A stretch of 64,000 nucleotides of DNA from Channallabes apus (taxonomy: Eukaryota; Chordata; Actinopteri; Siluriformes; Clariidae): the NCBI GenBank assembly GCA_030522415.1, contig CM060105.1, positions 11,450,206 to 11,514,205 of the forward strand. Reading direction: 5' to 3'. Below the pieces are notes generated by a model. That model worked only from the letters and a program-made list of their open reading frames with translations, had not been told where the DNA came from and ran no database searches. This document shows positions 1 to 64,000 of this stretch, piece after piece. A program made the position numbers and the translations under genes. Every line of letters begins with the position of its first letter. Position 1 is the stretch's first letter.

Positions 1-913
1 TCTAAAAAAGTTTATAGATTTTGCAGAAAATACAAACTACATCCATCTTCTCCAAATACTCACATTTTGCGTGATCAAAGCTGCTTCTTGTGACTTCAAG
101 TGTTTCATACAATACTGTCACTTACTGGACTGAAGAGTGGAGCAAAAGTCTATAAGGAAGAATTTAAATGACATTGTAACACAGCCTCATGAAAGGGGCA
201 TGAGCAGTTTAAAGGTTGAGGTGGTGTTGAGGTCTCTGTGTGTGTCAGATCAGTGTGTACAGTTAACACATGGAGAGCCTTTTATTTCTGAATTACAAAC
301 ACACATTTAACAGGAAGAATATTAAAACTCAAACTAAAGAATAACAGATGAGAGTTTTGTACGGTGCTGCACCTGATGATGTTACACTTTGTTTCCCCTT
401 TCGACCCCGATACTCACCCTTCCAGTTCCTTGTTCATCTGGTGACAGAATTTAGTGAAGAAAGACAAGAGACTACTTACTGAAAACTTCACTGTATCAAT
501 ATTTATTTTGTAATTAATTTACATGCAGCAGTGAATTCATGTGAATGAGCTGTTACTATAGAAATAATAAGAGAATAGGTGCTTTAATAAATAATAAACC
601 TGCACTATAGTCAGAGCTTCTGTTATAGAAAATACATCAACACCTTCTGACCAATCAGCATCCAGAAGTGAATCAGCTCTGTGATGTACAGTGTGTGTTT
701 TTCAGGATGGTGATCGAGTGGTTCGTAACCTGACAATGTAGAAACACTGTACTGCATATTAAACTAAATGAATGAAGTGTTTAAACAGTTAATAAAAATT
801 TTGTTTTACACAATTATTTTGATCTTTTTTGTGTATGTGCAAATACGGTCTTATCTTAATATCAGGATGTATCAGTAAAAGTTCACTGTAAGTTCAGTGA
901 AGTTCAGAGTCAC
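1..913. other. Flank with no recognised gene
   Basis: I see no convincing coding exon, RNA gene or transposon end here. The sequence is AT-rich and unremarkable. It sits outside the Harbinger-type element and, given the NLR exons on the minus strand further right, could be NLR intron or 3' flank, but nothing in it proves that. Confidence 0.4.
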
Positions 914-1371
914 CTGGGGGCTGTTCCATAAACCAAGATTAGAGTATAAGCCAGGCTTATTTCGTTTAGTCAGGCTTATTTTTGGTAGATTCGGTTCCAT
1001 AAATCAAACTTAAAAAAGTTCAAACTCAGTTACCCCGGCAACTTATGCTGGCAAATTAACCTGGTCCGGGGCAGGCTAACTGTCTCGCTTATTTAAGCGG
1101 TGTCTCAAAGAATCTCCGACGTGTGGGAACATATTCCCTAAAGATCGTTCCGTCAGTTTAATTTCCGCGCTCTCACTAATCATGTCGTGTAATAAAAAAT
1201 TATTAAGCCTATAAAAATCATGGAATTATCCCCAAAATAATTTAAATAAAATCGTAAGCATATTAAAAAAGGTCAAACATGAAATGCAATGACAGAAAAC
1301 AGAAAATCAGAAATTAATAAATTCATAAATTCATATGAACAGTTACACAAAAAAGCCTTATTACATTTACC

Positions 1372-1402
<31 letters not shown>
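1372..1402. repeat. (TAA)n microsatellite
   Basis: A short run of TAA/ATA triplets lies in the 5' part of the Harbinger-type element, upstream of the transposase start. Confidence 0.9.
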
Positions 1403-1406
<4 letters not shown>

Positions 1407-1477
1407 CGAGATGTCAGCTTAATTGCCCAATGAAGGTCAGGCCTATTTAAGCAGTACTGAGTGAGACCAACACATGC

Positions 1478-1990
1478 ATGGAGATTCAGAACAAAAGAGA
1501 AACAGAGAAGCCCCAGTACGTAATTATGGCCTGTCCATTTATTGAAGACCCTGTGGATGAGGGTGCACGGATATTAGAAAGAGCTTTCAGACCACCAGCC
1601 CCAAGGGTCTTTAGGGACAGAGTAAACCCTCTTGCCTTCCCAGATGACTATCTGTGGAAGAGATACCGGTTCAGCAGACCCAGCATAGTCTACCTATGAG
1701 CTGTTGGAACCACACCTCAGCAAACCCACCTTCACCTTGAACTCTTCTGTCACACCTACAGCACATCTCACCACTGTCTTAGCGCTCTCAGACATGTCCT
1801 GCACCACTCTAACATAATTCTCTGCCACTCCAGCATAGTCTACCTATATGAGCTGCTGGAACCACACCTCAGCAAACCCACACGGCGAAGGCAATGCCTG
1901 ACCACAGTGCAATCTGTCTTTGTTGCACTGCGTTTCTTCGCCAGTGGGACATTCCTCTACAGTGTTGGTGATGCTGAGCATTTAAAGCAA
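1478..1990 (+). pseudogene. HARBI1-like transposase, N-terminal exon (broken)
   Basis: The reading frame from the ATG at 1478 gives 73 residues including MACPFIEDPVDEGARIL, RVFRDRVNPLAFPDDYLWKRYRFSR and IVYL, which match the N-terminal region of HARBI1-type PIF/Harbinger nucleases. That family contributes the DDE nuclease of the transposon. The frame is lost at 1699. About 150 bp later a segment beginning with the same residues is repeated (1679-1730 versus 1828-1880), and it then continues with a stretch equivalent to ALRFFASGTFLYSVGDAEHLK (about 1930-1990). The frame is next interrupted by the Tc1 insertion at 2043. The catalytic core is in later fragments. Identification as HARBI1-like is firm from family knowledge; the exon boundaries are inferred. 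Confidence 0.75.
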
Positions 1991-2044
1991 CCGTATGCCG
2001 TGAAATAACGATGGTCTACCTTTTTCTGAGGCAATATTTAAATA

Positions 2045-3664
2045 CAGTGGTGTGAAAAACTATTTGCCTCCTTCCTGATTTCTTATTCTTTTGCATGTTT
2101 GTCACACTTAAATGTTTCTGCTCATCAAAAACCGTTAACTATTAGTCAAAGATAACATAATTGAACACAAAATGCAGTTTTTAAATGAAGGTTTACGTTA
2201 TTAAGGGAGAAAAAAAACTTCAAATCTACATGGCCCTGTGTGAAAAAGTGATTGCCCCCCTTGTTAAAAAATAACTTAACTGTGGTTTATCACACCTGAG
2301 TTCAATTTCTGTAGTCAACCCCAGGCCTGATTACTGCCACACCTGTTTCAATCAAGAAATCACTTAAATAGGAGCTACCTGACACAGAGAAGTAGACCAA
2401 AAGCACCTCAAAAGCTAGACATCATGCCAAGATCCAAAGAAATTCAGGAACAAATGAGAACAAAAGTAATTGAGATCTATCAGTCTGGTAAAGGTTATAA
2501 AGCCATTTCTAAAGCTTTGGGACTCCAGCGAACCACAGTGAGAGCCATTATCCACAAATGGCAAAAACATGGAACAGTGGTGAACCTTCCCAGGAGTGGC
2601 CGGCCGACCAAAATTACCCCAAGAGCGCAGAGACAACTCATCCGAGAGGCCACAAAAGACCCCAGGACAACATCTAAAGAACTGCAGGCCTCACTTGCCT
2701 CAATTAAGGTCAGTGTTCACGACTCCACCATAAGAAAGAGACTGGGCAAAAACGGTCTGCATGGCAGATTTCCAAGGCGCAAACCACTTTTAAGCAAAAA
2801 GAACATTAAGGCTCGTCTCAATTTTGCTAAAAAACATCTCAATGATTGGCAAGACTTTTGGGAAAATACCTTGTGGACCGACGAGACAAAAGTAGAACTT
2901 TTTGGAAGGTGCGTGTCCCGTTACATCTGGCGTAAAAGTAACACAGCATTTCAGAAAAAGAACATCGTACCAACAGTAAAATATGGTGGTGGTAGTGTGA
3001 TGGTCTCGGGTTGTTTTGCTGCTTCAGGACCTGGAAGGCTTGCTGTGATCGATGGAACCATGAATTCTACTGTCTACCAAAAAATCCTGAAGGAGAATGT
3101 CCGGACATCTGTTCGTCAACTCAACGTGAATCGATCTTGGGTGCTGCAGCAGGACAATGACCCAAAACACACCAGCAAATCCACCTCTGAATGGCTGAAG
3201 AAAAACAAAATGAAGACTTTGGAGTGGCCTAGTCAAAGTCCTGACCTGAATCCTATTGAGATGTTGTGGCATGACCTTAAAAAGGCGGTTCATGCTAGAA
3301 AACCCTCAAATAAAGCAGAATTACAACAATTCTGCAAAGATGAGTGGGCCAAAATTCCTCCAGAGCGCTGTAAAAGACTCGTTGCAAGTTATCGCAAACG
3401 CTTGATTGCAGTTATTGCTGCTAAGGGTGGCCCAACCAGTTATTAGGTTCAGGGGGCAATTACTTTTTCACACAGGGCCATGTAGGTTTGGATTTTTTTC
3501 CTCCCTAAATAATAAAACCCCTCATTTAAAAACTGCATTTTGTGTTTACTTGTGTTATCTTTGCCTATTAGTTAAATGTGTTTGATGATCAGAAACATTT
3601 TGTGTGACAAACATGCAAAAGAATAAGAAATCAGGAGGGGGGCAAATAGTTTTTCACACCACTG
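2045..3664 (+). mobile_element. Tc1/mariner transposon copy 1 (structurally complete)
   Basis: The element is bounded by TA (2043-2044 and 3665-3666) and has inverted termini beginning CAGTGGTGTGAAAAACTATT. Long terminal inverted regions flank a single transposase frame at 2424-3446. At 1620 bp this is the normal size for a full-length Tc1. It is inserted in the HARBI1-like gene between the residues of the 1990 fragment and those that resume at 3667. Four further copies of the same family lie in the window at 20042, 26740, 30403 and 43945. Confidence 0.95.
2424..3446 (+). CDS. Tc1 transposase, full-length open reading frame
   Basis: The 340-residue frame has the order expected of a Tc1 transposase. 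An N-terminal paired-like helix-turn-helix DNA-binding region occupies about residues 1-115, with a GRPTK linker near 59-63. The RNase H-like catalytic domain follows. The DDE triad is visible as D153 (WTDET), D244 (QQDNDPKH) and E279 (NPIEMLW), so the spacing is DD34E. The protein ends in the usual [11 protein letters not shown] tail. It would act in the nucleus, cutting at the element's termini and inserting at TA. This is the only one of five copies in the window with an uninterrupted frame. It differs from the other copies at residue 195 (Ser where they have Trp, in VMVWGCF) and around 228-238, so activity is uncertain. The start is fixed by the conserved MPRSKEIQEQ shared with all other copies. 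Confidence 0.93.
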   Translation: MPRSKEIQEQMRTKVIEIYQSGKGYKAISKALGLQRTTVRAIIHKWQKHGTVVNLPRSGRPTKITPRAQRQLIREATKDPRTTSKELQASLASIKVSVHDSTIRKRLGKNGLHGRFPRRKPLLSKKNIKARLNFAKKHLNDWQDFWENTLWTDETKVELFGRCVSRYIWRKSNTAFQKKNIVPTVKYGGGSVMVSGCFAASGPGRLAVIDGTMNSTVYQKILKENVRTSVRQLNVNRSWVLQQDNDPKHTSKSTSEWLKKNKMKTLEWPSQSPDLNPIEMLWHDLKKAVHARKPSNKAELQQFCKDEWAKIPPERCKRLVASYRKRLIAVIAAKGGPTSY

Positions 3665-3666
3665 TA

Positions 3667-3877
3667 TTTATATCACCATTCCTGGCCATCTACCAACACA
3701 GAGGATCAAGGAGAACTTTTATGCAATAGCAGGTATGTGACAGTTAAAGTAGATTTAAAAATTTATATGCCTGTATTAAGCTATATTTGTTCCTCGGGTT
3801 TTCCCAATGTCTTGGGTGCTGTGGACAGCACCCACATCAAAATACAGATCCCAGCTGGACCAACTGAGGCAGACTAT
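3667..3877 (+). pseudogene. HARBI1-like transposase, middle fragment
   Basis: Directly after the Tc1 insertion the Harbinger gene resumes with residues equivalent to RIKENFYAIA (around 3701-3731). After what may be a short intron it continues with GFPNVLGAVDSTHIKIQIPAGPTEADY (about 3797-3877). The VDSTHI stretch corresponds to the region around the first catalytic Asp of HARBI1-type nucleases (consensus IDGTHI). The fragment stops at 3877, where the retroviral 3' LTR begins, and the gene continues at 19547 on the other side of the provirus with NRKSFHSLNVQ. This makes the provirus an insertion into Harbinger coding sequence. Confidence 0.75.
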
Positions 3878-4113
3878 TGTGGTGGATTTTTTATTCTCCC
3901 CACACCGAAGTTGCCCTAATTTAAAACATTAAACAAATACTGTAACTTGAATAAAAAAATCAAAGAAAGACTCTGGATTCCGTGTAGATCTAGATGAAGT
4001 AAGGATAAGTTTTATTGCAACAATAAAATAAAGTGAGCCAGTCTTGAAGATGCCTAAGCTGTGAATCAGAGCATCACCAAGAACAGACTGATCTACTGTG
4101 ACATCGGTGCCTT

Positions 4114-4121
4114 CTTTTATA
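4114..4121 (-). promoter_or_regulatory. TATA box of the 3' LTR
   Basis: The minus strand reads TATAAAAG here, about 100 nt before the AATAAA at 4016-4011, the usual U3/R arrangement. The 5' LTR has the same box at 18773-18767. Confidence 0.75.
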
Positions 4122-4418
4122 CAGTTTTACAGGGGGCGGGACGCTCATCTGGCCCCCTCATTTGCTCATTATTTTTTCTGGTTCCTTATCAAATTTTTCA
4201 ACCAATAAAATTACATTTGCATTATACGTCATATACCTCGTTATCTGACTCCATCTTTTACCAAATTTTGCTTCCAATATAACTTATTTTCCTTTCAAAT
4301 TAGTTTCCATTATCTTTTCCCTTTTGTTGTTCAACTTAAAAAATATTGGGGTGGCGCTTATGTCTGCTGTAAATTCTTGGTGCTTCCGCTTTACACTACA
4401 GTTTTCAAGAGACAGGCC

Positions 4419-4959
4419 ATGGGTAAGCATCTTTTACATATTATTTTAATTATTGTCTAAGTTTGTGACTTTTATTGTATTTACATATTTTTATTCTTAT
4501 ATTTTTATTCTTATAGCTAATCGCATCTGCACGAATGATCACCACGTCGCTTTGGACAACTCGGACAGCCAGAGCAGTCCGGCTCACAGTCCTACTGACT
4601 ACACTCCTACTGAACCTGTCATGGACCGGGCCTCGGTGAGTTTTACTGAGGATGAGCCCGAGCCATCTGCTTCGTTACTGCAGTTCCTAGAGGAGACAGG
4701 GCTCACTTTTTCCAAGAATGTTGATCCCAAACCGGGTCCTTCGAAGAGGCCACGTGCGGATAGCCCTTATCCATTTTCTTTTAGGCCTGTACGGCCTGAA
4801 TCTACAACGCCAGCTCCGCTACTCTTAAGACCTGTTTGTCACGTAAGTGTTGGCACCCAGACCGATGTTAATGTGTCAGATGGTACCCAAACACATTTTC
4901 CTTCCGCACCTGTGCCAAATCCAAATCGCAGCATTTCTGTTTCTATTTCCTTTCACTGA
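4419..4959 (+). CDS. Antisense ORF inside the 3' LTR, probably spliced; unknown function
   Basis: On the plus strand, opposite to the provirus, an ATG at 4419 lies in a strong start context (G at -3, G at +4) and is followed at once by a splice-donor-like G/GTAAGC. A 94-nt AT- and T-rich segment (4423-4516) ends in TTATAG. Removing it keeps the frame with the ORF that runs to 4959, giving about 148 residues. An unspliced frame also exists from 4453, but its first 21 residues are only the translated T-rich tract. The predicted product is polar, rich in Ser, Pro, Thr and acidic residues, with a basic KRPR stretch and two GTQT motifs 12 residues apart, which resemble LC8-type TQT motifs (inference). 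I recognise no family. The C-terminal codons lie in sequence shared by both LTRs, while the rest is missing from the 5' LTR. Antisense, spliced LTR genes are known elsewhere (HTLV-1 HBZ), but homology is not claimed. It may also be a captured or chance frame. Confidence 0.5.
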
Positions 4960-5520
4960 TTTTTTTAATTAGTGTTGCCCTTCCTCACAGGAGGTTTTGC
5001 TAATTGACTTCTTATACATTTTATTTTGCTACTGATGCTTACCCAGGCCCTGTGTGTTTTTATACTTTTTTTATGTTGGGCCTAATACTTTGTATTGTAC
5101 AATATTCACTATGTAGATACACATACTATTTTGTGTCTATTTCTTTATTAAACTTATTATTCAGATCACTGAGGGTCTCTTTTGATCATTTAATTTAACA
5201 TGTTGCTTGTGTATCCAATACCTGTTACATCACAGTTAAGATCACCCCATGTCTGAGATTACATCATGTCTGGCGCTATGTCATATCTCCTGATCTGGTG
5301 TTGTTTCTAGGGTTACTATGAAATCTCTAAGATGGCTGCCAGTCTAAGGTTTGTTTGGTACATACTGTATACTGAACATCACATGATGTCTTTGGTACTA
5401 TGACATCACATTGTCCTTGGCTCAACTCTGTTCACTTCATCTCACATTCTTAAGATAAAATCAATAGTTTTCTGTAATATTACTGCATGCACAAATATAT
5501 GTAATTAAAATATGCTTACA

Positions 5521-5536
5521 TATTTCCCCCTCTGTG
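5521..5536 (-). promoter_or_regulatory. Polypurine tract next to the 3' LTR
   Basis: The minus strand reads AGAGGGGGAAATA immediately before the 3' LTR starts with TGTAAGC. A purine run in exactly this place is the plus-strand primer site of a retrovirus. Confidence 0.8.
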
Positions 5537-5823
5537 ACTTTTATGTCACATAAAAGAGCATAAAGAAAAGTAAAAAGAAAATAATACTTACTTACTAACT
5601 TATGAACATTAACAGAATTTAAACAATGAATTTAAACAATGCTTAACTTATGAACCTTAACTTTACATATTACTACAGAAACAAGAAATAAACCTTACAC
5701 ATCAATATTAATCCTTATAGAATAGGAAAAACTAAGAAATAAACCTTGAACTAGTAACTTTTCATCAAAATTATGGTATCTTAAATCATTTTAAATCAAA
5801 GTCATAGAAAAATCTAATTCAAA

Positions 5824-6007
5824 GAAATCTTACATATAAAGTTTTACATATTACTTAAATTTAAATGTAATTAAAGCTTAAGCAAAGAAACCTAAAAGTG
5901 TAGAACTTTCAAAATGAAATCTTACATATAAAGTTTTACATATTACTTAAATTTAAATGTAATTAAAGCTTAAGCAAAGAAACCTAAAAGTGTAGAACTT
6001 TCAAAAA
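5824..6007. repeat. Tandem duplication of 92 bp between accessory ORF and 3' LTR
   Basis: The unit starting GAAATCTTACATATAAAG at 5824 is repeated from 5916 almost without change. It lies in a very AT-rich, ORF-free stretch (about 5537-6308). No function is visible; it could be an enhancer-like duplication or simple slippage. Confidence 0.9.
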
Positions 6008-6308
6008 ACTTTCAAAACCTTACAACCTTACATATTCAACCTAACCTTACATATTACCCCCTCACTAAACCATCCATTTAGGAAAAACTATTGAAAATGA
6101 GTAAATATAAGCATAAACATATATGAGAATATAATAAGCATGCAATGGTTATAATATGATGAGTCCAGAGGTGGGCGAAAAAACCTTCAGTATAGCCAAT
6201 TCAGAAGGAAAAATTCCACACCTTGCCAGCTTTTCATGCTCGACAGTGTATACATCACCAGGACCTCATCCTGTATAATAATACATATATGACAAACATT
6301 GAAAACCA

Positions 6309-6992
6309 TCAAAGCCATTTAAGCAGTCCATTAGGGTCCCTGTAAGTTAAAGATAGTGTGTCAAGATTTTCAGACCCCTCTTCAGTCCAGGTCTTACGAT
6401 CCTCGTCCGTGAATTCGATCACATACAGGTCCTTACAGCTTGCCAGCTGAGATAGCGGAATTCGGTTTATCCTGCCCGTTTCTAAACACAAAAAGTCTAA
6501 CCACACTTCATCGGCTTTTGGAAGAGCATCCAGCGCACGTTGCAGGGATAGCGGTGTATCTCTCCATAAGATGTCATCCCCCAACATTACTTTGGTTATG
6601 GTCTTAGTTGCTGCCATGTACACATCGTCAAATTCAACTATCCCACAAATATCATATGCAGCCCAATCCTCTTCGATCCCAATTCCTCTGTAGATGCCTA
6701 GCTTCAGATGTCTCCCAAGCTGATATGAAGTTGTTACCAGATGAAGTCGTGTGTTCATGTCAAGGTTGAACGTCTCCTGTGTCTTTGCTTTGATCCATTT
6801 GAAGTCCTTCGTCAAGACGTTGGCATTGGTGATGAATTCCTTGTTCCCTATCGTGCGTTGTGGATGCCAGTCAACTAGATCATGTCTCAATTCTGCCCAT
6901 TTTTTCTTCGGGGCCTTTTTCGCAACCTCGTTCCATGCGTTACAGCAAACTGTGCAGGAAACTATCCACCTTGGGTCAGGTACCAGTTCCAT
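6309..6992 (-). CDS. Accessory ORF downstream of env, unknown function
   Basis: An uninterrupted minus-strand frame encodes about 227 residues from the ATG at 6992 (MELVPDPRW). A splice-acceptor-like tract ending TATTGCAG/G (AG at 6995-6994) stands directly before this ATG. The longer frame that begins at 7061 only adds a translated pyrimidine tract (MSCILCFVFVFVFCFC), so I chose 6992. The protein has an early Cys cluster (CTVCC), a Trp-rich middle and no transmembrane segment or signal peptide. I do not recognise a family. Its position between env and the 3' LTR is that of regulatory genes in complex retroviruses (orfA/B of fish epsilonretroviruses, tas/bel of foamy viruses), so a regulatory or host-interaction role is a positional inference only. 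It is one of the few complete frames in the provirus. Confidence 0.65.
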   Translation of the reverse strand: MELVPDPRWIVSCTVCCNAWNEVAKKAPKKKWAELRHDLVDWHPQRTIGNKEFITNANVLTKDFKWIKAKTQETFNLDMNTRLHLVTTSYQLGRHLKLGIYRGIGIEEDWAAYDICGIVEFDDVYMAATKTITKVMLGDDILWRDTPLSLQRALDALPKADEVWLDFLCLETGRINRIPLSQLASCKDLYVIEFTDEDRKTWTEEGSENLDTLSLTYRDPNGLLKWL

Positions 6993-7220
6993 CCTGCAAT
7001 ACATACGGGTATAGCAGAAACAAAACACAAACACAAAAACAAAACACAAAATACAAGACATACTTCTACTAATACTACTTTTTCTCTGATATAGTTATTT
7101 AAAACATGGATTAAATAAGTTGGATTAAAAATATCGTGTTACACTAGATAAATTTTCAATATACATGTGATCAATAAGGATATAGTCAATTGTCCATTAT
7201 GCAGTGTAGTTGGTCTTCTT

Positions 7221-9185
7221 TCACTTCATTTGCATATAAATGGACTCCTCTTCCTCATCCTCATATGGTGTCGTTTGGTCGTGATATTCCACAACAACTG
7301 TATATTGTCCTACCATTTTCTGAATGCTTGCTCTTGCCAGGGGAATAACGCAGCAAGATGCAATGAGTAGGGTTCCTAACACTATCAGAACAATTGTGCC
7401 TAGTTTCACAAGTAGTCCGTACCAATTAGAAGGATTAAACCAGTCAAACCATGTGGTCCACGCGGTAGTTTTCTGTACTTCTTGGGTGACTCTAACATGT
7501 TCATCTCTCAGATTCCGCATGGCTCTTAGTATTTTGGTTATATTGCCATCAGGGCCTGTATGTCTTGGAATGTATGTACAACAGTCTTCTCCAATTAAAG
7601 CGCACACTCCTCATTGAGGTGCTAACATAGTGTCCAGGGCGAATCTATTTTGCATGGTCATTATTGTTGTTCTGTCTAATTGTTCTTGTACTAATCCTAA
7701 AACACTTAAAGTGTGATTCCAAAATCTCTGTTGATTGTACCATAGTAAGTTTATCCACCTTGCGTTTTTAGAAATTTGAACCCATGGGAGGAAGATTGTC
7801 GTAAATGCTCCTCCTACTCTGTTTATAACCTCATGTTCAGTTGGTACGCCAAGTGGAATTCCATCCCAACTTACTGTTATTCCTCCCTCTTTATCAAACT
7901 CTTCCCATTTCTTTAATTCCCCTTGACCGACTGTGTCCAAGAATTTTATCTCACGTTTGCTTCTTTTGTTCTGCGTGCCATGCAATCCTATTACAATTAG
8001 TTCTCCTTCTAGTAATACTGGAGCACAGCATCCGTTCCAGTCCTTTGGTAGAGTTTGTCTAACTGTGGTTCCATCACAATACCAAAATATGTCAGCTAAG
8101 GGTGTTGTACCTAATCTTAAGTCTGGTTGTCGTACGTTGACTATCTCACTGCATGACATATTGCTTGTTGTATTGTCACATATCTGTCTCATTTTTATGG
8201 AAAAACCTGCTGCTGACTGTGTTTCGTTGCAGCTTGATGATAAATTTCCTACTTCTATACTACCATCTGAACAGATGCATAGAGGATAGGTCTGTTGCAC
8301 AGGTGTTATTTCTCGTTGGACAGCATCTATTGTTTCTACAGGATGATACGTGCATTTGCTTATATTCTGCATCCATTCTGGACCATAATCTATTGCAGCT
8401 GAATGTAAAAGACAGCTGATAGGGCATAATCGTGATTCACTATATTCTGGATCATTTATACATTCTCTTGTTCCTTGTGTTATCGCCACTTTTGGGGGCT
8501 TATGACTTCTGTCATGGCATATGATGCAGTCCTTATTTGTTAAAGACTCAGCTGTGAATTTCATCCATTGGTAGAACATGTCATTTTTCCATGTTTGATC
8601 AGATTCTTTTTTATTTCCAGGTACCTGTTTTATTATTTCTGGAATTACCCTTACATAGGTTGCTGACTCATCATCTGATACGCTAGGTTGGCCTGGTACT
8701 TTTGCCGTACATCCACACAAATATGGATATGCTAAGCATACACCTCGTATTTTGCCGCTTGCTGACTTATTAAATGCGCACCATTCATTGGATGTTGGTA
8801 TTGCCTCAATCAATCCGTCTAATGCAATCTTCATTTTTGATCCAGGGGTCTTCTCTAATTCTACATAAATAAGCACTTGATCTTCTTGGGGTCGTGACTT
8901 GTCTACCTCTATCTGAAAAATTCCTTCCCAATTTCCTGTTCTTTCCCACATTGATAAACCAGCTACCATTCTTGCTCTAGTTATTGTAGCTAGTACGCAA
9001 CGTATTTGTCTCTCTTCAGTGTTCCATTTTGGTTTGCTCTTTTCATTTCTGACGGCCCAACTACTAGTCAAACCGATCATAAGAAATATTATTATAGCCA
9101 TGGATTTCCTTCTGTTTTTTAGGCGGTAATAAGAGGATGGTTTCTCCATCAGGATCACAACGGTGACACGTGGGATTATGGCCAA
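7221..9185 (-). pseudogene. env: Retroviral envelope gene (one internal stop)
   Basis: A minus-strand frame runs from 9185 (or the ATG at 9101, just before a hydrophobic signal segment ending about residue 44) to 7611, where an in-frame TGA interrupts it. The same frame continues to 7221. SU has several N-glycosylation sequons and a CIIC (CXXC) motif at residues 220-223. A furin-type RSKR lies at 408-411, separating SU from TM. The stop falls just before the CX6CC motif of TM, which is at the start of the distal part. A membrane anchor (about 20 hydrophobic residues after WYGLL) and an acidic cytoplasmic tail ending YMQMK follow. CXXC plus CX6CC marks a gamma-type, covalently linked Env. The 5' end overlaps the pol end region and a 71-codon frame of uncertain meaning. 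Confidence 0.88.
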
Positions 9186-9281
9186 ATAATCTACACAATA
9201 TATTTCTTGGGGTGTTTTTTGTTGGGTATGTTCTTTCTACTGTAGTTGGTTTAAATAATTTAATCAGTATCTGAGCCACTA

Positions 9282-10523
9282 TCAGCTTCTAACTGTTTCT
9301 ATTTTAGTGTGTTTATCTTCTCGCTGTCTAACTTGGGCTCTTGTTCTATGAGATGGTCCTGCTTGTTCTGCTTCTGCTTCTTCTTCTTCAAGTTCAGCTT
9401 CCCAGTCTTGTATATCTTCTTGAGGCCACTCTGGCCAGTAGCCTTGTTCTTCTTCCTGTTCTATCCACGGCAAACTTTCAGTACGTTCATATGGATCTGG
9501 TGCTTGTTGTCTAGGTCTTTCGTCGTCTCTCTGAGGATCTGATTGCAGACCTGAGGGTCCTGCTCTTGGAGACTCGGTGTCCTCCTGCGGAAACCTGTCT
9601 ATTACCTGGTCCGGATTTGGTGCCTTGCAGCAATGATTTAAATGGTACCATACGTCTTTACCTTGAACTTTTACTGCAGTTGGAGTTGCCAACACCACCT
9701 TGTATGGTCCTTCCCTTCTAACTTGGTTCCACCTTCTTTTGAACACTCGGATAAACACCCAATCACTAGGCAGTACAGTTCTTTCATCTATGTCCTCTGC
9801 CTCAGCGTCCTCAGCTTGATCAGCTGCTCTCTGTCTGGTGTTGTCATGTATTGTAGCTCCCTTAACCTGTTGGAAAATAACTTTGTGTATTTCAGATAAG
9901 TGTTTCACATAATGATCAAGTTCACTTTGCAGTTGTTCAAGGGTGGGGCCTTTATAGGGCCCGCGGGTAAACGAAGTAAGCATAGGTCTGCCAGTAAGCA
10001 TTTCATGCGGGGTTAGATGCGTGTTGCGGTTAGTTTGCGATCTCATGCCCATTAAGGCTAACGGCAAGGCTTGAAACCAATCCATATTTGTATCTGCGCA
10101 TATTTTAGCCAATTTCATTTTTAGAACTCCATTCGCTCTCTCTACCATCCCCTGTGATTGGGGATGATACACACATCCAAATCTGTGCTTGATGTTCAAC
10201 CACTGAGTTACTTTTTGTACTATCTTATTTGTGAAGTGTTTCCCATTGTCTGAACTAATTGTGTCTGGAATTCCAAATCTTGGTATCACTTCTCTACACA
10301 AGAATTTTGCTACTGCCGTCGCATCTTCCCTAGCTGTTGCTACAGCTTCTACCCATCTGCTAAACCTGTCTTCGACCACTAAGATGTATCATTTTCCTTG
10401 TATCCTAGGTTCCCCCATGTCTACATAATCAAACATTATATGCCTGAATGGCCCATCTGGCTCTGGGATATGTCCTATCGGTGATGTGAAGTGCTTTCTA
10501 ATGTTAAATCTAGCACAGATGTT
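9282..10523 (-). pseudogene. pol: Pol: integrase
   Basis: This segment continues the pol frame after an in-frame TGA (10524-10526) that lies within the HHCC zinc-binding region, and it holds a second TGA at 10389-10391. From 10379 the frame is open to 9282. The core shows the second catalytic Asp (SSDNGKHF) and the Glu in SQGMVERANG. The first Asp is in the HIMFDYVDMG stretch before the second stop. A GPY/F-type module (REGPYKVV) marks the C-terminal domain. It is followed by an unusually long acidic, Pro/Glu-rich tail of about 110 residues before the terminal TGA. The enzyme would join viral DNA to host DNA in the nucleus; this copy is broken by the two stops. Confidence 0.88.
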
Positions 10524-13367
10524 TCAAAACTGTGATAATGTTCGATGAACCATTGGACCTAAATAAGGCGACCACCATTCCTTTTGGATTATTTTTATCA
10601 CTTCCCCTCTTGCTACGTGATCATTCCCATGAACTTGTTTTATCAGGGTTAAAAGGAAATTTTGTGGTGCTACAAAACGTCCATCTGCACTTCGCCATAC
10701 ATTAGTATCATTATTTTTTGTTGCTCCTCTTTTGATCCATTTACGAATCTCTTCTCCTGATGCTGCTGCTTGCATGTCTGCTAATGAGGTTAAATCTGGT
10801 GTGGGAGGCGCATAGTCTTCAGGTATAAGAAATCTTTCTTCTGGCTCTGGACTTGCACCTGGTTCTTCATCAGGACCAGTGCTCGATTCTGGTGAGCTTG
10901 GTTCATTATCTCCCTGCGGATTAGGTTCTGGTTGTGCTGCTGTTTCTGGCATCATATTTATCTGATTTACTGCTGCTTTCTTTGCTGCTTCATCTGCTGC
11001 TTCATTTCCATTACTAACAAAAGTGCCATCTTTTTTATGCCCTGCACATTTAAATATGGCTAATCTTGATGGTAATTTGATTGCATCTAACAGTTCTGAT
11101 ATTGCTTCTCCATGTACTACTGGTGTTCCATCAGCTCTTTTGTAACCTCTTTGTGCCCATATGGGGCCATACAAATGGCATATTCCATATGCATAAGCTG
11201 AATCGGTGTATATTGTACATGCTTTCCCTTCTGCTAGTTTACAGGCGCCTGTCAAAGCGACTAATTCAGCTAACTGGGCAGAACATGGTTGTGGCACATG
11301 TTCTGCTTGTGCAATTTTAAATGTTTCTCCATCTAACGTGGGTGTTACTATGGCATAGCCTGCTTTATTGCTGTCCCCATCTCTAAAACATGACCCATCT
11401 ACAAAGAATATACAATCTGGATGTGACAGAGGTTGGTTCTCTAAATCTTGGCGTGTCTTTAGATATTCTGCTGACACTAGATGACAATCGTGGGGATCTC
11501 CCTCTGCTGGGGTCATTATACGATCTGATGGATTTACTGTCTGACACCTGCATATAGTTAATTCAGGTGCAGAGAGTATTACATCGTATCCTGTTCTTCT
11601 AGCATTTGTAATTACAAACGATGGACTGGTCAGGAGTGCGTGTAATGCGTGGGTGGTGTACAACGTTACTGGATGTCCCATAGTAATTGAGGTTGCTTTC
11701 TCATAAGCAAATGCTGCGGCTGCCACCCCTCGGTAACAGGGAGCCATGCCTTTTTCAATATTATCAAGCGCTGTACTATAATATGCAATTGGTTGTTTGC
11801 TAGGACCTTGTTGTTGGGTCAGAACCCCTGTGGCAAATCCGCCTCGCTCTGAGACATACAGGTGGAATGGTTTATTGTACTCTGGACTAGCAAGTGCTGG
11901 TGCTGTACAGAGTTCTCTCTTTAGCTGTTCAAAAGCTTCTAGTGCTTCAGGTGCCCATTCTAACACTGCACTATTTTTGGTCTGTCCAGCTGCTTTGATT
12001 AGTGCTCTTAAGGGTGCTGTTTTTAATGCAAAGTCACATATCCAGTCTCTGCTAAATCCTACCATGCCTAGAAAGGATAGCATCTCTTTTACAGTTCGTG
12101 GTTTAGGGGCTTTTGATATTGCTTCTATATGTTCTGGAGATATGTGCTTAGATGTTCCTTTCAACACTCTGCCTAGATACTCTACTTCTTGTCTACAGAA
12201 TTGTAACTTTTCTCTACTAACTTTATGTCCATTTTCTGCTAGTACTGTCAAAACTCTTAACGAATCTGTTTCACATTGTTCTCTAGTTGAACTACAAATC
12301 AGCAAATCATCACAGTATTGGATCAAAGTACTCTTGATATTTATCGAGGCTAGGTCTTGAGTTAGTACTCGGTTAAATATTGATGGACTTTCGCAGTATC
12401 CCTGTGGTAAGCGACTGTAAGATAGCTGCTGTCCCTCGTATGTAAAGGCAAACAAGTGTTGTGATTCTGGATGTAGTGGAATACTAAAAAATGCTAAACA
12501 TAGATCTATGACAGTGTACCACTGAGCGTCTTCTGGTATATTAGACAGTAGGGTGTGTGGATCAGGCACTATAGGCAATTCTGCTTCTACAATTTGGTTT
12601 ATGGCTCGTAAATCATGTACGAGTCTCCATTTATCTGACTTGGGCTTCCTGACAGGAAATATAGGAGTATTACAAGGACTCTTAGTGGGTATTAATACTC
12701 CTGCTTCTAATAACCCATCTATAGTAGGTTTGATTCCTGCTATAGCTTGGGGTGTCAGTGGATATTGTCTTTGATAAGGCAATTTTGCATTTGGTCTTAT
12801 TTTTACTAAGGCTTGTCCTCCAGACTTAACTAATCCTACATCTGTGGAGTGTCTTGTCCATAGTTTTTCTGGGATTATTTTAAGTATTTCTTCCTCTAAT
12901 TCTAATTCATTTTCATCTATCTGCCCTAACATCTTAACTGGCATTTGTGTGTGCGATGACAACGGCATGTTACACATCCCCCTCTGAGGGTGTGTTGACA
13001 ACGTCATGTTCCCATCTATCTCTGTGTGTGTTGCCCTCATTCTATCTGTTCCTGAAAATGTTATTTTAAAAAATCTCTGATCTTGTGAAATATGTACAGA
13101 AGGGTTAGAGGTTTGTTCCCAATCAGTTACTTCAGCTTCTTGTTTGACCATCAGTCCTAATTCTTTGGATTGTGCGTTTTCCCCCACTAACAAAGAAATG
13201 TGAGGTGTTGTGTTAGGTACTTGATGCCAATGTTCCATTCGTTCAGTCAGGTGCACAGTGACGGCTGCTCCTGGAGCACCTACAATTATATCTCCTAGTG
13301 CCACATCAGTGACTGTGTTTTCAATCACATCTGACCACAATTGTGCATATTCTTCATCTTGACTTCC
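10524..13367 (-). pseudogene. pol: Pol: reverse transcriptase and RNase H
   Basis: The frame is open from 13367, just after a TAA at 13368-13370, to a TGA at 10524. Numbering from the Met at 13340: a spacer of about 140 residues, then RT with the first catalytic Asp at D279 (VIDLCLAFF) and the active-site motif YCDD at 342-345, where most gammaretroviruses have YVDD. RNase H follows with D648 (FFVDGS), E692, D713 (IYTDSAYAYG) and a final Asp near 783. After RNase H comes an acidic, Pro/Glu-rich linker of roughly 60 residues and then the N-terminal zinc region of integrase. Reverse transcription takes place in the cytoplasmic core. It is in the same frame as protease and integrase. Confidence 0.9.
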
Positions 13368-13925
13368 TTAGTCATAGTACATAGTACAGTGTAGTGGTAA
13401 GGTTACTCTTTTGCAATCTGGTCGTCGTTGCATAATCCATTCTTCCCATAAACTCTGTGCTTGTTGAGCTCCTTTACCAGAACACAATAGCCAGTATACT
13501 GTATCTTGTTTGTTGTCAGGTTTTTTAGCAATCTGTAAGAACTGTCCCATTGTTACATACAGTCCTTTAGTATTACATTGAATTTTTGCTTTAAGTTTGC
13601 ACAACAAATCTCTTCCCAGTAAATTGACTGGAGTAATAGGCGAGAATAGTAAATGTGCTGTTATAGTGGTGTCTTCTAGTGTTATTATTTTGGGCTCTGT
13701 AAAATGCAATATCTGTGAATGTCCCGAGAAGCCTGTGGTTTTTATCGTATTGCTTGAGAGAGGGAGCTGTGAGCCTTCACGTCCTATACATGAGTATGTA
13801 GCACCTGTGTCAATCATAAATGGAATTGGTTGTGAATTATTTATAGACACCATTACAGTTGGTTCTTGTTGTGGATGCAGTGTTGAGACGTACTGCATCT
13901 GCTCCCCCTCTGGCTCCTCTGGGCC
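13368..13925 (-). pseudogene. pro: Retroviral aspartic protease (pro)
   Basis: This segment follows the two consecutive TGA codons that end gag (13931-13926) in the same reading frame, and it ends at an in-frame TAA (13370-13368) before RT. It has the retropepsin catalytic DTGAT (near 13801-13816) and the conserved NLLGRDLL near the end of the domain. The protease matures Gag and Gag-Pol in the particle. Same-frame gag and pro separated by a stop is the gamma/epsilonretrovirus plan, in which stop readthrough makes Gag-Pol. Two stops in tandem and a further stop before RT are not normal for that plan, so at least some are probably decay. Confidence 0.85.
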
Positions 13926-16442
13926 TCATCAATTCCAGTTCTGTGGTCCCATCCAAGGACCTGCCCACTGATTCTGGGGCTGTCCTTGTGTCCATGGTCC
14001 AGGAGGTTGTCTGGGGTCAGGAGGTCCCATATAACCTCGAGGTGCTTGTGCTGCTCCATATGGCCCCTGAGGTTGGGGTCCATTTTGAGCCCATGACATT
14101 TGTGGACAATTTCTTCTAATGTGTCCTGCTCCTCCACACTGCCAACACTGCATGTCTTGAGTATTTGGGCCCATTTGCCCTGGGGCATTCATTCTGAATG
14201 GTTGTCTCCTTGGTTGCTGTTGGAATGGTCCCCTTTGTCCCCTGCCTCCATAAGGCCTGGGGCCCTGTCCTTGCCACCTCATGGGTGGATTTTCCTTTCT
14301 CTTTGCAGCTGTGAATTCCCCCAGTTGTATTTTGTGTAACTGGGTTGCGATTGACTTAGCAGTTTCTTTAGCTTCCCTCTTCTTCTTTCGATGTTGGTCC
14401 AATGTGTGCTTGAAATGTTTCCCATGGCAATGTGTTCAGTCCCACTACCCCTTCCAGGGCTGTTTGGACTTCCTGAGGCATGCACTTTTTCAGCATCATT
14501 CGGAACAGGCTCTTACTGGTATCTGTTTGGTCCCAGGAGCCTCCAGTTTCCTCTCTCCATTTTGTCTGGAAGTCATTAATGAATTTTACAACATTGTCAT
14601 CTTCTTTCATTGCTACTGATTCCAGTTTTCCTGGATCCATTTTGGTGGGATAGGCTTTTCGCAGAGCATCCCATATCCTGTTTCTGAGAGGCCCAAATGC
14701 TAGGGTATCTCCTCTGTTCTGTCCTGTTAATGTATGCAGGTTAGCTTCATCCAGTATTTCTGTGGTTTTCACTTTCCCAATTGTTTGTGCTAGAATAGCT
14801 TTTACATCTCCCAGTGCTAGGAGGTGTCCAGTGGTTTTTTCTTCAAACTGTGTTATCCATCTTTGTGCTCCATTGCACAAGTCTGGTAATTGATTTGCCA
14901 GGCCTGTCATATCCATGAATGACCATGGCACATATTGGTACCTACTTCCTTTAACAACAAGTGGGCATTGTCTGCCTTCATTGTGGTCTTCTAGGTCTGG
15001 TACATGTTCATTAAAACTAGTGTATCTTTCATTTTCATCTTCATCAGGCCAGGATGAGAGGACCTTCCAGCTTGATGGCATACTTGATGCAGACGGTTCT
15101 GTCGCCGCTTTTTTCATTTTCTTTTCTGAGTTTTTTATGCGTCTGTCAATTCGATTTTCTATTTGATTGCTTCATCAAGGGCTTCACTGTCATCATCCTC
15201 TTCCTGTGTACTGGCATCTTCCCACTGATGTTTGCTTCTGTATTGATCATTGCGTCGTGGTGTACTTGTCTGTTCCTTCCTTTCTGTTCTCTTTCTTGCT
15301 TCTTTTTCAGATTCAATGATCAGGTGCCCTTAAACTTTTCTTTTTACTGGTTCTTGTCGATCTATCTCGATTACCTCTTCTTCAGTTTCTGCTTCATCCC
15401 TGTCAGACTCATGAAGGGATGTGTATGATTGTTCAGGATATGACTTTATACTGTTTCCTCTTTGCATGTTCTCTTCTTCCCATCTTTCCCGGGACTGCTT
15501 CCTTTTGTTGCGTTCCATCATCCTTCTTTTGGATGTGACTTGTTGTTCATTTCTGAGTCCCTTCTGACAGGAATTATCTGTCTTCTGTCAGGAATTCATT
15601 TCTCTTCCTCTACCTTGCAGTTCTTTAGTTTCTCTTGACTCATGTGATTCTGTTTTTCTTTCTCTGTTCCATTCCCTTTCATCGCCATCACTTTGTCTGT
15701 GAGTCATTGATTCTTGTTCTGTTTCTTCAAGTTGTCCATCCATCCACTCAGAGTCACATGACGTCACTTTAATCTGTCCCGTCACACGTCCTTCAAATCC
15801 CCATGCTCTTTTGTCTTGTTCCTGCAGCTTCAGTTGTGGGTACATTCCTCCATCCCTCTGTTGCATGTGTTCCTCAGTGTATGGTGGTGGTCTCTCTAAT
15901 TCTAAGTTTGCTTTTTCTTTCCTTCATTTCTGAACTTTTTCTTTCCTGTCTTCACTTTTTTCTGACTTCTGATCTTTTTTTCCTTCTTCAACTTGTTTCT
16001 GTCTTTCCTGTTCCTTTCCTTCATTTTCAAACCATTGTACTATTTCTCATTTTTGTCCTAATTTGACTCTTCCCTTGCTACCCTTATCCTTAGTGGTGTG
16101 TCTGAGCATTTCTTTTACTTCCTTACAACATTCTTCATTAAAGGTTCCTTCTTTAGGCCATTGCAAATCTACTGATGTCCTGTCATGCCATTTTATCATA
16201 CACTTTCTGATGTACTTTTCATCTTCTTTATGTTTAGCTATAATTGCATCTACAGGTGTCGCTGGCTTTGGCCACGCACCTTTACGGCAGAATAACTTTC
16301 CCATCACACACTTCTGTCCTGACTTATAATGTAAATTCTTGTGTTTCTTCTCTCTCTTTTTAACTAAGGTTCTTTTGCTGTGTACTTTATGACCACTGCC
16401 GATTTTCAACAACTGTCTTTTCTCTTTATACTTTTTAAACAT
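13926..16442 (-). pseudogene. gag: Retroviral gag (MA-PPPY-CA-NC), multiply broken
   Basis: The frame opens at the ATG at 16442. A matrix-like segment with WPKEGTFN resembles the conserved matrix region of gammaretroviruses. A PPPY late-domain motif lies at 15890-15879 in a charged, p12-like region. The capsid segment is the ORF 15117-14368, and nucleocapsid (about 14402-13929) has one CCHC knuckle CWQCGGAGHIRRNC and Arg/Gly/Pro-rich flanks. In-frame stops are TGA at 16049-16047, TGA at 15926-15924, TGA at 15590-15588 and TAA at 15332-15330. The capsid segment is read in a different frame from matrix and nucleocapsid, which share one frame, so two indels of opposite effect flank it (near 15170 and 14405). 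Gag would form the particle core at the membrane; this copy cannot as it stands. Confidence 0.82.
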
Positions 16443-16792
16443 TAATTTTCCACTGGTGTCAGTATCAGAGGAGTAACGATTTTGTCAAGGGTCTGAAAAA
16501 TTATTCTCCCGTCTGGTCCAAAAGGTATTACCGTGAATTCGCTATTGTTATCAACCATCCACACACGACTCAGCACTACCGGACCTGTCTGTGTTCCTGA
16601 TAATCTGTATCTTTTTGCTTTTCGGCCTTGTGCGTCTTCTTCTAAATATAATATATCAAAATCTGGGTGTGTTTGCAGTAGCGAAATGAGTGGAGTTAAA
16701 CGTGGAGGTCCACCTAATCCTCCAAATTCAAATGTGCTATTTATTACTTTTAAACGAATCTCTTTAGGAACTAACCCAAGGAAATAACTCAT
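16442..16792 (-). CDS. Leader ORF 2 upstream of gag, 116 residues, unknown
   Basis: A complete minus-strand frame starts at 16792 and ends with a TAA whose last A is the first base of the gag ATG (TAATG at 16445-16441). Its own start overlaps the preceding ORF by 29 nt in another frame. The product is a soluble-looking protein with a Gly/Pro-rich FGGLGGPPR and an ILYLEEDAQGRK stretch. I recognise no domain. Position before gag is like orfC of walleye dermal sarcoma virus, but no similarity is claimed. It could also be an N-terminal extension of gag separated by a frame change. Confidence 0.5.
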   Translation of the reverse strand: MSYFLGLVPKEIRLKVINSTFEFGGLGGPPRLTPLISLLQTHPDFDILYLEEDAQGRKAKRYRLSGTQTGPVVLSRVWMVDNNSEFTVIPFGPDGRIIFQTLDKIVTPLILTPVEN

Positions 16793-17060
16793 ATTTCATT
16801 CTAAAATATGATGTAAGAATTAAAGTGTGCGTGTCACAGTTAAGCTCTAATACGTCAGGTATTAACGAAAGCCTAAGTGTCCACTCTCCCTTATCACACT
16901 CTTTCACTAAAAGTAGATCCTTTCCTGGATTATTCAACAACCATTTATTTGTTTCACTCTGATCTGACTCCGAAATTCTAAACTCCCATTCACACTTATT
17001 TAAAACTCCTTCTTCCCTTATCTGCTCGTCCCAGTTAATTACTCTAACTCCACTTATCAT
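16764..17060 (-). CDS. Leader ORF 1 upstream of gag, 98 residues, unknown
   Basis: The frame begins at the ATG at 17060 (MISGVRVINWDEQIREEG) and ends at 16764, overlapping the next ORF by 29 nt. The product is acidic, Trp- and Leu-rich, with no signal peptide or membrane segment. I do not recognise it. Together with the next ORF and gag it forms a chain of closely overlapping frames, which suggests that the leader is coding rather than random, but decay of a longer leader protein is an alternative. Confidence 0.42.
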   Translation of the reverse strand: MISGVRVINWDEQIREEGVLNKCEWEFRISESDQSETNKWLLNNPGKDLLLVKECDKGEWTLRLSLIPDVLELNCDTHTLILTSYFRMKYELFPWVSS

Positions 17061-17370
17061 CTGATCTCCTCTATTTGTTATATTTAATATTTTATTTTAT
17101 ATTCAACCTAGGTGCATTTATTATTTTATGCACTATATTTACTGTTATTAGTATTGTGTCATCGACTACACAAAAACGTAAAGGGTACCTTTTATATCTT
17201 ATTTAAACTTAAGCTTCAATAACTAATCTAAAGAAATTATTATTTAATAATACTACTATGCTGGCACATTCAGCACCTGTACCACTTTCGTGTCACAGGG
17301 GAAGCTTGTGTCACAGAGGAAACTTATGTCACAGTGTGTTCACAGTGATGTCCAATAGCACATCACCGCT

Positions 17371-17470
17371 TACGTCACAGACAAGACCTATGTCACAGTA
17401 AGCTCTATGTCTAGTAGCGTGTATGTCACAGACAAGACCTATGTCACAGTAAGGTCTATGTCTAGTAACA
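17371..17470. repeat. Tandem repeat in proviral leader (unit about 51 bp)
   Basis: Two nearly identical units contain GTCACAGACAAGACCTATG and end in TCTATGTCTAGTA; further GTCACAG motifs precede them from 17290. Each unit carries palindrome-like GTCACAG elements that could bind protein, but this is conjecture. Confidence 0.85.
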
Positions 17471-17742
17471 CTAATGCTGTATAGCTTATAATCTATTCAT
17501 TATATTTTACACATACACATAAATTCAACAAAAGACTTTACACATAAATATAACATACACAAACATTTAAAAGACACACATACAAGACATACAAACAACA
17601 CAAGCGCTTTTACAACAGTTTCAAAAAATTTGGAGTACTCAGAACAATTTTTAACAATAAAACAATTTATCACACAACCTGGGCCCAGAAAACTTCAATA
17701 CCACCTGTAGGAATTTTCAACTAGCAATCACTTTATGTTCCC

Positions 17743-17839
17743 TAGCGATACCTCATACACATGGGTTCTAGCCCTAGGAAACTTGATTGCAGTACTGCTC
17801 CTAGCGATACCTCACATGAGTGGGTTCTAGCCCTAGGAC
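17743..17839. repeat. Second tandem repeat in proviral leader
   Basis: Two copies of a unit of about 56 bp share CTAGCGATACCTCA and GGGTTCTAGCCCTAGGA. A diverged third version (GCGATTCCTCATATAGGGGCTCTAGCCC) lies at about 18078-18106, next to the PBS region. Confidence 0.75.
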
Positions 17840-18421
17840 TCGAGATTACAGCACAACCACCTACAGGACTTTTTCACAATAAATACTTAAAATCTGAAAA
17901 ACACTTGAAAAGAACCTGCCCAGTTCCGCGTCTTGGTACCAGCTCACAAATCAGTGAGTTCTATACTCAGCGTCTTGCTACAGGACTTTTACCACCTGCC
18001 ACGTCTGGGTAACGAATAAAGTTCCCTATTCAGTGATTTGCAGGAATTTTTACCATCTGGGTCCAGCCCCAATTGTCGGCGATTCCTCATATAGGGGCTC
18101 TAGCCCAAACACAGTGGCGTTACCTCAGATATCACACAACTTATAAAATAATAAAGAAATTATACAACATAAAATCACACACAAAAAATAAAACAAAATG
18201 GAGATCTCCTAATGTTTCGTTACTTCATCCAGTCTTTTATATATCAGCAAAAACGCAGCAATTAATTTAAATATATCAATTAATTTATTAATTCAATTTA
18301 TCAATTTTGACAACTTTAAAATTGTGTTCAATATTCCCTAGGAGTTACCTCTCCAGCCGGAAACACGCACACTAACAGACCATGAACTTCTAATGCAGAA
18401 ATTTGATCAAACAGGTTTTCT

Positions 18422-18427
18422 GCTTAC
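18422..18427 (-). promoter_or_regulatory. Candidate major splice donor in proviral leader
   Basis: The minus strand reads AAG/GTAAGC, a near-consensus donor 80 nt downstream of the primer binding site. It is the natural partner for the acceptor before the accessory ORF (6995-6994) and for an env acceptor. No transcript data support it. Confidence 0.45.
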
Positions 18428-18506
18428 CTTTTTTTATGCCGGCATAAGTTGATGGTCTGTCAGCCCGCAAAGTCCCAGGTCCCCAGAGGGGCCCTCCACG
18501 AAGGCA

Positions 18507-18524
18507 ATCACGTCGGGGTCACCA
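18507..18524 (-). promoter_or_regulatory. Primer binding site, tRNA-Trp
   Basis: Five nucleotides after the 5' LTR the minus strand reads TGGTGACCCCGACGTGAT, the complement of the 3' 18 nt of vertebrate tRNA-Trp including CCA. This is the same primer used by Rous sarcoma virus. It fixes the direction and 5' end of the provirus. Confidence 0.9.
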
Positions 18525-18529
18525 AGAAA

Positions 18530-19542
18530 TGTGGTGGATTTTTTATTCTCCCCACACCGAAGTTGCCCTAATTTAAAACATTAAACAAATACTGAAACTT
18601 GAATAAAGAAATCAAAGAAAGACTCTGGATTCCGTGTAGATCTAGATGAAGTAAGGATAAGTTTTATTGCAACAATAAAACAAAGTGAGCCAGTCTTGAA
18701 GATGCCTAAGCTGTGAATCAGAGCATCACCAAGAACAGACTGATCTACTGTGACATCGGTGCCTTGTTTTATACAGTTTTACAGGGGGCGGGACGCTCAT
18801 CTGGCCCCCTCATTTGCTCATTATTTTTTCTGGTTCCTTATCAAATTTTTCAACCAATAAAATTACATTTGCATTATACGTCATATACCTCGTTATCTGA
18901 CTCCATCTTTTACTAAATTTTGCTTCCAATATAACTTATTTTATCAAATCGCAGCATTTCTGTTTCTATTTCCTTTCACTGATTTTTTTAATTAGTGTTG
19001 CCCTTCCTCACAGGAGGTTTTGCTAATTGACTTCTTATACATTTTATTTTGCTACTGATGCTTACCCAGGCCCTGTGTGTTTTTATACTTTTTTATGTTG
19101 GGCCTAATACTTTGTATTGTACAATATTCACTATGTAGATACACATACTATTTTGTGTCTATTTCTTTATTAAACTTATTATTCAGATCACTGAGTGTCT
19201 CTTTTGATTATGTAATTTAACATGTTGCTTGTGTATCCAATACCTGTTACATCACAGTTAAGATCACCCCATGTCTGAGATTACATCATGTCTGGCGCTA
19301 TGTCATATCTCCTGATCTGGTGTTGTTTCTAGGGTTACTATGAAATCTCTAAGATGGCTGCCAGTCTAAGGTTTGTTGGGTACATACTGTATACTGAACA
19401 TCACATGATGTCTTTGGTACTATGACATCACATTGTCCTTGGCTCAACTCTGTTCACTTCATCTCACATCCTTAAGATAAAATCAATAGTTTTCTGTAAT
19501 ATTACTGCATGCACAAATATATGTAATTAAAATATGCTTACA
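18530..19542 (-). repeat. 5' LTR of the provirus (1013 bp, short form)
   Basis: It matches the 3' LTR closely at both ends, with a TATA box at 18773-18767 and AATAAA near 18668-18663 on the minus strand. It lacks the segment present at about 4306-4922 of the other LTR. The junction lies near 18944, where TTATTTTA joins TCAAATCGCAGC. Because the two flanks of the missing piece are shared, a deletion in this LTR is the simplest explanation. Confidence 0.92.
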
Positions 19543-19546
19543 CTAT

Positions 19547-19838
19547 TGAACAGGAAATCTTTCCATAGCCTCAATGTACAGGTATGGAGATTGGCAATAA
19601 CTCCATACATTGCCAGTGATTTAGCTTTGAATTTGACATTGTTCATCAATTCATATATTGAGCAATTCATATATTCAGACAATTCATATCTTAAATTAAT
19701 GCTCTGCCGACAAAATATGCTATATCACTAAATCCACTCTCTGTGTTCAGATGATCTGTGACAGCAACTGCCTAATTACTAATGTTGAGGCAAAATGGAC
19801 AGGCTCTGTCCATGACACCAGGACCTTTCGAGCATCCT
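19547..19838 (+). pseudogene. HARBI1-like transposase, fragments right of the provirus
   Basis: Immediately after the CTAT duplication the Harbinger gene resumes with residues equivalent to NRKSFHSLNVQ (to about 19579), ending at a donor-like CAG/GTATGG. A second piece from about 19750 encodes MICDSNCLITNVEAKWTGSVHDTRTFRAS, which matches the HARBI1 region around the second catalytic Asp (GSVHD). It follows an AG. The fragment is followed by non-coding sequence, an AT microsatellite and the second Tc1. Confidence 0.75.
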
Positions 19839-19969
19839 AGAGAAGAAGACAAGATAACATTTCAAGCAAGGGTTTTTACTTCACAAGCATTTTTCATGGA
19901 AACTAGTGATCATAATTTTAAAAGATAAATGGTTGTAACAGTCAGTAGGCACACATAACTTTATAAGTC

Positions 19970-19972
<3 letters not shown>

Positions 19973-20014
<42 letters not shown>
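19973..20014. repeat. (AT)n microsatellite
   Basis: A run of alternating AT lies 27 bp left of Tc1 copy 2. Such TA-rich tracts are natural Tc1 targets. Confidence 0.95.
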
Positions 20015-20019
<5 letters not shown>

Positions 20020-20041
20020 TGAACTGGAGTGTCACAGCATA

Positions 20042-21650
20042 CAGTGGTGTGAAAAACTATTTGCCCCCCTCCTGATTTCTTATTCTTTTGCATGTTTGTC
20101 ACACAAAATGTTTCTGATCATCAAACACATTTAACTATTAGTCAAAGATAACACAAGTAAACACAAAATGCAGTTTTTAAATGAGGGGTTTTATTATTTA
20201 GGGAGAAAAAAAATCCAAACCTACATGGCCCTGTGTGAAAAAGTAATTGCCCCTTGAACCTAATAACTGCTTGGGCCACCCTTAGCAGCAATAACTGCAA
20301 TCAAGCGTTTGCGATAACTTGCAACGAGTCTTTTACAGCGCTCTGGAGGAATTTTGGCCCACTCATCTTTTCAGAATTGTTTTTATTTGAGGGTTTTCTA
20401 GCATGAACCGCCTTTTTAAGGTCATGCCACAACATCTCAATAGGATTCAGGTCAGGACTTTGACTAGGCCACTCCAAAGTCTTCATTTTGTTTTTCTTCA
20501 GCCATTCAGAGGTGGATTTGCTGGTGTGTTTTGGGTCATTGTCCTGCTGCAGCACCCAAGATTGCTTCAGCTTGAGTTGAGGAATAGATGGCCGGACATT
20601 CTCCTTCAGGATTTTTTGGTAGACAGTAGAATTCATGGTTCCATCTATCACAGCAAGCCTTCCAGGTCCTGAAGCAGCAAAACAACCCCAGACCATCACA
20701 CTACCACCACCATATTTTACTGTTGGTATGATGTTCTTTTTCTGAAATGCTGTGTTACTTTTACGCCAGATGTAACGGGACACGCACCTTCCAAAAAGTT
20801 CACCTTTTGTCTCGCCGGTCCACAAGGTATTTTCCCAAAAGTCTTGGCAATCATTGAGATGTTTTTTAGCAAAATTGAGACGAGCCTTAATGTTCTTTTT
20901 ACTTAAAAGTGGTTTGCGCCTTGGAAATCTGCCATGCAGGCCGTTTTTGCCCAATCTCTTTCTTATGGTGGAGTCATGAACACTGACCTTAATTGAGGCA
21001 AGTGAGGCCTGCAGTTCTTTAGATGTTGTCCTGGGGTCTTTTGTGGCCTCTCGGATGAGTTGTCTCTGCGCTCTTGGGGTAATTTTGGTCGGCCGGCCAC
21101 TCCTGGGAAGGTTCACCACTGTTCCATGTTTTTGCCATTTGTGGATAATGGCTCTCACTGTGGTTCGCTGGAGTCCCAAAGCTTTAGAAATGGCTTTATA
21201 ACCTTTACCAGACTGATAGATCTCAATTACTTTTGTTCTCATTTGTTCCTGAATTTCTTTGGATCTTGGCATGATGTCTAGCTTTTGAGGTGCTTTTGGT
21301 CTACTTCTCTGTGTCAGGTAGCTCCTATTTAAGTGGTTTCTTGATTGAAACAGGTGTGGCAGTAATCAGGCCTGGGGGTGACTACAGAAATTGAACTCAG
21401 GTGTGATAAACCACAGTCAAGTTATTTTTTAACAAGGGGGCAATCACTTTTTCACACAGGGCCATGTAGATTTTGAGTTTTTTTTCTCCCTTAATAACGT
21501 AAACCTTCATTTAAAAACTGCATTTTGTGTTCAATTATGTTAACTTTGACTAATAGTTAACGGTTTTTGATGAGCAGAAACATTTAAGTGTGACAAACAT
21601 GCAAAAGAATAAGAAATCAGGAAGGGGGCAAATAGTTTTTCACACCACTG
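20042..21650 (-). mobile_element. Tc1/mariner transposon copy 2 (inverted)
   Basis: The element is bounded by TA (20040-20041 and 21651-21652), with CAGTGGTGTGAAAAAC termini at both ends. It is the same family as copy 1 but lies on the minus strand, still inside the Harbinger-type element. The length of 1609 bp is nearly complete. Confidence 0.95.
20260..21272 (-). pseudogene. Tc1 transposase copy 2, catalytically broken
   Basis: The frame starts at 21272 with the family's MPRSKEIQEQ and is open for 323 residues. The first catalytic residue is lost: the WTDET motif reads WTGET, so D153 is Gly, and the next residues also differ (KGELF). Near residue 297 a deletion of about a dozen bases shifts the frame, so the C-terminus (NNSEKMSGPK onward) is out of register with copy 1. 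The second Asp (QQDNDPKH) and the Glu (NPIEMLW) remain. The product cannot be an active transposase. Confidence 0.9.
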
Positions 21651-21652
21651 TA

Positions 21653-22221
21653 TGTAATTGATACCTTCTTTTGCAGGGGAGTTTAATGGAGTCCTGCTTG
21701 GGGACAGGGGTTACGCCTGCATGCTCAAAATGGACACTATTTCCTTTATTCACATTGTCCAGAACAGATAGCATTTCAGAACTAGAGATGGTCTAATTAG
21801 TAACTTTTTTTTAAAACGTTAACATAACATCTTTTCATGTAAAATACACTTTCCCAAAAAAAAAAAAAAAAAAAAAACCAATAATTAGAACAAGTTGGAA
21901 TACTTTATTCAAGGTGCAAAAATATGTCCGTGTATTAAATCACCTGTTTGCTCAGCAGCGGAGAAAAAAACTGCCCGTGTTTTACCTGTCTGGCTCATTT
22001 CGGATCTATGTTTCGTTCATCCATTCATATGGGCTTTTTAAATATCGCGGGCGCGCGCACAAAGTGAGACTATGCAAGCCTGCCTTGAATAAGCCTCGAT
22101 TAGTTACAGCTGAGCTCCGTTTGTGGAACCACATGAGGCTTAATTTGGAGATGCCGCTAATTTGAGTCTCACTTTTGCGCGGAAGTCTGGCTTTATTTAG
22201 CTACTTTCATGGAACAGCCCC
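21653..22221 (+). pseudogene. Right end of the Harbinger-type element with last HARBI1-like fragment
   Basis: After Tc1 copy 2 an acceptor-like CTTCTTTTGCAG (ending about 21677) precedes a segment encoding GEFNGVLLGDRGYACM. This corresponds to the LLGDSGY region of HARBI1-type nucleases. The remainder of the gene is not recognisable. A poly-A run (21856-21877) follows, and then about 300 bp of non-coding sequence leading to the terminal inverted repeat that ends at 22221. Confidence 0.65.
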
Positions 22222-22224
22222 CTG

Positions 22225-22682
22225 GTCTGTCTATGTTCCTTTGTACTGTGAGCTGAGAGAGAGAAAGAGAAAATACACGGTGTGAGTCAGTCTGCAGCTC
22301 TCAATCTGAGGTTATTTTAAGGTTAACAAAAGTAAATCTACTGCGGAGGAGGTGGAGAGTCATGGAGAGGTTATGAAGAACAAAGGTGGAGCACATGAGC
22401 AAACCCACCACATCTTCCAGAACACAGTCGAACACACACTACAGGGGTAGAGTAATACTCCAGCACTGAGCCAAGTACTTTATTACTGCTGATTTACAGG
22501 AGAGTCTCGTTTACATAAAACAGTGTGATACAGAGTACAGAATGTCCCTTCTGATAATTACACGCACAGTGTTAATATAGAAATATAAATGAATATGATA
22601 AAATGTTTGTGTAAAAATGCTACTTAAAGAAACTTATGAAACAGAAAAAAATATTACATTGTGTTTATATACTGTTTTTCTT
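22225..22682. other. Intergenic sequence, nothing recognised
   Basis: Outside the Harbinger-type element; no ORF, repeat or RNA gene could be identified by eye. Confidence 0.5.
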
Positions 22683-23030
22683 CAAAAGGTATACATTCTC
22701 ACTCATCACCATTACCGCTTAATCCTGTATTCAGGGTCGCAGAGAGCATAGAGCCATTTGCCAGGAGACTTAGGGCACGAGACAGGACAGGGTGGCAATC
22801 CACCACGGGGCACACAGACATATACACACTCACACACTACGAGCAATTTGAGAACACCAATTAACCTAATCTACATGTCTTGGACTGTGGGAGGAAACCC
22901 ACCAAGCACTGGGAGAACATGCAAACTCCATGCATGCAGAGATGGGAATCGAGACTGGCCGGGAACCGAACCCGGACCCTGGTGGTTCAAGGCGACATTG
23001 CTAACCAGTACACCACAGTGCCACCCTGAA
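22683..23030 (-). mobile_element. tRNA-headed SINE, diverged copy
   Basis: The segment shares its whole layout with the SINEs at 41376 and 42729: ACCGCTTAATCCTGT, CAGGGTCGC, CACACACTAC.AGCAATTT, GGGAGGAAAC, AACATGCAAACTCCATGCA and a terminal gene-like CCACAGTGCCACC. On the minus strand the right end reads as a tRNA-like A box and B box (GGTTCGGTTCCC). It is more diverged than the other two copies. Confidence 0.8.
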
Positions 23031-23222
23031 TCTGATACAGTTACACAAAATAATGCAGGGTAGTAGTGTATATTAAAGTAAAAAAGCTAGCACTGATCCC
23101 ATACTGAGTATGATAAGCAGATACTCGCAAAAATCTGCATCACGTATCAGACAAAATAAAAACAGGTTAGTGTTGATTCTGTACCAAAAAGATCTACAGT
23201 GACTGAGCACTTTATTAGGAAC

Positions 23223-23698
23223 TAGGGCTGCACAATATATCTAAAAATTATCGTTATCACGATAATGGTATACGCAATATCTGTATCGAAAAGAGTTGCG
23301 ATAAATGAAATTGATGAGTGTATGGTTACTCGTAAATAAAAAGTCATGTTTGAAAGTAATTCATATTGTGTTGCCAGGTCTATGGTAACAGCAAACCAGA
23401 AATCAGAATATCTGCTGAGGGTTTTAAAGTCATTCATAGTGTTTTGAAGTCTAAATATTTACTTCCTTGACATATAGTTTCTTTTTCGCCTGAATTAGAT
23501 TTTATTACATCAGACGAATATCTATTACCTGTTTATTTTAGTATGTATATTACATATATAAATGATTTTAAAAAAATAGCCAATAATAATGATAAAAAAT
23601 GCATTTCTCTAGGTAAATGTTATATCGCAATAAAGATTGTGATCGCAATATTCAACAATATCGCATATTGTGTATTTTCCTAATATCGTGCAGCCCTA
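23223..23698. mobile_element. hAT-type MITE
   Basis: Termini TAGGGCTGCACAATAT and its inverted partner TAGGGCTGCACGATAT, plus subterminal ATCG/CGAT repeats. It is flanked by a perfect 8-bp duplication TTAGGAAC (23215-23222 and 23699-23706). The 476-bp element has no coding capacity. The 8-bp target and TIR sequence are typical of non-autonomous hAT elements in fish. Confidence 0.9.
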
Positions 23699-23706
23699 TT
23701 AGGAAC

Positions 23707-24945
23707 ACTATACTAATACTGGGTAGGGCCTCAACCATTCTGAAAAGAGACTCAGTTCTTCATGTCATGGATTCTACAAGAAACTCTCCTTTGAGATTCT
23801 GGTCCATGTTGAACTGATCACATCACACAGGTCCTGTAGGTTCTTCAGGTGCTCCTTCGTGCTGTGAATCTCCTGTTCTCTCACACGTCAAAGGTGTTCT
23901 ACTGGATTCTGATCCTGTAACTGGGAAGGCCACTGAACTCACACCACGTCTCTGAGTCTGTTTAATTAGTTATAAATAAAGGACTGTGTTGTCTGTTCCC
24001 CAACACAGAAATCCAGGAACACTGAAGTCTTCATCTGACACAAATATGTACACGAGAAACTGAAAATAAAAGAAAAACATCTGAATCAATAAACACAAAC
24101 TGGATTTTTGTACTTTATGATTAACAGCATGTGATCATCTCTGCTCCAAGAGAAACCTTATCATTTTCTGCTTATAATTTTATTCCACATTTATTCATAC
24201 ATATACAATATCTGCGTTAGGACATTTAGCTAAAACAAATGAGAACTTCCACAAGTTCTAACAGGAAAGTGAGCAGACGTTTATCATCACATCACTGCAC
24301 TTATACAATCACAGGCTTTAGAGCTTTTTATAAAGTAACTCACACTGCTGTGTGTTTTATCTCCTGTTCTACATGTATATTTAAGTGCAGACTTTAAGAA
24401 GAAGTGGAGGTGAAGTTTACAGGAATGACAGAAGACACGGTGAGGAGGTGGAGAGCTGGAAGGAGTGTCAGAGTGAGTAAAGTAGCTGATTAAATCTAAT
24501 ATTTGTGGCAGTGTGGCATTAAAGATGATGATTTTCATGAGTTTTTATGAGAGTTGAGGAGAAAGTCTGCTGCTTATCAGAAACAGGGAAAAGCTGAGAT
24601 CATCTTATTCAGACAGAAGCAGCAGTATGAAGTCAGAGATAGCAGGGTGTCACAAGGAGACCAGCTGTTCATTTACAATCACTCTCATGCACTCAGGTGG
24701 GATGTTTTATAAACTCCGTCTGACTCCCTGTCTTCTGCTTTCACATGAAGTTTAAATCAACACCAAACAGCATTAAAGATAATTGTTAGAAAAAGTCTGA
24801 TTAAATAGAATAAACTGACATTTTAACTCTGTAATCTGATATTTACTGGAACTGAAGAGAAATGCACAAGCTAATGCTAATGTACAAAATAATGCTAATC
24901 AGTCTGTTAATGTTTCAGTGTTTATATAAAGAGATCATTACTCAC
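23707..24945. other. Region without a recognised gene
   Basis: The first 260 bp (to about 23965) look like a dispersed fish repeat (TTCTGGTCCATGTTGA, TTCTACTGGATTCTGATCC), but I cannot classify it. The remainder is probably NLR intron or 3' flank. Confidence 0.4.
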
Positions 24946-25119
24946 ATCAGTGTCTGTAGTTTGTAATGTTTATCGTCCTTAAGGGCAGAGAGACACTTCA
25001 CTCCTGAGTCTCCTATTTTATTATCAGACAGATCCAGGTGTCTCAGGTGTGAGGGGTTTGATTTCAGAGCTGAAGCGAGAGCAGCACAGCCTTCATCTGA
25101 GACACCACAATCACGCAAC
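24946..25119 (-). CDS. NLR leucine-rich-repeat exon (174 nt)
   Basis: On the minus strand an acceptor TCTCTGCAG/G precedes a 174-nt open exon that ends at a GTGAGT donor (24945). It encodes one paired LRR unit: LRDCGVSDEGCAALASALKSNPSHLRHLDLSDNKIGDSGVKCLSAL. This is the ribonuclease-inhibitor-type LRR of the large fish NLR (FISNA-NACHT) family, cytosolic innate-immunity receptors. The length of 174 nt equals two 29-residue repeats and is the usual exon size. The 3' end (KDDKHYKLQTL) differs from the other two exons in the window (ENPDCKLETL). NACHT and effector exons are not in the window. Confidence 0.85.
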
Positions 25120-25183
25120 CTGCAGAGACACAAAGACACAAACTTCACACTCTCAGGACATACACTTCAAGACAAGCATTGTT

Positions 25184-25188
<5 letters not shown>

Positions 25189-25246
<58 letters not shown>
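25189..25246. repeat. (GT)n(GA)n microsatellite
   Basis: A GT run followed by a GA run in the intron upstream of the LRR exon at 24946-25119. Confidence 0.95.
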
Positions 25247-25249
<3 letters not shown>

Positions 25250-25304
25250 CTTGAGCATTTTATCTAAAGTATATTATTTTAATCAGTAATGATCCCTGTG
25301 ATCT

Positions 25305-25308
<4 letters not shown>

Positions 25309-25338
<30 letters not shown>
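25309..25338. repeat. (CA)n microsatellite
   Basis: Uninterrupted CA dinucleotides, intronic. Confidence 0.95.
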
Positions 25339-25341
<3 letters not shown>

Positions 25342-25548
25342 CTGATGGTGTTCTGTACTTTAGCTCTGTGTTACTATATGAATGGATTTGAGGCTGTGGG
25401 TTTATTCATAGACATTCTGTACTTATGACAAAATGTGTAATAATATGAGACTATTTTAAAATGTTAGAGAAAGAACTAATGAGGGATCCGCATGGGTTTA
25501 GCAATGCTTGTCCATTTGTCTGTTTCTGTAACACAGATCTGGCAACCC

Positions 25549-26738
25549 TGTTCATAGCAGATAGACACAGATGTAGTGAAATAATCCTCACTAACAGAAC
25601 TAATGTTCATCTCTGAGAATGTCACTGCTGCTTTTAAACCCTGCAGCTCACACAGTGCAGTTAGTTTGTGTCTCAGCTGCAGTTTGTGTGATTAGTTACA
25701 GTGTTGTAGTAAATTTCACAGTCATTTCAGACACACTGCAGTCGCATCAAGTCAGGTTTTGTGCTGCAGCTTCTCACATACGTACATCTGACCCAATGAC
25801 TCTGTGACAAATCATCAGTGTGCAGTGAAAAGAAACAATCTTCCTCCTCAGGACATTGATGATGAACCTAAAACCTCTGCTTCAGTCTCACTATTAGAGA
25901 ATGTGTCTTACTGAGAAGCAGGTCATGTGACTCTCAGAGAGATGATCTTACCCCAGTGTCTCCAGTTTACAGTCAGGATTTTCCAGCACAGCAGAGACAC
26001 ACTTCACTCCTGAGTCTCCTAGATTATTACAGGACAGACTCAGTTCTCTCAGGTGTGAGGGATTTGATCTCAGAGCTGAAGTTAGAGCAGCACAGCCTTC
26101 ATCTGAGACACCACACTTACCCAACCTGCAGAGACACAATGACACACACTTCATCAATACATTTACATCCTGGATTAATATTTTATTTTTAAGATCGTGA
26201 GTCTACAAAATGTTCCTCTAACAGACTTATAGTGCACTATACAGGGGGAATAAACTTGTTTCTCCATAACCTTTGTTTAATAACACTAGACATTTATATA
26301 ACACTATAGATTTATATTACTGCAGAATCAAGGAAGTAAAAGTCTGAATCAGGGTGAAAATCAACACAATCATTAATTTAAACCAAGTTATACTAATTTC
26401 AGGCCTAAAACATAACTTTTGAGGAGAATCAAAACTCATGTCTTTAATAAACAATATTACTGACTGATAATTTATTACTGAATAAAATTTTACAGTAAAT
26501 AAAATGTACAGTATTGTGTAAAAGTCTTATACACATGTATATAAGTGCTGTAGAGCGAGGATGACTTTTGTACAGTAACAAGTACCACAATGGAATACAA
26601 GGTCAGCTGAGGGTTAAATGTGTGTTTTAACTTTGTGATTTAAACATCTGACTCCAAGACATTTAATTAATTATCTTATAATATATAATCTTTTCATTAT
26701 TGTTCGAATTGTAATATCTCAGTGTTTTATTTACATAT
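25549..26738 (-). repeat. NLR duplication block, copy 1
   Basis: This block (LRR exon plus intron flanks) is paralogous to 41873-41962 joined to 51369-52444. It starts at GTTCATAGCAGATAGACACAG and ends at the TA where Tc1 copy 3 sits. Homology resumes for a few bases (AGCTGGCCAAA) at 28354. The copies differ by small indels, such as about 42 bp present only here after GCTCACACAG. Confidence 0.85.
25952..26125 (-). CDS. NLR leucine-rich-repeat exon (174 nt)
   Basis: The acceptor CTCTGCAG/G stands before position 26125, and the exon runs to 25952, where GGG/GTAAGA is the donor. It encodes LGKCGVSDEGCAALTSALRSNPSHLRELSLSCNNLGDSGVKCVSAVLENPDCKLETLG, the same LRR pair as the neighbouring exons. 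It is 174 nt long and in frame with the same splice phase, so exon skipping or addition would keep the frame. It could be the penultimate visible LRR exon of a single minus-strand NLR gene, followed by the exon at 25119-24946. Confidence 0.87.
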
Positions 26739-26739
26739 A

Positions 26740-28351
26740 CAGTGGTGTGAAAAACTATTTGCCCCCTTCCTGATTTCTTATTCTTTTGCATGTTTGTCAC
26801 ACTTAAATGTTTCTGCTCATCAAAAACCGTTAACTATTAGTCAAAGATAACATAATTGAACACAAAATGCAGTTTTTAAATGAAGGTTTACGTTATTAAG
26901 GGATTAAAAAACTTCAAATCTACATGGCCCTGTGTGAAAAAGTGATTGCCCCCCTTGTTAAAAAATAACTTAACTGTGGTTTAGAGTTCAATTTCTGTAG
27001 TCACCCCCAGGCCTGATTACTGCCACACCTGTTTCAATCAAGAAATCACATTAATAGGAGCTACCTGACACAGAGAAGTAGACCAAAAGCACCTCAAAAG
27101 CTAGACATCATGCCAAGATCCAAAGAAATTCAGGAACAAATGAGAACAAAAGTAATTGAGATCTATCAGTCTGGTAAAGGTTATAAAGCCATTTCTAAAG
27201 CTTTGGGAATCCAGCGAACCACAGTGAGAGCCATTATCCACAAATGGCAAAAACATGGAACAGTGGTGAACCTTCCCAGGAGTGGCCGGCCGACCAAAAT
27301 TACCCCAAGAGCGCAGAGACGACTCATCCGAGAGGCCACAAAAGACCCCAGGACAACATCTAAAGAACTGCAGGCCTCACTTGCCTCAATTAAGGTCAGT
27401 GTTCACGATTCCACCATAAGAAAGAGACTGGGCAAAAACGGCCTGCATGGCAGATTTCCAAGGCGCAAACCACTTTTAAGCAAAAAGTACATTAAGGCTC
27501 GTCTCAATTTTGCTAAAAAACATCTCAATGATTGCCAAGACTTTTGGGAAAATACCTTGTGGACCGACGAGACAAAAGTTGAACTTTTTGGAAGGTGCGT
27601 GTCCCGTTACATCTGGCGTAAAAGTAACACAGCATTTCAGAAAAAGAACATCATACCAGCAGTAAAATATGGTGGTGGTAGTGTGATGGTCTGGGGTTGT
27701 TTTGCTGCTTCAGGACCTGGAAGGCTTGCTGTGATAGATGGAACCATGAATTCTACTGTCTACCAAAAAATCCTGAAGGAGAATGTCCGGCCATCTGTTT
27801 ATCAACTCAAGCTGAAGCAATCTTGGGTCCTGCAGCAGGACAATGACCCAAAACACACCAGCAAATCCACCTCTGAATGGCTGAAGAAAAACAAAATGAA
27901 GACTTTGGAGTGGCCTAGTCAAAGTCCTGACCTGAATCCTATTGAGATGTTGTGGCATGACCTTAAAAAGGCGGTTCATGCTAATGAAAACCCTCAAATA
28001 AAGCTGAATTACAACAATTCTGCAAAGATGAGTGGGCCAAAATTCCTCCAGAGCGCTGTAAAAGACTCGTTGCAAGTTATCGCAAACGCTTGATTGCAGT
28101 TATTGCTGCTAAGGGTGGCCCAACCAGTTATTAGGTTCAGGGGGCGATTACTTTTTCACACAGGGCCATGTAGGTTTGGATTTTTTTCTCCCTAAATAAT
28201 AAAACCCCTCATTTAAAAGCTGCATTTTGTGTTTACTTGTGTTATCTTTGACTAATAGTTAAATGTGTTTGATGATCAGAAACATTTTGTGTGACAAACA
28301 TGCAAAAGAATAAGAAATCAGGAGGGGGGCAAATAGTTTTTCACACCACTG
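26740..28351 (+). mobile_element. Tc1/mariner transposon copy 3
   Basis: It is bounded by TA (26738-26739 and 28352-28353) with CAGTGGTGTGAAAAAC termini. The paralogous NLR block at 52420-52444 has the uninterrupted sequence ACATATAAGCTGGCC, which is the empty site and confirms a single TA target. Confidence 0.96.
27110..28134 (+). pseudogene. Tc1 transposase copy 3, C-terminal frameshift
   Basis: The frame opens with the family's MPRSKEIQEQ and keeps the complete DDE triad ([20 protein letters not shown]). After HAVHA-equivalent residues near 290 a 2-nt insertion (CTAATGAAAACC where copy 1 has CTAGAAAACC) changes the frame, so the reading ends at 28093 with a foreign 37-residue tail instead of the normal one at 28134. 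The catalytic domain is otherwise whole. Loss of the last 50 residues probably destroys function. Confidence 0.9.
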
Positions 28352-28529
28352 TAAGCTGGCCAAAACCAAAATGAGCAAAAATAAAGTATCAGTTTTCTAT
28401 TAACAGAATACTGATTACATATGACTTCTAAACTCCTCCCACTGTCCAGAACATTCTGTAAAGCTTCAGAAACCCGTACAGCACATGACACCTTCCACAC
28501 GCTCAGTGACACCTTCCACACACTGAAAC

Positions 28530-28530
<1 letters not shown>

Positions 28531-28575
<45 letters not shown>
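28531..28575. repeat. (GT)n microsatellite
   Basis: Perfect GT dinucleotides, probably NLR intron or flank. Confidence 0.95.
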
Positions 28576-28576
<1 letters not shown>

Positions 28577-28899
28577 ACGCGCTCATGTGTTTGGGGCATG
28601 GCCTTGTATGTAGATTACCCTGACTGTTTCCCTGTGACTAGCGTGTAGGCGTGTCCTGTCTCAGTCCATTATCATATAGAAAGACTGTAGCTCTCATTGG
28701 ATTTATACAGATTACATAAACTGAGAATATTTCTGTGTTTTCAGTTCATTTTAGCGACGCGTTTCTGAAAGATGTGAGAGAGCAGAGACTGAGATGGCTC
28801 AAAGCGACCCTGTTTATTTTATTTATTTTACAAAAGCACAGTGTTTTATGGATATTGTGAGTGTACATAAATAAATGTAGACCCTGTACAGATTTAAAT

Positions 28900-30159
28900 G
28901 GTGTACTACACTTATGCCTTCCCTTTTGGCTCTTGACGAAGGCGGTCGCATCTGCTCTCCCTCCCTTATCTCTCCCCGCTTGCTTCTCTTGTCTGTCTTG
29001 TGAAATACTATTCAGAGACTCTCCTCGTCTTGCTCTTGAAATAAAAAGGAAATGGATTTGATCAAGTGGTCTCTGAATGCAATTGACACGATCTTCTCGA
29101 TGAGAAGTGTGGGTTCTGGGGAACCTACTTGTCCTGCTGGGACGTTTGCTGCTGGATACACGATGGACGGTTGGGAGAAGTGGCGCATTGTGTGCCTGGC
29201 CGCACTGTCTCTGGAGGATGTTGAAGATATTTACCTATTCGGAACTCTGATAACTGGGATTCTGCTGATTGGATTAGGTGGATTACTTGGATATCGAAAA
29301 ATCTTAAAAGCAGTCAGTCTCAACCCCAAGAGACTGGCTGGCTGGGAAATAATGGTGACGAGAGCTGTCAGTAATCAGACTCTGGTTATGGACCGCAAAT
29401 TGGATACCATCTTGAGGAGACTGGCAGCCACACAACGTGATTTGGACGGACCTGGAGACCAGTGATGGACATTAAATATCTGTGAAATTGGCAGGTATTG
29501 ATCGAAATTTGGAAAATATATATATATTTTTTTTTTTTTTGCCCTTCTCTTTCCAGCTACTGCATTTCAAGGCAGTGGCTGGAGACATAACAACTCCCCG
29601 AAGACCAAGATAACGAGACGCTCTGGAATCTACCCCCCTCCCCCTTCAAGGTCACCTGGCGCAGACTATTACGGGATGTTACAGGCTTACAAACTGACAC
29701 GCACGCACTTACACACTCACAGAACAGCTACAGATAGACACTCTACCTTCCCCATTTCCAACGCCTTCGTGTGCTTATTCCCCTCGGTGTGGGCAGGCGG
29801 AATCGGGACCAGCGCTCTCTAACTGCAGGGACTGGAGCTGTTTGCCTACGTTGGACATTTCCTATCCCTGTACCCTTATTGTTGCAATGTTGATGTCTTG
29901 TGATTACATGTTTTTCTGTGCTTGCTGCTGAGGTATTTTTTTGTACCCCTGATCCCACACTGCCCTCTCCGAAGGACAGTCTGGGAGGGGATTTTTTTAC
30001 CCTCGTTATCCTAATGTATCTGATTTCTTGTTTTCTATGATGGCGCCTGGGAAATGGCTGCCGTCGCGACCCTGTGGTCGCAAAAAGCATTTCACTGCAT
30101 TTCATACTGTATGACTGTGTATGTGACAAATAAAATTTGAATTTGAATTTGAATTTGAT
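28900..30159 (+). mobile_element. Retroposon with small membrane-protein ORF and LINE-like 3' tail
   Basis: The segment ends with GCATTTCA, ATGACTGTGTATGTGACAAA, then TAAAATTTGAATTTGAATTTG. The LINE ending at about 40316 has nearly the same 3' end (ATGACTGTGTACGTGACAAATG, AAATTTGAATTTG). Sharing a 3' end with a LINE is how SINE-like passengers recruit LINE machinery. The left boundary is not visible and is placed roughly. It carries the ORF at 29052-29465. Confidence 0.55.
29052..29465 (+). CDS. 137-residue single-pass membrane-like protein, unknown
   Basis: The ATG at 29052 starts a clean 137-residue frame ending TGA at 29465. It has a Cys/Gly-containing N-terminal part (SGEPTCPAGTFAAGYTMDGWEKWR), one hydrophobic segment at about residues 61-80 (YLFGTLITGILLIGLGGLLG), and a basic, Leu-rich C-terminal part ending RRLAATQRDLDGPGDQ. 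The layout suggests a small single-pass membrane protein, perhaps with a C-terminal helix. I do not recognise a named family. It lies alone on a retroposon whose 3' end resembles a LINE, without RT or endonuclease. It may be an element-borne ORF or a retroposed host gene; intact reading frame hints at recent origin or selection. Confidence 0.5.
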   Translation: MDLIKWSLNAIDTIFSMRSVGSGEPTCPAGTFAAGYTMDGWEKWRIVCLAALSLEDVEDIYLFGTLITGILLIGLGGLLGYRKILKAVSLNPKRLAGWEIMVTRAVSNQTLVMDRKLDTILRRLAATQRDLDGPGDQ

Positions 30160-30402
30160 TAATGCAAGTTGCCCTGCGGGCCGAGTGGTGCAACAGGTTG
30201 CCCTGTGGTGCAATTTCAAGATGGCGCCGGTGAGGTTGGCTGCCGTCACGACTCCTCCAACCTATTTTACTTTGTTTTCGTATTTTAAGTTATCTTTCAG
30301 TAACTTTAAACCGGCTAATTCACCACCATTGAGTACATTAGGTATGATAGAGACACTCTTGTTTCTATCGGTATACAATGTACTCACAATTTGACGTTTT
30401 TA

Positions 30403-32006
30403 CAGTGCTGTGAAAAACTATTTGCCCCCCTCCTGATCTCTTACTCTTTTGCATGTTTGTCACACAAAATGTTTCTGATCATCAAACACATTTAACTATT
30501 AGTCAAAGATAACACAAGTAAACACAAAATGCAGTTTTTAAATGAGGGGTTTTTATTATTTAGGGAGAAAAAAAATCCAAACCTACATGGTCCTGTGTGA
30601 AAAAGTAATTGCCCCCTGAACCTAATAACTGGTTGGGCCACCCTTAGCAGCAATAACTGCAATGAAGCGTTTGCGATAACTTGCAACGAGTCTTTTACAG
30701 CGCTCTGGAGGAATTTTGGCCCACTCATCTTTGCAGAATTGTTGTAATTCAGCTTTATTTGAGGGTTTTCTAGCATGAACCGCCTTTTTAAGGTCATGCT
30801 GCAACATCTCAATAGGATTCAGGTCAGGACTTTGACTAGGCCACTCCAAAGTCTTCATTTTGTTTTTCTTCAGCCATTCAGAGGTGGATTTGCTGGTGTG
30901 TTTTGGGTCATTGTCCTGCTGCAGCACCCAAGATCACTTCAGCTTGAGTTGACGAACAGATGGCCGGACATTGTCCTTCAGGATTTTTTGGTAGACAGTA
31001 GAATTCATGGTTCCATCTATCACAGCAAGCCTTCCAGGTCCTGAAGCACCAAAACAACCCCAGACCATCACACTACCACCACCATATTTTACTGTTGGTA
31101 TGATGTTCTTTTTCTGAAATGCTATGTTACTTTTACGCCAGATGTAACGGGACACGCACCTTCCAAAAAGTTCAACTTTTGTCTCGTCGGTCCACAAGGT
31201 ATTTTCCCAAAAGTCTTGGCGATCATTGAGATGTTTTTTAGCAAAATTGAGACGAGCCTTAATGTTTTTTTTGCTTAAAAGTGGTTTGCGCCTTGGAAAT
31301 CTGCCATGCAGGCCGTTTTTGCCCAGTCTCTTTCTTATGGTGGAGTCGTGAACACTGACCTTAATTGAGGCAAGTGAGGCCTGCAGTTCTTTAGATGTTG
31401 TCCTGGGGTCTTTTGTGGCCTCTCGGATGAGTTGTCTCTGCGCTCTTGCGGTAATTTTGGTCGGCCGGCCCCTCCTGGGAAGGTTCACCACTGTTCCATG
31501 TTTTTGCCATTTGTGGATAATGGCTCTCACCCAAAGCTTTAGAAATGGCTTTATAACCTTTACCAGACTGATAGATCTCAATTACTTTTGTTCTCATTTG
31601 TTCCTGAATTTCTTTGGATCTTGGCATGATGTCTAGCTTTTGAGGTGCTTTTGGTCAACTTCTCTGTGTCAGGTAGCTCCTATTTAAGTGATTTCTTGAT
31701 TGAAACAGGTGTGGCAGTAATCAGGCCTGGGGGTGACTACAGAAATTGAACTCAGGTGTGATAAACCACAGTTAAGTTATTTTTTAACAGGGGGGGCAAT
31801 CACTTTTTTACACAGAGCCATGTAGATTTGGAGTTTTTTTTCTCCCTTAATAACGTATACCTTCATTTAAAAACTGCATTTTGTGTTCAATTATGTTATC
31901 TTTGACTAATAGTTAACGGTTTTTGATGAGCAGAAACATTTAAGTGTTACAAACATGCAAAAGAATAAGAAATCAGGAAGGGGGCAAATAGTTTTTCACA
32001 CCACTG
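30403..32006 (-). mobile_element. Tc1/mariner transposon copy 4 (inverted)
   Basis: It is bounded by TA (30401-30402 and 32007-32008). The left terminus reads CAGTGCTGTGAAAAAC, one base different from the family. It is inserted in the 5' part of the LINE. Confidence 0.95.
30622..31627 (-). pseudogene. Tc1 transposase copy 4, frameshift and stop
   Basis: The frame starts at 31627 with MPRSKEIQEQ. A deletion of about 17 bp after SKALG (near 31531) removes part of the DNA-binding helix region and shifts the frame; homology resumes as VRAIIHKWQKHG. A TGA after RQLKLK (30934-30932) then splits the catalytic domain between D153 and the second Asp. The rest (LQQDNDPKH to the normal C-terminus GGPTSY) is open to 30622. 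The copy is dead. Confidence 0.92.
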
Positions 32007-32099
32007 TAACTCTGGATCCGTGCTGGCCGAGTGAGATCGTGAAGGAGAACAAAGGACACAACGCGAAGCGGTGGCCCCGAGGGAAGCGAGCCGGCGTCA

Positions 32100-33632
32100 G
32101 GAACAGGCTGAGAGCCCATGCACACAGCACACCTATGCCTAGCATCCTGCTCACCAACGTCCAGTCACTGGAGAACAAGCTCGATGACGTCTGGCCAAGG
32201 TAAAGTTCCAGAGAGACATTCAGGACTGCAACCTCCTCTGCTTCACCTAGACATGGCTGAACCCAGCGGTGCCGAACCACACTATCCAGCCGGCCGAGTT
32301 CTTCTTGATTAACCGCATGGACAAGGCACGGGACTCGGGAAAGTCAAAGGGAGGCGGCGTGTGTTTAATGGTGAACAGCAGCTGGTGCAACAGCACGAGC
32401 GTTGTTCCTCTTACACGGTCCTGCACACCAAACCTGGAACTAATGTCCATCATGTGTCATCTTTTTTATTTAACTCGGGCATTCACATCGGTCATACGTA
32501 ATAAGTGCTGTTTATATTCCACCATGAGATGACATGGACACTGCCTTATGCGAGCTGCATGAGGCACTCACACAGCACCAAACACAACACAGGGACGCTT
32601 CGCTTTTTGTGGCGGTAGACATTAATGGTGCCAACCTCAGATGCGCAGCGCCAAACTTTTTTCAACACATCACCTGCCCCACCAGGGGTGAAAGGACACT
32701 GGACCATTGTTACACTATGGTCAAGGATGGCTACAATTCACAATCGCCGTTTGGTAAATCCGACCACGCTGCCATCTTCCTCATGCCAAAATATAAACAA
32801 AGGCTGAAACAGGAAGTTCCAGTTCAGAGGGAGGTTGCGCGCTGGACGGACCAATCGGTGGCCGCGTTACAGGACGCACTTGATGACGCAGACTGGGACA
32901 TGTTCCAATACAGCTCAGATGACGTCAGTGTGTTTACGGAAGCGGTTGTGGGATTCATCGGGAAACTAGCGGATGATACCGTGGAGAAAAAGACTACCAG
33001 AACGTTTCCCAACCAGAAGCTGTGGGTGGCTAAAACCATCCGCGATGCTCTGAGATCTCGCACCGCTGCCTACAACACGGGACTTGCGTTGGAGGACATG
33101 GAACCATACAAGGCTGCGTCATATAACATCCGGAAAGCGGTGAAAGAGGCGAAGCAGCGCTATGGAAGGAAACTAGAGTCACAACTTCAACAGAGTGACT
33201 CTAGGAGTCTGTGGAAGAGACTAAGGACAATAACGGACTATAAACCACCAACATCTGGTATGACGAACGCGGACGCGACTCTGGCAGACAAGCTGTACAC
33301 TTTCTATGCTCGCTTCGAGGCTTCAGTTAAAAACGCTAGCAATGCTAATGCTAGCGGCACTAACGGCTGCAGACAGGAAGACACTGCCAGTACCGGTAAC
33401 ACGTTCATCATCACCAAGCATGATGTGAGGAGAGCCTTCAAGAGAGTGAACACTAGGAAACCAGCAGGACCAGACGGCATCTGGAGCACCTGGGACTCAG
33501 CTCATCTATGTGTCAGTGGATCTCCAACTTCCTAACTGGCAGACCACAGGCAGTAAGGATGGGTGGACATGTCTCAGCCTCCCTCACTCTCAGCACTGGA
33601 GCCCCCAGGGTTGTGTTCTTAGCCCCCTGATG
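32100..33632 (+). pseudogene. LINE ORF2: endonuclease and truncated reverse transcriptase
   Basis: Residues equivalent to TPMPSILLTNVQSLENKLDDV (about 32130-32200) mark the start of an APE-type endonuclease, with several frame changes before 32534. From 32534 a 333-residue frame holds the endonuclease C-terminal motifs TLDHCYT and SDHAAIF, then the linker region (RWTDQSVAALQDALDDADWD, EAKQRYGRKLE). It reaches the RT start RRAFKRVNTRKPAGPDGI. There an internal deletion removes most of the fingers and palm: sequence jumps to a segment equivalent to WISNFLTGRPQA (about 33510-33550). The reading reaches QGCVLSPLMY in another frame just before the 33635 insertion. The enzyme nicks DNA and primes reverse transcription; this copy cannot. 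Confidence 0.85.
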
Positions 33633-34130
33633 TACAGTGGTTACAAAATCGGAGCGTCGTATGTAACGTCGCCGCCGCATTACGGGATGTGCATTTGCTG
33701 TGCATTTGCTGGCTTTTACCACTGAGTGGCGCTATATAACTACAGACTGACGCCTCATGCCTTAGTTCATTCTCTGCCTCAATAATACACGTAATAGCCG
33801 ATAACATCAAGTGAAACACTGTAGTTGACCGAATTCATAATCACAGTACTATAATTACAGTACAAATGTAGAATTCAAATTAAATCAAATCTTATTAAGA
33901 TCAAATTTAAGCACAATAAATATTAACACAGTGAGCCTTTAGATTTTATCACGTGTAATTAGAAAAGAAGTGTGTAGGGTTTTATTTAAATATAAATTTC
34001 TAAACCAATTAGATCAAATAACACCAAGTTATTATTATAACAGGCTTACTTCGTCACTTATCAAAGACGTACGCTTGCTTTCAAAGAAGTCGAGTGGCTT
34101 ATTAACGTCTCTGGTGTGCATTGTCTCTAA

Positions 34131-34202
34131 GTGGCCGCTTGGTGTAGCGGGTAGAACACTCGGCCAGTGATCTACAAAGCGGCGGTTCGAATCCCGAGTG
34201 AT
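34131..34202 (+). repeat. tRNA-like module (A and B box)
   Basis: TTGGTGTAGCGGGTAGAAC fits a Pol III A box, and GGTTCGAATCC fits the B box about 45 nt later. The anticodon arm does not fold cleanly, so it is a tRNA-derived SINE head rather than a tRNA gene. It is preceded by GCATTGTCTCTAAGTG as in sister modules. Confidence 0.75.
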
Positions 34203-35643
34203 GTTATAAAATTGTTTTATTTGAAAACTAAAAGGTTTTAAGTGCGCTTAAGGTAGAGTCTTATAAAGGCTATGTAGACTTATATAGTTTTATTATATAT
34301 TTTTTGCACATTAATCTGAGTCCTCATCTGTTAGATCTGTTTAGGTTTTTTTTTCCTGCCGGGACGAATGCGCGGTTCCATCCCTTTCCCGCCTATTCAG
34401 GGAGCCTACGGAGTGAGCGATTAACCAGAGTCGAATCGATTGGTGTGAGTCCAACTCACGTTACTCGTGTGCTATTCATGCCGGCTGGTGATAATTAACG
34501 TTAATATGATCTCGGGCTTGCTCACGATGCTCAACATCTATAAAAATAGCAAAGTATTGTATATAGAGTGATAAAAAAAAAACTATCTAACGCATGTTAG
34601 AAAACATAATTTCCTGCATTTTTTTCTGCTTCAGGAGTCAGTCTGTTCTGAGACAGTGAGAGTTGAGGAAGTGGGCAGATTCAGAACCAGGGAGGGAGCC
34701 GGAGACAGCAGAACAAAGAGATGATATTGCCAGCACCAGCACAGGGAGCACAGTTTTTAGTTTAGATCTTATGTTTACATTTTATTGTATGTTGATGGCT
34801 TGACTGTAAACAACATAAACAATGCAATAAATTTATAAAAATATATATTTATTGTCCCCCCTGCTGTTAAATGAAATTTGCGTTATTTTACGTTAATGTT
34901 ACGTTATTACATTATTAACGTCGACAGAATAAAGTAAAGTTTTATTTCTGGAATTGATGCACGGGCTTCATCTTAGGCTTTTTTTCTTTCGGTTCTTTCG
35001 TTTCTCAGCGCCGGACTGTTGATGTCTCTTTCCAGGACCAGGCATATCGTTCAATTATTATAATTCTTTTGGCCAAATACTGTAGGCAGCCGTAACAGAG
35101 GTGAGGGCGCGCGCGTCATCACGTGTGCTTAGCCGACTCTGCGTTCACCGTAGACTTCAATATAGACGTTTATATTTTTGTTTATTTGTATATGTATGTT
35201 ATTAATATTAATTTTTTAGAGATTGTGTGTGTGCGTGCACGGAGAGTTTGTGTTGATAAGTGTATGTCGATAAGTTGATAAGTGTATCAGAAAGCATTAA
35301 AATGTTCATTTGAATTAAAATGACACACACACGTCTGTATATACAGTATATCAATTACATATATATCAATTTCATTAGTTCGTTCATTCTATTTGAAGCT
35401 TCGGATGTTTGTTTTTTTCTTGGTTTGGTTAGATTAGTTCTGAACTCGCTTCCGTGAAACTATCGCTAAAACAATGTGTGTAAAACAAGAGTGTCATAGT
35501 CCATTGTTAGTTTTAATGATTTGGCTGAAACTAATTATCACTACATAAGTACCCTAACACCATTGATCATGAGTCTCAGCTGAACCTAATTCTATACTTG
35601 TAACAGAAAATGTAGATGCAGATTCCAAATGTGTATTTATATA

Positions 35644-35644
<1 letters not shown>

Positions 35645-35730
<86 letters not shown>
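35645..35730. repeat. (GATA)n(GT)n microsatellite
   Basis: About 13 GATA units are followed by about 16 GT units, inside the TA-flanked element copy 1. Confidence 0.97.
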
Positions 35731-35731
<1 letters not shown>

Positions 35732-35775
35732 GCTCTACGCAGGGGCAAGAGAGGGCAGCGCACCCTTAAATGTCT

Positions 35776-36626
35776 GCACATGTTAATATATTCCTAAAAT
35801 GTATATATTACAAGTTGATAAACTGATCTGCGGTAGCGGAAAAATCCGCTGAAAATGACAGGCTGCAGCGCACGCGCACACACACACATACACACGCGCG
35901 CGCGCACACACACACACACACACAGACACACCTCCCTTGAGCCCTGCGTCTGTCGGATTTCAGCGGTCACGGGGTGGAAAGACTTTGAAGCAGTTTATAT
36001 ATGAATCTAAGCTTGAACTTATCAGCATTGTAAATATATAATACTTTTCAAATAAAATCGCTATTACTTTGACCCTGAAGTTTAGTTTAGCACACACAAA
36101 AAACAGAAAAGTCATTTCTGGTAAATCAACGGAATGTGTAGTATTTACAGTAATTAATTAAAAAATGAATATACATTGTACAGTACACGGTAAACACGGG
36201 AAAGATTACAAAATGAAAAAACAAACAGTGTCTACTTTATAAACAGCTTAGTATGTGCGTCGAGATGCTGAAATCCCTTGCATGTTTTTGCTTCCAAGTG
36301 GAGAGATATTTGACCGATAGCCTAGAACAAAAGATCTATAGGTGTGATCACAACCCCCTCCGACCGACCGTGCCATCAATCACTGACCACCTCAGAAGTT
36401 CCCTCCAATGTATGGCTGCAATACTTGTTTTGCAAGTATTTTTAACACCATTCAAAGGCTTACAAGTTCCATTCAACATATAAGGATGTCTCCACATGTT
36501 AATATATTCATAAATTTATATATTACAAGTTGATAAACTGATCTGCGGTAGCGGAAAAATCCGCACGCGCACTCACACACAGACACACACACACACACAC
36601 ACACAGACACACCTCCCTTGAGCCCT
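35776..36626 (+). repeat. Interspersed direct repeat inside TA-flanked element
   Basis: The segment at 35776-35945 (CACATGTTAATATATTC, ATCTGCGGTAGCGGAAAAAT, CACACCTCCCTTGAGCCCT) is repeated at 36494-36626. An inverted relative lies at about 52750-52832. The 550 bp between the repeats has no recognised gene. Confidence 0.8.
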
Positions 36627-37999
36627 CGGTAAACATCCAAGCACTGAGGCACGCAAATCCCCTGACCACAATAAGGTGGCAATCCCTCAGGGGGGAAGAT
36701 GAAAAATACAAATTAAATAAATAAAACAAAATAAAATATCCTTAATCCAGATTTTATCAATCAACGACATAATATTGATCTTAGCTGGATGGTCTAATTC
36801 TCAAAACCGTTTAACCTAAAGAAAAACTTAACACACTATAACTAGAATATTTACAAAACTGAAAGGTTGTCTTATGTATAATAAAAAAACCTCATAACTC
36901 AAAAAGATCATATTATGTTTTTATATTTTTATTTTTATTTTTTTTATAGTAACTGAACAGCTCTCTTCTCTCCAATCCACTCCTAAACCACAGTCTCCTA
37001 TTTCTCTGTGCGTGCTCTTCAGCCTGTGAATGAATACACGCAGCGGAGGTTTTGTAAACTGTAGAGATACAATAATTTTACTGCTGGAAAATCAGCATTT
37101 TATCTAATTTGAAATATAAACCTAATATTATCTGTTACTTAATATATTTTCTTTTGACGATGACCATAACAGCCTACTGCATTTCATTATTTATAATAAC
37201 ACAAAAACAATATTACAATATTTGATATTTTAATATAAACTCGGTATCATTATCCTCCTTGTGTATGTGTAAAAAACATTTGATTTGTTCTATTTTTTAT
37301 TCTGATAGTGTGCTCAATTTGTTTCTAGTAATTTATATATTTAAATTCGGATGCCTTTTACTGTTACAAATTTAACTCTTTGCTGTACAAGCCCTTGTGT
37401 TGTTGTTTGTGCTGCTGTTCTTTAATAATACCAATAATCAGATACAAACAGTCTGTCTAAACGAAAATTAAGCAATGCTTCTTAACTCATCATTATGTGG
37501 ATATTTTTCATGTTCGTTGGATAAAGTATGTACTGTAATGATTTGGTCTACTCTGTACTGTATGTGCGTGAGAGAGAGGGGTGTCGCGGTCGTGAAACAA
37601 AGGCTCATTTCAGCTCATTCAGTTTCTCTGAATGGATAGGTGAGAACAGCTGATTCACGGTGAATAATTTGCATTTGAGTGTTGCCAAGTGAAAAGAAGA
37701 CAAACATCAAGACGAACAACATATAAAACTGAGACAATATTTTAAAAAGAATCGCAATCAACCTGAACAGGTAAGCTGGAATAAAATCAGTAGCAGCATT
37801 AACTAAAGTAATTAGTAATTATTAGCTGCTACTGATTTTATGGACTCATCACGGTTAAATACGTTGGTCACATGCCAGCTGTATAAGCCGGTTAAGGGAC
37901 TCATTACGGTTGTATATCGTGGTCTGAATAATAAATTTTTTTGTTTCCTGTTTGTTTGCTGAGTAAAATTAAAATAGAACAATTTTTTAAAAACAGCAT

Positions 38000-38070
38000 C
38001 ATCCAGGATTCGAACCGACGCTTTGTAAATCCCTGACCGAGCGTTCTAACCGCTACACCAACCAGGCACT
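38000..38070 (-). repeat. tRNA-like module (A and B box)
   Basis: On the minus strand, TTGGTGTAGCGGTTAGAAC and GGTTCGAATCC stand in tRNA-like spacing. It is in the right half of TA-flanked element copy 1, opposite in direction to the module at 34131. Confidence 0.75.
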
Positions 38071-38571
38071 AAGAGACAACACACCTCCGTGACGTTAATA
38101 AGCCACTCGACTTCTTTGAAAGCAAGCGTTAAATAAGTAACGAAGTAAGCCTGTTATACATTTATACTATTTGCACGTGTATTTTATCTGTTTTAAACTT
38201 GTTGTCATTTGATCTTATTAGTGTAGAAATGTTTGTAAAAAAACTATTGTTATCAAAAATGTAACAGATGTAACACCGGACTTCATTACCCACAATGCAT
38301 CTCCCGCACTGGACTACACTGCCGTAAACAGCTGTCGTAAATCAAAACTCCCGGTACTGCAGATGGCCAGCACTTTTCATCAGTATAATGACACACACAC
38401 ACACGCAGCAGCAGCAGCAGACCGAGCCGTCACTCCCCTAAATTTAAAGAATACAAACTGGTTGCGTGCGAGTTTGCTGTTTTTTCTATAGTATGCTGAA
38501 GCAAAATCAAAATACAACAATTTTTTTTATTTTAATTTTGCTATAATTAAAATTAAAAAATTTAAAACATC

Positions 38572-38642
38572 ATCCCTCGGGATTTGAACCGGCGCTTTAT
38601 GTATCACTGACCGTGTGCTCTAACCGCTACACCAAGCAAGAA
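38572..38642 (-). repeat. tRNA-like module (A and B box, B box diverged)
   Basis: The minus strand has CTTGGTGTAGCGGTTAGAGC and GGTTCAAATCC. It is the second inverted module in the right half of the element copy 1. Flanking AT-rich tail sequence (GATGTTTTAAA) matches the other modules. Confidence 0.75.
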
Positions 38643-39123
38643 CTTAAAGACAATGCACCCAAGTAACGTTAAATAAGGCAAGGTTAATAAAGCAAGCTCT
38701 GGATAAGTGACGAAGTAAGCTTGTTATAATAATAACTTGGTGTTATTTGATCTCATTGGTTTATAAATTTATATTTAAATAAATAGTAAACTTGGCCGAT
38801 TTCGTTATAATTTTGTTTGATGAGTGGGGCTTGAAAATTCTCTTGAAAAATATGGTCATTTATTTCAGTTAATAAATCTACTATAATTTTTTTTTACTCA
38901 TTATTGTACAGTACACATTAATAGCTCTGGTTCAGATTTTTCATGTTTGTGGTGGAAATTACGATCACTGTTGTATTTACTGCGATGAATGAAAATGTCA
39001 CTTTGCGCCACCTGGCGGCCATTTTACGAATGACTTTGAAATGCAACTGATTTATTTTGGCCGCTGTTGCCTTTAAACGGCGGTATACGCGGCGAGATCG
39101 CCATTCCAATTTTGTAACCACTG

Positions 39124-39990
39124 TACTCTTTATACACCCACAACTGCGTGACCACTACCAACTCCACCGCCGTCATCAAGTTTGCTGACGACACTGTCGT
39201 GGTGGGCTTGATCACGAACAACGATGAGTCGGCCTACCTAGAGGAGATTGGAAATCTGGAGAAATGGTGGCAGAGGAACAATCTCCTCCTGAACGTCAGT
39301 AAGACAAAAGAGCTCATTGTGGACTTTAGTACAAAGCAGGAGAGGAACCACCAGACCCCAGTCATCAACAACAGCCCAGTGGAGAGAGTAGACAGCTTCA
39401 AATACCTTGGTGTTCACATCACGCAGGACCTGTCATGGTCCTGTCACATCAACACCATGGTGAAAAAGGCCCGGCAGCGTCTGTACCACCTCAGACGCTT
39501 GAGAGACTTTAAACTGCCCTCCAAGCTGCTCAGGAATTTCTACTCCTGCACCATAGAGAGCATCCTGATGGGAAACATCACGACCTGGTTTGGAAACAGC
39601 ACAGATGAGCTCTATAGAGGGTGGTGCGTTCAGCTGAATGAATCATCCGCCCCGAGCTGCCTGACCTGCACTAGATCTACAGCAAGCGGCCAAGAAGATG
39701 GTGAAGGACCTCAGCCATCCCAACAATGAACTGTTCTCTCTGTTGCAGTCTGGGAAGCGATTCCGCTACCTGAAGGCCAACACAGAGAGACTGAGGAAGA
39801 GCTTCTTCCCGCAGGCCATAAGGTCTCTCAACCACAACACAGGACTAGCATCATCTTTTTTACATCTAACACTGACTGGGCATTCATGGCCACTGTGGAC
39901 ACATTCATGCACACTTTTGCACTATATATTTATATTTTCATTTATGGACCACTGCACAAATCACTTTAATAACAAGACACTTTAAGAAGT
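39124..39990 (+). pseudogene. LINE reverse transcriptase C-terminal part
   Basis: Directly right of the TA-flanked element the LINE RT continues: LYTHNC, then IKFADDTVVVGLI with the catalytic Asp pair at 39187-39192. Thumb-region motifs LEKWWQRNNLLLNVSKTKELIVDF and RVDSFKYLGVHI follow. After about 39610 the frame is lost by an insertion/deletion (ELYRGWCVQ). Later residues (MVKDLSHPNNELFSLLQSGKRFRYLKANTERLRKSFFPQAI) lie in a second frame from 39698. This is the usual C-terminus of this LINE type. It ends before the 3' UTR and tail at 40316. Confidence 0.88.
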
Positions 39991-40886
39991 CACTTTTTGC
40001 ATATTTGCACACATCAATCATTTCTACATTTCTGATCTGGACTAATTTCTATTTTCTTCTTTTATATTTCTATATTATTATATTGATATCTGTTCTTATT
40101 TGTACAGTATATTTCACTAGTTAATTTCATTTTATACCGTATTTCTTTTATTACAGTATATTTTACTAGTTAATTTAATTTTCTAATTTCTTTTATTCAT
40201 ATTTATCTCTTATGTTTAAGCTTTCATTTTTAAAGTCACTGGCAGTCGTGTAAGCATTTCACTACATATCGTACTGTGTATGACTGTGTACGTGACAAAT
40301 GAAATTTGAATTTGAGTGCTAATTATTAAATAAACTGCCCTGGAACGACCCTTTGGTGACATGCATTGTCCTAACCATTCAGTACACAGATACCAAAAAT
40401 GGTTGGGAAAAATATACCCTCTTTTATCCCACTTATGTTGGGGACATTATAAGGTATTTCACAGCCGTTTTTCCTGCGTTTTAAACCTGTATTCAAATGA
40501 ACATAACATATGGAAAAAGGGATTTTTCTGCAGCAACTGGTCGACTGTGAAAAACCAAAATGGATTGTTAAAGAAGGCTAACTGTTAGCCATTAGCCACT
40601 ACCCTATCCATCGCCCAAAGATGTAACTCCATATCAGTCCGGTTTTTAATTTTGTCTAATGTCTAATATCACTTTATATCACTAAACAAATTAAATTAAG
40701 TCTATCATGGTGAAATAACACTCATATCCACACACAACATGTCTATTGCTACTAAAAGCCAGTCCAAGCTACAGTTAGCAGTATTAACCTCATAGTGTGT
40801 CTAAATTCCGCAGACAAGATTAAGAAACAATAACTTTAAAACAGAGCGTATCTGATACTCAATGTATTTTCTGATGGTCACCATGT

Positions 40887-41124
40887 GCACTGGTGGCTCA
40901 GTGGTAGGTGTTTCGCCTGCCATGCGGAAGGCCCGGGTTCGATTCCAGCCAGTGCCCAAACCCCAGCCACTGGATGCAGTGCCGGTCCCAAGCCCGGATA
41001 AAATGGGAGAGTTGCGTCAGGAAGGGCATCCGGCATAAAACCTGTGCCAAGTTGTAGTGCGGACTGGATATTCCGCTGTGGTGACCCCTTGCCGGGAGCA
41101 GCCGAAAGACCAACAACAACAACC
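40887..41124 (+). mobile_element. tRNA-Gly-like SINE with conserved core
   Basis: The head GCACTGGTGGCTCAGTGGTAG, a GCCTGCCATGCGG anticodon region and GGTTCGATTCC resemble tRNA-Gly(GCC). A core follows (GAAGGGCATCCGGCATAAAA, TTCCGCTGTGGTGACCCC) and then a CAACAA-rich tail. This is the layout of V-SINE/HE1-type fish SINEs. Confidence 0.85.
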
Positions 41125-41375
41125 ATATTAGTAGAAAAGCACCTGCTGCTGATCATGACAGATATTATTATACACATATCTCACAACTGGTAAATATCTA
41201 ATTATATCAGCCCCTACATCAGGAAAACTAAAACAATTAATGTGATCTAGATATTCTTACCAGAGCAGTAGTGCTACCAGAACACTTATGAGACACGCAT
41301 GTATGTACACACAGTTATCTCAGGACCGGTAACACACACACACACTACAATTTATCACTGATGTTACCTTTTTAT

Positions 41376-41714
41376 TCATTCATTCATTCATTTTCTATAC
41401 CGCTTAATCCTGTGTTCAGGGTCGCGGGGGACCTGGAGCCTATCCCAGGAGACTTCGGGCACTAGGCGGGGTACACCCTGGACAGGGTGCCAATCCATCA
41501 CAGGGCACACACACATACACACACTCACACACTACGGGCAATTTGGGAACGCCAATTAACCTAACCTGCATATGTGGGAGGAAACCGGAGTACCCGGAGG
41601 AAACCCACCAAGCACGGGGAGAACATGCAAACTCCATGCACACAGAGATGGGAATCGAACCCAGACCCTGGAGGTGCAAGGCAACAGTGCTAACCACTAC
41701 ACCACCGTGCCGCC
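41376..41714 (-). mobile_element. tRNA-headed SINE with perfect target duplication
   Basis: On the minus strand it begins GGCGGCACGGTGGTGTAGTGG, with a B box GGGTTCGATTCCC, and ends in an (AATG)n tail. A 13-bp duplication GTTACCTTTTTAT lies at 41363-41375 and 41715-41727. That defines it as an intact, target-primed insertion. Confidence 0.95.
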
Positions 41715-41872
41715 GTTACCTTTTTATATGTTCCAAAAAAATGTTTCTATGTCTTTTCATTTCATTAGTTAGCATTAGCTAGCAACACAGCTACATTCTC
41801 TGGCAACTTTTAAGGTGGAATGTTTGTGTATTTTACTCAGTGCAGGAGTTAACATGAATCACTCAACTTAAC

Positions 41873-41962
41873 ATGTTCATAGCAGATAGACACAGATGTA
41901 CTGAAATAATCCTCACTAACAGAACTAATTTTCATCTCTAAGAATGTCACTGCAGTTTTTAA
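41873..41962 (-). repeat. NLR duplication block, copy 2, first part
   Basis: GTTCATAGCAGATAGACACAG to GCAGTTTTTAA matches 25549-25637. The block is then cut by the piggyBac-type insertion and resumes at 51369. Confidence 0.85.
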
Positions 41963-42599
41963 CACTAGAAGCACCGAGCACGGTCATTTTGACCACAAGG
42001 GGGAAAAAAAAAACAAAAAAATTCACACTCGAGCAAAATCCAGGACCCTGCTTTCATGACTTTTCCTACATCTGTGAGCTTAATCAGCCTGCATGCTTAA
42101 ATTTTCTAAATCGCACCAGTAAAAGCCAGTATAAAGCTATTTTGCTCTTATTTACGTGAAATTCCTGACAGCTGCGAGGCGGCGTGACGTTTCCTGCCTT
42201 TTCCAAACTGCAATTCTCATTACTCTCAGCAGATGGCGCAAGGAATCGCGCATACTATCTATGCGTCATTCAGTGAGTATATGGAACTATCTCAGGTTTC
42301 ACTCCATATATGCAGTTTGTGTGACAGTGCCTGAGGATATAAAGCTTTATTATTGTGTTTGAATAAATCAGATCTACCACAAACTGAACAACTTCACTTT
42401 TCCGGTATAGTAACATAAGCACCTCGGATACCTGTCGCAGCTGCTGTGGAAATATTACGCTACTGATATTAAATATAGAATATATATTGAAACAAAAACT
42501 ACTAGCATATTAAAATATATAACTTATTGAAATGTTTATAACTTATCAAAAATGATTCGATTGATTCACAAGATGTATGCTATATAATACTAAGGGTTT

Positions 42600-42670
42600 C
42601 CGGGGGTATGTGTTTCGCCAGCCATGTGGGAGACCCGGGTTCGATTCCCAGCCGGTGACCAACAACAATA
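42600..42670 (+). mobile_element. SINE fragment (tRNA-Gly-like head)
   Basis: GTTTCGCCAGCCATGTGGGAGACCC and GGTTCGATTCCCAGCC match the head of the SINE at 40887, followed by CAACAACAA. The A box and core are missing. Confidence 0.6.
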
Positions 42671-42728
42671 ATGCTAATTGGGTTTCTAAATTAAGTTGAA
42701 ATGTAAATTATTGTGTCCTATTTATATG

Positions 42729-43072
42729 ATAATTCATTCATTTTCTATACCGCTTAATCCTGTGTTCAGGGTCGCAGGGGACCTGGAACCTATCCCAGGA
42801 GACCTCAGGCACTAGGCGGGGTACACCCTGTACAGGTGCCAATCCATCGCAGGGCACACACACACTCAATCACACACTACGGGCAATTTTAAGAACGCCA
42901 ATTAGCCTAACCTGCATATCTTTGAACTGTGGGAGGAAACCGGAGTACCCGGAGGAAACCCACCAAGCACGGGGAGAACATGCAAACTCCATGCACACAG
43001 AGACGGGAATCGAACCCAGACCCTGGAGGTGCAAGGCGACAGTGCTAACCACTACACCACCGTGCCGCCATC
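42729..43072 (-). mobile_element. tRNA-headed SINE
   Basis: Same family and orientation as 41376-41714, with ACCGCTTAATCCTGTGTTC near the left end and the GGCGGCACGG head at the right. A short GATAAT at both sides may be a target duplication. It lies within the piggyBac-type element. Confidence 0.9.
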
Positions 43073-43079
43073 CTCGATA

Positions 43080-43944
43080 ATGATTATAATAAATATATAA
43101 ATAACACAGTAAACAAAAAATACTTCCTTTTGCAAAGTGAAAGTGAGTGCCGATGGAGCAGGAGCAGCGATTTAGTTCTGAACATGCTTCCGTGAAATTA
43201 TCGCTAAAACAATATTAAATTTGAATAAATCAGATAGCATAGTTTATTATCTATCTATAATAAACTATGCTATGTCATAACTGAAGCAAACACCACGATT
43301 ATGCCTCGTTTAGTTCAGTGTTGCTAGACCGCGGACCACGCGCCTAATCGGCGGGAACGTGGTTCACTTTTTCGTTCACCTCTGAGAAAAAAAAGCTGTA
43401 TTTTGTTTGCTTACATTTTGAATTTTTATAACAGTACAAGAAGTACGTGCGCGCACAGCAAGTGCAGCGATGAGTCCACGTCCGCGCTGAATTCGACAGA
43501 CTGAAGACAAATTACCATTGTCTGACAGACCCCTATACGTAAATGCCTAAGTAAATGAATATAGTCTAATTTACCTCGTGTTTTCTACTATAACATTATC
43601 ATAAATCAATTTATGCTAAGCATTACATTTTTAAGTTCTTGTCCTGTTGGCAGGAATCCACTATAGTAAAAGCCTATAGTAAATCTATACTAGAGCTGTA
43701 CATTTACGATAAAAAAAAAAAAAAAATAAATAAATATAAATATCTGCTTTAACTTATGTTTTTTTTTTATTCATGAGACAACCTTTCAGTTTTTCAGAAT
43801 TAGAACATCCAGGTTATTTATTTATTTTTATTATTATTAAACTAATTATCACAACATAACTAACCTGATAACATTGATCATGTAACAGAAAGTGTAGATG
43901 CAGATTCCAAATGTATAAATATGCATGCTATATATATATATATA
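43080..43944. other. AT-rich interior of piggyBac-type element
   Basis: No gene. Parts (43170-43215 and 43845-43925) are relatives of 35430-35640 in TA-flanked element copy 1, which points to shared or exchanged repeat content. Confidence 0.5.
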
Positions 43945-45346
43945 CAGTGGTGTGAAAAACTATTTGCCCCCTTCCTGATTTCTTATTCTTTTGCATGTTT
44001 GACACACTTAAATGTTTCTGCTCATCAAAAATCATTAACTATTAGTCAAAGATAACATAATTGAACACAAAATGCAGTTTTTAAATGAAGGTTTATGTTA
44101 TTAAGGGAGAAAAAAAACTCCAAATCTACATGGCCCTGTGTGAACAAGTGATTGCCCCCCTTGTTAAAAAATAACTTAACTGTGGTTTATCACACCTGAG
44201 TTCAATTTCTGTAGTCACCCCCAGGCCTGATTACTGCCACACCTGTTTCAATCAAGAAATCACTTAAATAGGAGCTACCTGACAGAGAAGTAGACCAAAA
44301 GCACCTCAAAAGCTAGACATCATGCCAAGATCCAAAGAAATTCAGGAACAAATGAGAACAAAAGTAATTGAGATCTATCAGTCTGGTAAAGGTTATAAAG
44401 CCATTTCTAAAGCTTTGGGACTCCAGCGAACCACAGTGAGAGCCATTATCCACAAATGGCAAAAACATGGAACAGTGGTGAACCTTCCCAGGAGTGCCCG
44501 GCCGACCAAAATTACCCCAAGGGCGCAGAGACGACTCATCCGAGAGGCTACAAAAGACCCCAGGACAACATCTAAAGAACTGCAGGCCTCACTTGCCTCA
44601 ATTAAGGTCAGTGTTCACAACTCAACCATAAGAAAGAGACTGGGCAAAAACGGCCTGCATGGCAGATTTCCAAGGCGCAAACCACTTTTAAGCAAAAAGA
44701 ACATTAAGGCTCGTCTCAATTTTGCTAAAAAACATCTCAATGATTGCCAAGACTTTTGGGAAAATACCTTGTGGACCGACGAGACAAAAGTTTAACTTTT
44801 TGGAAGGTGCGTGTCCCGTTACATCTGGCGTAAAAGTAACACAGCATTTCAGAAAAAGAACATCATACCAACAGTAAAATATGGTGGTAGTGTGATGGTC
44901 TGGGGTTGTTTTGCTGCTTCAGGACCTGGAAGGCTTGCTGTGATAGATGGAACCATGAATTCTACTGTCTACCAAAAAATCCTGAAGGAGAATATCCGGC
45001 CATCTGTTCGTCAACTCAAGCTGAAGCGATCTCGGGTGCTGCAGCAGGACAATGACCTAAAACACACCAGCAAATCCACCTCTGAATGGCTGAAGAAAAA
45101 CAAAATGAAGACTTTGGAGTGGCCTAGTCAAAGTCCTGACCTGAATCCTATTGAGATGTTGTGGCATGACCTTAAAAAGGCGGTTCATGCTAGAAAACCC
45201 TCAAATAAAGCTGAATTACAACAATTCTGCAAAGATGAGTGGGCCAAAATTCCTCCAGAGCGCTGTGAAAGACTTGTTGCAAGTTATCGCAAACGCTTGA
45301 TTGCAGTTATTGCTGCTAAGGGTGGCCCAACCAGTTATTAGGTTCA
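43945..45346 (+). mobile_element. Tc1/mariner transposon copy 5, 3' end missing
   Basis: The left end is normal (TA at 43943-43944, CAGTGGTGTGAAAAAC), inside a TATATA run. The right end stops at about GGTTCA just after the transposase stop; the 3' terminal region and inverted repeat are absent. Confidence 0.93.
44322..45341 (+). pseudogene. Tc1 transposase copy 5, nonsense mutation
   Basis: The frame opens with MPRSKEIQEQ and runs to a TAA just after WTDETKV (44793-44795), two residues past the first catalytic Asp. Reading then continues in the same frame, and a second open stretch begins at 44811 and goes to the normal end at 45341. One glycine codon of the GGG in YGGGSVMV is missing, and there are some substitutions (DNDLKH for DNDPKH). 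The stop alone makes it non-functional; the 3' terminal repeat is also lost. Confidence 0.93.
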
Positions 45347-45898
45347 AGAACTTATTCATCCATCAGCGAAACCATCACCCATCAGCTAAACCGGTTTGAT
45401 AACTTCACACCTACAATGGTTACTCAATCGGGATAACCATTCCGCCGCGCACACCGCCGTTTAAAGGCAACAGCGGCCAAAATAAATCAGTTGCATTTCA
45501 AAGTCATTCGTAAAATGGCAGCCAGGTGGCGCAAAGTGACATTTTCATTCCTCGCAGTAAATACAACAGTGATGGTAATTTCCACAACAAACATGAAAAG
45601 TCTGAACCAGAGCTATTGATGTGTACTGTACAATAATGAGTAAAAAACTAATTATAGTAGATTTATTAACTGAAATAAATGACCATATTTTTCAAGAGAA
45701 TTTTCAAGCCCCACTCATCAAACAAAATTATAACGAAATCGGCCAAATTTACTATTTATTTAAATATAAATTTATAAACCAATGAGATCAAATAACACCA
45801 AGTTATTATTATAACAGGCTTACTTCGTCACTTAGCTAGAGCTTGCTTTCAAAGAAGTCGAGTGGCTTATTAACGTCTCTGGGTTGCATTGTCTCTAA

Positions 45899-45970
45899 GT
45901 GCCTGCTTGGTGTAGCGGTTAGAGCACTCGGCCAGAGATCTACAAAGCGCCGGTTCGAATCCTGAGTGAT
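45899..45970 (+). repeat. tRNA-like module
   Basis: CTTGGTGTAGCGGTTAGAGCAC (A box) and GGTTCGAATCC (B box). It is the mirror of the module at 50260-50331. Confidence 0.78.
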
Positions 45971-46456
45971 GATGTTTTAAAATTGTTTTATTTTAAAACT
46001 AAATAAAATGTTTTAAGTCGCCTTCAGGTAGAGTCTTATAAAGGCTATGTAGACTTAGTTTTATAGTTTTATTATATATTTTTTGCACATTAATCTGAGT
46101 CCTCATCTGTTAGATCTGTTTAGTTTTTTTTTTTCCAGCCAGCACGAATGCGCGGCTCCATCCCTTTCCCGCCTATTCAGGGCGCCTACGGTGTGAGCGA
46201 TTAACCATAGTCAAATCGATTGGTGTGCGCCCAACTCAGGTTACTCGTGAGTCGGCCCATTCATGCCGGCTGGTGATAATTAACGTTAATATGATCTCGG
46301 GCTTGCTCACGATGCTCAACATCTATAAAAATAGCAAAGTATTGTGTATAGAGTGATAAAAAAAACTATCTAACGCATGTTATGATAAGGAAAATCTGTA
46401 AAGAACAGTATGGAGGAATGGGTGCTATTTATAGTGTGGGGTGCATTGTCTCTTAG

Positions 46457-46530
46457 TGTCTGAGTGGTGCAGTGGTTAAGTCTGCGCTGTTTCATGCGGG
46501 GGGACCCGGGTTCAATCCCTGTGTGATACT
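46457..46530 (+). repeat. tRNA-like module, second type
   Basis: GAGTGGTGCAGTGGTTAAG (A box) and GGGTTCAATCCC (B box), with a TTTCATGCGG middle. It is the mirror of 49710-49782 and a relative of 52508-52580. Confidence 0.78.
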
Positions 46531-46677
46531 GTTTTAAATTTTTTTTAAATTAATTATAGCAAAATAAAAATAAAACAAAATAAAATGTTTTATTTTGATT
46601 TTGCTTCAGCATACTATAGGAAAAACTGCAAACTCGCACGCAACCAGTTTGTATTCTTTAAATTTAGGGGAGTGACG

Positions 46678-46680
<3 letters not shown>

Positions 46681-46720
<40 letters not shown>
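46681..46720. repeat. (GT)n microsatellite
   Basis: Pure GT run in the left arm; the mirror position in the right arm (49353-49371) has a short CA run. Confidence 0.95.
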
Positions 46721-46721
<1 letters not shown>

Positions 46722-46820
46722 ATTATACTGATGAAAAGTGGTGGATTATTCAGTGAAGCGAGGCTCAGCTGAAAGATGTTAGGCACATCAGTCACTTAAC
46801 CCCAAATAAAAGGTATTTCT

Positions 46821-48000
46821 TTTCTATTATGAAACCATAATATTGCATCTCTTTCCTAATGATATGGAGGAGTGCGCGGGCGCCGCCGACAAAGAGCGTG
46901 TTGTTGCAGGAGAGAGAGAGAGGTTGATTTTACGACAGCTGTTTACGGGAGTGTAGTCCAGTGCGGGAGATGCATTGTGGGTAATGTGGTCCGGTGTGTG
47001 TGAAGTTGGATGCGAGATGAGTATCTGGGATATAGAGTCTGAGTTTTGTATTCTTTTCACTCGTTTTCAGTTTGATTTAATAGCAGGATCTACCCGAAAG
47101 TTTGTACTATAACCTGACAATATGCAGCAAATTAAAGAACGGACATCGACAAGTTTGTCCATCTCATCATTACATGAATTAACGGGCTGTTACACTGCCA
47201 CGAGCAACATTAAAAACAAAGCGGAGAAGCTAACTGTGTTTGTTACTGCGCATGCGCATGTTTCGCTCCCTCTATATATCCCTCCATGGAGCGAAGTTGC
47301 TTGAGCAAATTAATAATTTCAATGAATGAAATGGAGGAAGAAGAAAAGGTGGAGCTGAAAAGTACACGAAAATAAGAAAAAGCTTTAGAGGTAAATGCAG
47401 TGAAATGCTTCAAATGAACATATTCTGCCTTTTAAAAAGAGGAAGAAGAATACACTGGCTCATTAAAGTGAAGATTATTTTTTTAAAACCACATACTAGT
47501 ATAGAAATATAACAAACAAAAATGTAAATAAAAAGTATCACTGAACATATATTGGGTCATATTTGTAAAAAAAAAAAAAAAGAAAGGAAAGAACAATAAG
47601 TTAATTATTCAAAGTTATTCAGATCAGTGTAAAGTTAGTGTGATTTTAAAAGTGCTTTAACACCTGGCACAGTTTCATCCTAGTGGAACAATCTGACTAC
47701 ATGTGCAGTGCCATGGAAAAGTAGTTGCCCCTTCCTGATTTTTTTCTTTGCATATTTGTCACACTTGTATGGGTGGAATTTGACCTAAACACTTTATGAG
47801 GAAAAGACAAATTTGCCTTTTTGTTTGTGAGATACCATGAACATTTGGCAGGGGGTATCATCGTGATGCAGTGTAAGATCTACCACTCATCAGTGTAAAC
47901 TGTAAGTGCAGCAGGTCAGTGATGATGAACCAGTGCCTGCTGATGATGACCAACACGTCTCCCCTGATCTACCAGAGCCAAGTGAAAAGAATCACAACCA
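46821..48000. other. Left inner part of foldback element, no gene
   Basis: It contains sequence shared with 38280-38345 in inverted orientation (TGCATTGTGGGTAATG), a poly-A tract and a fragment resembling another Tc1-type terminus (CAGTGCCATGGAAAAGTAGTTGCCCC at 47706-47731). No convincing coding region. Confidence 0.45.
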
Positions 48001-48130
48001 AACTGAAAAGGTAAGCTGGAATAAAATTAGTAGCAGCATTACCTCATGCTAGTAATTATTATGGTAGACAATATTAATTAAAAAGTAATGCTGCTACTGA
48101 TTTTATTTCAGCTTACCTGTTCAGTTTTAT
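48001..48130. repeat. Hairpin at the centre of foldback element copy 2
   Basis: CTGAAAAGGTAAGCTGGAAT pairs with the inverted ATTTCAGCTTACCTGTTCAG, and AGTAGCAGCATTAC pairs with GTAATGCTGCTACT. The midpoint is close to the midpoint of the element. A related hairpin is at 37760-37850 in copy 1. Confidence 0.88.
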
Positions 48131-49400
48131 TGCCATTCTTTTTAAAATATTGTCTTTATAGATTTATATGTAGTTTGTCTTGATGTTCTTTCCTTTGTTT
48201 CTTTGTTTCACTAATATGACCCAATATATGTTCAGTGACACTTCAAATAATATGTTTAAATAGCATTGCTTTCCGTATTGTGTTATTTTTTTTATACTAG
48301 TAACTGGTGTTAAAATATATCGCTACATTAATGAGCCAGTGTATTATGATGTGGGCTGCTGTGGGCCAGAAAGTCCAGGGCCACTTTTTGGTCCCAGTCC
48401 GCCCCTGACTGAAAGTCTGAGGCATAAGAGCCTCAGATTGGGGAAGTGGGGAGAGGTCCTGAATGTATAGGGGGAGGGTGAAAATTTGCATTTGAATGTT
48501 GTCTGGCATTGTAAAGCACACACAGGATGCAGCAGTGGTTCTCAAACATTTTCTGTTATTCCCCACTTAAGGGAGTGGGAGAATTTTCAAGCCCCACTTG
48601 TCAAAAAATTAGAACGAAATCGGCCAAGTTTACTATTTATTGAAATATAAATTTCTAAACCAATAAGATCAAATAAGACCAAGTTGAAAACATATAGAAT
48701 ACACATGCAATTATTAGAACAGGCTTATTTAGTACAACAAAACTTCTCCGCGCTCTGGAAAACTTTATTAGACTACGTAGGAAAATAAAAAGGAGGATAA
48801 CGATACCGGCTTTATATTAAATTAACAAATATTGTATTTGTAAATCATCAGCACTCGTGTTTTTGCGTTATTATAAATAATGAAATGCAGTAGGCTGTTA
48901 TGGTCATGATAATTTTCTTTAATAATGATTCGTTCTATTTTTTTTATTCTGATAGTTTACTCAATTTGCTTTTTGGTTATTTATATATTTAAATTGGGAT
49001 GCCTTCTACTGTTACAAATTTAACTCTTGTCAAAATAATAAAAATGTTTCTTACAAGCCCTTATGTTGTTGTTTGTGCTGTTCTTTAATAATACAAATAA
49101 TCAGATACAAACATTCTTTCTAAACGAAAACTAACCAATGTTTTTTTTATTTTGCTCAGCATACTATAGAAAAAAAAAAAACATTGTGCCTGGTATAGGT
49201 TTAATATTCAGTGCGCACCATTTGTTATTTTACAACTATATAAGAACACTCAGAAATACCTTTCATTTGGGGTTAAGTGATTGATGTGCCTAACATCTTT
49301 CAGCTGAGCCTCGTTTCACTGAATAATCCACCACTTTTCATCAGTATAATGACACACACACACACACACAGAGTCGTCACTCCCCTAAATTTAAAGAATA

Positions 49401-49588
49401 CATTTACATTTGGGAGACACTCTTATCCAGAGCGACTTACATTTTTATCTCATTACACATCTGAGCAGTTGAGGGTTAAGGGCCTTGCTCAAGGGCCCAA
49501 CACTGGCAACTTGGCGGTTGTGGGGTTTGAACCTGGGATCTTCCGAACCGTAGTCCAATGCCTTAACCACTGAGCTACCCCTGGCCCA
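49401..49588 (-). mobile_element. tRNA-derived SINE with L2-like 3' end
   Basis: On the minus strand it starts GGGCCAGGGGTAGCTCAGTG, with a B box AGGTTCAAACCCC, and ends TAAGTCGCTCTGGATAAGAG with TCCCAAATGTAAATG, the common L2-type tail of fish SINEs. The other arm of the foldback gives the empty site (TTAAAGAATACAAACTGG). Confidence 0.9.
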
Positions 49589-49709
49589 CAAACTGGTTGC
49601 GTGCGAGTTTGCTGTTTTTCCTATAGTATGCTGAAGCAAAATCAAAATAAAACATTATTTTGTTTTATTTTTATTTTGCTATAATTAAAATAAAAAAGTT
49701 TAAAACAGT

Positions 49710-49782
49710 ATCACGCAGGGATCGAACCCAGGTCCCCCCGCATGAAACAGCACGGACTTACCCACTGCGCCACTCAGACATT
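49710..49782 (-). repeat. tRNA-like module, second type
   Basis: On the minus strand, GAGTGGCGCAGTGGGTAAG and GGGTTCGATCCC. Mirror of 46457-46530. Confidence 0.78.
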
Positions 49783-50259
49783 TAGAGACAACGCACCCCA
49801 GATTATAAATAGCACCCATTCCTCCATACTGTTCTTTACAGATTTTCTGTATCATAACATGCGTTAGATAGTTTTTTTTATCACTCTATACATAATACTT
49901 TGCTATTTTATAGATGTTGAGCATCGTGAGCAAGCCCGAGATCATATTAACGTTAATTATCACCAGCCGGCATGAATGGGCAGACTCACGAGTAACGTGA
50001 GTTGGGCGCACACCAATCGATTTGCCTATGGTTAATCGCTCACTCCGTAGGCTCCCTGAATAGGCGGGAAAGGGATGGAGCCGCATATTCGTGCCGGCTG
50101 GAAAAAAAATTAAACAGATCTAACAGATGAGGACTCAGATTAATTTGCAAAAAATATATAATAAAACTATATAAGTCTACGTAGCCTTTATAAGACTCTA
50201 CCTTAAGCGCACTTAAAACATTTTATTTAGTTTTAAAATAAAACAATTTTAAAACATCA

Positions 50260-50331
50260 TCACTCGGGATTCGAACCGGCGCTTTGTAGATCTCTGGCCG
50301 AGCGCTCTAACCGCTACACCAAGCAGACACT
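50260..50331 (-). repeat. tRNA-like module
   Basis: On the minus strand, CTTGGTGTAGCGGTTAGAGC and GGTTCGAATCC. Mirror of 45899-45970. Confidence 0.78.
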
Positions 50332-51368
50332 TAGAGACAATGCACCCCAGAGACGTTAATAAGCCACTCGACTTCTTTGAAAGCAAGCTCTAGATAAGTG
50401 ACGAAGTAAGCCTGTTATAATAATAACTTGGTGTTATTTGATCTTATTGGTTTAGAAATTTATATTTAAATAAAACCCTACACACTTCTTTTCTAATTAC
50501 ACGTGATAAAATCTAAAGGCTCACTGTGTTAATATTTATTGTGCTTAAATTTGATCTTAATAAGATTTGATTTAATTTGAATTCTACATTTGTACTGTAA
50601 TTTTAGTACTGTGATTATGAATTCGGTCAACTCCAGTGTTTCACTTGATGTTATCGGCTACTACATATATTTTTTAATGGAACGCGTCTCATTAATGCGG
50701 CAGAGAATGAACTAAGGCATGAGGCGTCAGATAAGTTATAAACGTTTCAATAAGTTATATATTTTATAATGCTATTAGTTTTTGTTACAATAAATATTCT
50801 ATATTTAATATCAGTAGCGTAATATTTCCACAGCAGCAGCGACAGGTATCCGAGGTGCTTATGTTACCATACCGGAAAAGTGAAGTTGTTCAGTTTGTGG
50901 TACAGTAGATCTGATTTATTCAAACACAATAATAAAGCTTTATATCCTCAGGAGGGTCATTACATTGTTTTAATAATTTCACGGAAGCGAGTTCAGAACT
51001 AATCTAAAGCACTGTCACACTAAAAAGCATCCGAAAACTTCAGAAGCTTCAAATAGAATGAACAAACTAATTAATATTCTTAAAACGTTATAAAATTAAG
51101 TAGAGACTTAGTGACTCCCCTTAGAGACTCTGTAGTAGGTTTTCTCAGTTGAATATGAAAAAAAAAATACCGCTGATTATCAACGCGGGAATGAATGGCG
51201 CATTGCCCAAGTGCAAGTTGATCTTGGAGCTAAACTATTTGCTTTGCGTGAAAGCGCCATCTACCGAAAATTGTGTGTCAGCAACAGCTTCCCATTCAAA
51301 ACAATAGGCGGGCAAAACGACCGTGAACCCCCTTATAAGTAGTTTACACTGGCCCAGCGCTTCTAGTG

Positions 51369-52444
51369 TTAAATCCTGCAGCTCACACAGTTACAGTGTT
51401 GTAGTAAATTTCACAGTCATTTCAGACACACTGCAGTCGCATCAAGTCAGGTTTTGTGCTGCAGCTTCTCACATACGTACATCTGACCCAAAGACTGTGA
51501 CAAATCATCAGTGTGCAGTGAAAAGAAACAATTTTCCTCCTCAGGACATTGATGATGAACCTAAAACCTCTGTTTCAGTCTCACTATTAGAGAATGTGTC
51601 TTACTGAGGAGCAGGTCATGTGACTCTCAGAGAGATGATCTTACCACAGTGTCTCCAGTTTACAGTCAGGATTCTCCAGTACAGCAGAGACACACTTCAC
51701 TCCTGAGTCTCCTAGATTATTATTATAGGACAGATCCAGGAGCCTCAGGTGTGAGGGATTTGATCTCAGAGATGAAGTCAGAGCAGCACAGCCTTCATCT
51801 GAGACAACACACTCACTCAACCTGCAGAGACACAATGACACACACTTCATCAACACATTTACATCCTGGTTTATTATTTTATTTTTAGGAAGGCGAGTCT
51901 ACAAAATGCTTCTCTAACAGACTTATAGTGCACTATACAGAGACAATAAACTTGTTTCTCCATAACCTTTGTTTAATAACACTAGACATTTATATAACAC
52001 TATAGATTTATATTACTGCAGAATCAAGGAAGTAAAAGTCTGAATCAGGGTGAAAATCAACACAATCATTAATTTAAACCAAGTTATACTAATTTCAGAC
52101 CTAAAGCGTTACTTTTGAGGAGAATCAAAACTCCTGACTTTAATAAACAATATTACTGACTGATAATTTATTACTAAATAAATTTTTACAGTAAATAAAA
52201 TGTACAGTACTGTATAAAAGTCTTATACACATGTACATAAGTGCTGTAGAGCGAGGATGACTTTTGTACAGTAAGAAGTACCACAAAGGAGTACAAGGTC
52301 AGCTGAAGGTTAAATGTGTTTTTTAACTTTGTGATTTAAATATCTGACTTCAAGACATTTAATTAATTATTTTATAATGTATAATCTTTTACTTATTATT
52401 AGAAGTTTAATATCTCTGTTTTATTTACATATAAGCTGGCCAAA
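51369..52444 (-). repeat. NLR duplication block, copy 2, second part
   Basis: It continues the block interrupted by the piggyBac-type element and matches about 25640-26739 with small indels. It ends at AGCTGGCCAAA, the point where copy 1 has Tc1 copy 3. Confidence 0.88.
51645..51821 (-). CDS. NLR leucine-rich-repeat exon (177 nt)
   Basis: The acceptor TCTCTGCAG/G precedes 51821, and the donor GTAAGA follows 51645. It encodes LSECVVSDEGCAALTSSLRSNPSHLRLLDLSYNNNLGDSGVKCVSAVLENPDCKLETLW. It is 3 nt longer than its paralogue at 25952-26125 because of one extra Asn codon in an ATT/TTA-like run within the repeat (YNNNLGD). The frame and splice phase are kept, so it may still be functional. On the minus strand it lies upstream of the other two exons, so all three could belong to one NLR gene with transposon-swollen introns, or to separate copies. 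Confidence 0.85.
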
Positions 52445-52507
52445 GCATTTAAAACATTTTATTTAGTTTTCTTTTAATTTTGATATAATTAAAATTTTAA
52501 AACAGCA

Positions 52508-52580
52508 TCACCCAGGGATCGAACCCGGACCTACCGCATGAAAGGGCATGGACTAACCCGCTGCACCACTCGGAAGCTCA
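52508..52580 (-). repeat. tRNA-like module, second type
   Basis: On the minus strand, GAGTGGTGCAGCGGGTTAG and GGGTTCGATCCC flank a TTTCATGCGG middle, as in 46457-46530. Confidence 0.72.
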
Positions 52581-52586
52581 GAGGAG

Positions 52587-52611
52587 GTGTTTGTGTGTGT
52601 TTGTGTGTGTT

Positions 52612-52659
<48 letters not shown>

Positions 52660-52660
52660 C
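52587..52660. repeat. (GT)n microsatellite, interrupted
   Basis: GTGTTT-interrupted and then pure GT dinucleotides, next to the tRNA-like module. Confidence 0.95.
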
Positions 52661-52865
52661 ACGTGCGTGCGCTGCAGCCTGTGAATGAATACACACAGCA
52701 GGGGGGCAGAGAGATGAATGAAATCTAATACCGTATTATGTAGTGTCACTTTTTAGGTGGATTTTCCGCTACCGCAGATCATTTTATCAACTTGTAATAT
52801 ATTCATTTTGTGATTATATTAACATGTGCTTTCTCAACATTTCAAAATTGTTATTTGAAGGGGCA

Positions 52866-53480
52866 ATGTAAGAGCCATATCGTACTTGTTATGAATTTGT
52901 TGTTGTGTTTATTTTTATTTTATTTTATTTGTTGTTATTTCATTTATTCTACCTTGTTCTATTCATTAGTAAAGCATTAAGCATTAAGTTTGTTACATGA
53001 GCCATAGTTATGCATCCATTTTGACAATCGTAAGTTGGTCTGTGATGTCATTCAACTATGACATGTATTTGTATGACTATCGCATGATAGAAAATTCAGT
53101 TTAGATGCGGAAGGCTACGGAAACACAAGCTTTTGACTGTATGCTCCCGTAAGTAGATATATACAACAAGAGTGTTGTTATATACGTAAGCTAAGAATGT
53201 AAGATACAGCAACTAGGTTGTTGTAACCGTTAGCTCCGTAAGTAGGTGTATACAACAAGAGTGTTGTTATATACGTAAGGTAAGAATGTAATTTATAAGA
53301 TACAGCAAATAGGTTGTTGTAAAAGTCAGAGATTTGCAAGATGAACAACTGGTGTCTGTAACCACAGTGGATTTACTCAAGACGACTGAATGAAGTGTTG
53401 ATTCTTTGATGCTGACAAAATAAACTACAAGAGACAAAGAGATCAGACTTCTGTTGTGTGAGTGAAACTTTAAACGAAAG
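52866..53480 (+). repeat. Probable 5' LTR region of BEL/Pao element
   Basis: This stretch lies between a foldback fragment and the BEL/Pao gag, begins near TGTAAGAGCC or TGTTATGAAT, and has an AATAAA at about 53420. Both facts suit a 5' LTR, but the 3' LTR is outside the window and I cannot find a primer site, so the borders are guesses. Confidence 0.4.
53150..53325. repeat. Tandem duplication of about 88 bp in the BEL/Pao LTR region
   Basis: CCGTAAGTAG, ATACAACAAGAGTGTTGTTA and AGATACAGCAA.TAGGTTGTTG occur twice, from 53150 and from 53237. Confidence 0.88.
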
Positions 53481-53566
53481 CTACGCGTCAAAACTAGTGA
53501 AATAATATGACCACATCTACATAAAATCAAAAGCTTGTCCGCTGTCTAAGAGAAGATAAGTAACTG

Positions 53567-55537
53567 TTGAAACCGAAACCGAAAGAGACTTTCCCGTTTT
53601 GTTTGAACTTCATGATGTTAAGCGACGAGGACAACAAAGAAGTCTCGACAGAAGATAGTGTGTCACAAATTTCGGCGGCTGAGCCACAAGGAAGTGTAAC
53701 GTCCGCGGCTTCCTCATCTCGCCGCAAACAAGAAGCCGGCAGAGCAGCTCTGCTGGCAAAGGCAGCAACCTTGGACGAACCTCTCGAGTTAGAAATGGAG
53801 GAGGCACAACTAAAGGCAAAAAGAGAAAGGCTGGAAACCAAAATGGCGCTCGCTATGTATGATGCCAAATTAAGAGTGCTTCAACGTCAAGATCGTGAAG
53901 GACAACAGCCAGCAACAGAGAGCGCAGTCATTGAACCGAGCAGTGCCTACGTGAGCAGCGCGCACTTCTGCAACAATGGATATGACTGCCGACGACAGCC
54001 GGTGAGAGAGAGTCATTGAACCGAGCAGCCTGTACTTTCAAAACTCGGAATGCAATGAACTTTACCAGCACGTTGCGTCGACGGACTATTGCGAACTGCC
54101 ATCCCGTCTACAGGCAGCCCACGTAAGTGTGCCCATCAGTGCCAGACCTACAATGGCAAGTACTCTAAATGAATGTCCTACCGTAAACAATGAACACATA
54201 AGTCAATGTTTCGATACATCATATTCTCAAATGCCAACGCTCCACGGGGCAGCGCACTCAGGTGTGCCCATGAGCGCAAACACACACAACTGACAAATTC
54301 CTTAAGGGACACCCGAGATCATGATTCCCTACATCATGGACTTGACACAATGCATCACCAAATGCAACGTCAGGCAGAACTCACAGAAATGCTGGAGGGG
54401 GGCCAAATGTTGTTCTCGTTGCCTCGGCACGACCTTTCTCCGTTTTTCGACCCGATTCAGTTAAAATCTTTCATGTTGTCCTTTGAACGCTTCGTGGAAT
54501 CCAAAATGGACAATGACATCGATAAGCTGTCATATCTCGAACTGTACACCAAAGGGGAACCCAAAGACCTTGTAACGAGCTGCATGCACATGACAGATGG
54601 GTATGCAAGAGCAAAGAAACTGCTGCGCGAGAGGTTTGGAAACGAGCTGAGAATTGCAGCAGCTTGTAAGCAAAAGGCAATTAATTGGCCAAACATAAAG
54701 ACAGACGACGGACGGACGTTAAGCGCCCTCTCCTCTTTCCTGACAACTTGCCAAAACGCAATGGCAAACTGTGAATCTGTGGACGAGTTGAACAGCAGCG
54801 AGTGCATGAACACCATTCTTACGAAACTGCCCTACAAGCTGATCAACAGGTGGAAGTCTTGCGCACGCCAGCACTATGAGCACTACGGGACAAGAGCCAA
54901 GTTCGCCCAGCTGGTGGACTTCATAGATCAACAAGCCAGACTGTACTCCGACCCGCTCTTCGCCGACCTGGACGCCATGACCAGCAATAAGAAACACGGT
55001 CGCACATCCCTTCAAGGACACAAACAAAAAAGGGAAGGAAAAGCCAGGGTCAGCTTTGCAACCGACGTCAGACAGGTTGGTAAAATTCACAAAGACTCAA
55101 TTACAATGAAGAATGCCGGTACGTTAGCTGTTAGCGCTTTCACTAAGCCATGCGCATATTGTAAAAACTGCCACATCTTAGAAGAGTGCGTAAGATTTAA
55201 CGATCAGACACACAAAGACAAAGTAGAATTCATAAAAAAGAATGGATTCTGTTTCGAATGTTTAAGAAAGGGTCATTTGTGGAAAGACTGTACCAGAAAA
55301 ATTATATGTTCATTGTGTTCAAAGCCACATCCTCGCATGCTATACAGAGCAGTGCAAGACACGGCGCAGTTAGTTACAAGCGCCAACGAAAACGAAACTG
55401 AAAGCAACACAACAAATACACCACCTGCAGTGAGTCACGAATCAAATGGGCTCACTGGGGCTGGAGTTAATTGCATCCTCCCCATAGTACCTGTCAAAAT
55501 AAAGTCCAGGAAAGGTGACAAAATAACATGGATGTGA
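53567..55537 (+). pseudogene. BEL/Pao gag (frameshifted)
   Basis: The N-terminal part (from MMLSDEDNKE, 53597) has the coiled-coil, Ala/Lys/Glu-rich region with RAALLAKAATL and LEMEEAQLKAKRERLE typical of Pao gag. At about 54000-54020 the frame changes next to a small repeat (ATTGAACCGAGCAG occurs twice). Another change near 54290 leads into the main frame, 54206-55537. That contains the DUF1759-type capsid region (FDPIQLKSFMLSFERFVESK, GYARAKKLLRERFGN, INRWKSCARQHYEHYG) and zinc-knuckle-like Cys motifs (CAYCKNCHILEEC, CFECLRKGHLWKDC, CSLCSKPHP). It would form the particle of this LTR retrotransposon. Confidence 0.85.
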
Positions 55538-56782
55538 AGTGTATGCATTTATAGACCAAGGCAGTTCCGTCACATTCTGTACAGAGTCATTAGCAGGGCA
55601 ATTAAATGTACAAGGCAGAAGAGTTAAGATACGGCTGAGCACCATGAACTCCGCAAACTAGTAGAAAGCTACATGCTCAGTCATTTGGAGATCAGTAGCC
55701 TGGAAGAAAACACCTTTATTAAACTTCCCAACGTCTTTACACAAACGAATATCCCAGCTACAGTGGAAAGTATTCAACAACAGCACGACATCAACCAGTG
55801 GCCCTACCTTAGCGATGTAAAGTTGCCCCAGATTAATGCTGAAATCGAAATTCTCATAGGAAATAAAGAGCACAAACTCCTAGAACCGTGGCGAGTAATT
55901 AATAGCAGGCATGACGGGCCATACGCAGTACAGAATGCTCTCGGATAGACTGTGAACGGGCCTCTCCGAGAACCCGATGAACCAGCGAGCATTAGAGTTA
56001 ACTGAACCTCCATTGAAAGTGTAGAACAAATGCTGATACAGCAGTTCAACCACGATTTTCCCGAACGAAATTGTGATGATAAGGCTGAGTGGTCACAGGA
56101 AGACTATCAGTTTCTAGACTCCGTGAATAACTCATTGCAGTTCATAAATAATCACTACCACATCGGCCTTCCACTAAAAAAGGCAGTCATTTAAATGCCA
56201 AATAACCGAAGTGCAGCTATGCAACATGCATTAAACCTTAAACAAAAACTTAGCAGCAACAGCTCCTTTCACGAGGAGTACACAAACTTCATGAATGACA
56301 TGCTAAAAAAGGGTCATGCAATCAAGGTACCTACACATCACGTTAACTGCCAAGACGGTCATGTGTGGAACATACCGCATCATGGCGTCTATCATCCTCA
56401 AAAGAATAAACTGAGGGTGGTTTTTGACTGTGCTGCCAGTTATCAAGGAGTGTCACTAAATAGTGAGCTCCTACAAGGACCAGACTTAAACTCACTCATC
56501 GGCGTGCTCACACGCTTTAGACAAGAAGAAATTGCCATGAAGGCAGATGTAGAAGCCATGTACTATCAAGTGAGTCCCCGAGAAGGACACAGATATGCTG
56601 AGCTTCCTATGGTGGCCAAACGGAGACCTGAACCAAGATCTAGTTGAGTATAAGATGGTAGTTCACTTGTTTGGTGCAAAATCATGTCCTAGCGTTGCTA
56701 ACTTTGCCCTTAGAAAGACAGCAGAAGAAAACCGCAGCAATGTACCTGCTGTGGCAGTTAACACAGTGCTTAAAAACTTTTA
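55470..56782 (+). pseudogene. BEL/Pao pol: protease region and first half of reverse transcriptase
   Basis: Residues LPIVPVKIKSRKGDK, then after a frame change AFIDQGSSVTFC (about 55545-55580), mark the aspartic protease (DUF1758) of Pao elements, with DQGS at the active site. The frame reading YLSDVKLPQINAEIEILIG and PWRVINSRHDGPYAVQNALG ends at a TAG (55946-55948). A stretch equivalent to NGPLREP and then SVEQMLIQQFNHDFPE leads to RT, open from 56195. It contains MPNNRSAAMQHALNLKQKL, RVVFDCAASYQGVSLNSELLQGPDL and MKADVEAMYYQV with a catalytic Asp. Another frame change occurs near 56600. The last codons, KNFY, end at the TA target of the inserted foldback element at 56781. Confidence 0.87.
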
Positions 56783-58534
56783 CAGTGGGTGCACAGGCAG
56801 TATGCGACTTCTACCGTCGCCGGTGTATGGCGTGTATGGCGTCAGCATTTGGGTTTGTGCGTTTGCTGGCTTTTACCACTGAGTGGCGCTATATAACTAT
56901 AGACTGACGCCTCAGGCATCAGTTCGTTCTCTCCAGGCTTAATGAGGCGCAGGTCGTCCACAGCTGCACGTCGTTGCAGATAAAATAAAGTGAAACATTG
57001 TAAATAAACAAATTCATAATCACAGTAGTAACATTACAGTACAAATTTATAATTAAAATTAAATTCAGTTTTTTAGGATCGAATTTAAGCAACGTAAACG
57101 TTGTAAACTGTTTAATTACAGTAGAAAGGCTACACGTGTAGGGTCTTGTGTCATCTTATATTTTGTGTTCTTTAAATTTGTAGCTTTTATAAGACTCTAC
57201 TTTTATTTAGATGCACACACAATGATGAAAAAACTTTATGATTTTGTTAAATAAATAAAGTAAACGGGGTTCTGTATTGATTTTGGTGAACTTGAGCGCG
57301 TCAGAAAATGAACCCAAACTCCGTGTATACTCGCCGCACAGACGTGAAAAATATATACTTATAGAAAGAGAAATATCTGCTTTAATATAAACTAATGAAA
57401 AAAAATATTAGATTATGTAATTCGTATGAGAAGTGAATTACTGTATAGGCGCGCTGACTGACGACGAGATGACATGATCAGCACAGCCATAACCAAAGGA
57501 ATCACTAACTTATCAATGAATTATTAAAATGGTCAGAGTGAGTTTCCTGGCTGTTTTAACAAATATTTTAAGTAGATAACAGTAGCCCACATTTATAAAA
57601 GCATTTTTATTTATATAAAACTATAAATAAAAAAAATAATAATAATCCGGCATTTATTATTAGGTGTGTCCGCTGCCAAAGTTCTTCAGTAACAAACCTA
57701 TAAAACATGTACATCTGTATGAATAAATTGTTTAAATGTGATCAGTGATTTATGTAAATGACTCGGTTTAGATGTAAGTAAATGCTCCTGTAAATGTGTT
57801 TGCTGAAAGAGATATCTAATCTCTCATATCGGCGCGCGCGTTCATCTGACTTTAGATCAAAACTCGGCAAAGTTAAACAGCACACACATTTAACGTACAT
57901 TGACTAAAAGGTTTATTCACAAGCATCAAAAATGCTCCCGATATGAGCCGACACGAGCAGATTTGTTTCAGTCAGAATATTTATCAATCATAAGGAGAGG
58001 CGACATACTTGCTGATTAAACACTGCATTTTTTTAAAAGTGAAAGCGCGCGATGTGAGCAGCTTTCAGATTTTAAATTTACACAAATTTAAGAAGTGGCC
58101 TGAAGCAAGATCCAAGATCCTCCCCAGTTTGCTGAAACCATGAATAGTGGTGATTTTAGTTTCTCCGAGTGTATAGGTGAGAACAGCTATTCACACTTGA
58201 GGTGTATTACAGTATTTGCATGTGTCTGAGATGGCAAAGCACACACAGTAACATGGCAAGAACAACAACCCCGTACTGTAATTAGAAAAAATATATACTT
58301 ATAGAAAGAGAAATATCTGCTTTAATATAAACTAATGAAAAAAATTATTAGATTATGTAATTCGTATGAGAAGTGAATTATAGGCGCGCTCACTGCTGCG
58401 GAGACGACGAGGAATCACTAATTTATCAATGAATTATTAAAATGGTCAGAGTGAGTTTCCTGGCTGTTTTAACAAATATTTGAAGTAGATAACAGTAGCC
58501 CACATTTATAAAAGCATTTTTATTTATATAAAAC

Positions 58535-59079
58535 TGTTACGACCCCCGGTCTAGGGTCAAGGGACGCAACAAAGAAAATAATAAATTTATGATTAATAAA
58601 TGAATCTTGCAACCAAGAATTCAGTGCGTGAGTTTTTATTGTTATGCACACGCACTCACACATACAGGAAGCTCTGGGCTTCAGGATTGAGCCAGGCCAA
58701 AACAATAAACAAAAATCCCCCTCTATCTCCACCCTCAAGCTAACTAAGCTAACTAAACCACACAATCCAACAATCACAGTTCAACAACAATCACACGTTC
58801 ACAATTCACAATTCACCAATCAACAGAGCACGGAAGTCACACACAAAGCATAAGTCGCGCATTTTCTGCTTCCACTCGTGAGGTTAAGAAGGCGTGCAGA
58901 TCCACAGTCAGCCAATCACGGCGCACGTCACGGCACGTTCCATCGGGGCGGGGCTTCCTGCGAAAAGGAGAGCGGGAGAGAGAGAAAGGGGGGAGAGATC
59001 GTGCATGCGCCGCCGTCGCGCATGCGCACATACCCGCGCTACACACACACATACGTGCACTACTCCTCTGCACGTAACA
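58535..59079 (-). mobile_element. Solo LTR (545 bp)
   Basis: TGTTACGACC and CACGTAACA form TG/CA ends, flanked by AAAC on both sides (58531-58534 and 59080-59083). The sister repeat at about 57618 has the empty site TATAAAACTATAAAT. AATAAA near the right third of the minus-strand reading suggests minus orientation. I take it for an ERV or Ty3/Gypsy solo LTR; no internal region remains. Confidence 0.82.
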
Positions 59080-60429
59080 AAACTATAAATAAAAAAAATA
59101 ATAAGAATCCGGCATTTATTATTAGGTGTGCCCGCTGCCACAGTTCTTCAGTAACAAACCTATAAAACATGTACATCTGTATGAATAAATTGTTTAAATG
59201 TGATCAGTGATTTATGTAAATGACTCAGTTTAGATGTAAGTAAATGCTCCTTGCTATAGGGACTGACATCGGCATGCTGAAAAATCTAAGCTCTCATATC
59301 GGCGCGCGCGTTCATCTGACTTTAGATCAAAGTTAAAGGCGCACACACGGGATCATGCAAACATTTCCCCTTCTACTCTCCTCTTTCATAAAAAATGAAC
59401 AATCCGACACGAGCAGATTTGTTTCAGTCAGAATATTTATCAATCATAAAGAGAGGCGACATATACTTGCTGATTAAACACTGCATTTTTAAAGTGAAAG
59501 CGCGCGATGTGAGCAGCTTTAATTATTGATAATTAAATAATTATTAAATGGTGGACATAAAAAGCAAAAAGAATAATAATATTATTTTGATTATTATTAT
59601 CATGTTCTTTTGCTGTTTGAACGTCTGTGGATTCCAAAATTGACATTTTTACCATTTTTTAATCACTGAAATGGAAGAGATACTGTACTGTAGAAAGGTT
59701 CCTTATCATAACGTGCCTTGTATTGTTTTTTAATCGCTCGATACACGACCCATCATTTTTAATGCTATTTTACAAAGGGTAAATACACATGGAATAATTT
59801 TAATTGGTTTGTTTATTTATAAATAAAATTAAAAGTAATTAAAAACAGTGTAGAGTGATTAATAACACTACATGTTATGGTAAGAAAAATCTCATTCCAG
59901 GGATTCTAGTTTCTCCGAGTGTATACTGTAGGTGAGAACAGCTATTCACAGGTTATTTGCATTTGTACAGTACTGTATGTGTCTGACTTCGCAAAGCACA
60001 CCTGTAAAACCTGTTTAAATGTAAATGCTCCTCGCTGCGCTGTTTGGGGGAGGGGCACGCTAATGACGATTTGGTCAGCTGTGTGAACGCTCGCCCTTTA
60101 GATGTTGCGCGCGCACTACACGGCAAAAATATGTTAGTATATCATGACTGAAATCATGACTGAAATATATGTTAGTATATCATGACTGAAAAAAGGTTAT
60201 GTAATTTGTATAAAACGTGGATTACTACAGCGCATCCACTCACAGCCGAAACCAAAGACATCAACGGCTCTGCCTATTCAGAGGCTCTGCCTATTCAGTA
60301 AAGAAAAACACTATTGTTATTATTTCAATTCATACTGTACAGCTGTGAGAATTGGGGCAGGGATATTATGCCAATATCAAATATTATATACGATATTAGA
60401 TTTCAAGCCCTGGTCAACAGAATTCTGTG

Positions 60430-60530
60430 AAGGAAGGAAACAGACAGAGGCAGAGATTGGTACCCTTCGGAGTGAGTTGGGAGTTTGCAAGGCAGAGAAG
60501 GATGCTCTTCGGAGTGAGTTGCGAGTTTGA
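60430..60530 (+). repeat. Short minisatellite-like repeat
   Basis: CTTCGGAGTGAGTTG occurs twice at a spacing of 51 bp, in a frame that would read as Glu/Arg-rich heptads (GTLRSELGVCKAEKDALRSEL). It is too short to call a gene. Confidence 0.6.
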
Positions 60531-62238
60531 TGAGACGGCATAAATATTTAATAAAGCAAATTAAATATTTTGGTTTATATTTTGGTTTATATTATATGGT
60601 TCATGTATTTTGGTTTATATTGCAAACGAATAACGAATCAAGAGCCTGTGATTATATTGCATAAATATTATTTTGTACAGACAAATATCTGAATTTTTAT
60701 TTATTTATTTTTTAGAATTTTTTTAAACAAATCTCTCAAAAATAGTAAGATGTATTTTGGTTTTATACTGCAAACGAAAAACGAATCCAGGGTCTTGTGT
60801 CATCTTATATTTTGTGTTCTTTAAATTTGTAGTAGATTTATTAAACGAAACAAATTACACTAAACGGGATTCTGTATTGTTTTCGGTGAACTTGAGCGCG
60901 TCAGAAAATGAACCCAAACTCCGTGTATACTCGCCTCACAGACGTGAAAAATATATACTTATAGAAAGAGAAATATCTGCTTTAATATAAACTAATGAAA
61001 AAAAATTATTACATTATGAAGTACTGTAGATAACAGTAGCCCACATTTATAAAAGCATTTTTTATTTATATAAAACTATTAAAAAAATAATCCTGCGTTT
61101 ATTTTTAGGTGTGCCCGCTGCCACAGTTCTTCAGTAACAAACCTATAAAACATGTACATCTGTATGAATAAATTGTTTAAATGTGATCAGTAAATGCTCC
61201 TTGCTAGTGACTGACATCGGCGTGCTGAAAGATCTAATCTCTCATATCGGCGCGCGTGTTCATCTGACTTAACGTTTCAGCCATTCACACATGCATTGTG
61301 CTGTTGTTTGTACACACTTTCAGTTTTCCCCTTCTACTCTCCTCTTTCATCAAAAATGAACAATCCGACAAGAGCAGATTTGTTTCAGTTATAATATTTA
61401 TCAATCATAAAGAGAGGCGACATATACTTGCTGATTAAACACTGCATTTTTAAAGTGAAAGCACGCGATGTGAGCAGCTTTAATTATTGATAATTAAATC
61501 ATTATTAAATGGGGGACATAAAAAGCTTTTATGAAAGGTTTTATACTGCAAACGAAAAACGAATCCAGAGCCTGTAATTATATTGCATAACTAATATTTT
61601 GCACAAATACTGTAAATCTCTGAATAAAACAATGATATTTTATTCACAAATGTAAGACAATATATTTTGGTTCAGTGCCAGACTAAGTGCGAGCAAATAA
61701 TGTAATGAGAGGCCCCGATTAAACTGCATACATCTTTTTTTATTGATTTATTTTTTTATTATATATTCTGGAAGTTTGCTCTATTTGTTTTAGTTATTTC
61801 TATATTTAAATCTTGATGTCTTAAACTCTAACAACTGTATGTATTGTCGAAATAATTATTTTTAAAGCCCTAGTGCTGTTGTTTGTGCTGTTTTCTTTAA
61901 TAATAACACTAAACAGATAAAAACAGAGAGTCTGTCTAAACAAAATAAAACCAATGTTTTCTAACTCATATTTTTTATATTTATAGTTTTTCATGTTTGT
62001 TGGATGTGTAAATTATCATAATTGTAGTATTACTTCGCTACAACATATTGTTTTGACTTTATTATGACTTAAGCTCTGAATATATTTAAAAACCGATACG
62101 ACGGAAAATGTCAATTTGCGCCACCTGGCGGTCATTTAACGAATTATTTTGAAATGCTCCTGGTTTATTTTGGCCGCTGTCGCTTTCCACGGCGGTGAGT
62201 GCGACAGTAATGAGCAGTCTGGTTGTCACACCACTGTA

Positions 62239-63640
62239 CGTCGACGACTGCTTGAAGTCTGTGGCAACCCAGGATCAAGCAGTCGCCCTGTACAATGAGC
62301 TCACAAGCCTTTGTGCTAGTGGAGGGTTCAACCTCACTAAGTAGGCAAGCAACAGCCGTGCCCTACTGACCTCCATACCCGAAAGCGAAATGATCAAAGA
62401 CATGAGAGACTTAGACTTGAGTAAAGACGCACTGCCCCTTGAGAGAGCTCTGGGGGTGTTGTGGTGCATTGATTCAGACACGTTCATGTTTAAGATTAGT
62501 TTAAAAGAACGACCTGTGACAAGACGAGGAATCCTGTCAATCACTAGCTCAATATACGACCCCTTAGGCTTTCTCGCACCGGTCATACTGCCAGCTAAAA
62601 TTTTAATGCAGCAGTTCTCTAAAAGAAAAACTTGCATGGGATGACGACATTCCCGAACAGTTTGCAAAGGCATGGAAAACCTGGCTGCAAGAGTTGCACC
62701 GACTGTCCAAGTTCATCAAGATGCATAAAACCAGCTGACTTCGGAGATACAGCTACAGCGCAACTTCACCACTTCTCGGATGTGAGTGAAATGGGATACG
62801 GAGTTGTCTCATACCTCAGGTTAGTAAATGCTGACGGACTCACACATTGTGCATTCATGATGAGGAACTCGCGTGTAGCACCTCTAAAACAAACCACCAT
62901 TCCCAGAATGGAACTAACGGCGGCAGTGATCGCTGTAAAAAATGACAAAATGTTGAAAGAACAGCTAGAATTGAAATTGCTGGACTCTATGTTTTGGACT
63001 GACAGTACAACCGTTTTGAGATACACTGATAACGAAACACTTCGTTTTAAAACCTTTGTGGCCAACAGAATCGCCACTATAAGAGAGTCAACCAAGTCAC
63101 AGCAATGGAGGTACGTTAATACCTCAAAAAACCCAGCTGATTCTGCCTCCAGGGGGGTATCCTGTGAAAAGTTCATGAAAAACGTCGACTGGATCCATGG
63201 TCCCTCCTTTCTCAAAGAAGCAGAGTGCAAATGGCCTGAAAACATTCATGACACATCAATAAAAGAAAATGATGATGAAATTAAGCTCTCAGCTTTAGTG
63301 AATATTATGAGCATTACAAAATGCACCGACGCAGTGAGTAAATTGATTAATCATCACTCTGATTGGCACAAGTTAAAAAGATCCGTTGCCTGGATCCTTC
63401 GCATCAGAGACATGCTCAAACAAAAAAGGGTCAAAACAAAAATAGATAACCCAAAGATAGAAAGTCACAAGTCGCTAACAGTTCAAGACCTAACAAGAGC
63501 AGAAAACGAAATTATTAAATTTACTCCAGGACAAAATTTTAAGGAAGAAATTCTCACGTTGCAAAAGTGTAAAGCAGCAGCAGAATTCAAACAGGGAATT
63601 CCCACACAGCAAAAATGCAAGGCATCTGTATAAAGAAACA
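62239..63640 (+). pseudogene. BEL/Pao pol: end of reverse transcriptase and RNase H
   Basis: Right of the inserted element the RT continues with VDDCLKSV, LYNELTSLCASGGFNLTK and a TAG at 62342. Then come [12 protein letters not shown] and [33 protein letters not shown], a signature of Pao pol. A frame change at about 62630 leads to a 333-residue frame holding the A17/RNase H part: HHFSDVSEMGYGVVSYLR, IPRMELTAAVIAV, MFWTDSTTVLRYTDNE and WRYVNTSKNPADSASRG. These acidic motifs (D, E, D) match the RNase H active site. It ends with a linker of repeated LQKCKA / QQKCKA units and a TAA at about 63631. Confidence 0.88.
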
Positions 63641-64000
63641 GTTGCTTGTCCAAACTGGACCCAGTACTACAGGATGGATTGCTGAAAGTCGGAGGACGTC
63701 TCGGCAAGTCCGCAATGCCAGAGCACGTTAAACACCCAGTCACTGTACCTAAAGACTCACATATCACAACGTTAATATTAAGATACATTCATGACAAGAT
63801 AGGACACAGTGGAAGAAATTACATGCTCTCAGAATTGGGCCAAAAATAATGGATTCCGACTGCTAACTCACTCGTAAGACAGTTTCTCTCCAGGTGTGTG
63901 ATATGCAGAAAGTCTAGAGCTAAAGGATGTGAGCAAAAAATGTCAGAATTGCCAATCGACAGAATAATACCAGACCACCCACCCTTCACTAATGTGGGAG
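63641..64000 (+). pseudogene. BEL/Pao integrase, N-terminal part, cut by window edge
   Basis: After the RNase H stop the frame shifts and reads LDPVLQDGLLKVGGRL, VPKDSHITTLILRYIHDKIGHSGRNYMLSELGQK, then a TAA (63847-63849) where a sense codon is expected. It continues as RQFLSRCVICRKSRA. These are the H-H-C-C residues of the integrase zinc finger (HDKIGHSG; CVIC) and the start of the catalytic core. The remaining integrase and the 3' LTR lie beyond 64000. Confidence 0.83.

What the first reader, a model, noticed from the sequence alone, without database searches (positions are those of the whole stretch)
4419..4959. Spliced antisense ORF inside the long LTR of a fish endogenous retrovirus
On the strand opposite to the provirus an ATG in strong context is followed at once by a donor-like GTAAGC, a 94-nt T-rich segment and a TTATAG acceptor, and the downstream frame stays open for about 146 codons. 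The product is acidic, Ser/Pro-rich, with a basic KRPR patch and two GTQT motifs. HTLV-1 is the known precedent for a spliced antisense gene from a 3' LTR, but I see no similarity. If real, this is an undescribed antisense regulator or a captured gene.
Basis: partly seen in the sequence, partly recalled or inferred. Interest (0 to 1): 0.75.

Follow-up and report, generated by a model that had tools for sequence, protein, structure and literature searches.

The report
Hidden antisense gene in fish retrovirus
A fish endogenous retrovirus seems to carry, inside its long terminal repeat and on the strand opposite to its other genes, a small intron-containing protein gene that natural selection has kept; a 2023 review found no evidence yet for antisense protein genes in endogenous retroviruses.

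Summary
The ATGG/GTAAGC...TTATAG intron (94 nt) and 147-codon antisense frame lie in U3 of the provirus's 3' LTR (window 3878-5520). The 5' LTR (18530-19542), 99% identical elsewhere, lacks about 629 nt holding the whole gene. The host genome gives hundreds of candidate copies, often at both ends of a provirus. Of 40 LTRs picked by flanking sequence, 26 keep the frame open, 11 are broken, 3 lack all or part of the region. On internal branches, changes fall 29/30/100 on codon positions 1/2/3 (p 2.5e-14; without CpG columns 22/17/38, p 7e-4); position 3 runs at the intron's rate. A Clarias gariepinus annotated protein (74% identical) starts MANRIC, exactly the predicted splice product; only one other database homologue was found, and no Pfam family. 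The protein is predicted disordered, with one helix, a KRPR patch and two GTQT motifs resembling the best published LC8 (dynein light chain) peptide, VSRGTQTE. I conclude that it is a virus-encoded spliced antisense gene, most likely an LC8-dimerised nuclear regulator (function inferred). Transcription and splicing are not shown; the acceptor is not better conserved than the intron, and the TQT segment shows no silent-site excess.

The parts
3878..5520 (-). 3' LTR of the provirus (1643 nt; provirus reads on the - strand; 4-bp flanking repeat CTAT at 3874-3877 and 19543-19546)
   Evidence: 99% identity to the second LTR over the shared parts; flanking repeat, polypurine and primer-site context read from sequence
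4419..4422 (+). coding part of exon 1, ATG+G, context GCCATGG
   Evidence: sequence; ATGGGT kept in 64 of 68 aligned copies; 1 internal step over 4 sites
4423..4516 (+). intron, GTAAGC...TTATAG, 94 nt, 54 T
   Evidence: donor 0 internal and 3 terminal steps over 6 sites, intron interior 0.88 internal per site; final AG 1 internal and 2 terminal steps over 2 sites; indel calls against the window row 133 in 79 nt of intron, 7 in 405 nt of exon 2, over 67 copies
4517..4959 (+). exon 2: remainder of the antisense open reading frame and TGA stop
   Evidence: purifying selection; homologues P0002, P0003
4675..4710 (+). LLQFLEETGLTF (residues 54-65), overlapping the only predicted helix (residues 52-61); acidic, activation-domain-like (inference)
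   Evidence: AlphaFold2 model, pLDDT about 82 in the block of residues 51-60; conserved in A2
4744..4755 (+). KRPR basic patch (residues 77-80), candidate nuclear localisation signal (inference)
   Evidence: sequence; K77 and R78 invariant in 21 aligned proteins
4843..4866 (+). TQT motif 1, VSVGTQTD, candidate LC8 anchor
   Evidence: GTQTD invariant in 21 of 21; published best LC8 peptide VSRGTQTE (PMC6607443)
4873..4896 (+). TQT motif 2, VSDGTQTH here, mostly VSVGTQTD or VSVGIQTD in other copies
   Evidence: both motifs kept in 87 of 92 rows by a loose pattern ([TIV]QT plus D/E/N or D/E/H)
4300..4418 (+). conserved, almost indel-free block just upstream of the antisense ATG; candidate antisense promoter/5' UTR (inference)
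   Evidence: shared-variant columns 0.050 per site and gapped columns 0.008 per site, against 0.10-0.12 and 0.19-0.71 in the four non-coding LTR stretches tabulated outside the gene; 54 LTRs
4115..4121 (-). sense TATA box (TATAAAA on the provirus strand), about 300 nt from the antisense ATG, diverging from it (reading of the sequence)
   Evidence: sequence; at most 1 of 54 LTRs differs at any of the seven bases
5147..5152 (+). ATTAAA, candidate poly(A) signal of the antisense transcript, inside the LTR
   Evidence: first five bases invariant in 54 of 54 LTRs, sixth in 52 of 54
18530..19542 (-). 5' LTR of the same provirus; lacks about 629 nt equivalent to 4291-4921, hence the antisense gene
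6309..7061 (-). sense-strand 3' accessory ORF between env and the 3' LTR (250 aa, unknown family); context only

Best explanation
The U3 of this class I (gamma/epsilon-type) fish retrovirus contains a second transcription unit in the divergent direction. Shown from sequence: an ATG, a short intron with GT/AG ends, a 147-codon exon under purifying selection in the lineage, and a conserved ATTAAA, all inside the LTR, so that any full-length LTR carries the gene. Inferred: RNA polymerase II starts between the sense TATA box (4115) and 4419; the transcript is spliced at 4422/4517 and polyadenylated after 5152. The intron survives reverse transcription because it is not an intron in the genomic (sense) RNA. 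The product is a mostly disordered acidic protein. Most likely function (about 0.35): a nuclear regulatory adaptor whose tandem GTQT motifs bind the host hub LC8/DYNLL, pairing two copies, and whose acidic LLQFLEETGLTF helix contacts the transcription machinery, tuning LTR transcription (persistence or latency, in the manner of HBZ). That it is a protein-coding antisense gene: about 0.9.
For: A Clarias gariepinus gene model (LOC128540840, 161 aa, 74% identity over 99%) begins MANRICTN, the predicted splice product. P0002 (190 aa, 74%) reads MGKH... through the same donor into ANRIC. Splice ends: 34 of the 37 flank-selected LTRs that hold the region keep GT and AG. Selection: ratio of mean pairwise dN to dS 0.29 (65 unique rows of 68; 22 single pairs printed, 0.23-0.64), pN/pS 0.31 (92 rows). 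Internal steps by codon position 29/30/100; without CpG columns 22/17/38 (p = 7e-4), while terminal steps 81/59/76 are not phased (p = 0.12), as expected of selection in the viral lineage and relaxation after integration. Position 3 internal rate 0.75 per site, intron 0.88, downstream LTR 0.72, positions 1 and 2 0.22-0.23. Synonymous excess against a spectrum-matched null: P = 0.0015 (L041), 0 of 2000 (L042, L048), 0.002 (L050), 0.014 (L047), 0.04 (L049). Gene at both ends: 34 same-strand neighbour pairs 13.8-17.1 kb apart among 150 matches. LC8.
Against: No RNA or protein evidence was available. The Clarias model may be computed rather than read-supported; P0002 looks like an intron-blind call on an 863-nt contig (inference). 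CpG decay makes part of the silent-site excess: with CpG columns the terminal steps are phased too (114/91/174, p = 2.6e-7). The acceptor is not conspicuously conserved (AG 1 internal step over 2 sites, CTTATAG 4 over 7). Codons 110-135, with the TQT motifs, show no silent excess (internal 6/8/7; 6/5/0 without CpG), and codons 2-35 only a weak one (10/7/13; 3/5/10), with pN/pS 0.68 in the divergent set. Of four close pairs one reaches P = 0.017, two 0.05-0.06 and L035 0.31. The intron indel calls are counted per copy against the window, many shared by descent, and its T-runs slip easily. Two LTRs 14.8 kb apart (L084/L085) are both broken at codon 52. The window's own 5' LTR lost the gene; its second motif is the weaker VSDGTQTH, and in both homologues that motif ends in Ala, not Asp.
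Confidence: 0.85

Rival explanations
1. Antisense coding gene, but unspliced: translation starts at an internal ATG (Met36, 4621), and the ATGG/GTAAGC...AG is not used.
For: Unspliced reading from 4419 meets a stop after 13 codons here (read). Constraint is clearest from codon 36 on: pN/pS 0.35 against 0.68 for codons 1-35 in the ten-row divergent set. The AG acceptor is not conspicuously conserved.
Against: Codons 1-35 also give 0.37 over all 92 rows. Donor without internal change. The Clarias model starts MANRIC. Exon-like scarcity of indels begins at the acceptor.
Confidence: 0.08
2. Chance open frame in a young repeat: constraint reflects U3 enhancer DNA or recent common descent, not protein.
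For: A run this long arises in 5 of 1000 LTR-like random sequences. The family is young and 11 of 40 flank-selected copies are broken. CpG decay inflates position-3 change.
Against: DNA-level constraint has no codon phase; the phase persists without CpG columns on internal branches. Divergent copies give a silent excess. A 74%-identical protein is annotated in Clarias gariepinus.
Confidence: 0.05
3. A host gene or another mobile element captured by, or inserted into, the LTR.
For: An intron-containing gene in a retroelement looks host-derived; only one of this provirus's two LTRs carries it.
Against: The short form is the odd one: 37 of 40 flank-selected LTRs hold the region, and a junction without target duplication suggests a deletion. 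No host homologue at E <= 10 in a word-based search of about 5.8 billion proteins, limited to similar lengths; no Pfam match. An ancient capture eroded beyond recognition cannot be excluded.
Confidence: 0.08
4. The antisense RNA itself is the functional product (regulation by RNA), with the protein secondary.
For: A review reports non-coding roles for retroviral antisense transcripts (PMC10186651, abstract).
Against: Protein-level selection. A dual role is not excluded.
Confidence: 0.1

Closest known systems
HBZ, antisense bZIP factor of HTLV-1 (deltaretrovirus)
   Same: Antisense to the provirus, 3' LTR-associated promoter, regulatory-type protein with an acidic segment; spliced main form (structure details recalled)
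   Different: Here the whole gene lies within U3 of a class I fish ERV, so it can be in both LTRs. No bZIP or other Pfam domain; HBZ was not among the database hits.
HIV-1 ASP, and the HIV-1 LTR antisense gene (HAP; PMC1654176, abstract read)
   Same: Antisense reading frames driven from the LTR; HAP is reported in the U3-R region of the LTR
   Different: Different virus class; here an intron, a frame kept in dozens of copies and a codon-level selection signature.
MMTV superantigen gene sag (recalled)
   Same: A protein gene located in the U3 of a long LTR
   Different: sag is on the sense strand; this gene is antisense with its own intron.
LC8/DYNLL-binding proteins with TQT anchors (PMC6607443, passages read)
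   Same: Disordered region with two GTQT motifs, the first close to the phage-display optimum VSRGTQTE
   Different: Binding untested; no homology to a known LC8 partner found.
Snakehead retrovirus 3'ORF (PMC12193657, passages read)
   Same: A fish retrovirus with an extra regulatory-type gene near the 3' end; this provirus too has a sense 3' ORF (6309-7061)
   Different: That is a sense-strand gene (recalled); the passages that I saw mention no antisense gene.

Membership tests
Retroviral antisense protein genes (HBZ/ASP-like kind) | Open frame on the strand opposite gag-pol-env | tested here: met
   gag, pro, pol and env on the - strand, this ORF on +
Retroviral antisense protein genes (HBZ/ASP-like kind) | Antisense transcript from an LTR promoter | not testable with these tools
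   No RNA data held; only a conserved upstream block and ATTAAA
Retroviral antisense protein genes (HBZ/ASP-like kind) | Protein detected, or selection at protein level | tested here: met
   Selection only: dN/dS about 0.29-0.31 and codon-phase excess on internal branches; detection not testable
HTLV HBZ/APH family | bZIP domain and sequence homology | tested here: not met
   No Pfam family up to E = 1; only two database homologues, neither with a named function
Spliced gene with a GT-AG intron | GT donor and AG acceptor kept in relatives | tested here: met
   34 of 37 flank-selected copies with the region keep both; donor 0 internal steps, but AG 1 internal step over 2 sites
Spliced gene with a GT-AG intron | Reads across the junction | not testable with these tools
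   Clarias model P0003 starts MANRIC, consistent with it
LC8/DYNLL-binding proteins | TQT-type anchor in a disordered region | tested here: met
   Two TQT motifs; pLDDT below 50 at residues 113-135; at least 2 TQT in 7 of 20000 shuffled proteins
LC8/DYNLL-binding proteins | Measured binding to LC8 | not testable with these tools
   The cited study notes that many TQT peptides do not bind (PMC6607443)
Class I (gamma/epsilon-like) endogenous retrovirus, for the host provirus | Gammaretrovirus-type RT/integrase, TM-type env, 4-bp target repeat | tested here: met
   RT piece best matches p80 RT structures (4hkq, E 5.8e-68; gammaretroviral, recalled) and the listed MMLV RT 1mml (2.1e-53); MLVIN_C above cut-off, TLV_coat below its cut-off; CTAT repeat
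MMTV sag-like U3 genes | Sense-strand frame in U3 | tested here: not met
   Antisense; minus-strand frames of 4517-4920 hold 5, 5 and 9 stops

The most novel reading that the evidence does not exclude
A lineage of fish class I retroviruses evolved a self-contained, spliced, divergent gene inside U3, so that every full LTR, solo LTRs included, is an autonomous antisense expression cassette. Its product is an LC8-dimerised disordered regulator that controls the LTR by a route unrelated to HBZ, the first antisense protein known for an endogenous or gamma-type retrovirus. Hundreds of copies are then a large reservoir of a viral regulatory gene in the fish genome.
Probability: 0.35. Interest if true: 0.87.

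Novelty: new variant of a known kind. Interest (0 to 1): 0.76.

Why it matters
[quoted passage not shown] A 2021 review says little is known of antisense ORFs there and that they may yet be found (PMC8622228, passages). This locus supplies a candidate with codon-level selection, a splice donor unchanged on internal branches and an annotated homologue in Clarias gariepinus. If true, antisense regulatory genes arose outside delta- and lentiviruses, one kind of unusually long LTR is explained, and there is a direct test: look for spliced antisense reads in existing catfish RNA-seq. It also shows how an intron can persist in a retroelement, by lying antisense to the genomic RNA.

Tried and rejected
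Domain and structure searches gave nothing for the protein: no Pfam family up to E = 1 and one PDB match at E = 1.8, which I take as chance. AlphaFold2 gave a disordered model (mean pLDDT 57, pTM 0.18), so no fold search was made. A scan of IMG/VR viral contigs found no relative: 73 stretches matched a pattern, none was confirmed.

Rejected: TE insertion into LTR A (junction without target repeat, region present in 37 of 40 flank-selected LTRs). An upstream ATG at 4360 as the true start: its second base is C in 52 and T in 38 of 90 rows, so it is not conserved and looks like a decaying CpG. Sense-strand coding (stops in all minus frames). My wish to support the TQT motifs by silent-site excess failed; their support is identity across divergent proteins only. 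Paper searches on antisense genes in retroviruses and ERVs, antisense ORFs in LTR retrotransposons, fish accessory genes and catfish ERVs gave listings with no precedent that I recognised for a fish or ERV antisense protein (mostly titles and abstract starts seen; five papers opened in part).

Full report
WHAT IS THERE. The finding sits in the 3' LTR (window 3878-5520, 1643 nt) of a class I endogenous retrovirus that reads on the minus strand. The other LTR is at 18530-19542 (99% identity over the shared parts), and the provirus is flanked by CTAT on both sides. gag, protease, pol and env frames lie between. An RT piece matches p80 RT structures best (4hkq; gammaretroviral, recalled) and also the listed MMLV RT, the integrase has MLVIN_C above its cut-off, and the TM ORF matches TLV_coat below that family's cut-off. 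The sequence next to the 5' LTR, TGGTGACCCCGACGTGAT, looks like a tRNA-Trp primer site (recalled, not tested).

ONLY ONE LTR OF THE WINDOW HAS IT. The 5' LTR lacks about 629 nt equivalent to 4291-4921, with a two-base junction and no target-site repeat. In the host genome (1.16 Gb, 93 contigs) this is the exception. A search with the ORF region gave 638 first-look candidates, of which the 40 scored were 95-100% identical, the window itself included. A protein search gave 787 candidates, of which 150 were scored; 144 of these show no inner stop, but that list is chosen by protein score. In it, 34 same-strand neighbour pairs lie 13.8-17.1 kb apart, the spacing of LTR pairs, so the gene is often present in both LTRs. 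The short 5' LTR is best read as a later deletion.

IS THE FRAME KEPT? The 40 copies (window included) give 31 with the 147-codon frame, one open with an altered tail, and 8 broken. Because that choice used the ORF region, I repeated it with LTRs chosen by the flank 4970-5500 only (the 40 best of 636 candidates, so again the window's near kin). Of these 40 (both window LTRs included), 24 have the full frame, 2 more carry in-frame indels, 11 are broken, and 3 lack all or part of the region (the window's 5' LTR, L088, L092). Of the 37 with the region, 34 keep both GT and AG; L076, L089 and L078 do not. Intact counts alone cannot decide, since the family is young.

SELECTION. I aligned 92 rows (94 prepared, L088 and L092 dropped because the region is incomplete). 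They come from the choices, so part of them were chosen by protein score. I counted parsimony steps separately on internal branches (mostly the replicating virus lineage) and terminal branches (mostly decay after integration); that split is an assumption. Internal steps on codon positions 1/2/3 are 29/30/100 (p = 2.5e-14), terminal 114/91/174 (p = 2.6e-7). CpG decay contributes. Without CpG columns the internal counts are 22/17/38 (on 119/112/105 sites, p = 7e-4) and the terminal counts 81/59/76 (p = 0.12); the same phase count in non-coding stretches gave 31/21/34 downstream, 16/21/23 in the intron and 2/6/2 upstream, not tested further. The position-3 internal rate (0.75 per site) is close to that of the intron (0.88) and downstream LTR (0.72), while positions 1 and 2 run at 0.22-0.23. 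The ratio of mean pairwise dN to dS is 0.29 in 65 unique rows of 68, single printed pairs 0.23-0.64; pN/pS is 0.31 in 92 rows. Against a null that keeps the substitution spectrum, synonymous changes are in excess for divergent copies (L041 P = 0.0015, L042 and L048 0 of 2000, L050 0.002, L047 0.014, L049 0.04); of four close copies, L044 gives 0.017, L043 0.05, L018 0.06 and L035 0.31. Indel calls against the window row over 67 copies are 7 in 405 nt of exon 2 and 133 in 79 nt of intron; many of the latter are shared by descent and the intron is T-rich, so this contrast is supportive only. By region, internal steps are 10/7/13 for codons 2-35, 4/5/19 for 36-65, 9/10/61 for 66-109 and 6/8/7 for 110-135: clear in the middle, weak at the start, absent at the end.

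SPLICING. The donor GTAAGC has no internal step in six sites (0.88 per site inside the intron), but the acceptor is not conspicuously conserved (AG 1 internal step over 2 sites). The two homologues in a collection of about 5.8 billion proteins are P0003, annotated for Clarias gariepinus as LOC128540840 and starting MANRIC, which is what joining 4422 to 4517 gives, and P0002, which starts MGKH and reads through an in-frame version of the same intron. P0002 is from an 863-nt contig and may be an intron-blind prediction (inference). P0003 is at best about 80% identical to the matches scored in the window's genome, so it is not one of these copies. An intron can persist in an LTR on the antisense strand, because genomic RNA is sense (inference from the retroviral cycle).

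SURROUNDINGS. The 119 nt upstream of the ATG are as conserved and indel-free as the exon, the sense TATA box lies about 300 nt away in the divergent direction, and an ATTAAA at 5147 is kept in 52 of 54 nearly whole LTRs (54 of the 63 rows tried). This looks like a bidirectional promoter with a closed antisense unit inside the LTR (inference). The upstream ATG at 4360 is not conserved.

PROTEIN. No Pfam family. The AlphaFold2 model is disordered apart from helix 52-61. Well-conserved blocks are HSPTDYTPTEP, EDEPEPS..LLQFLEE, SKRPR.DSPY, RPESTTPAP, KPVCH and two GTQT (or GIQT) motifs. VSRGTQTE is reported as the most favourable LC8-binding peptide from phage display (Rapali et al. 2011, as cited in PMC6607443; passages read). 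Motif 1 here is VSVGTQTD (in P0003 VNDGTQTD); motif 2 is VSDGTQTH in the window, mostly VSVGTQTD or VSVGIQTD elsewhere and VSVGTQTA in both homologues; 87 of 92 rows keep both by a loose pattern. I propose an LC8-dimerised, nuclear, activation-domain-bearing regulator of LTR transcription; none of this is tested. Both homologues and L041 end in a longer tail (..PLTDLQIG.VLPxRR) that the abundant young family lacks.

KNOWN OR NEW. HBZ and HIV-1 ASP/HAP are the precedents of kind. A 2023 review (PMC10186651: abstract, section 6 and passages read) finds no evidence of antisense proteins in endogenous retroviruses and none reported for gammaretroviruses; a 2021 review (PMC8622228, passages read) leaves the question open for gammaretroviruses and human ERVs. 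My searches listed nothing that I recognised as a fish case; the library lacks most subscription papers. I rate it a new variant of a known kind: same strategy, new virus class, new architecture (entirely within U3, own intron), unrelated protein.

LIMITS.

Noticed in passing
window 6309-7061 (-): Sense-strand 250-aa ORF between env and the 3' LTR; no Pfam match up to E = 1 and a single database relative, P0004 (81% identity over 68%). Looks like an undescribed 3' accessory gene.
   Followed up: partly
window 18530-19542: 5' LTR of the provirus has lost about 629 nt, including the antisense gene, with a two-base junction and no target repeat.
   Followed up: yes
L041, P0002, P0003; partly L049, L050: Divergent copies and both database homologues have a C-terminal tail (..LTDLQIG.VLP.RR or similar) that the abundant young family lacks.
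   Followed up: partly
L084 and L085: Two LTRs 14.8 kb apart on one contig are both broken at codon 52 of the antisense frame, as if a copy had moved after its gene broke, or by later gene conversion.
   Followed up: no
window 2424-3446, 20301-21272, 27110-28093, 30934-31581, 44322-45341: Several closely alike Tc1/mariner-type transposase frames (type recognised from memory) in both orientations, one a full 340-aa frame right beside the provirus.
   Followed up: no
window 54206-56647 and 62632-63633: Frames that may be a Pao/BEL-type retrotransposon; a guess from reading the translations, not tested.
   Followed up: no
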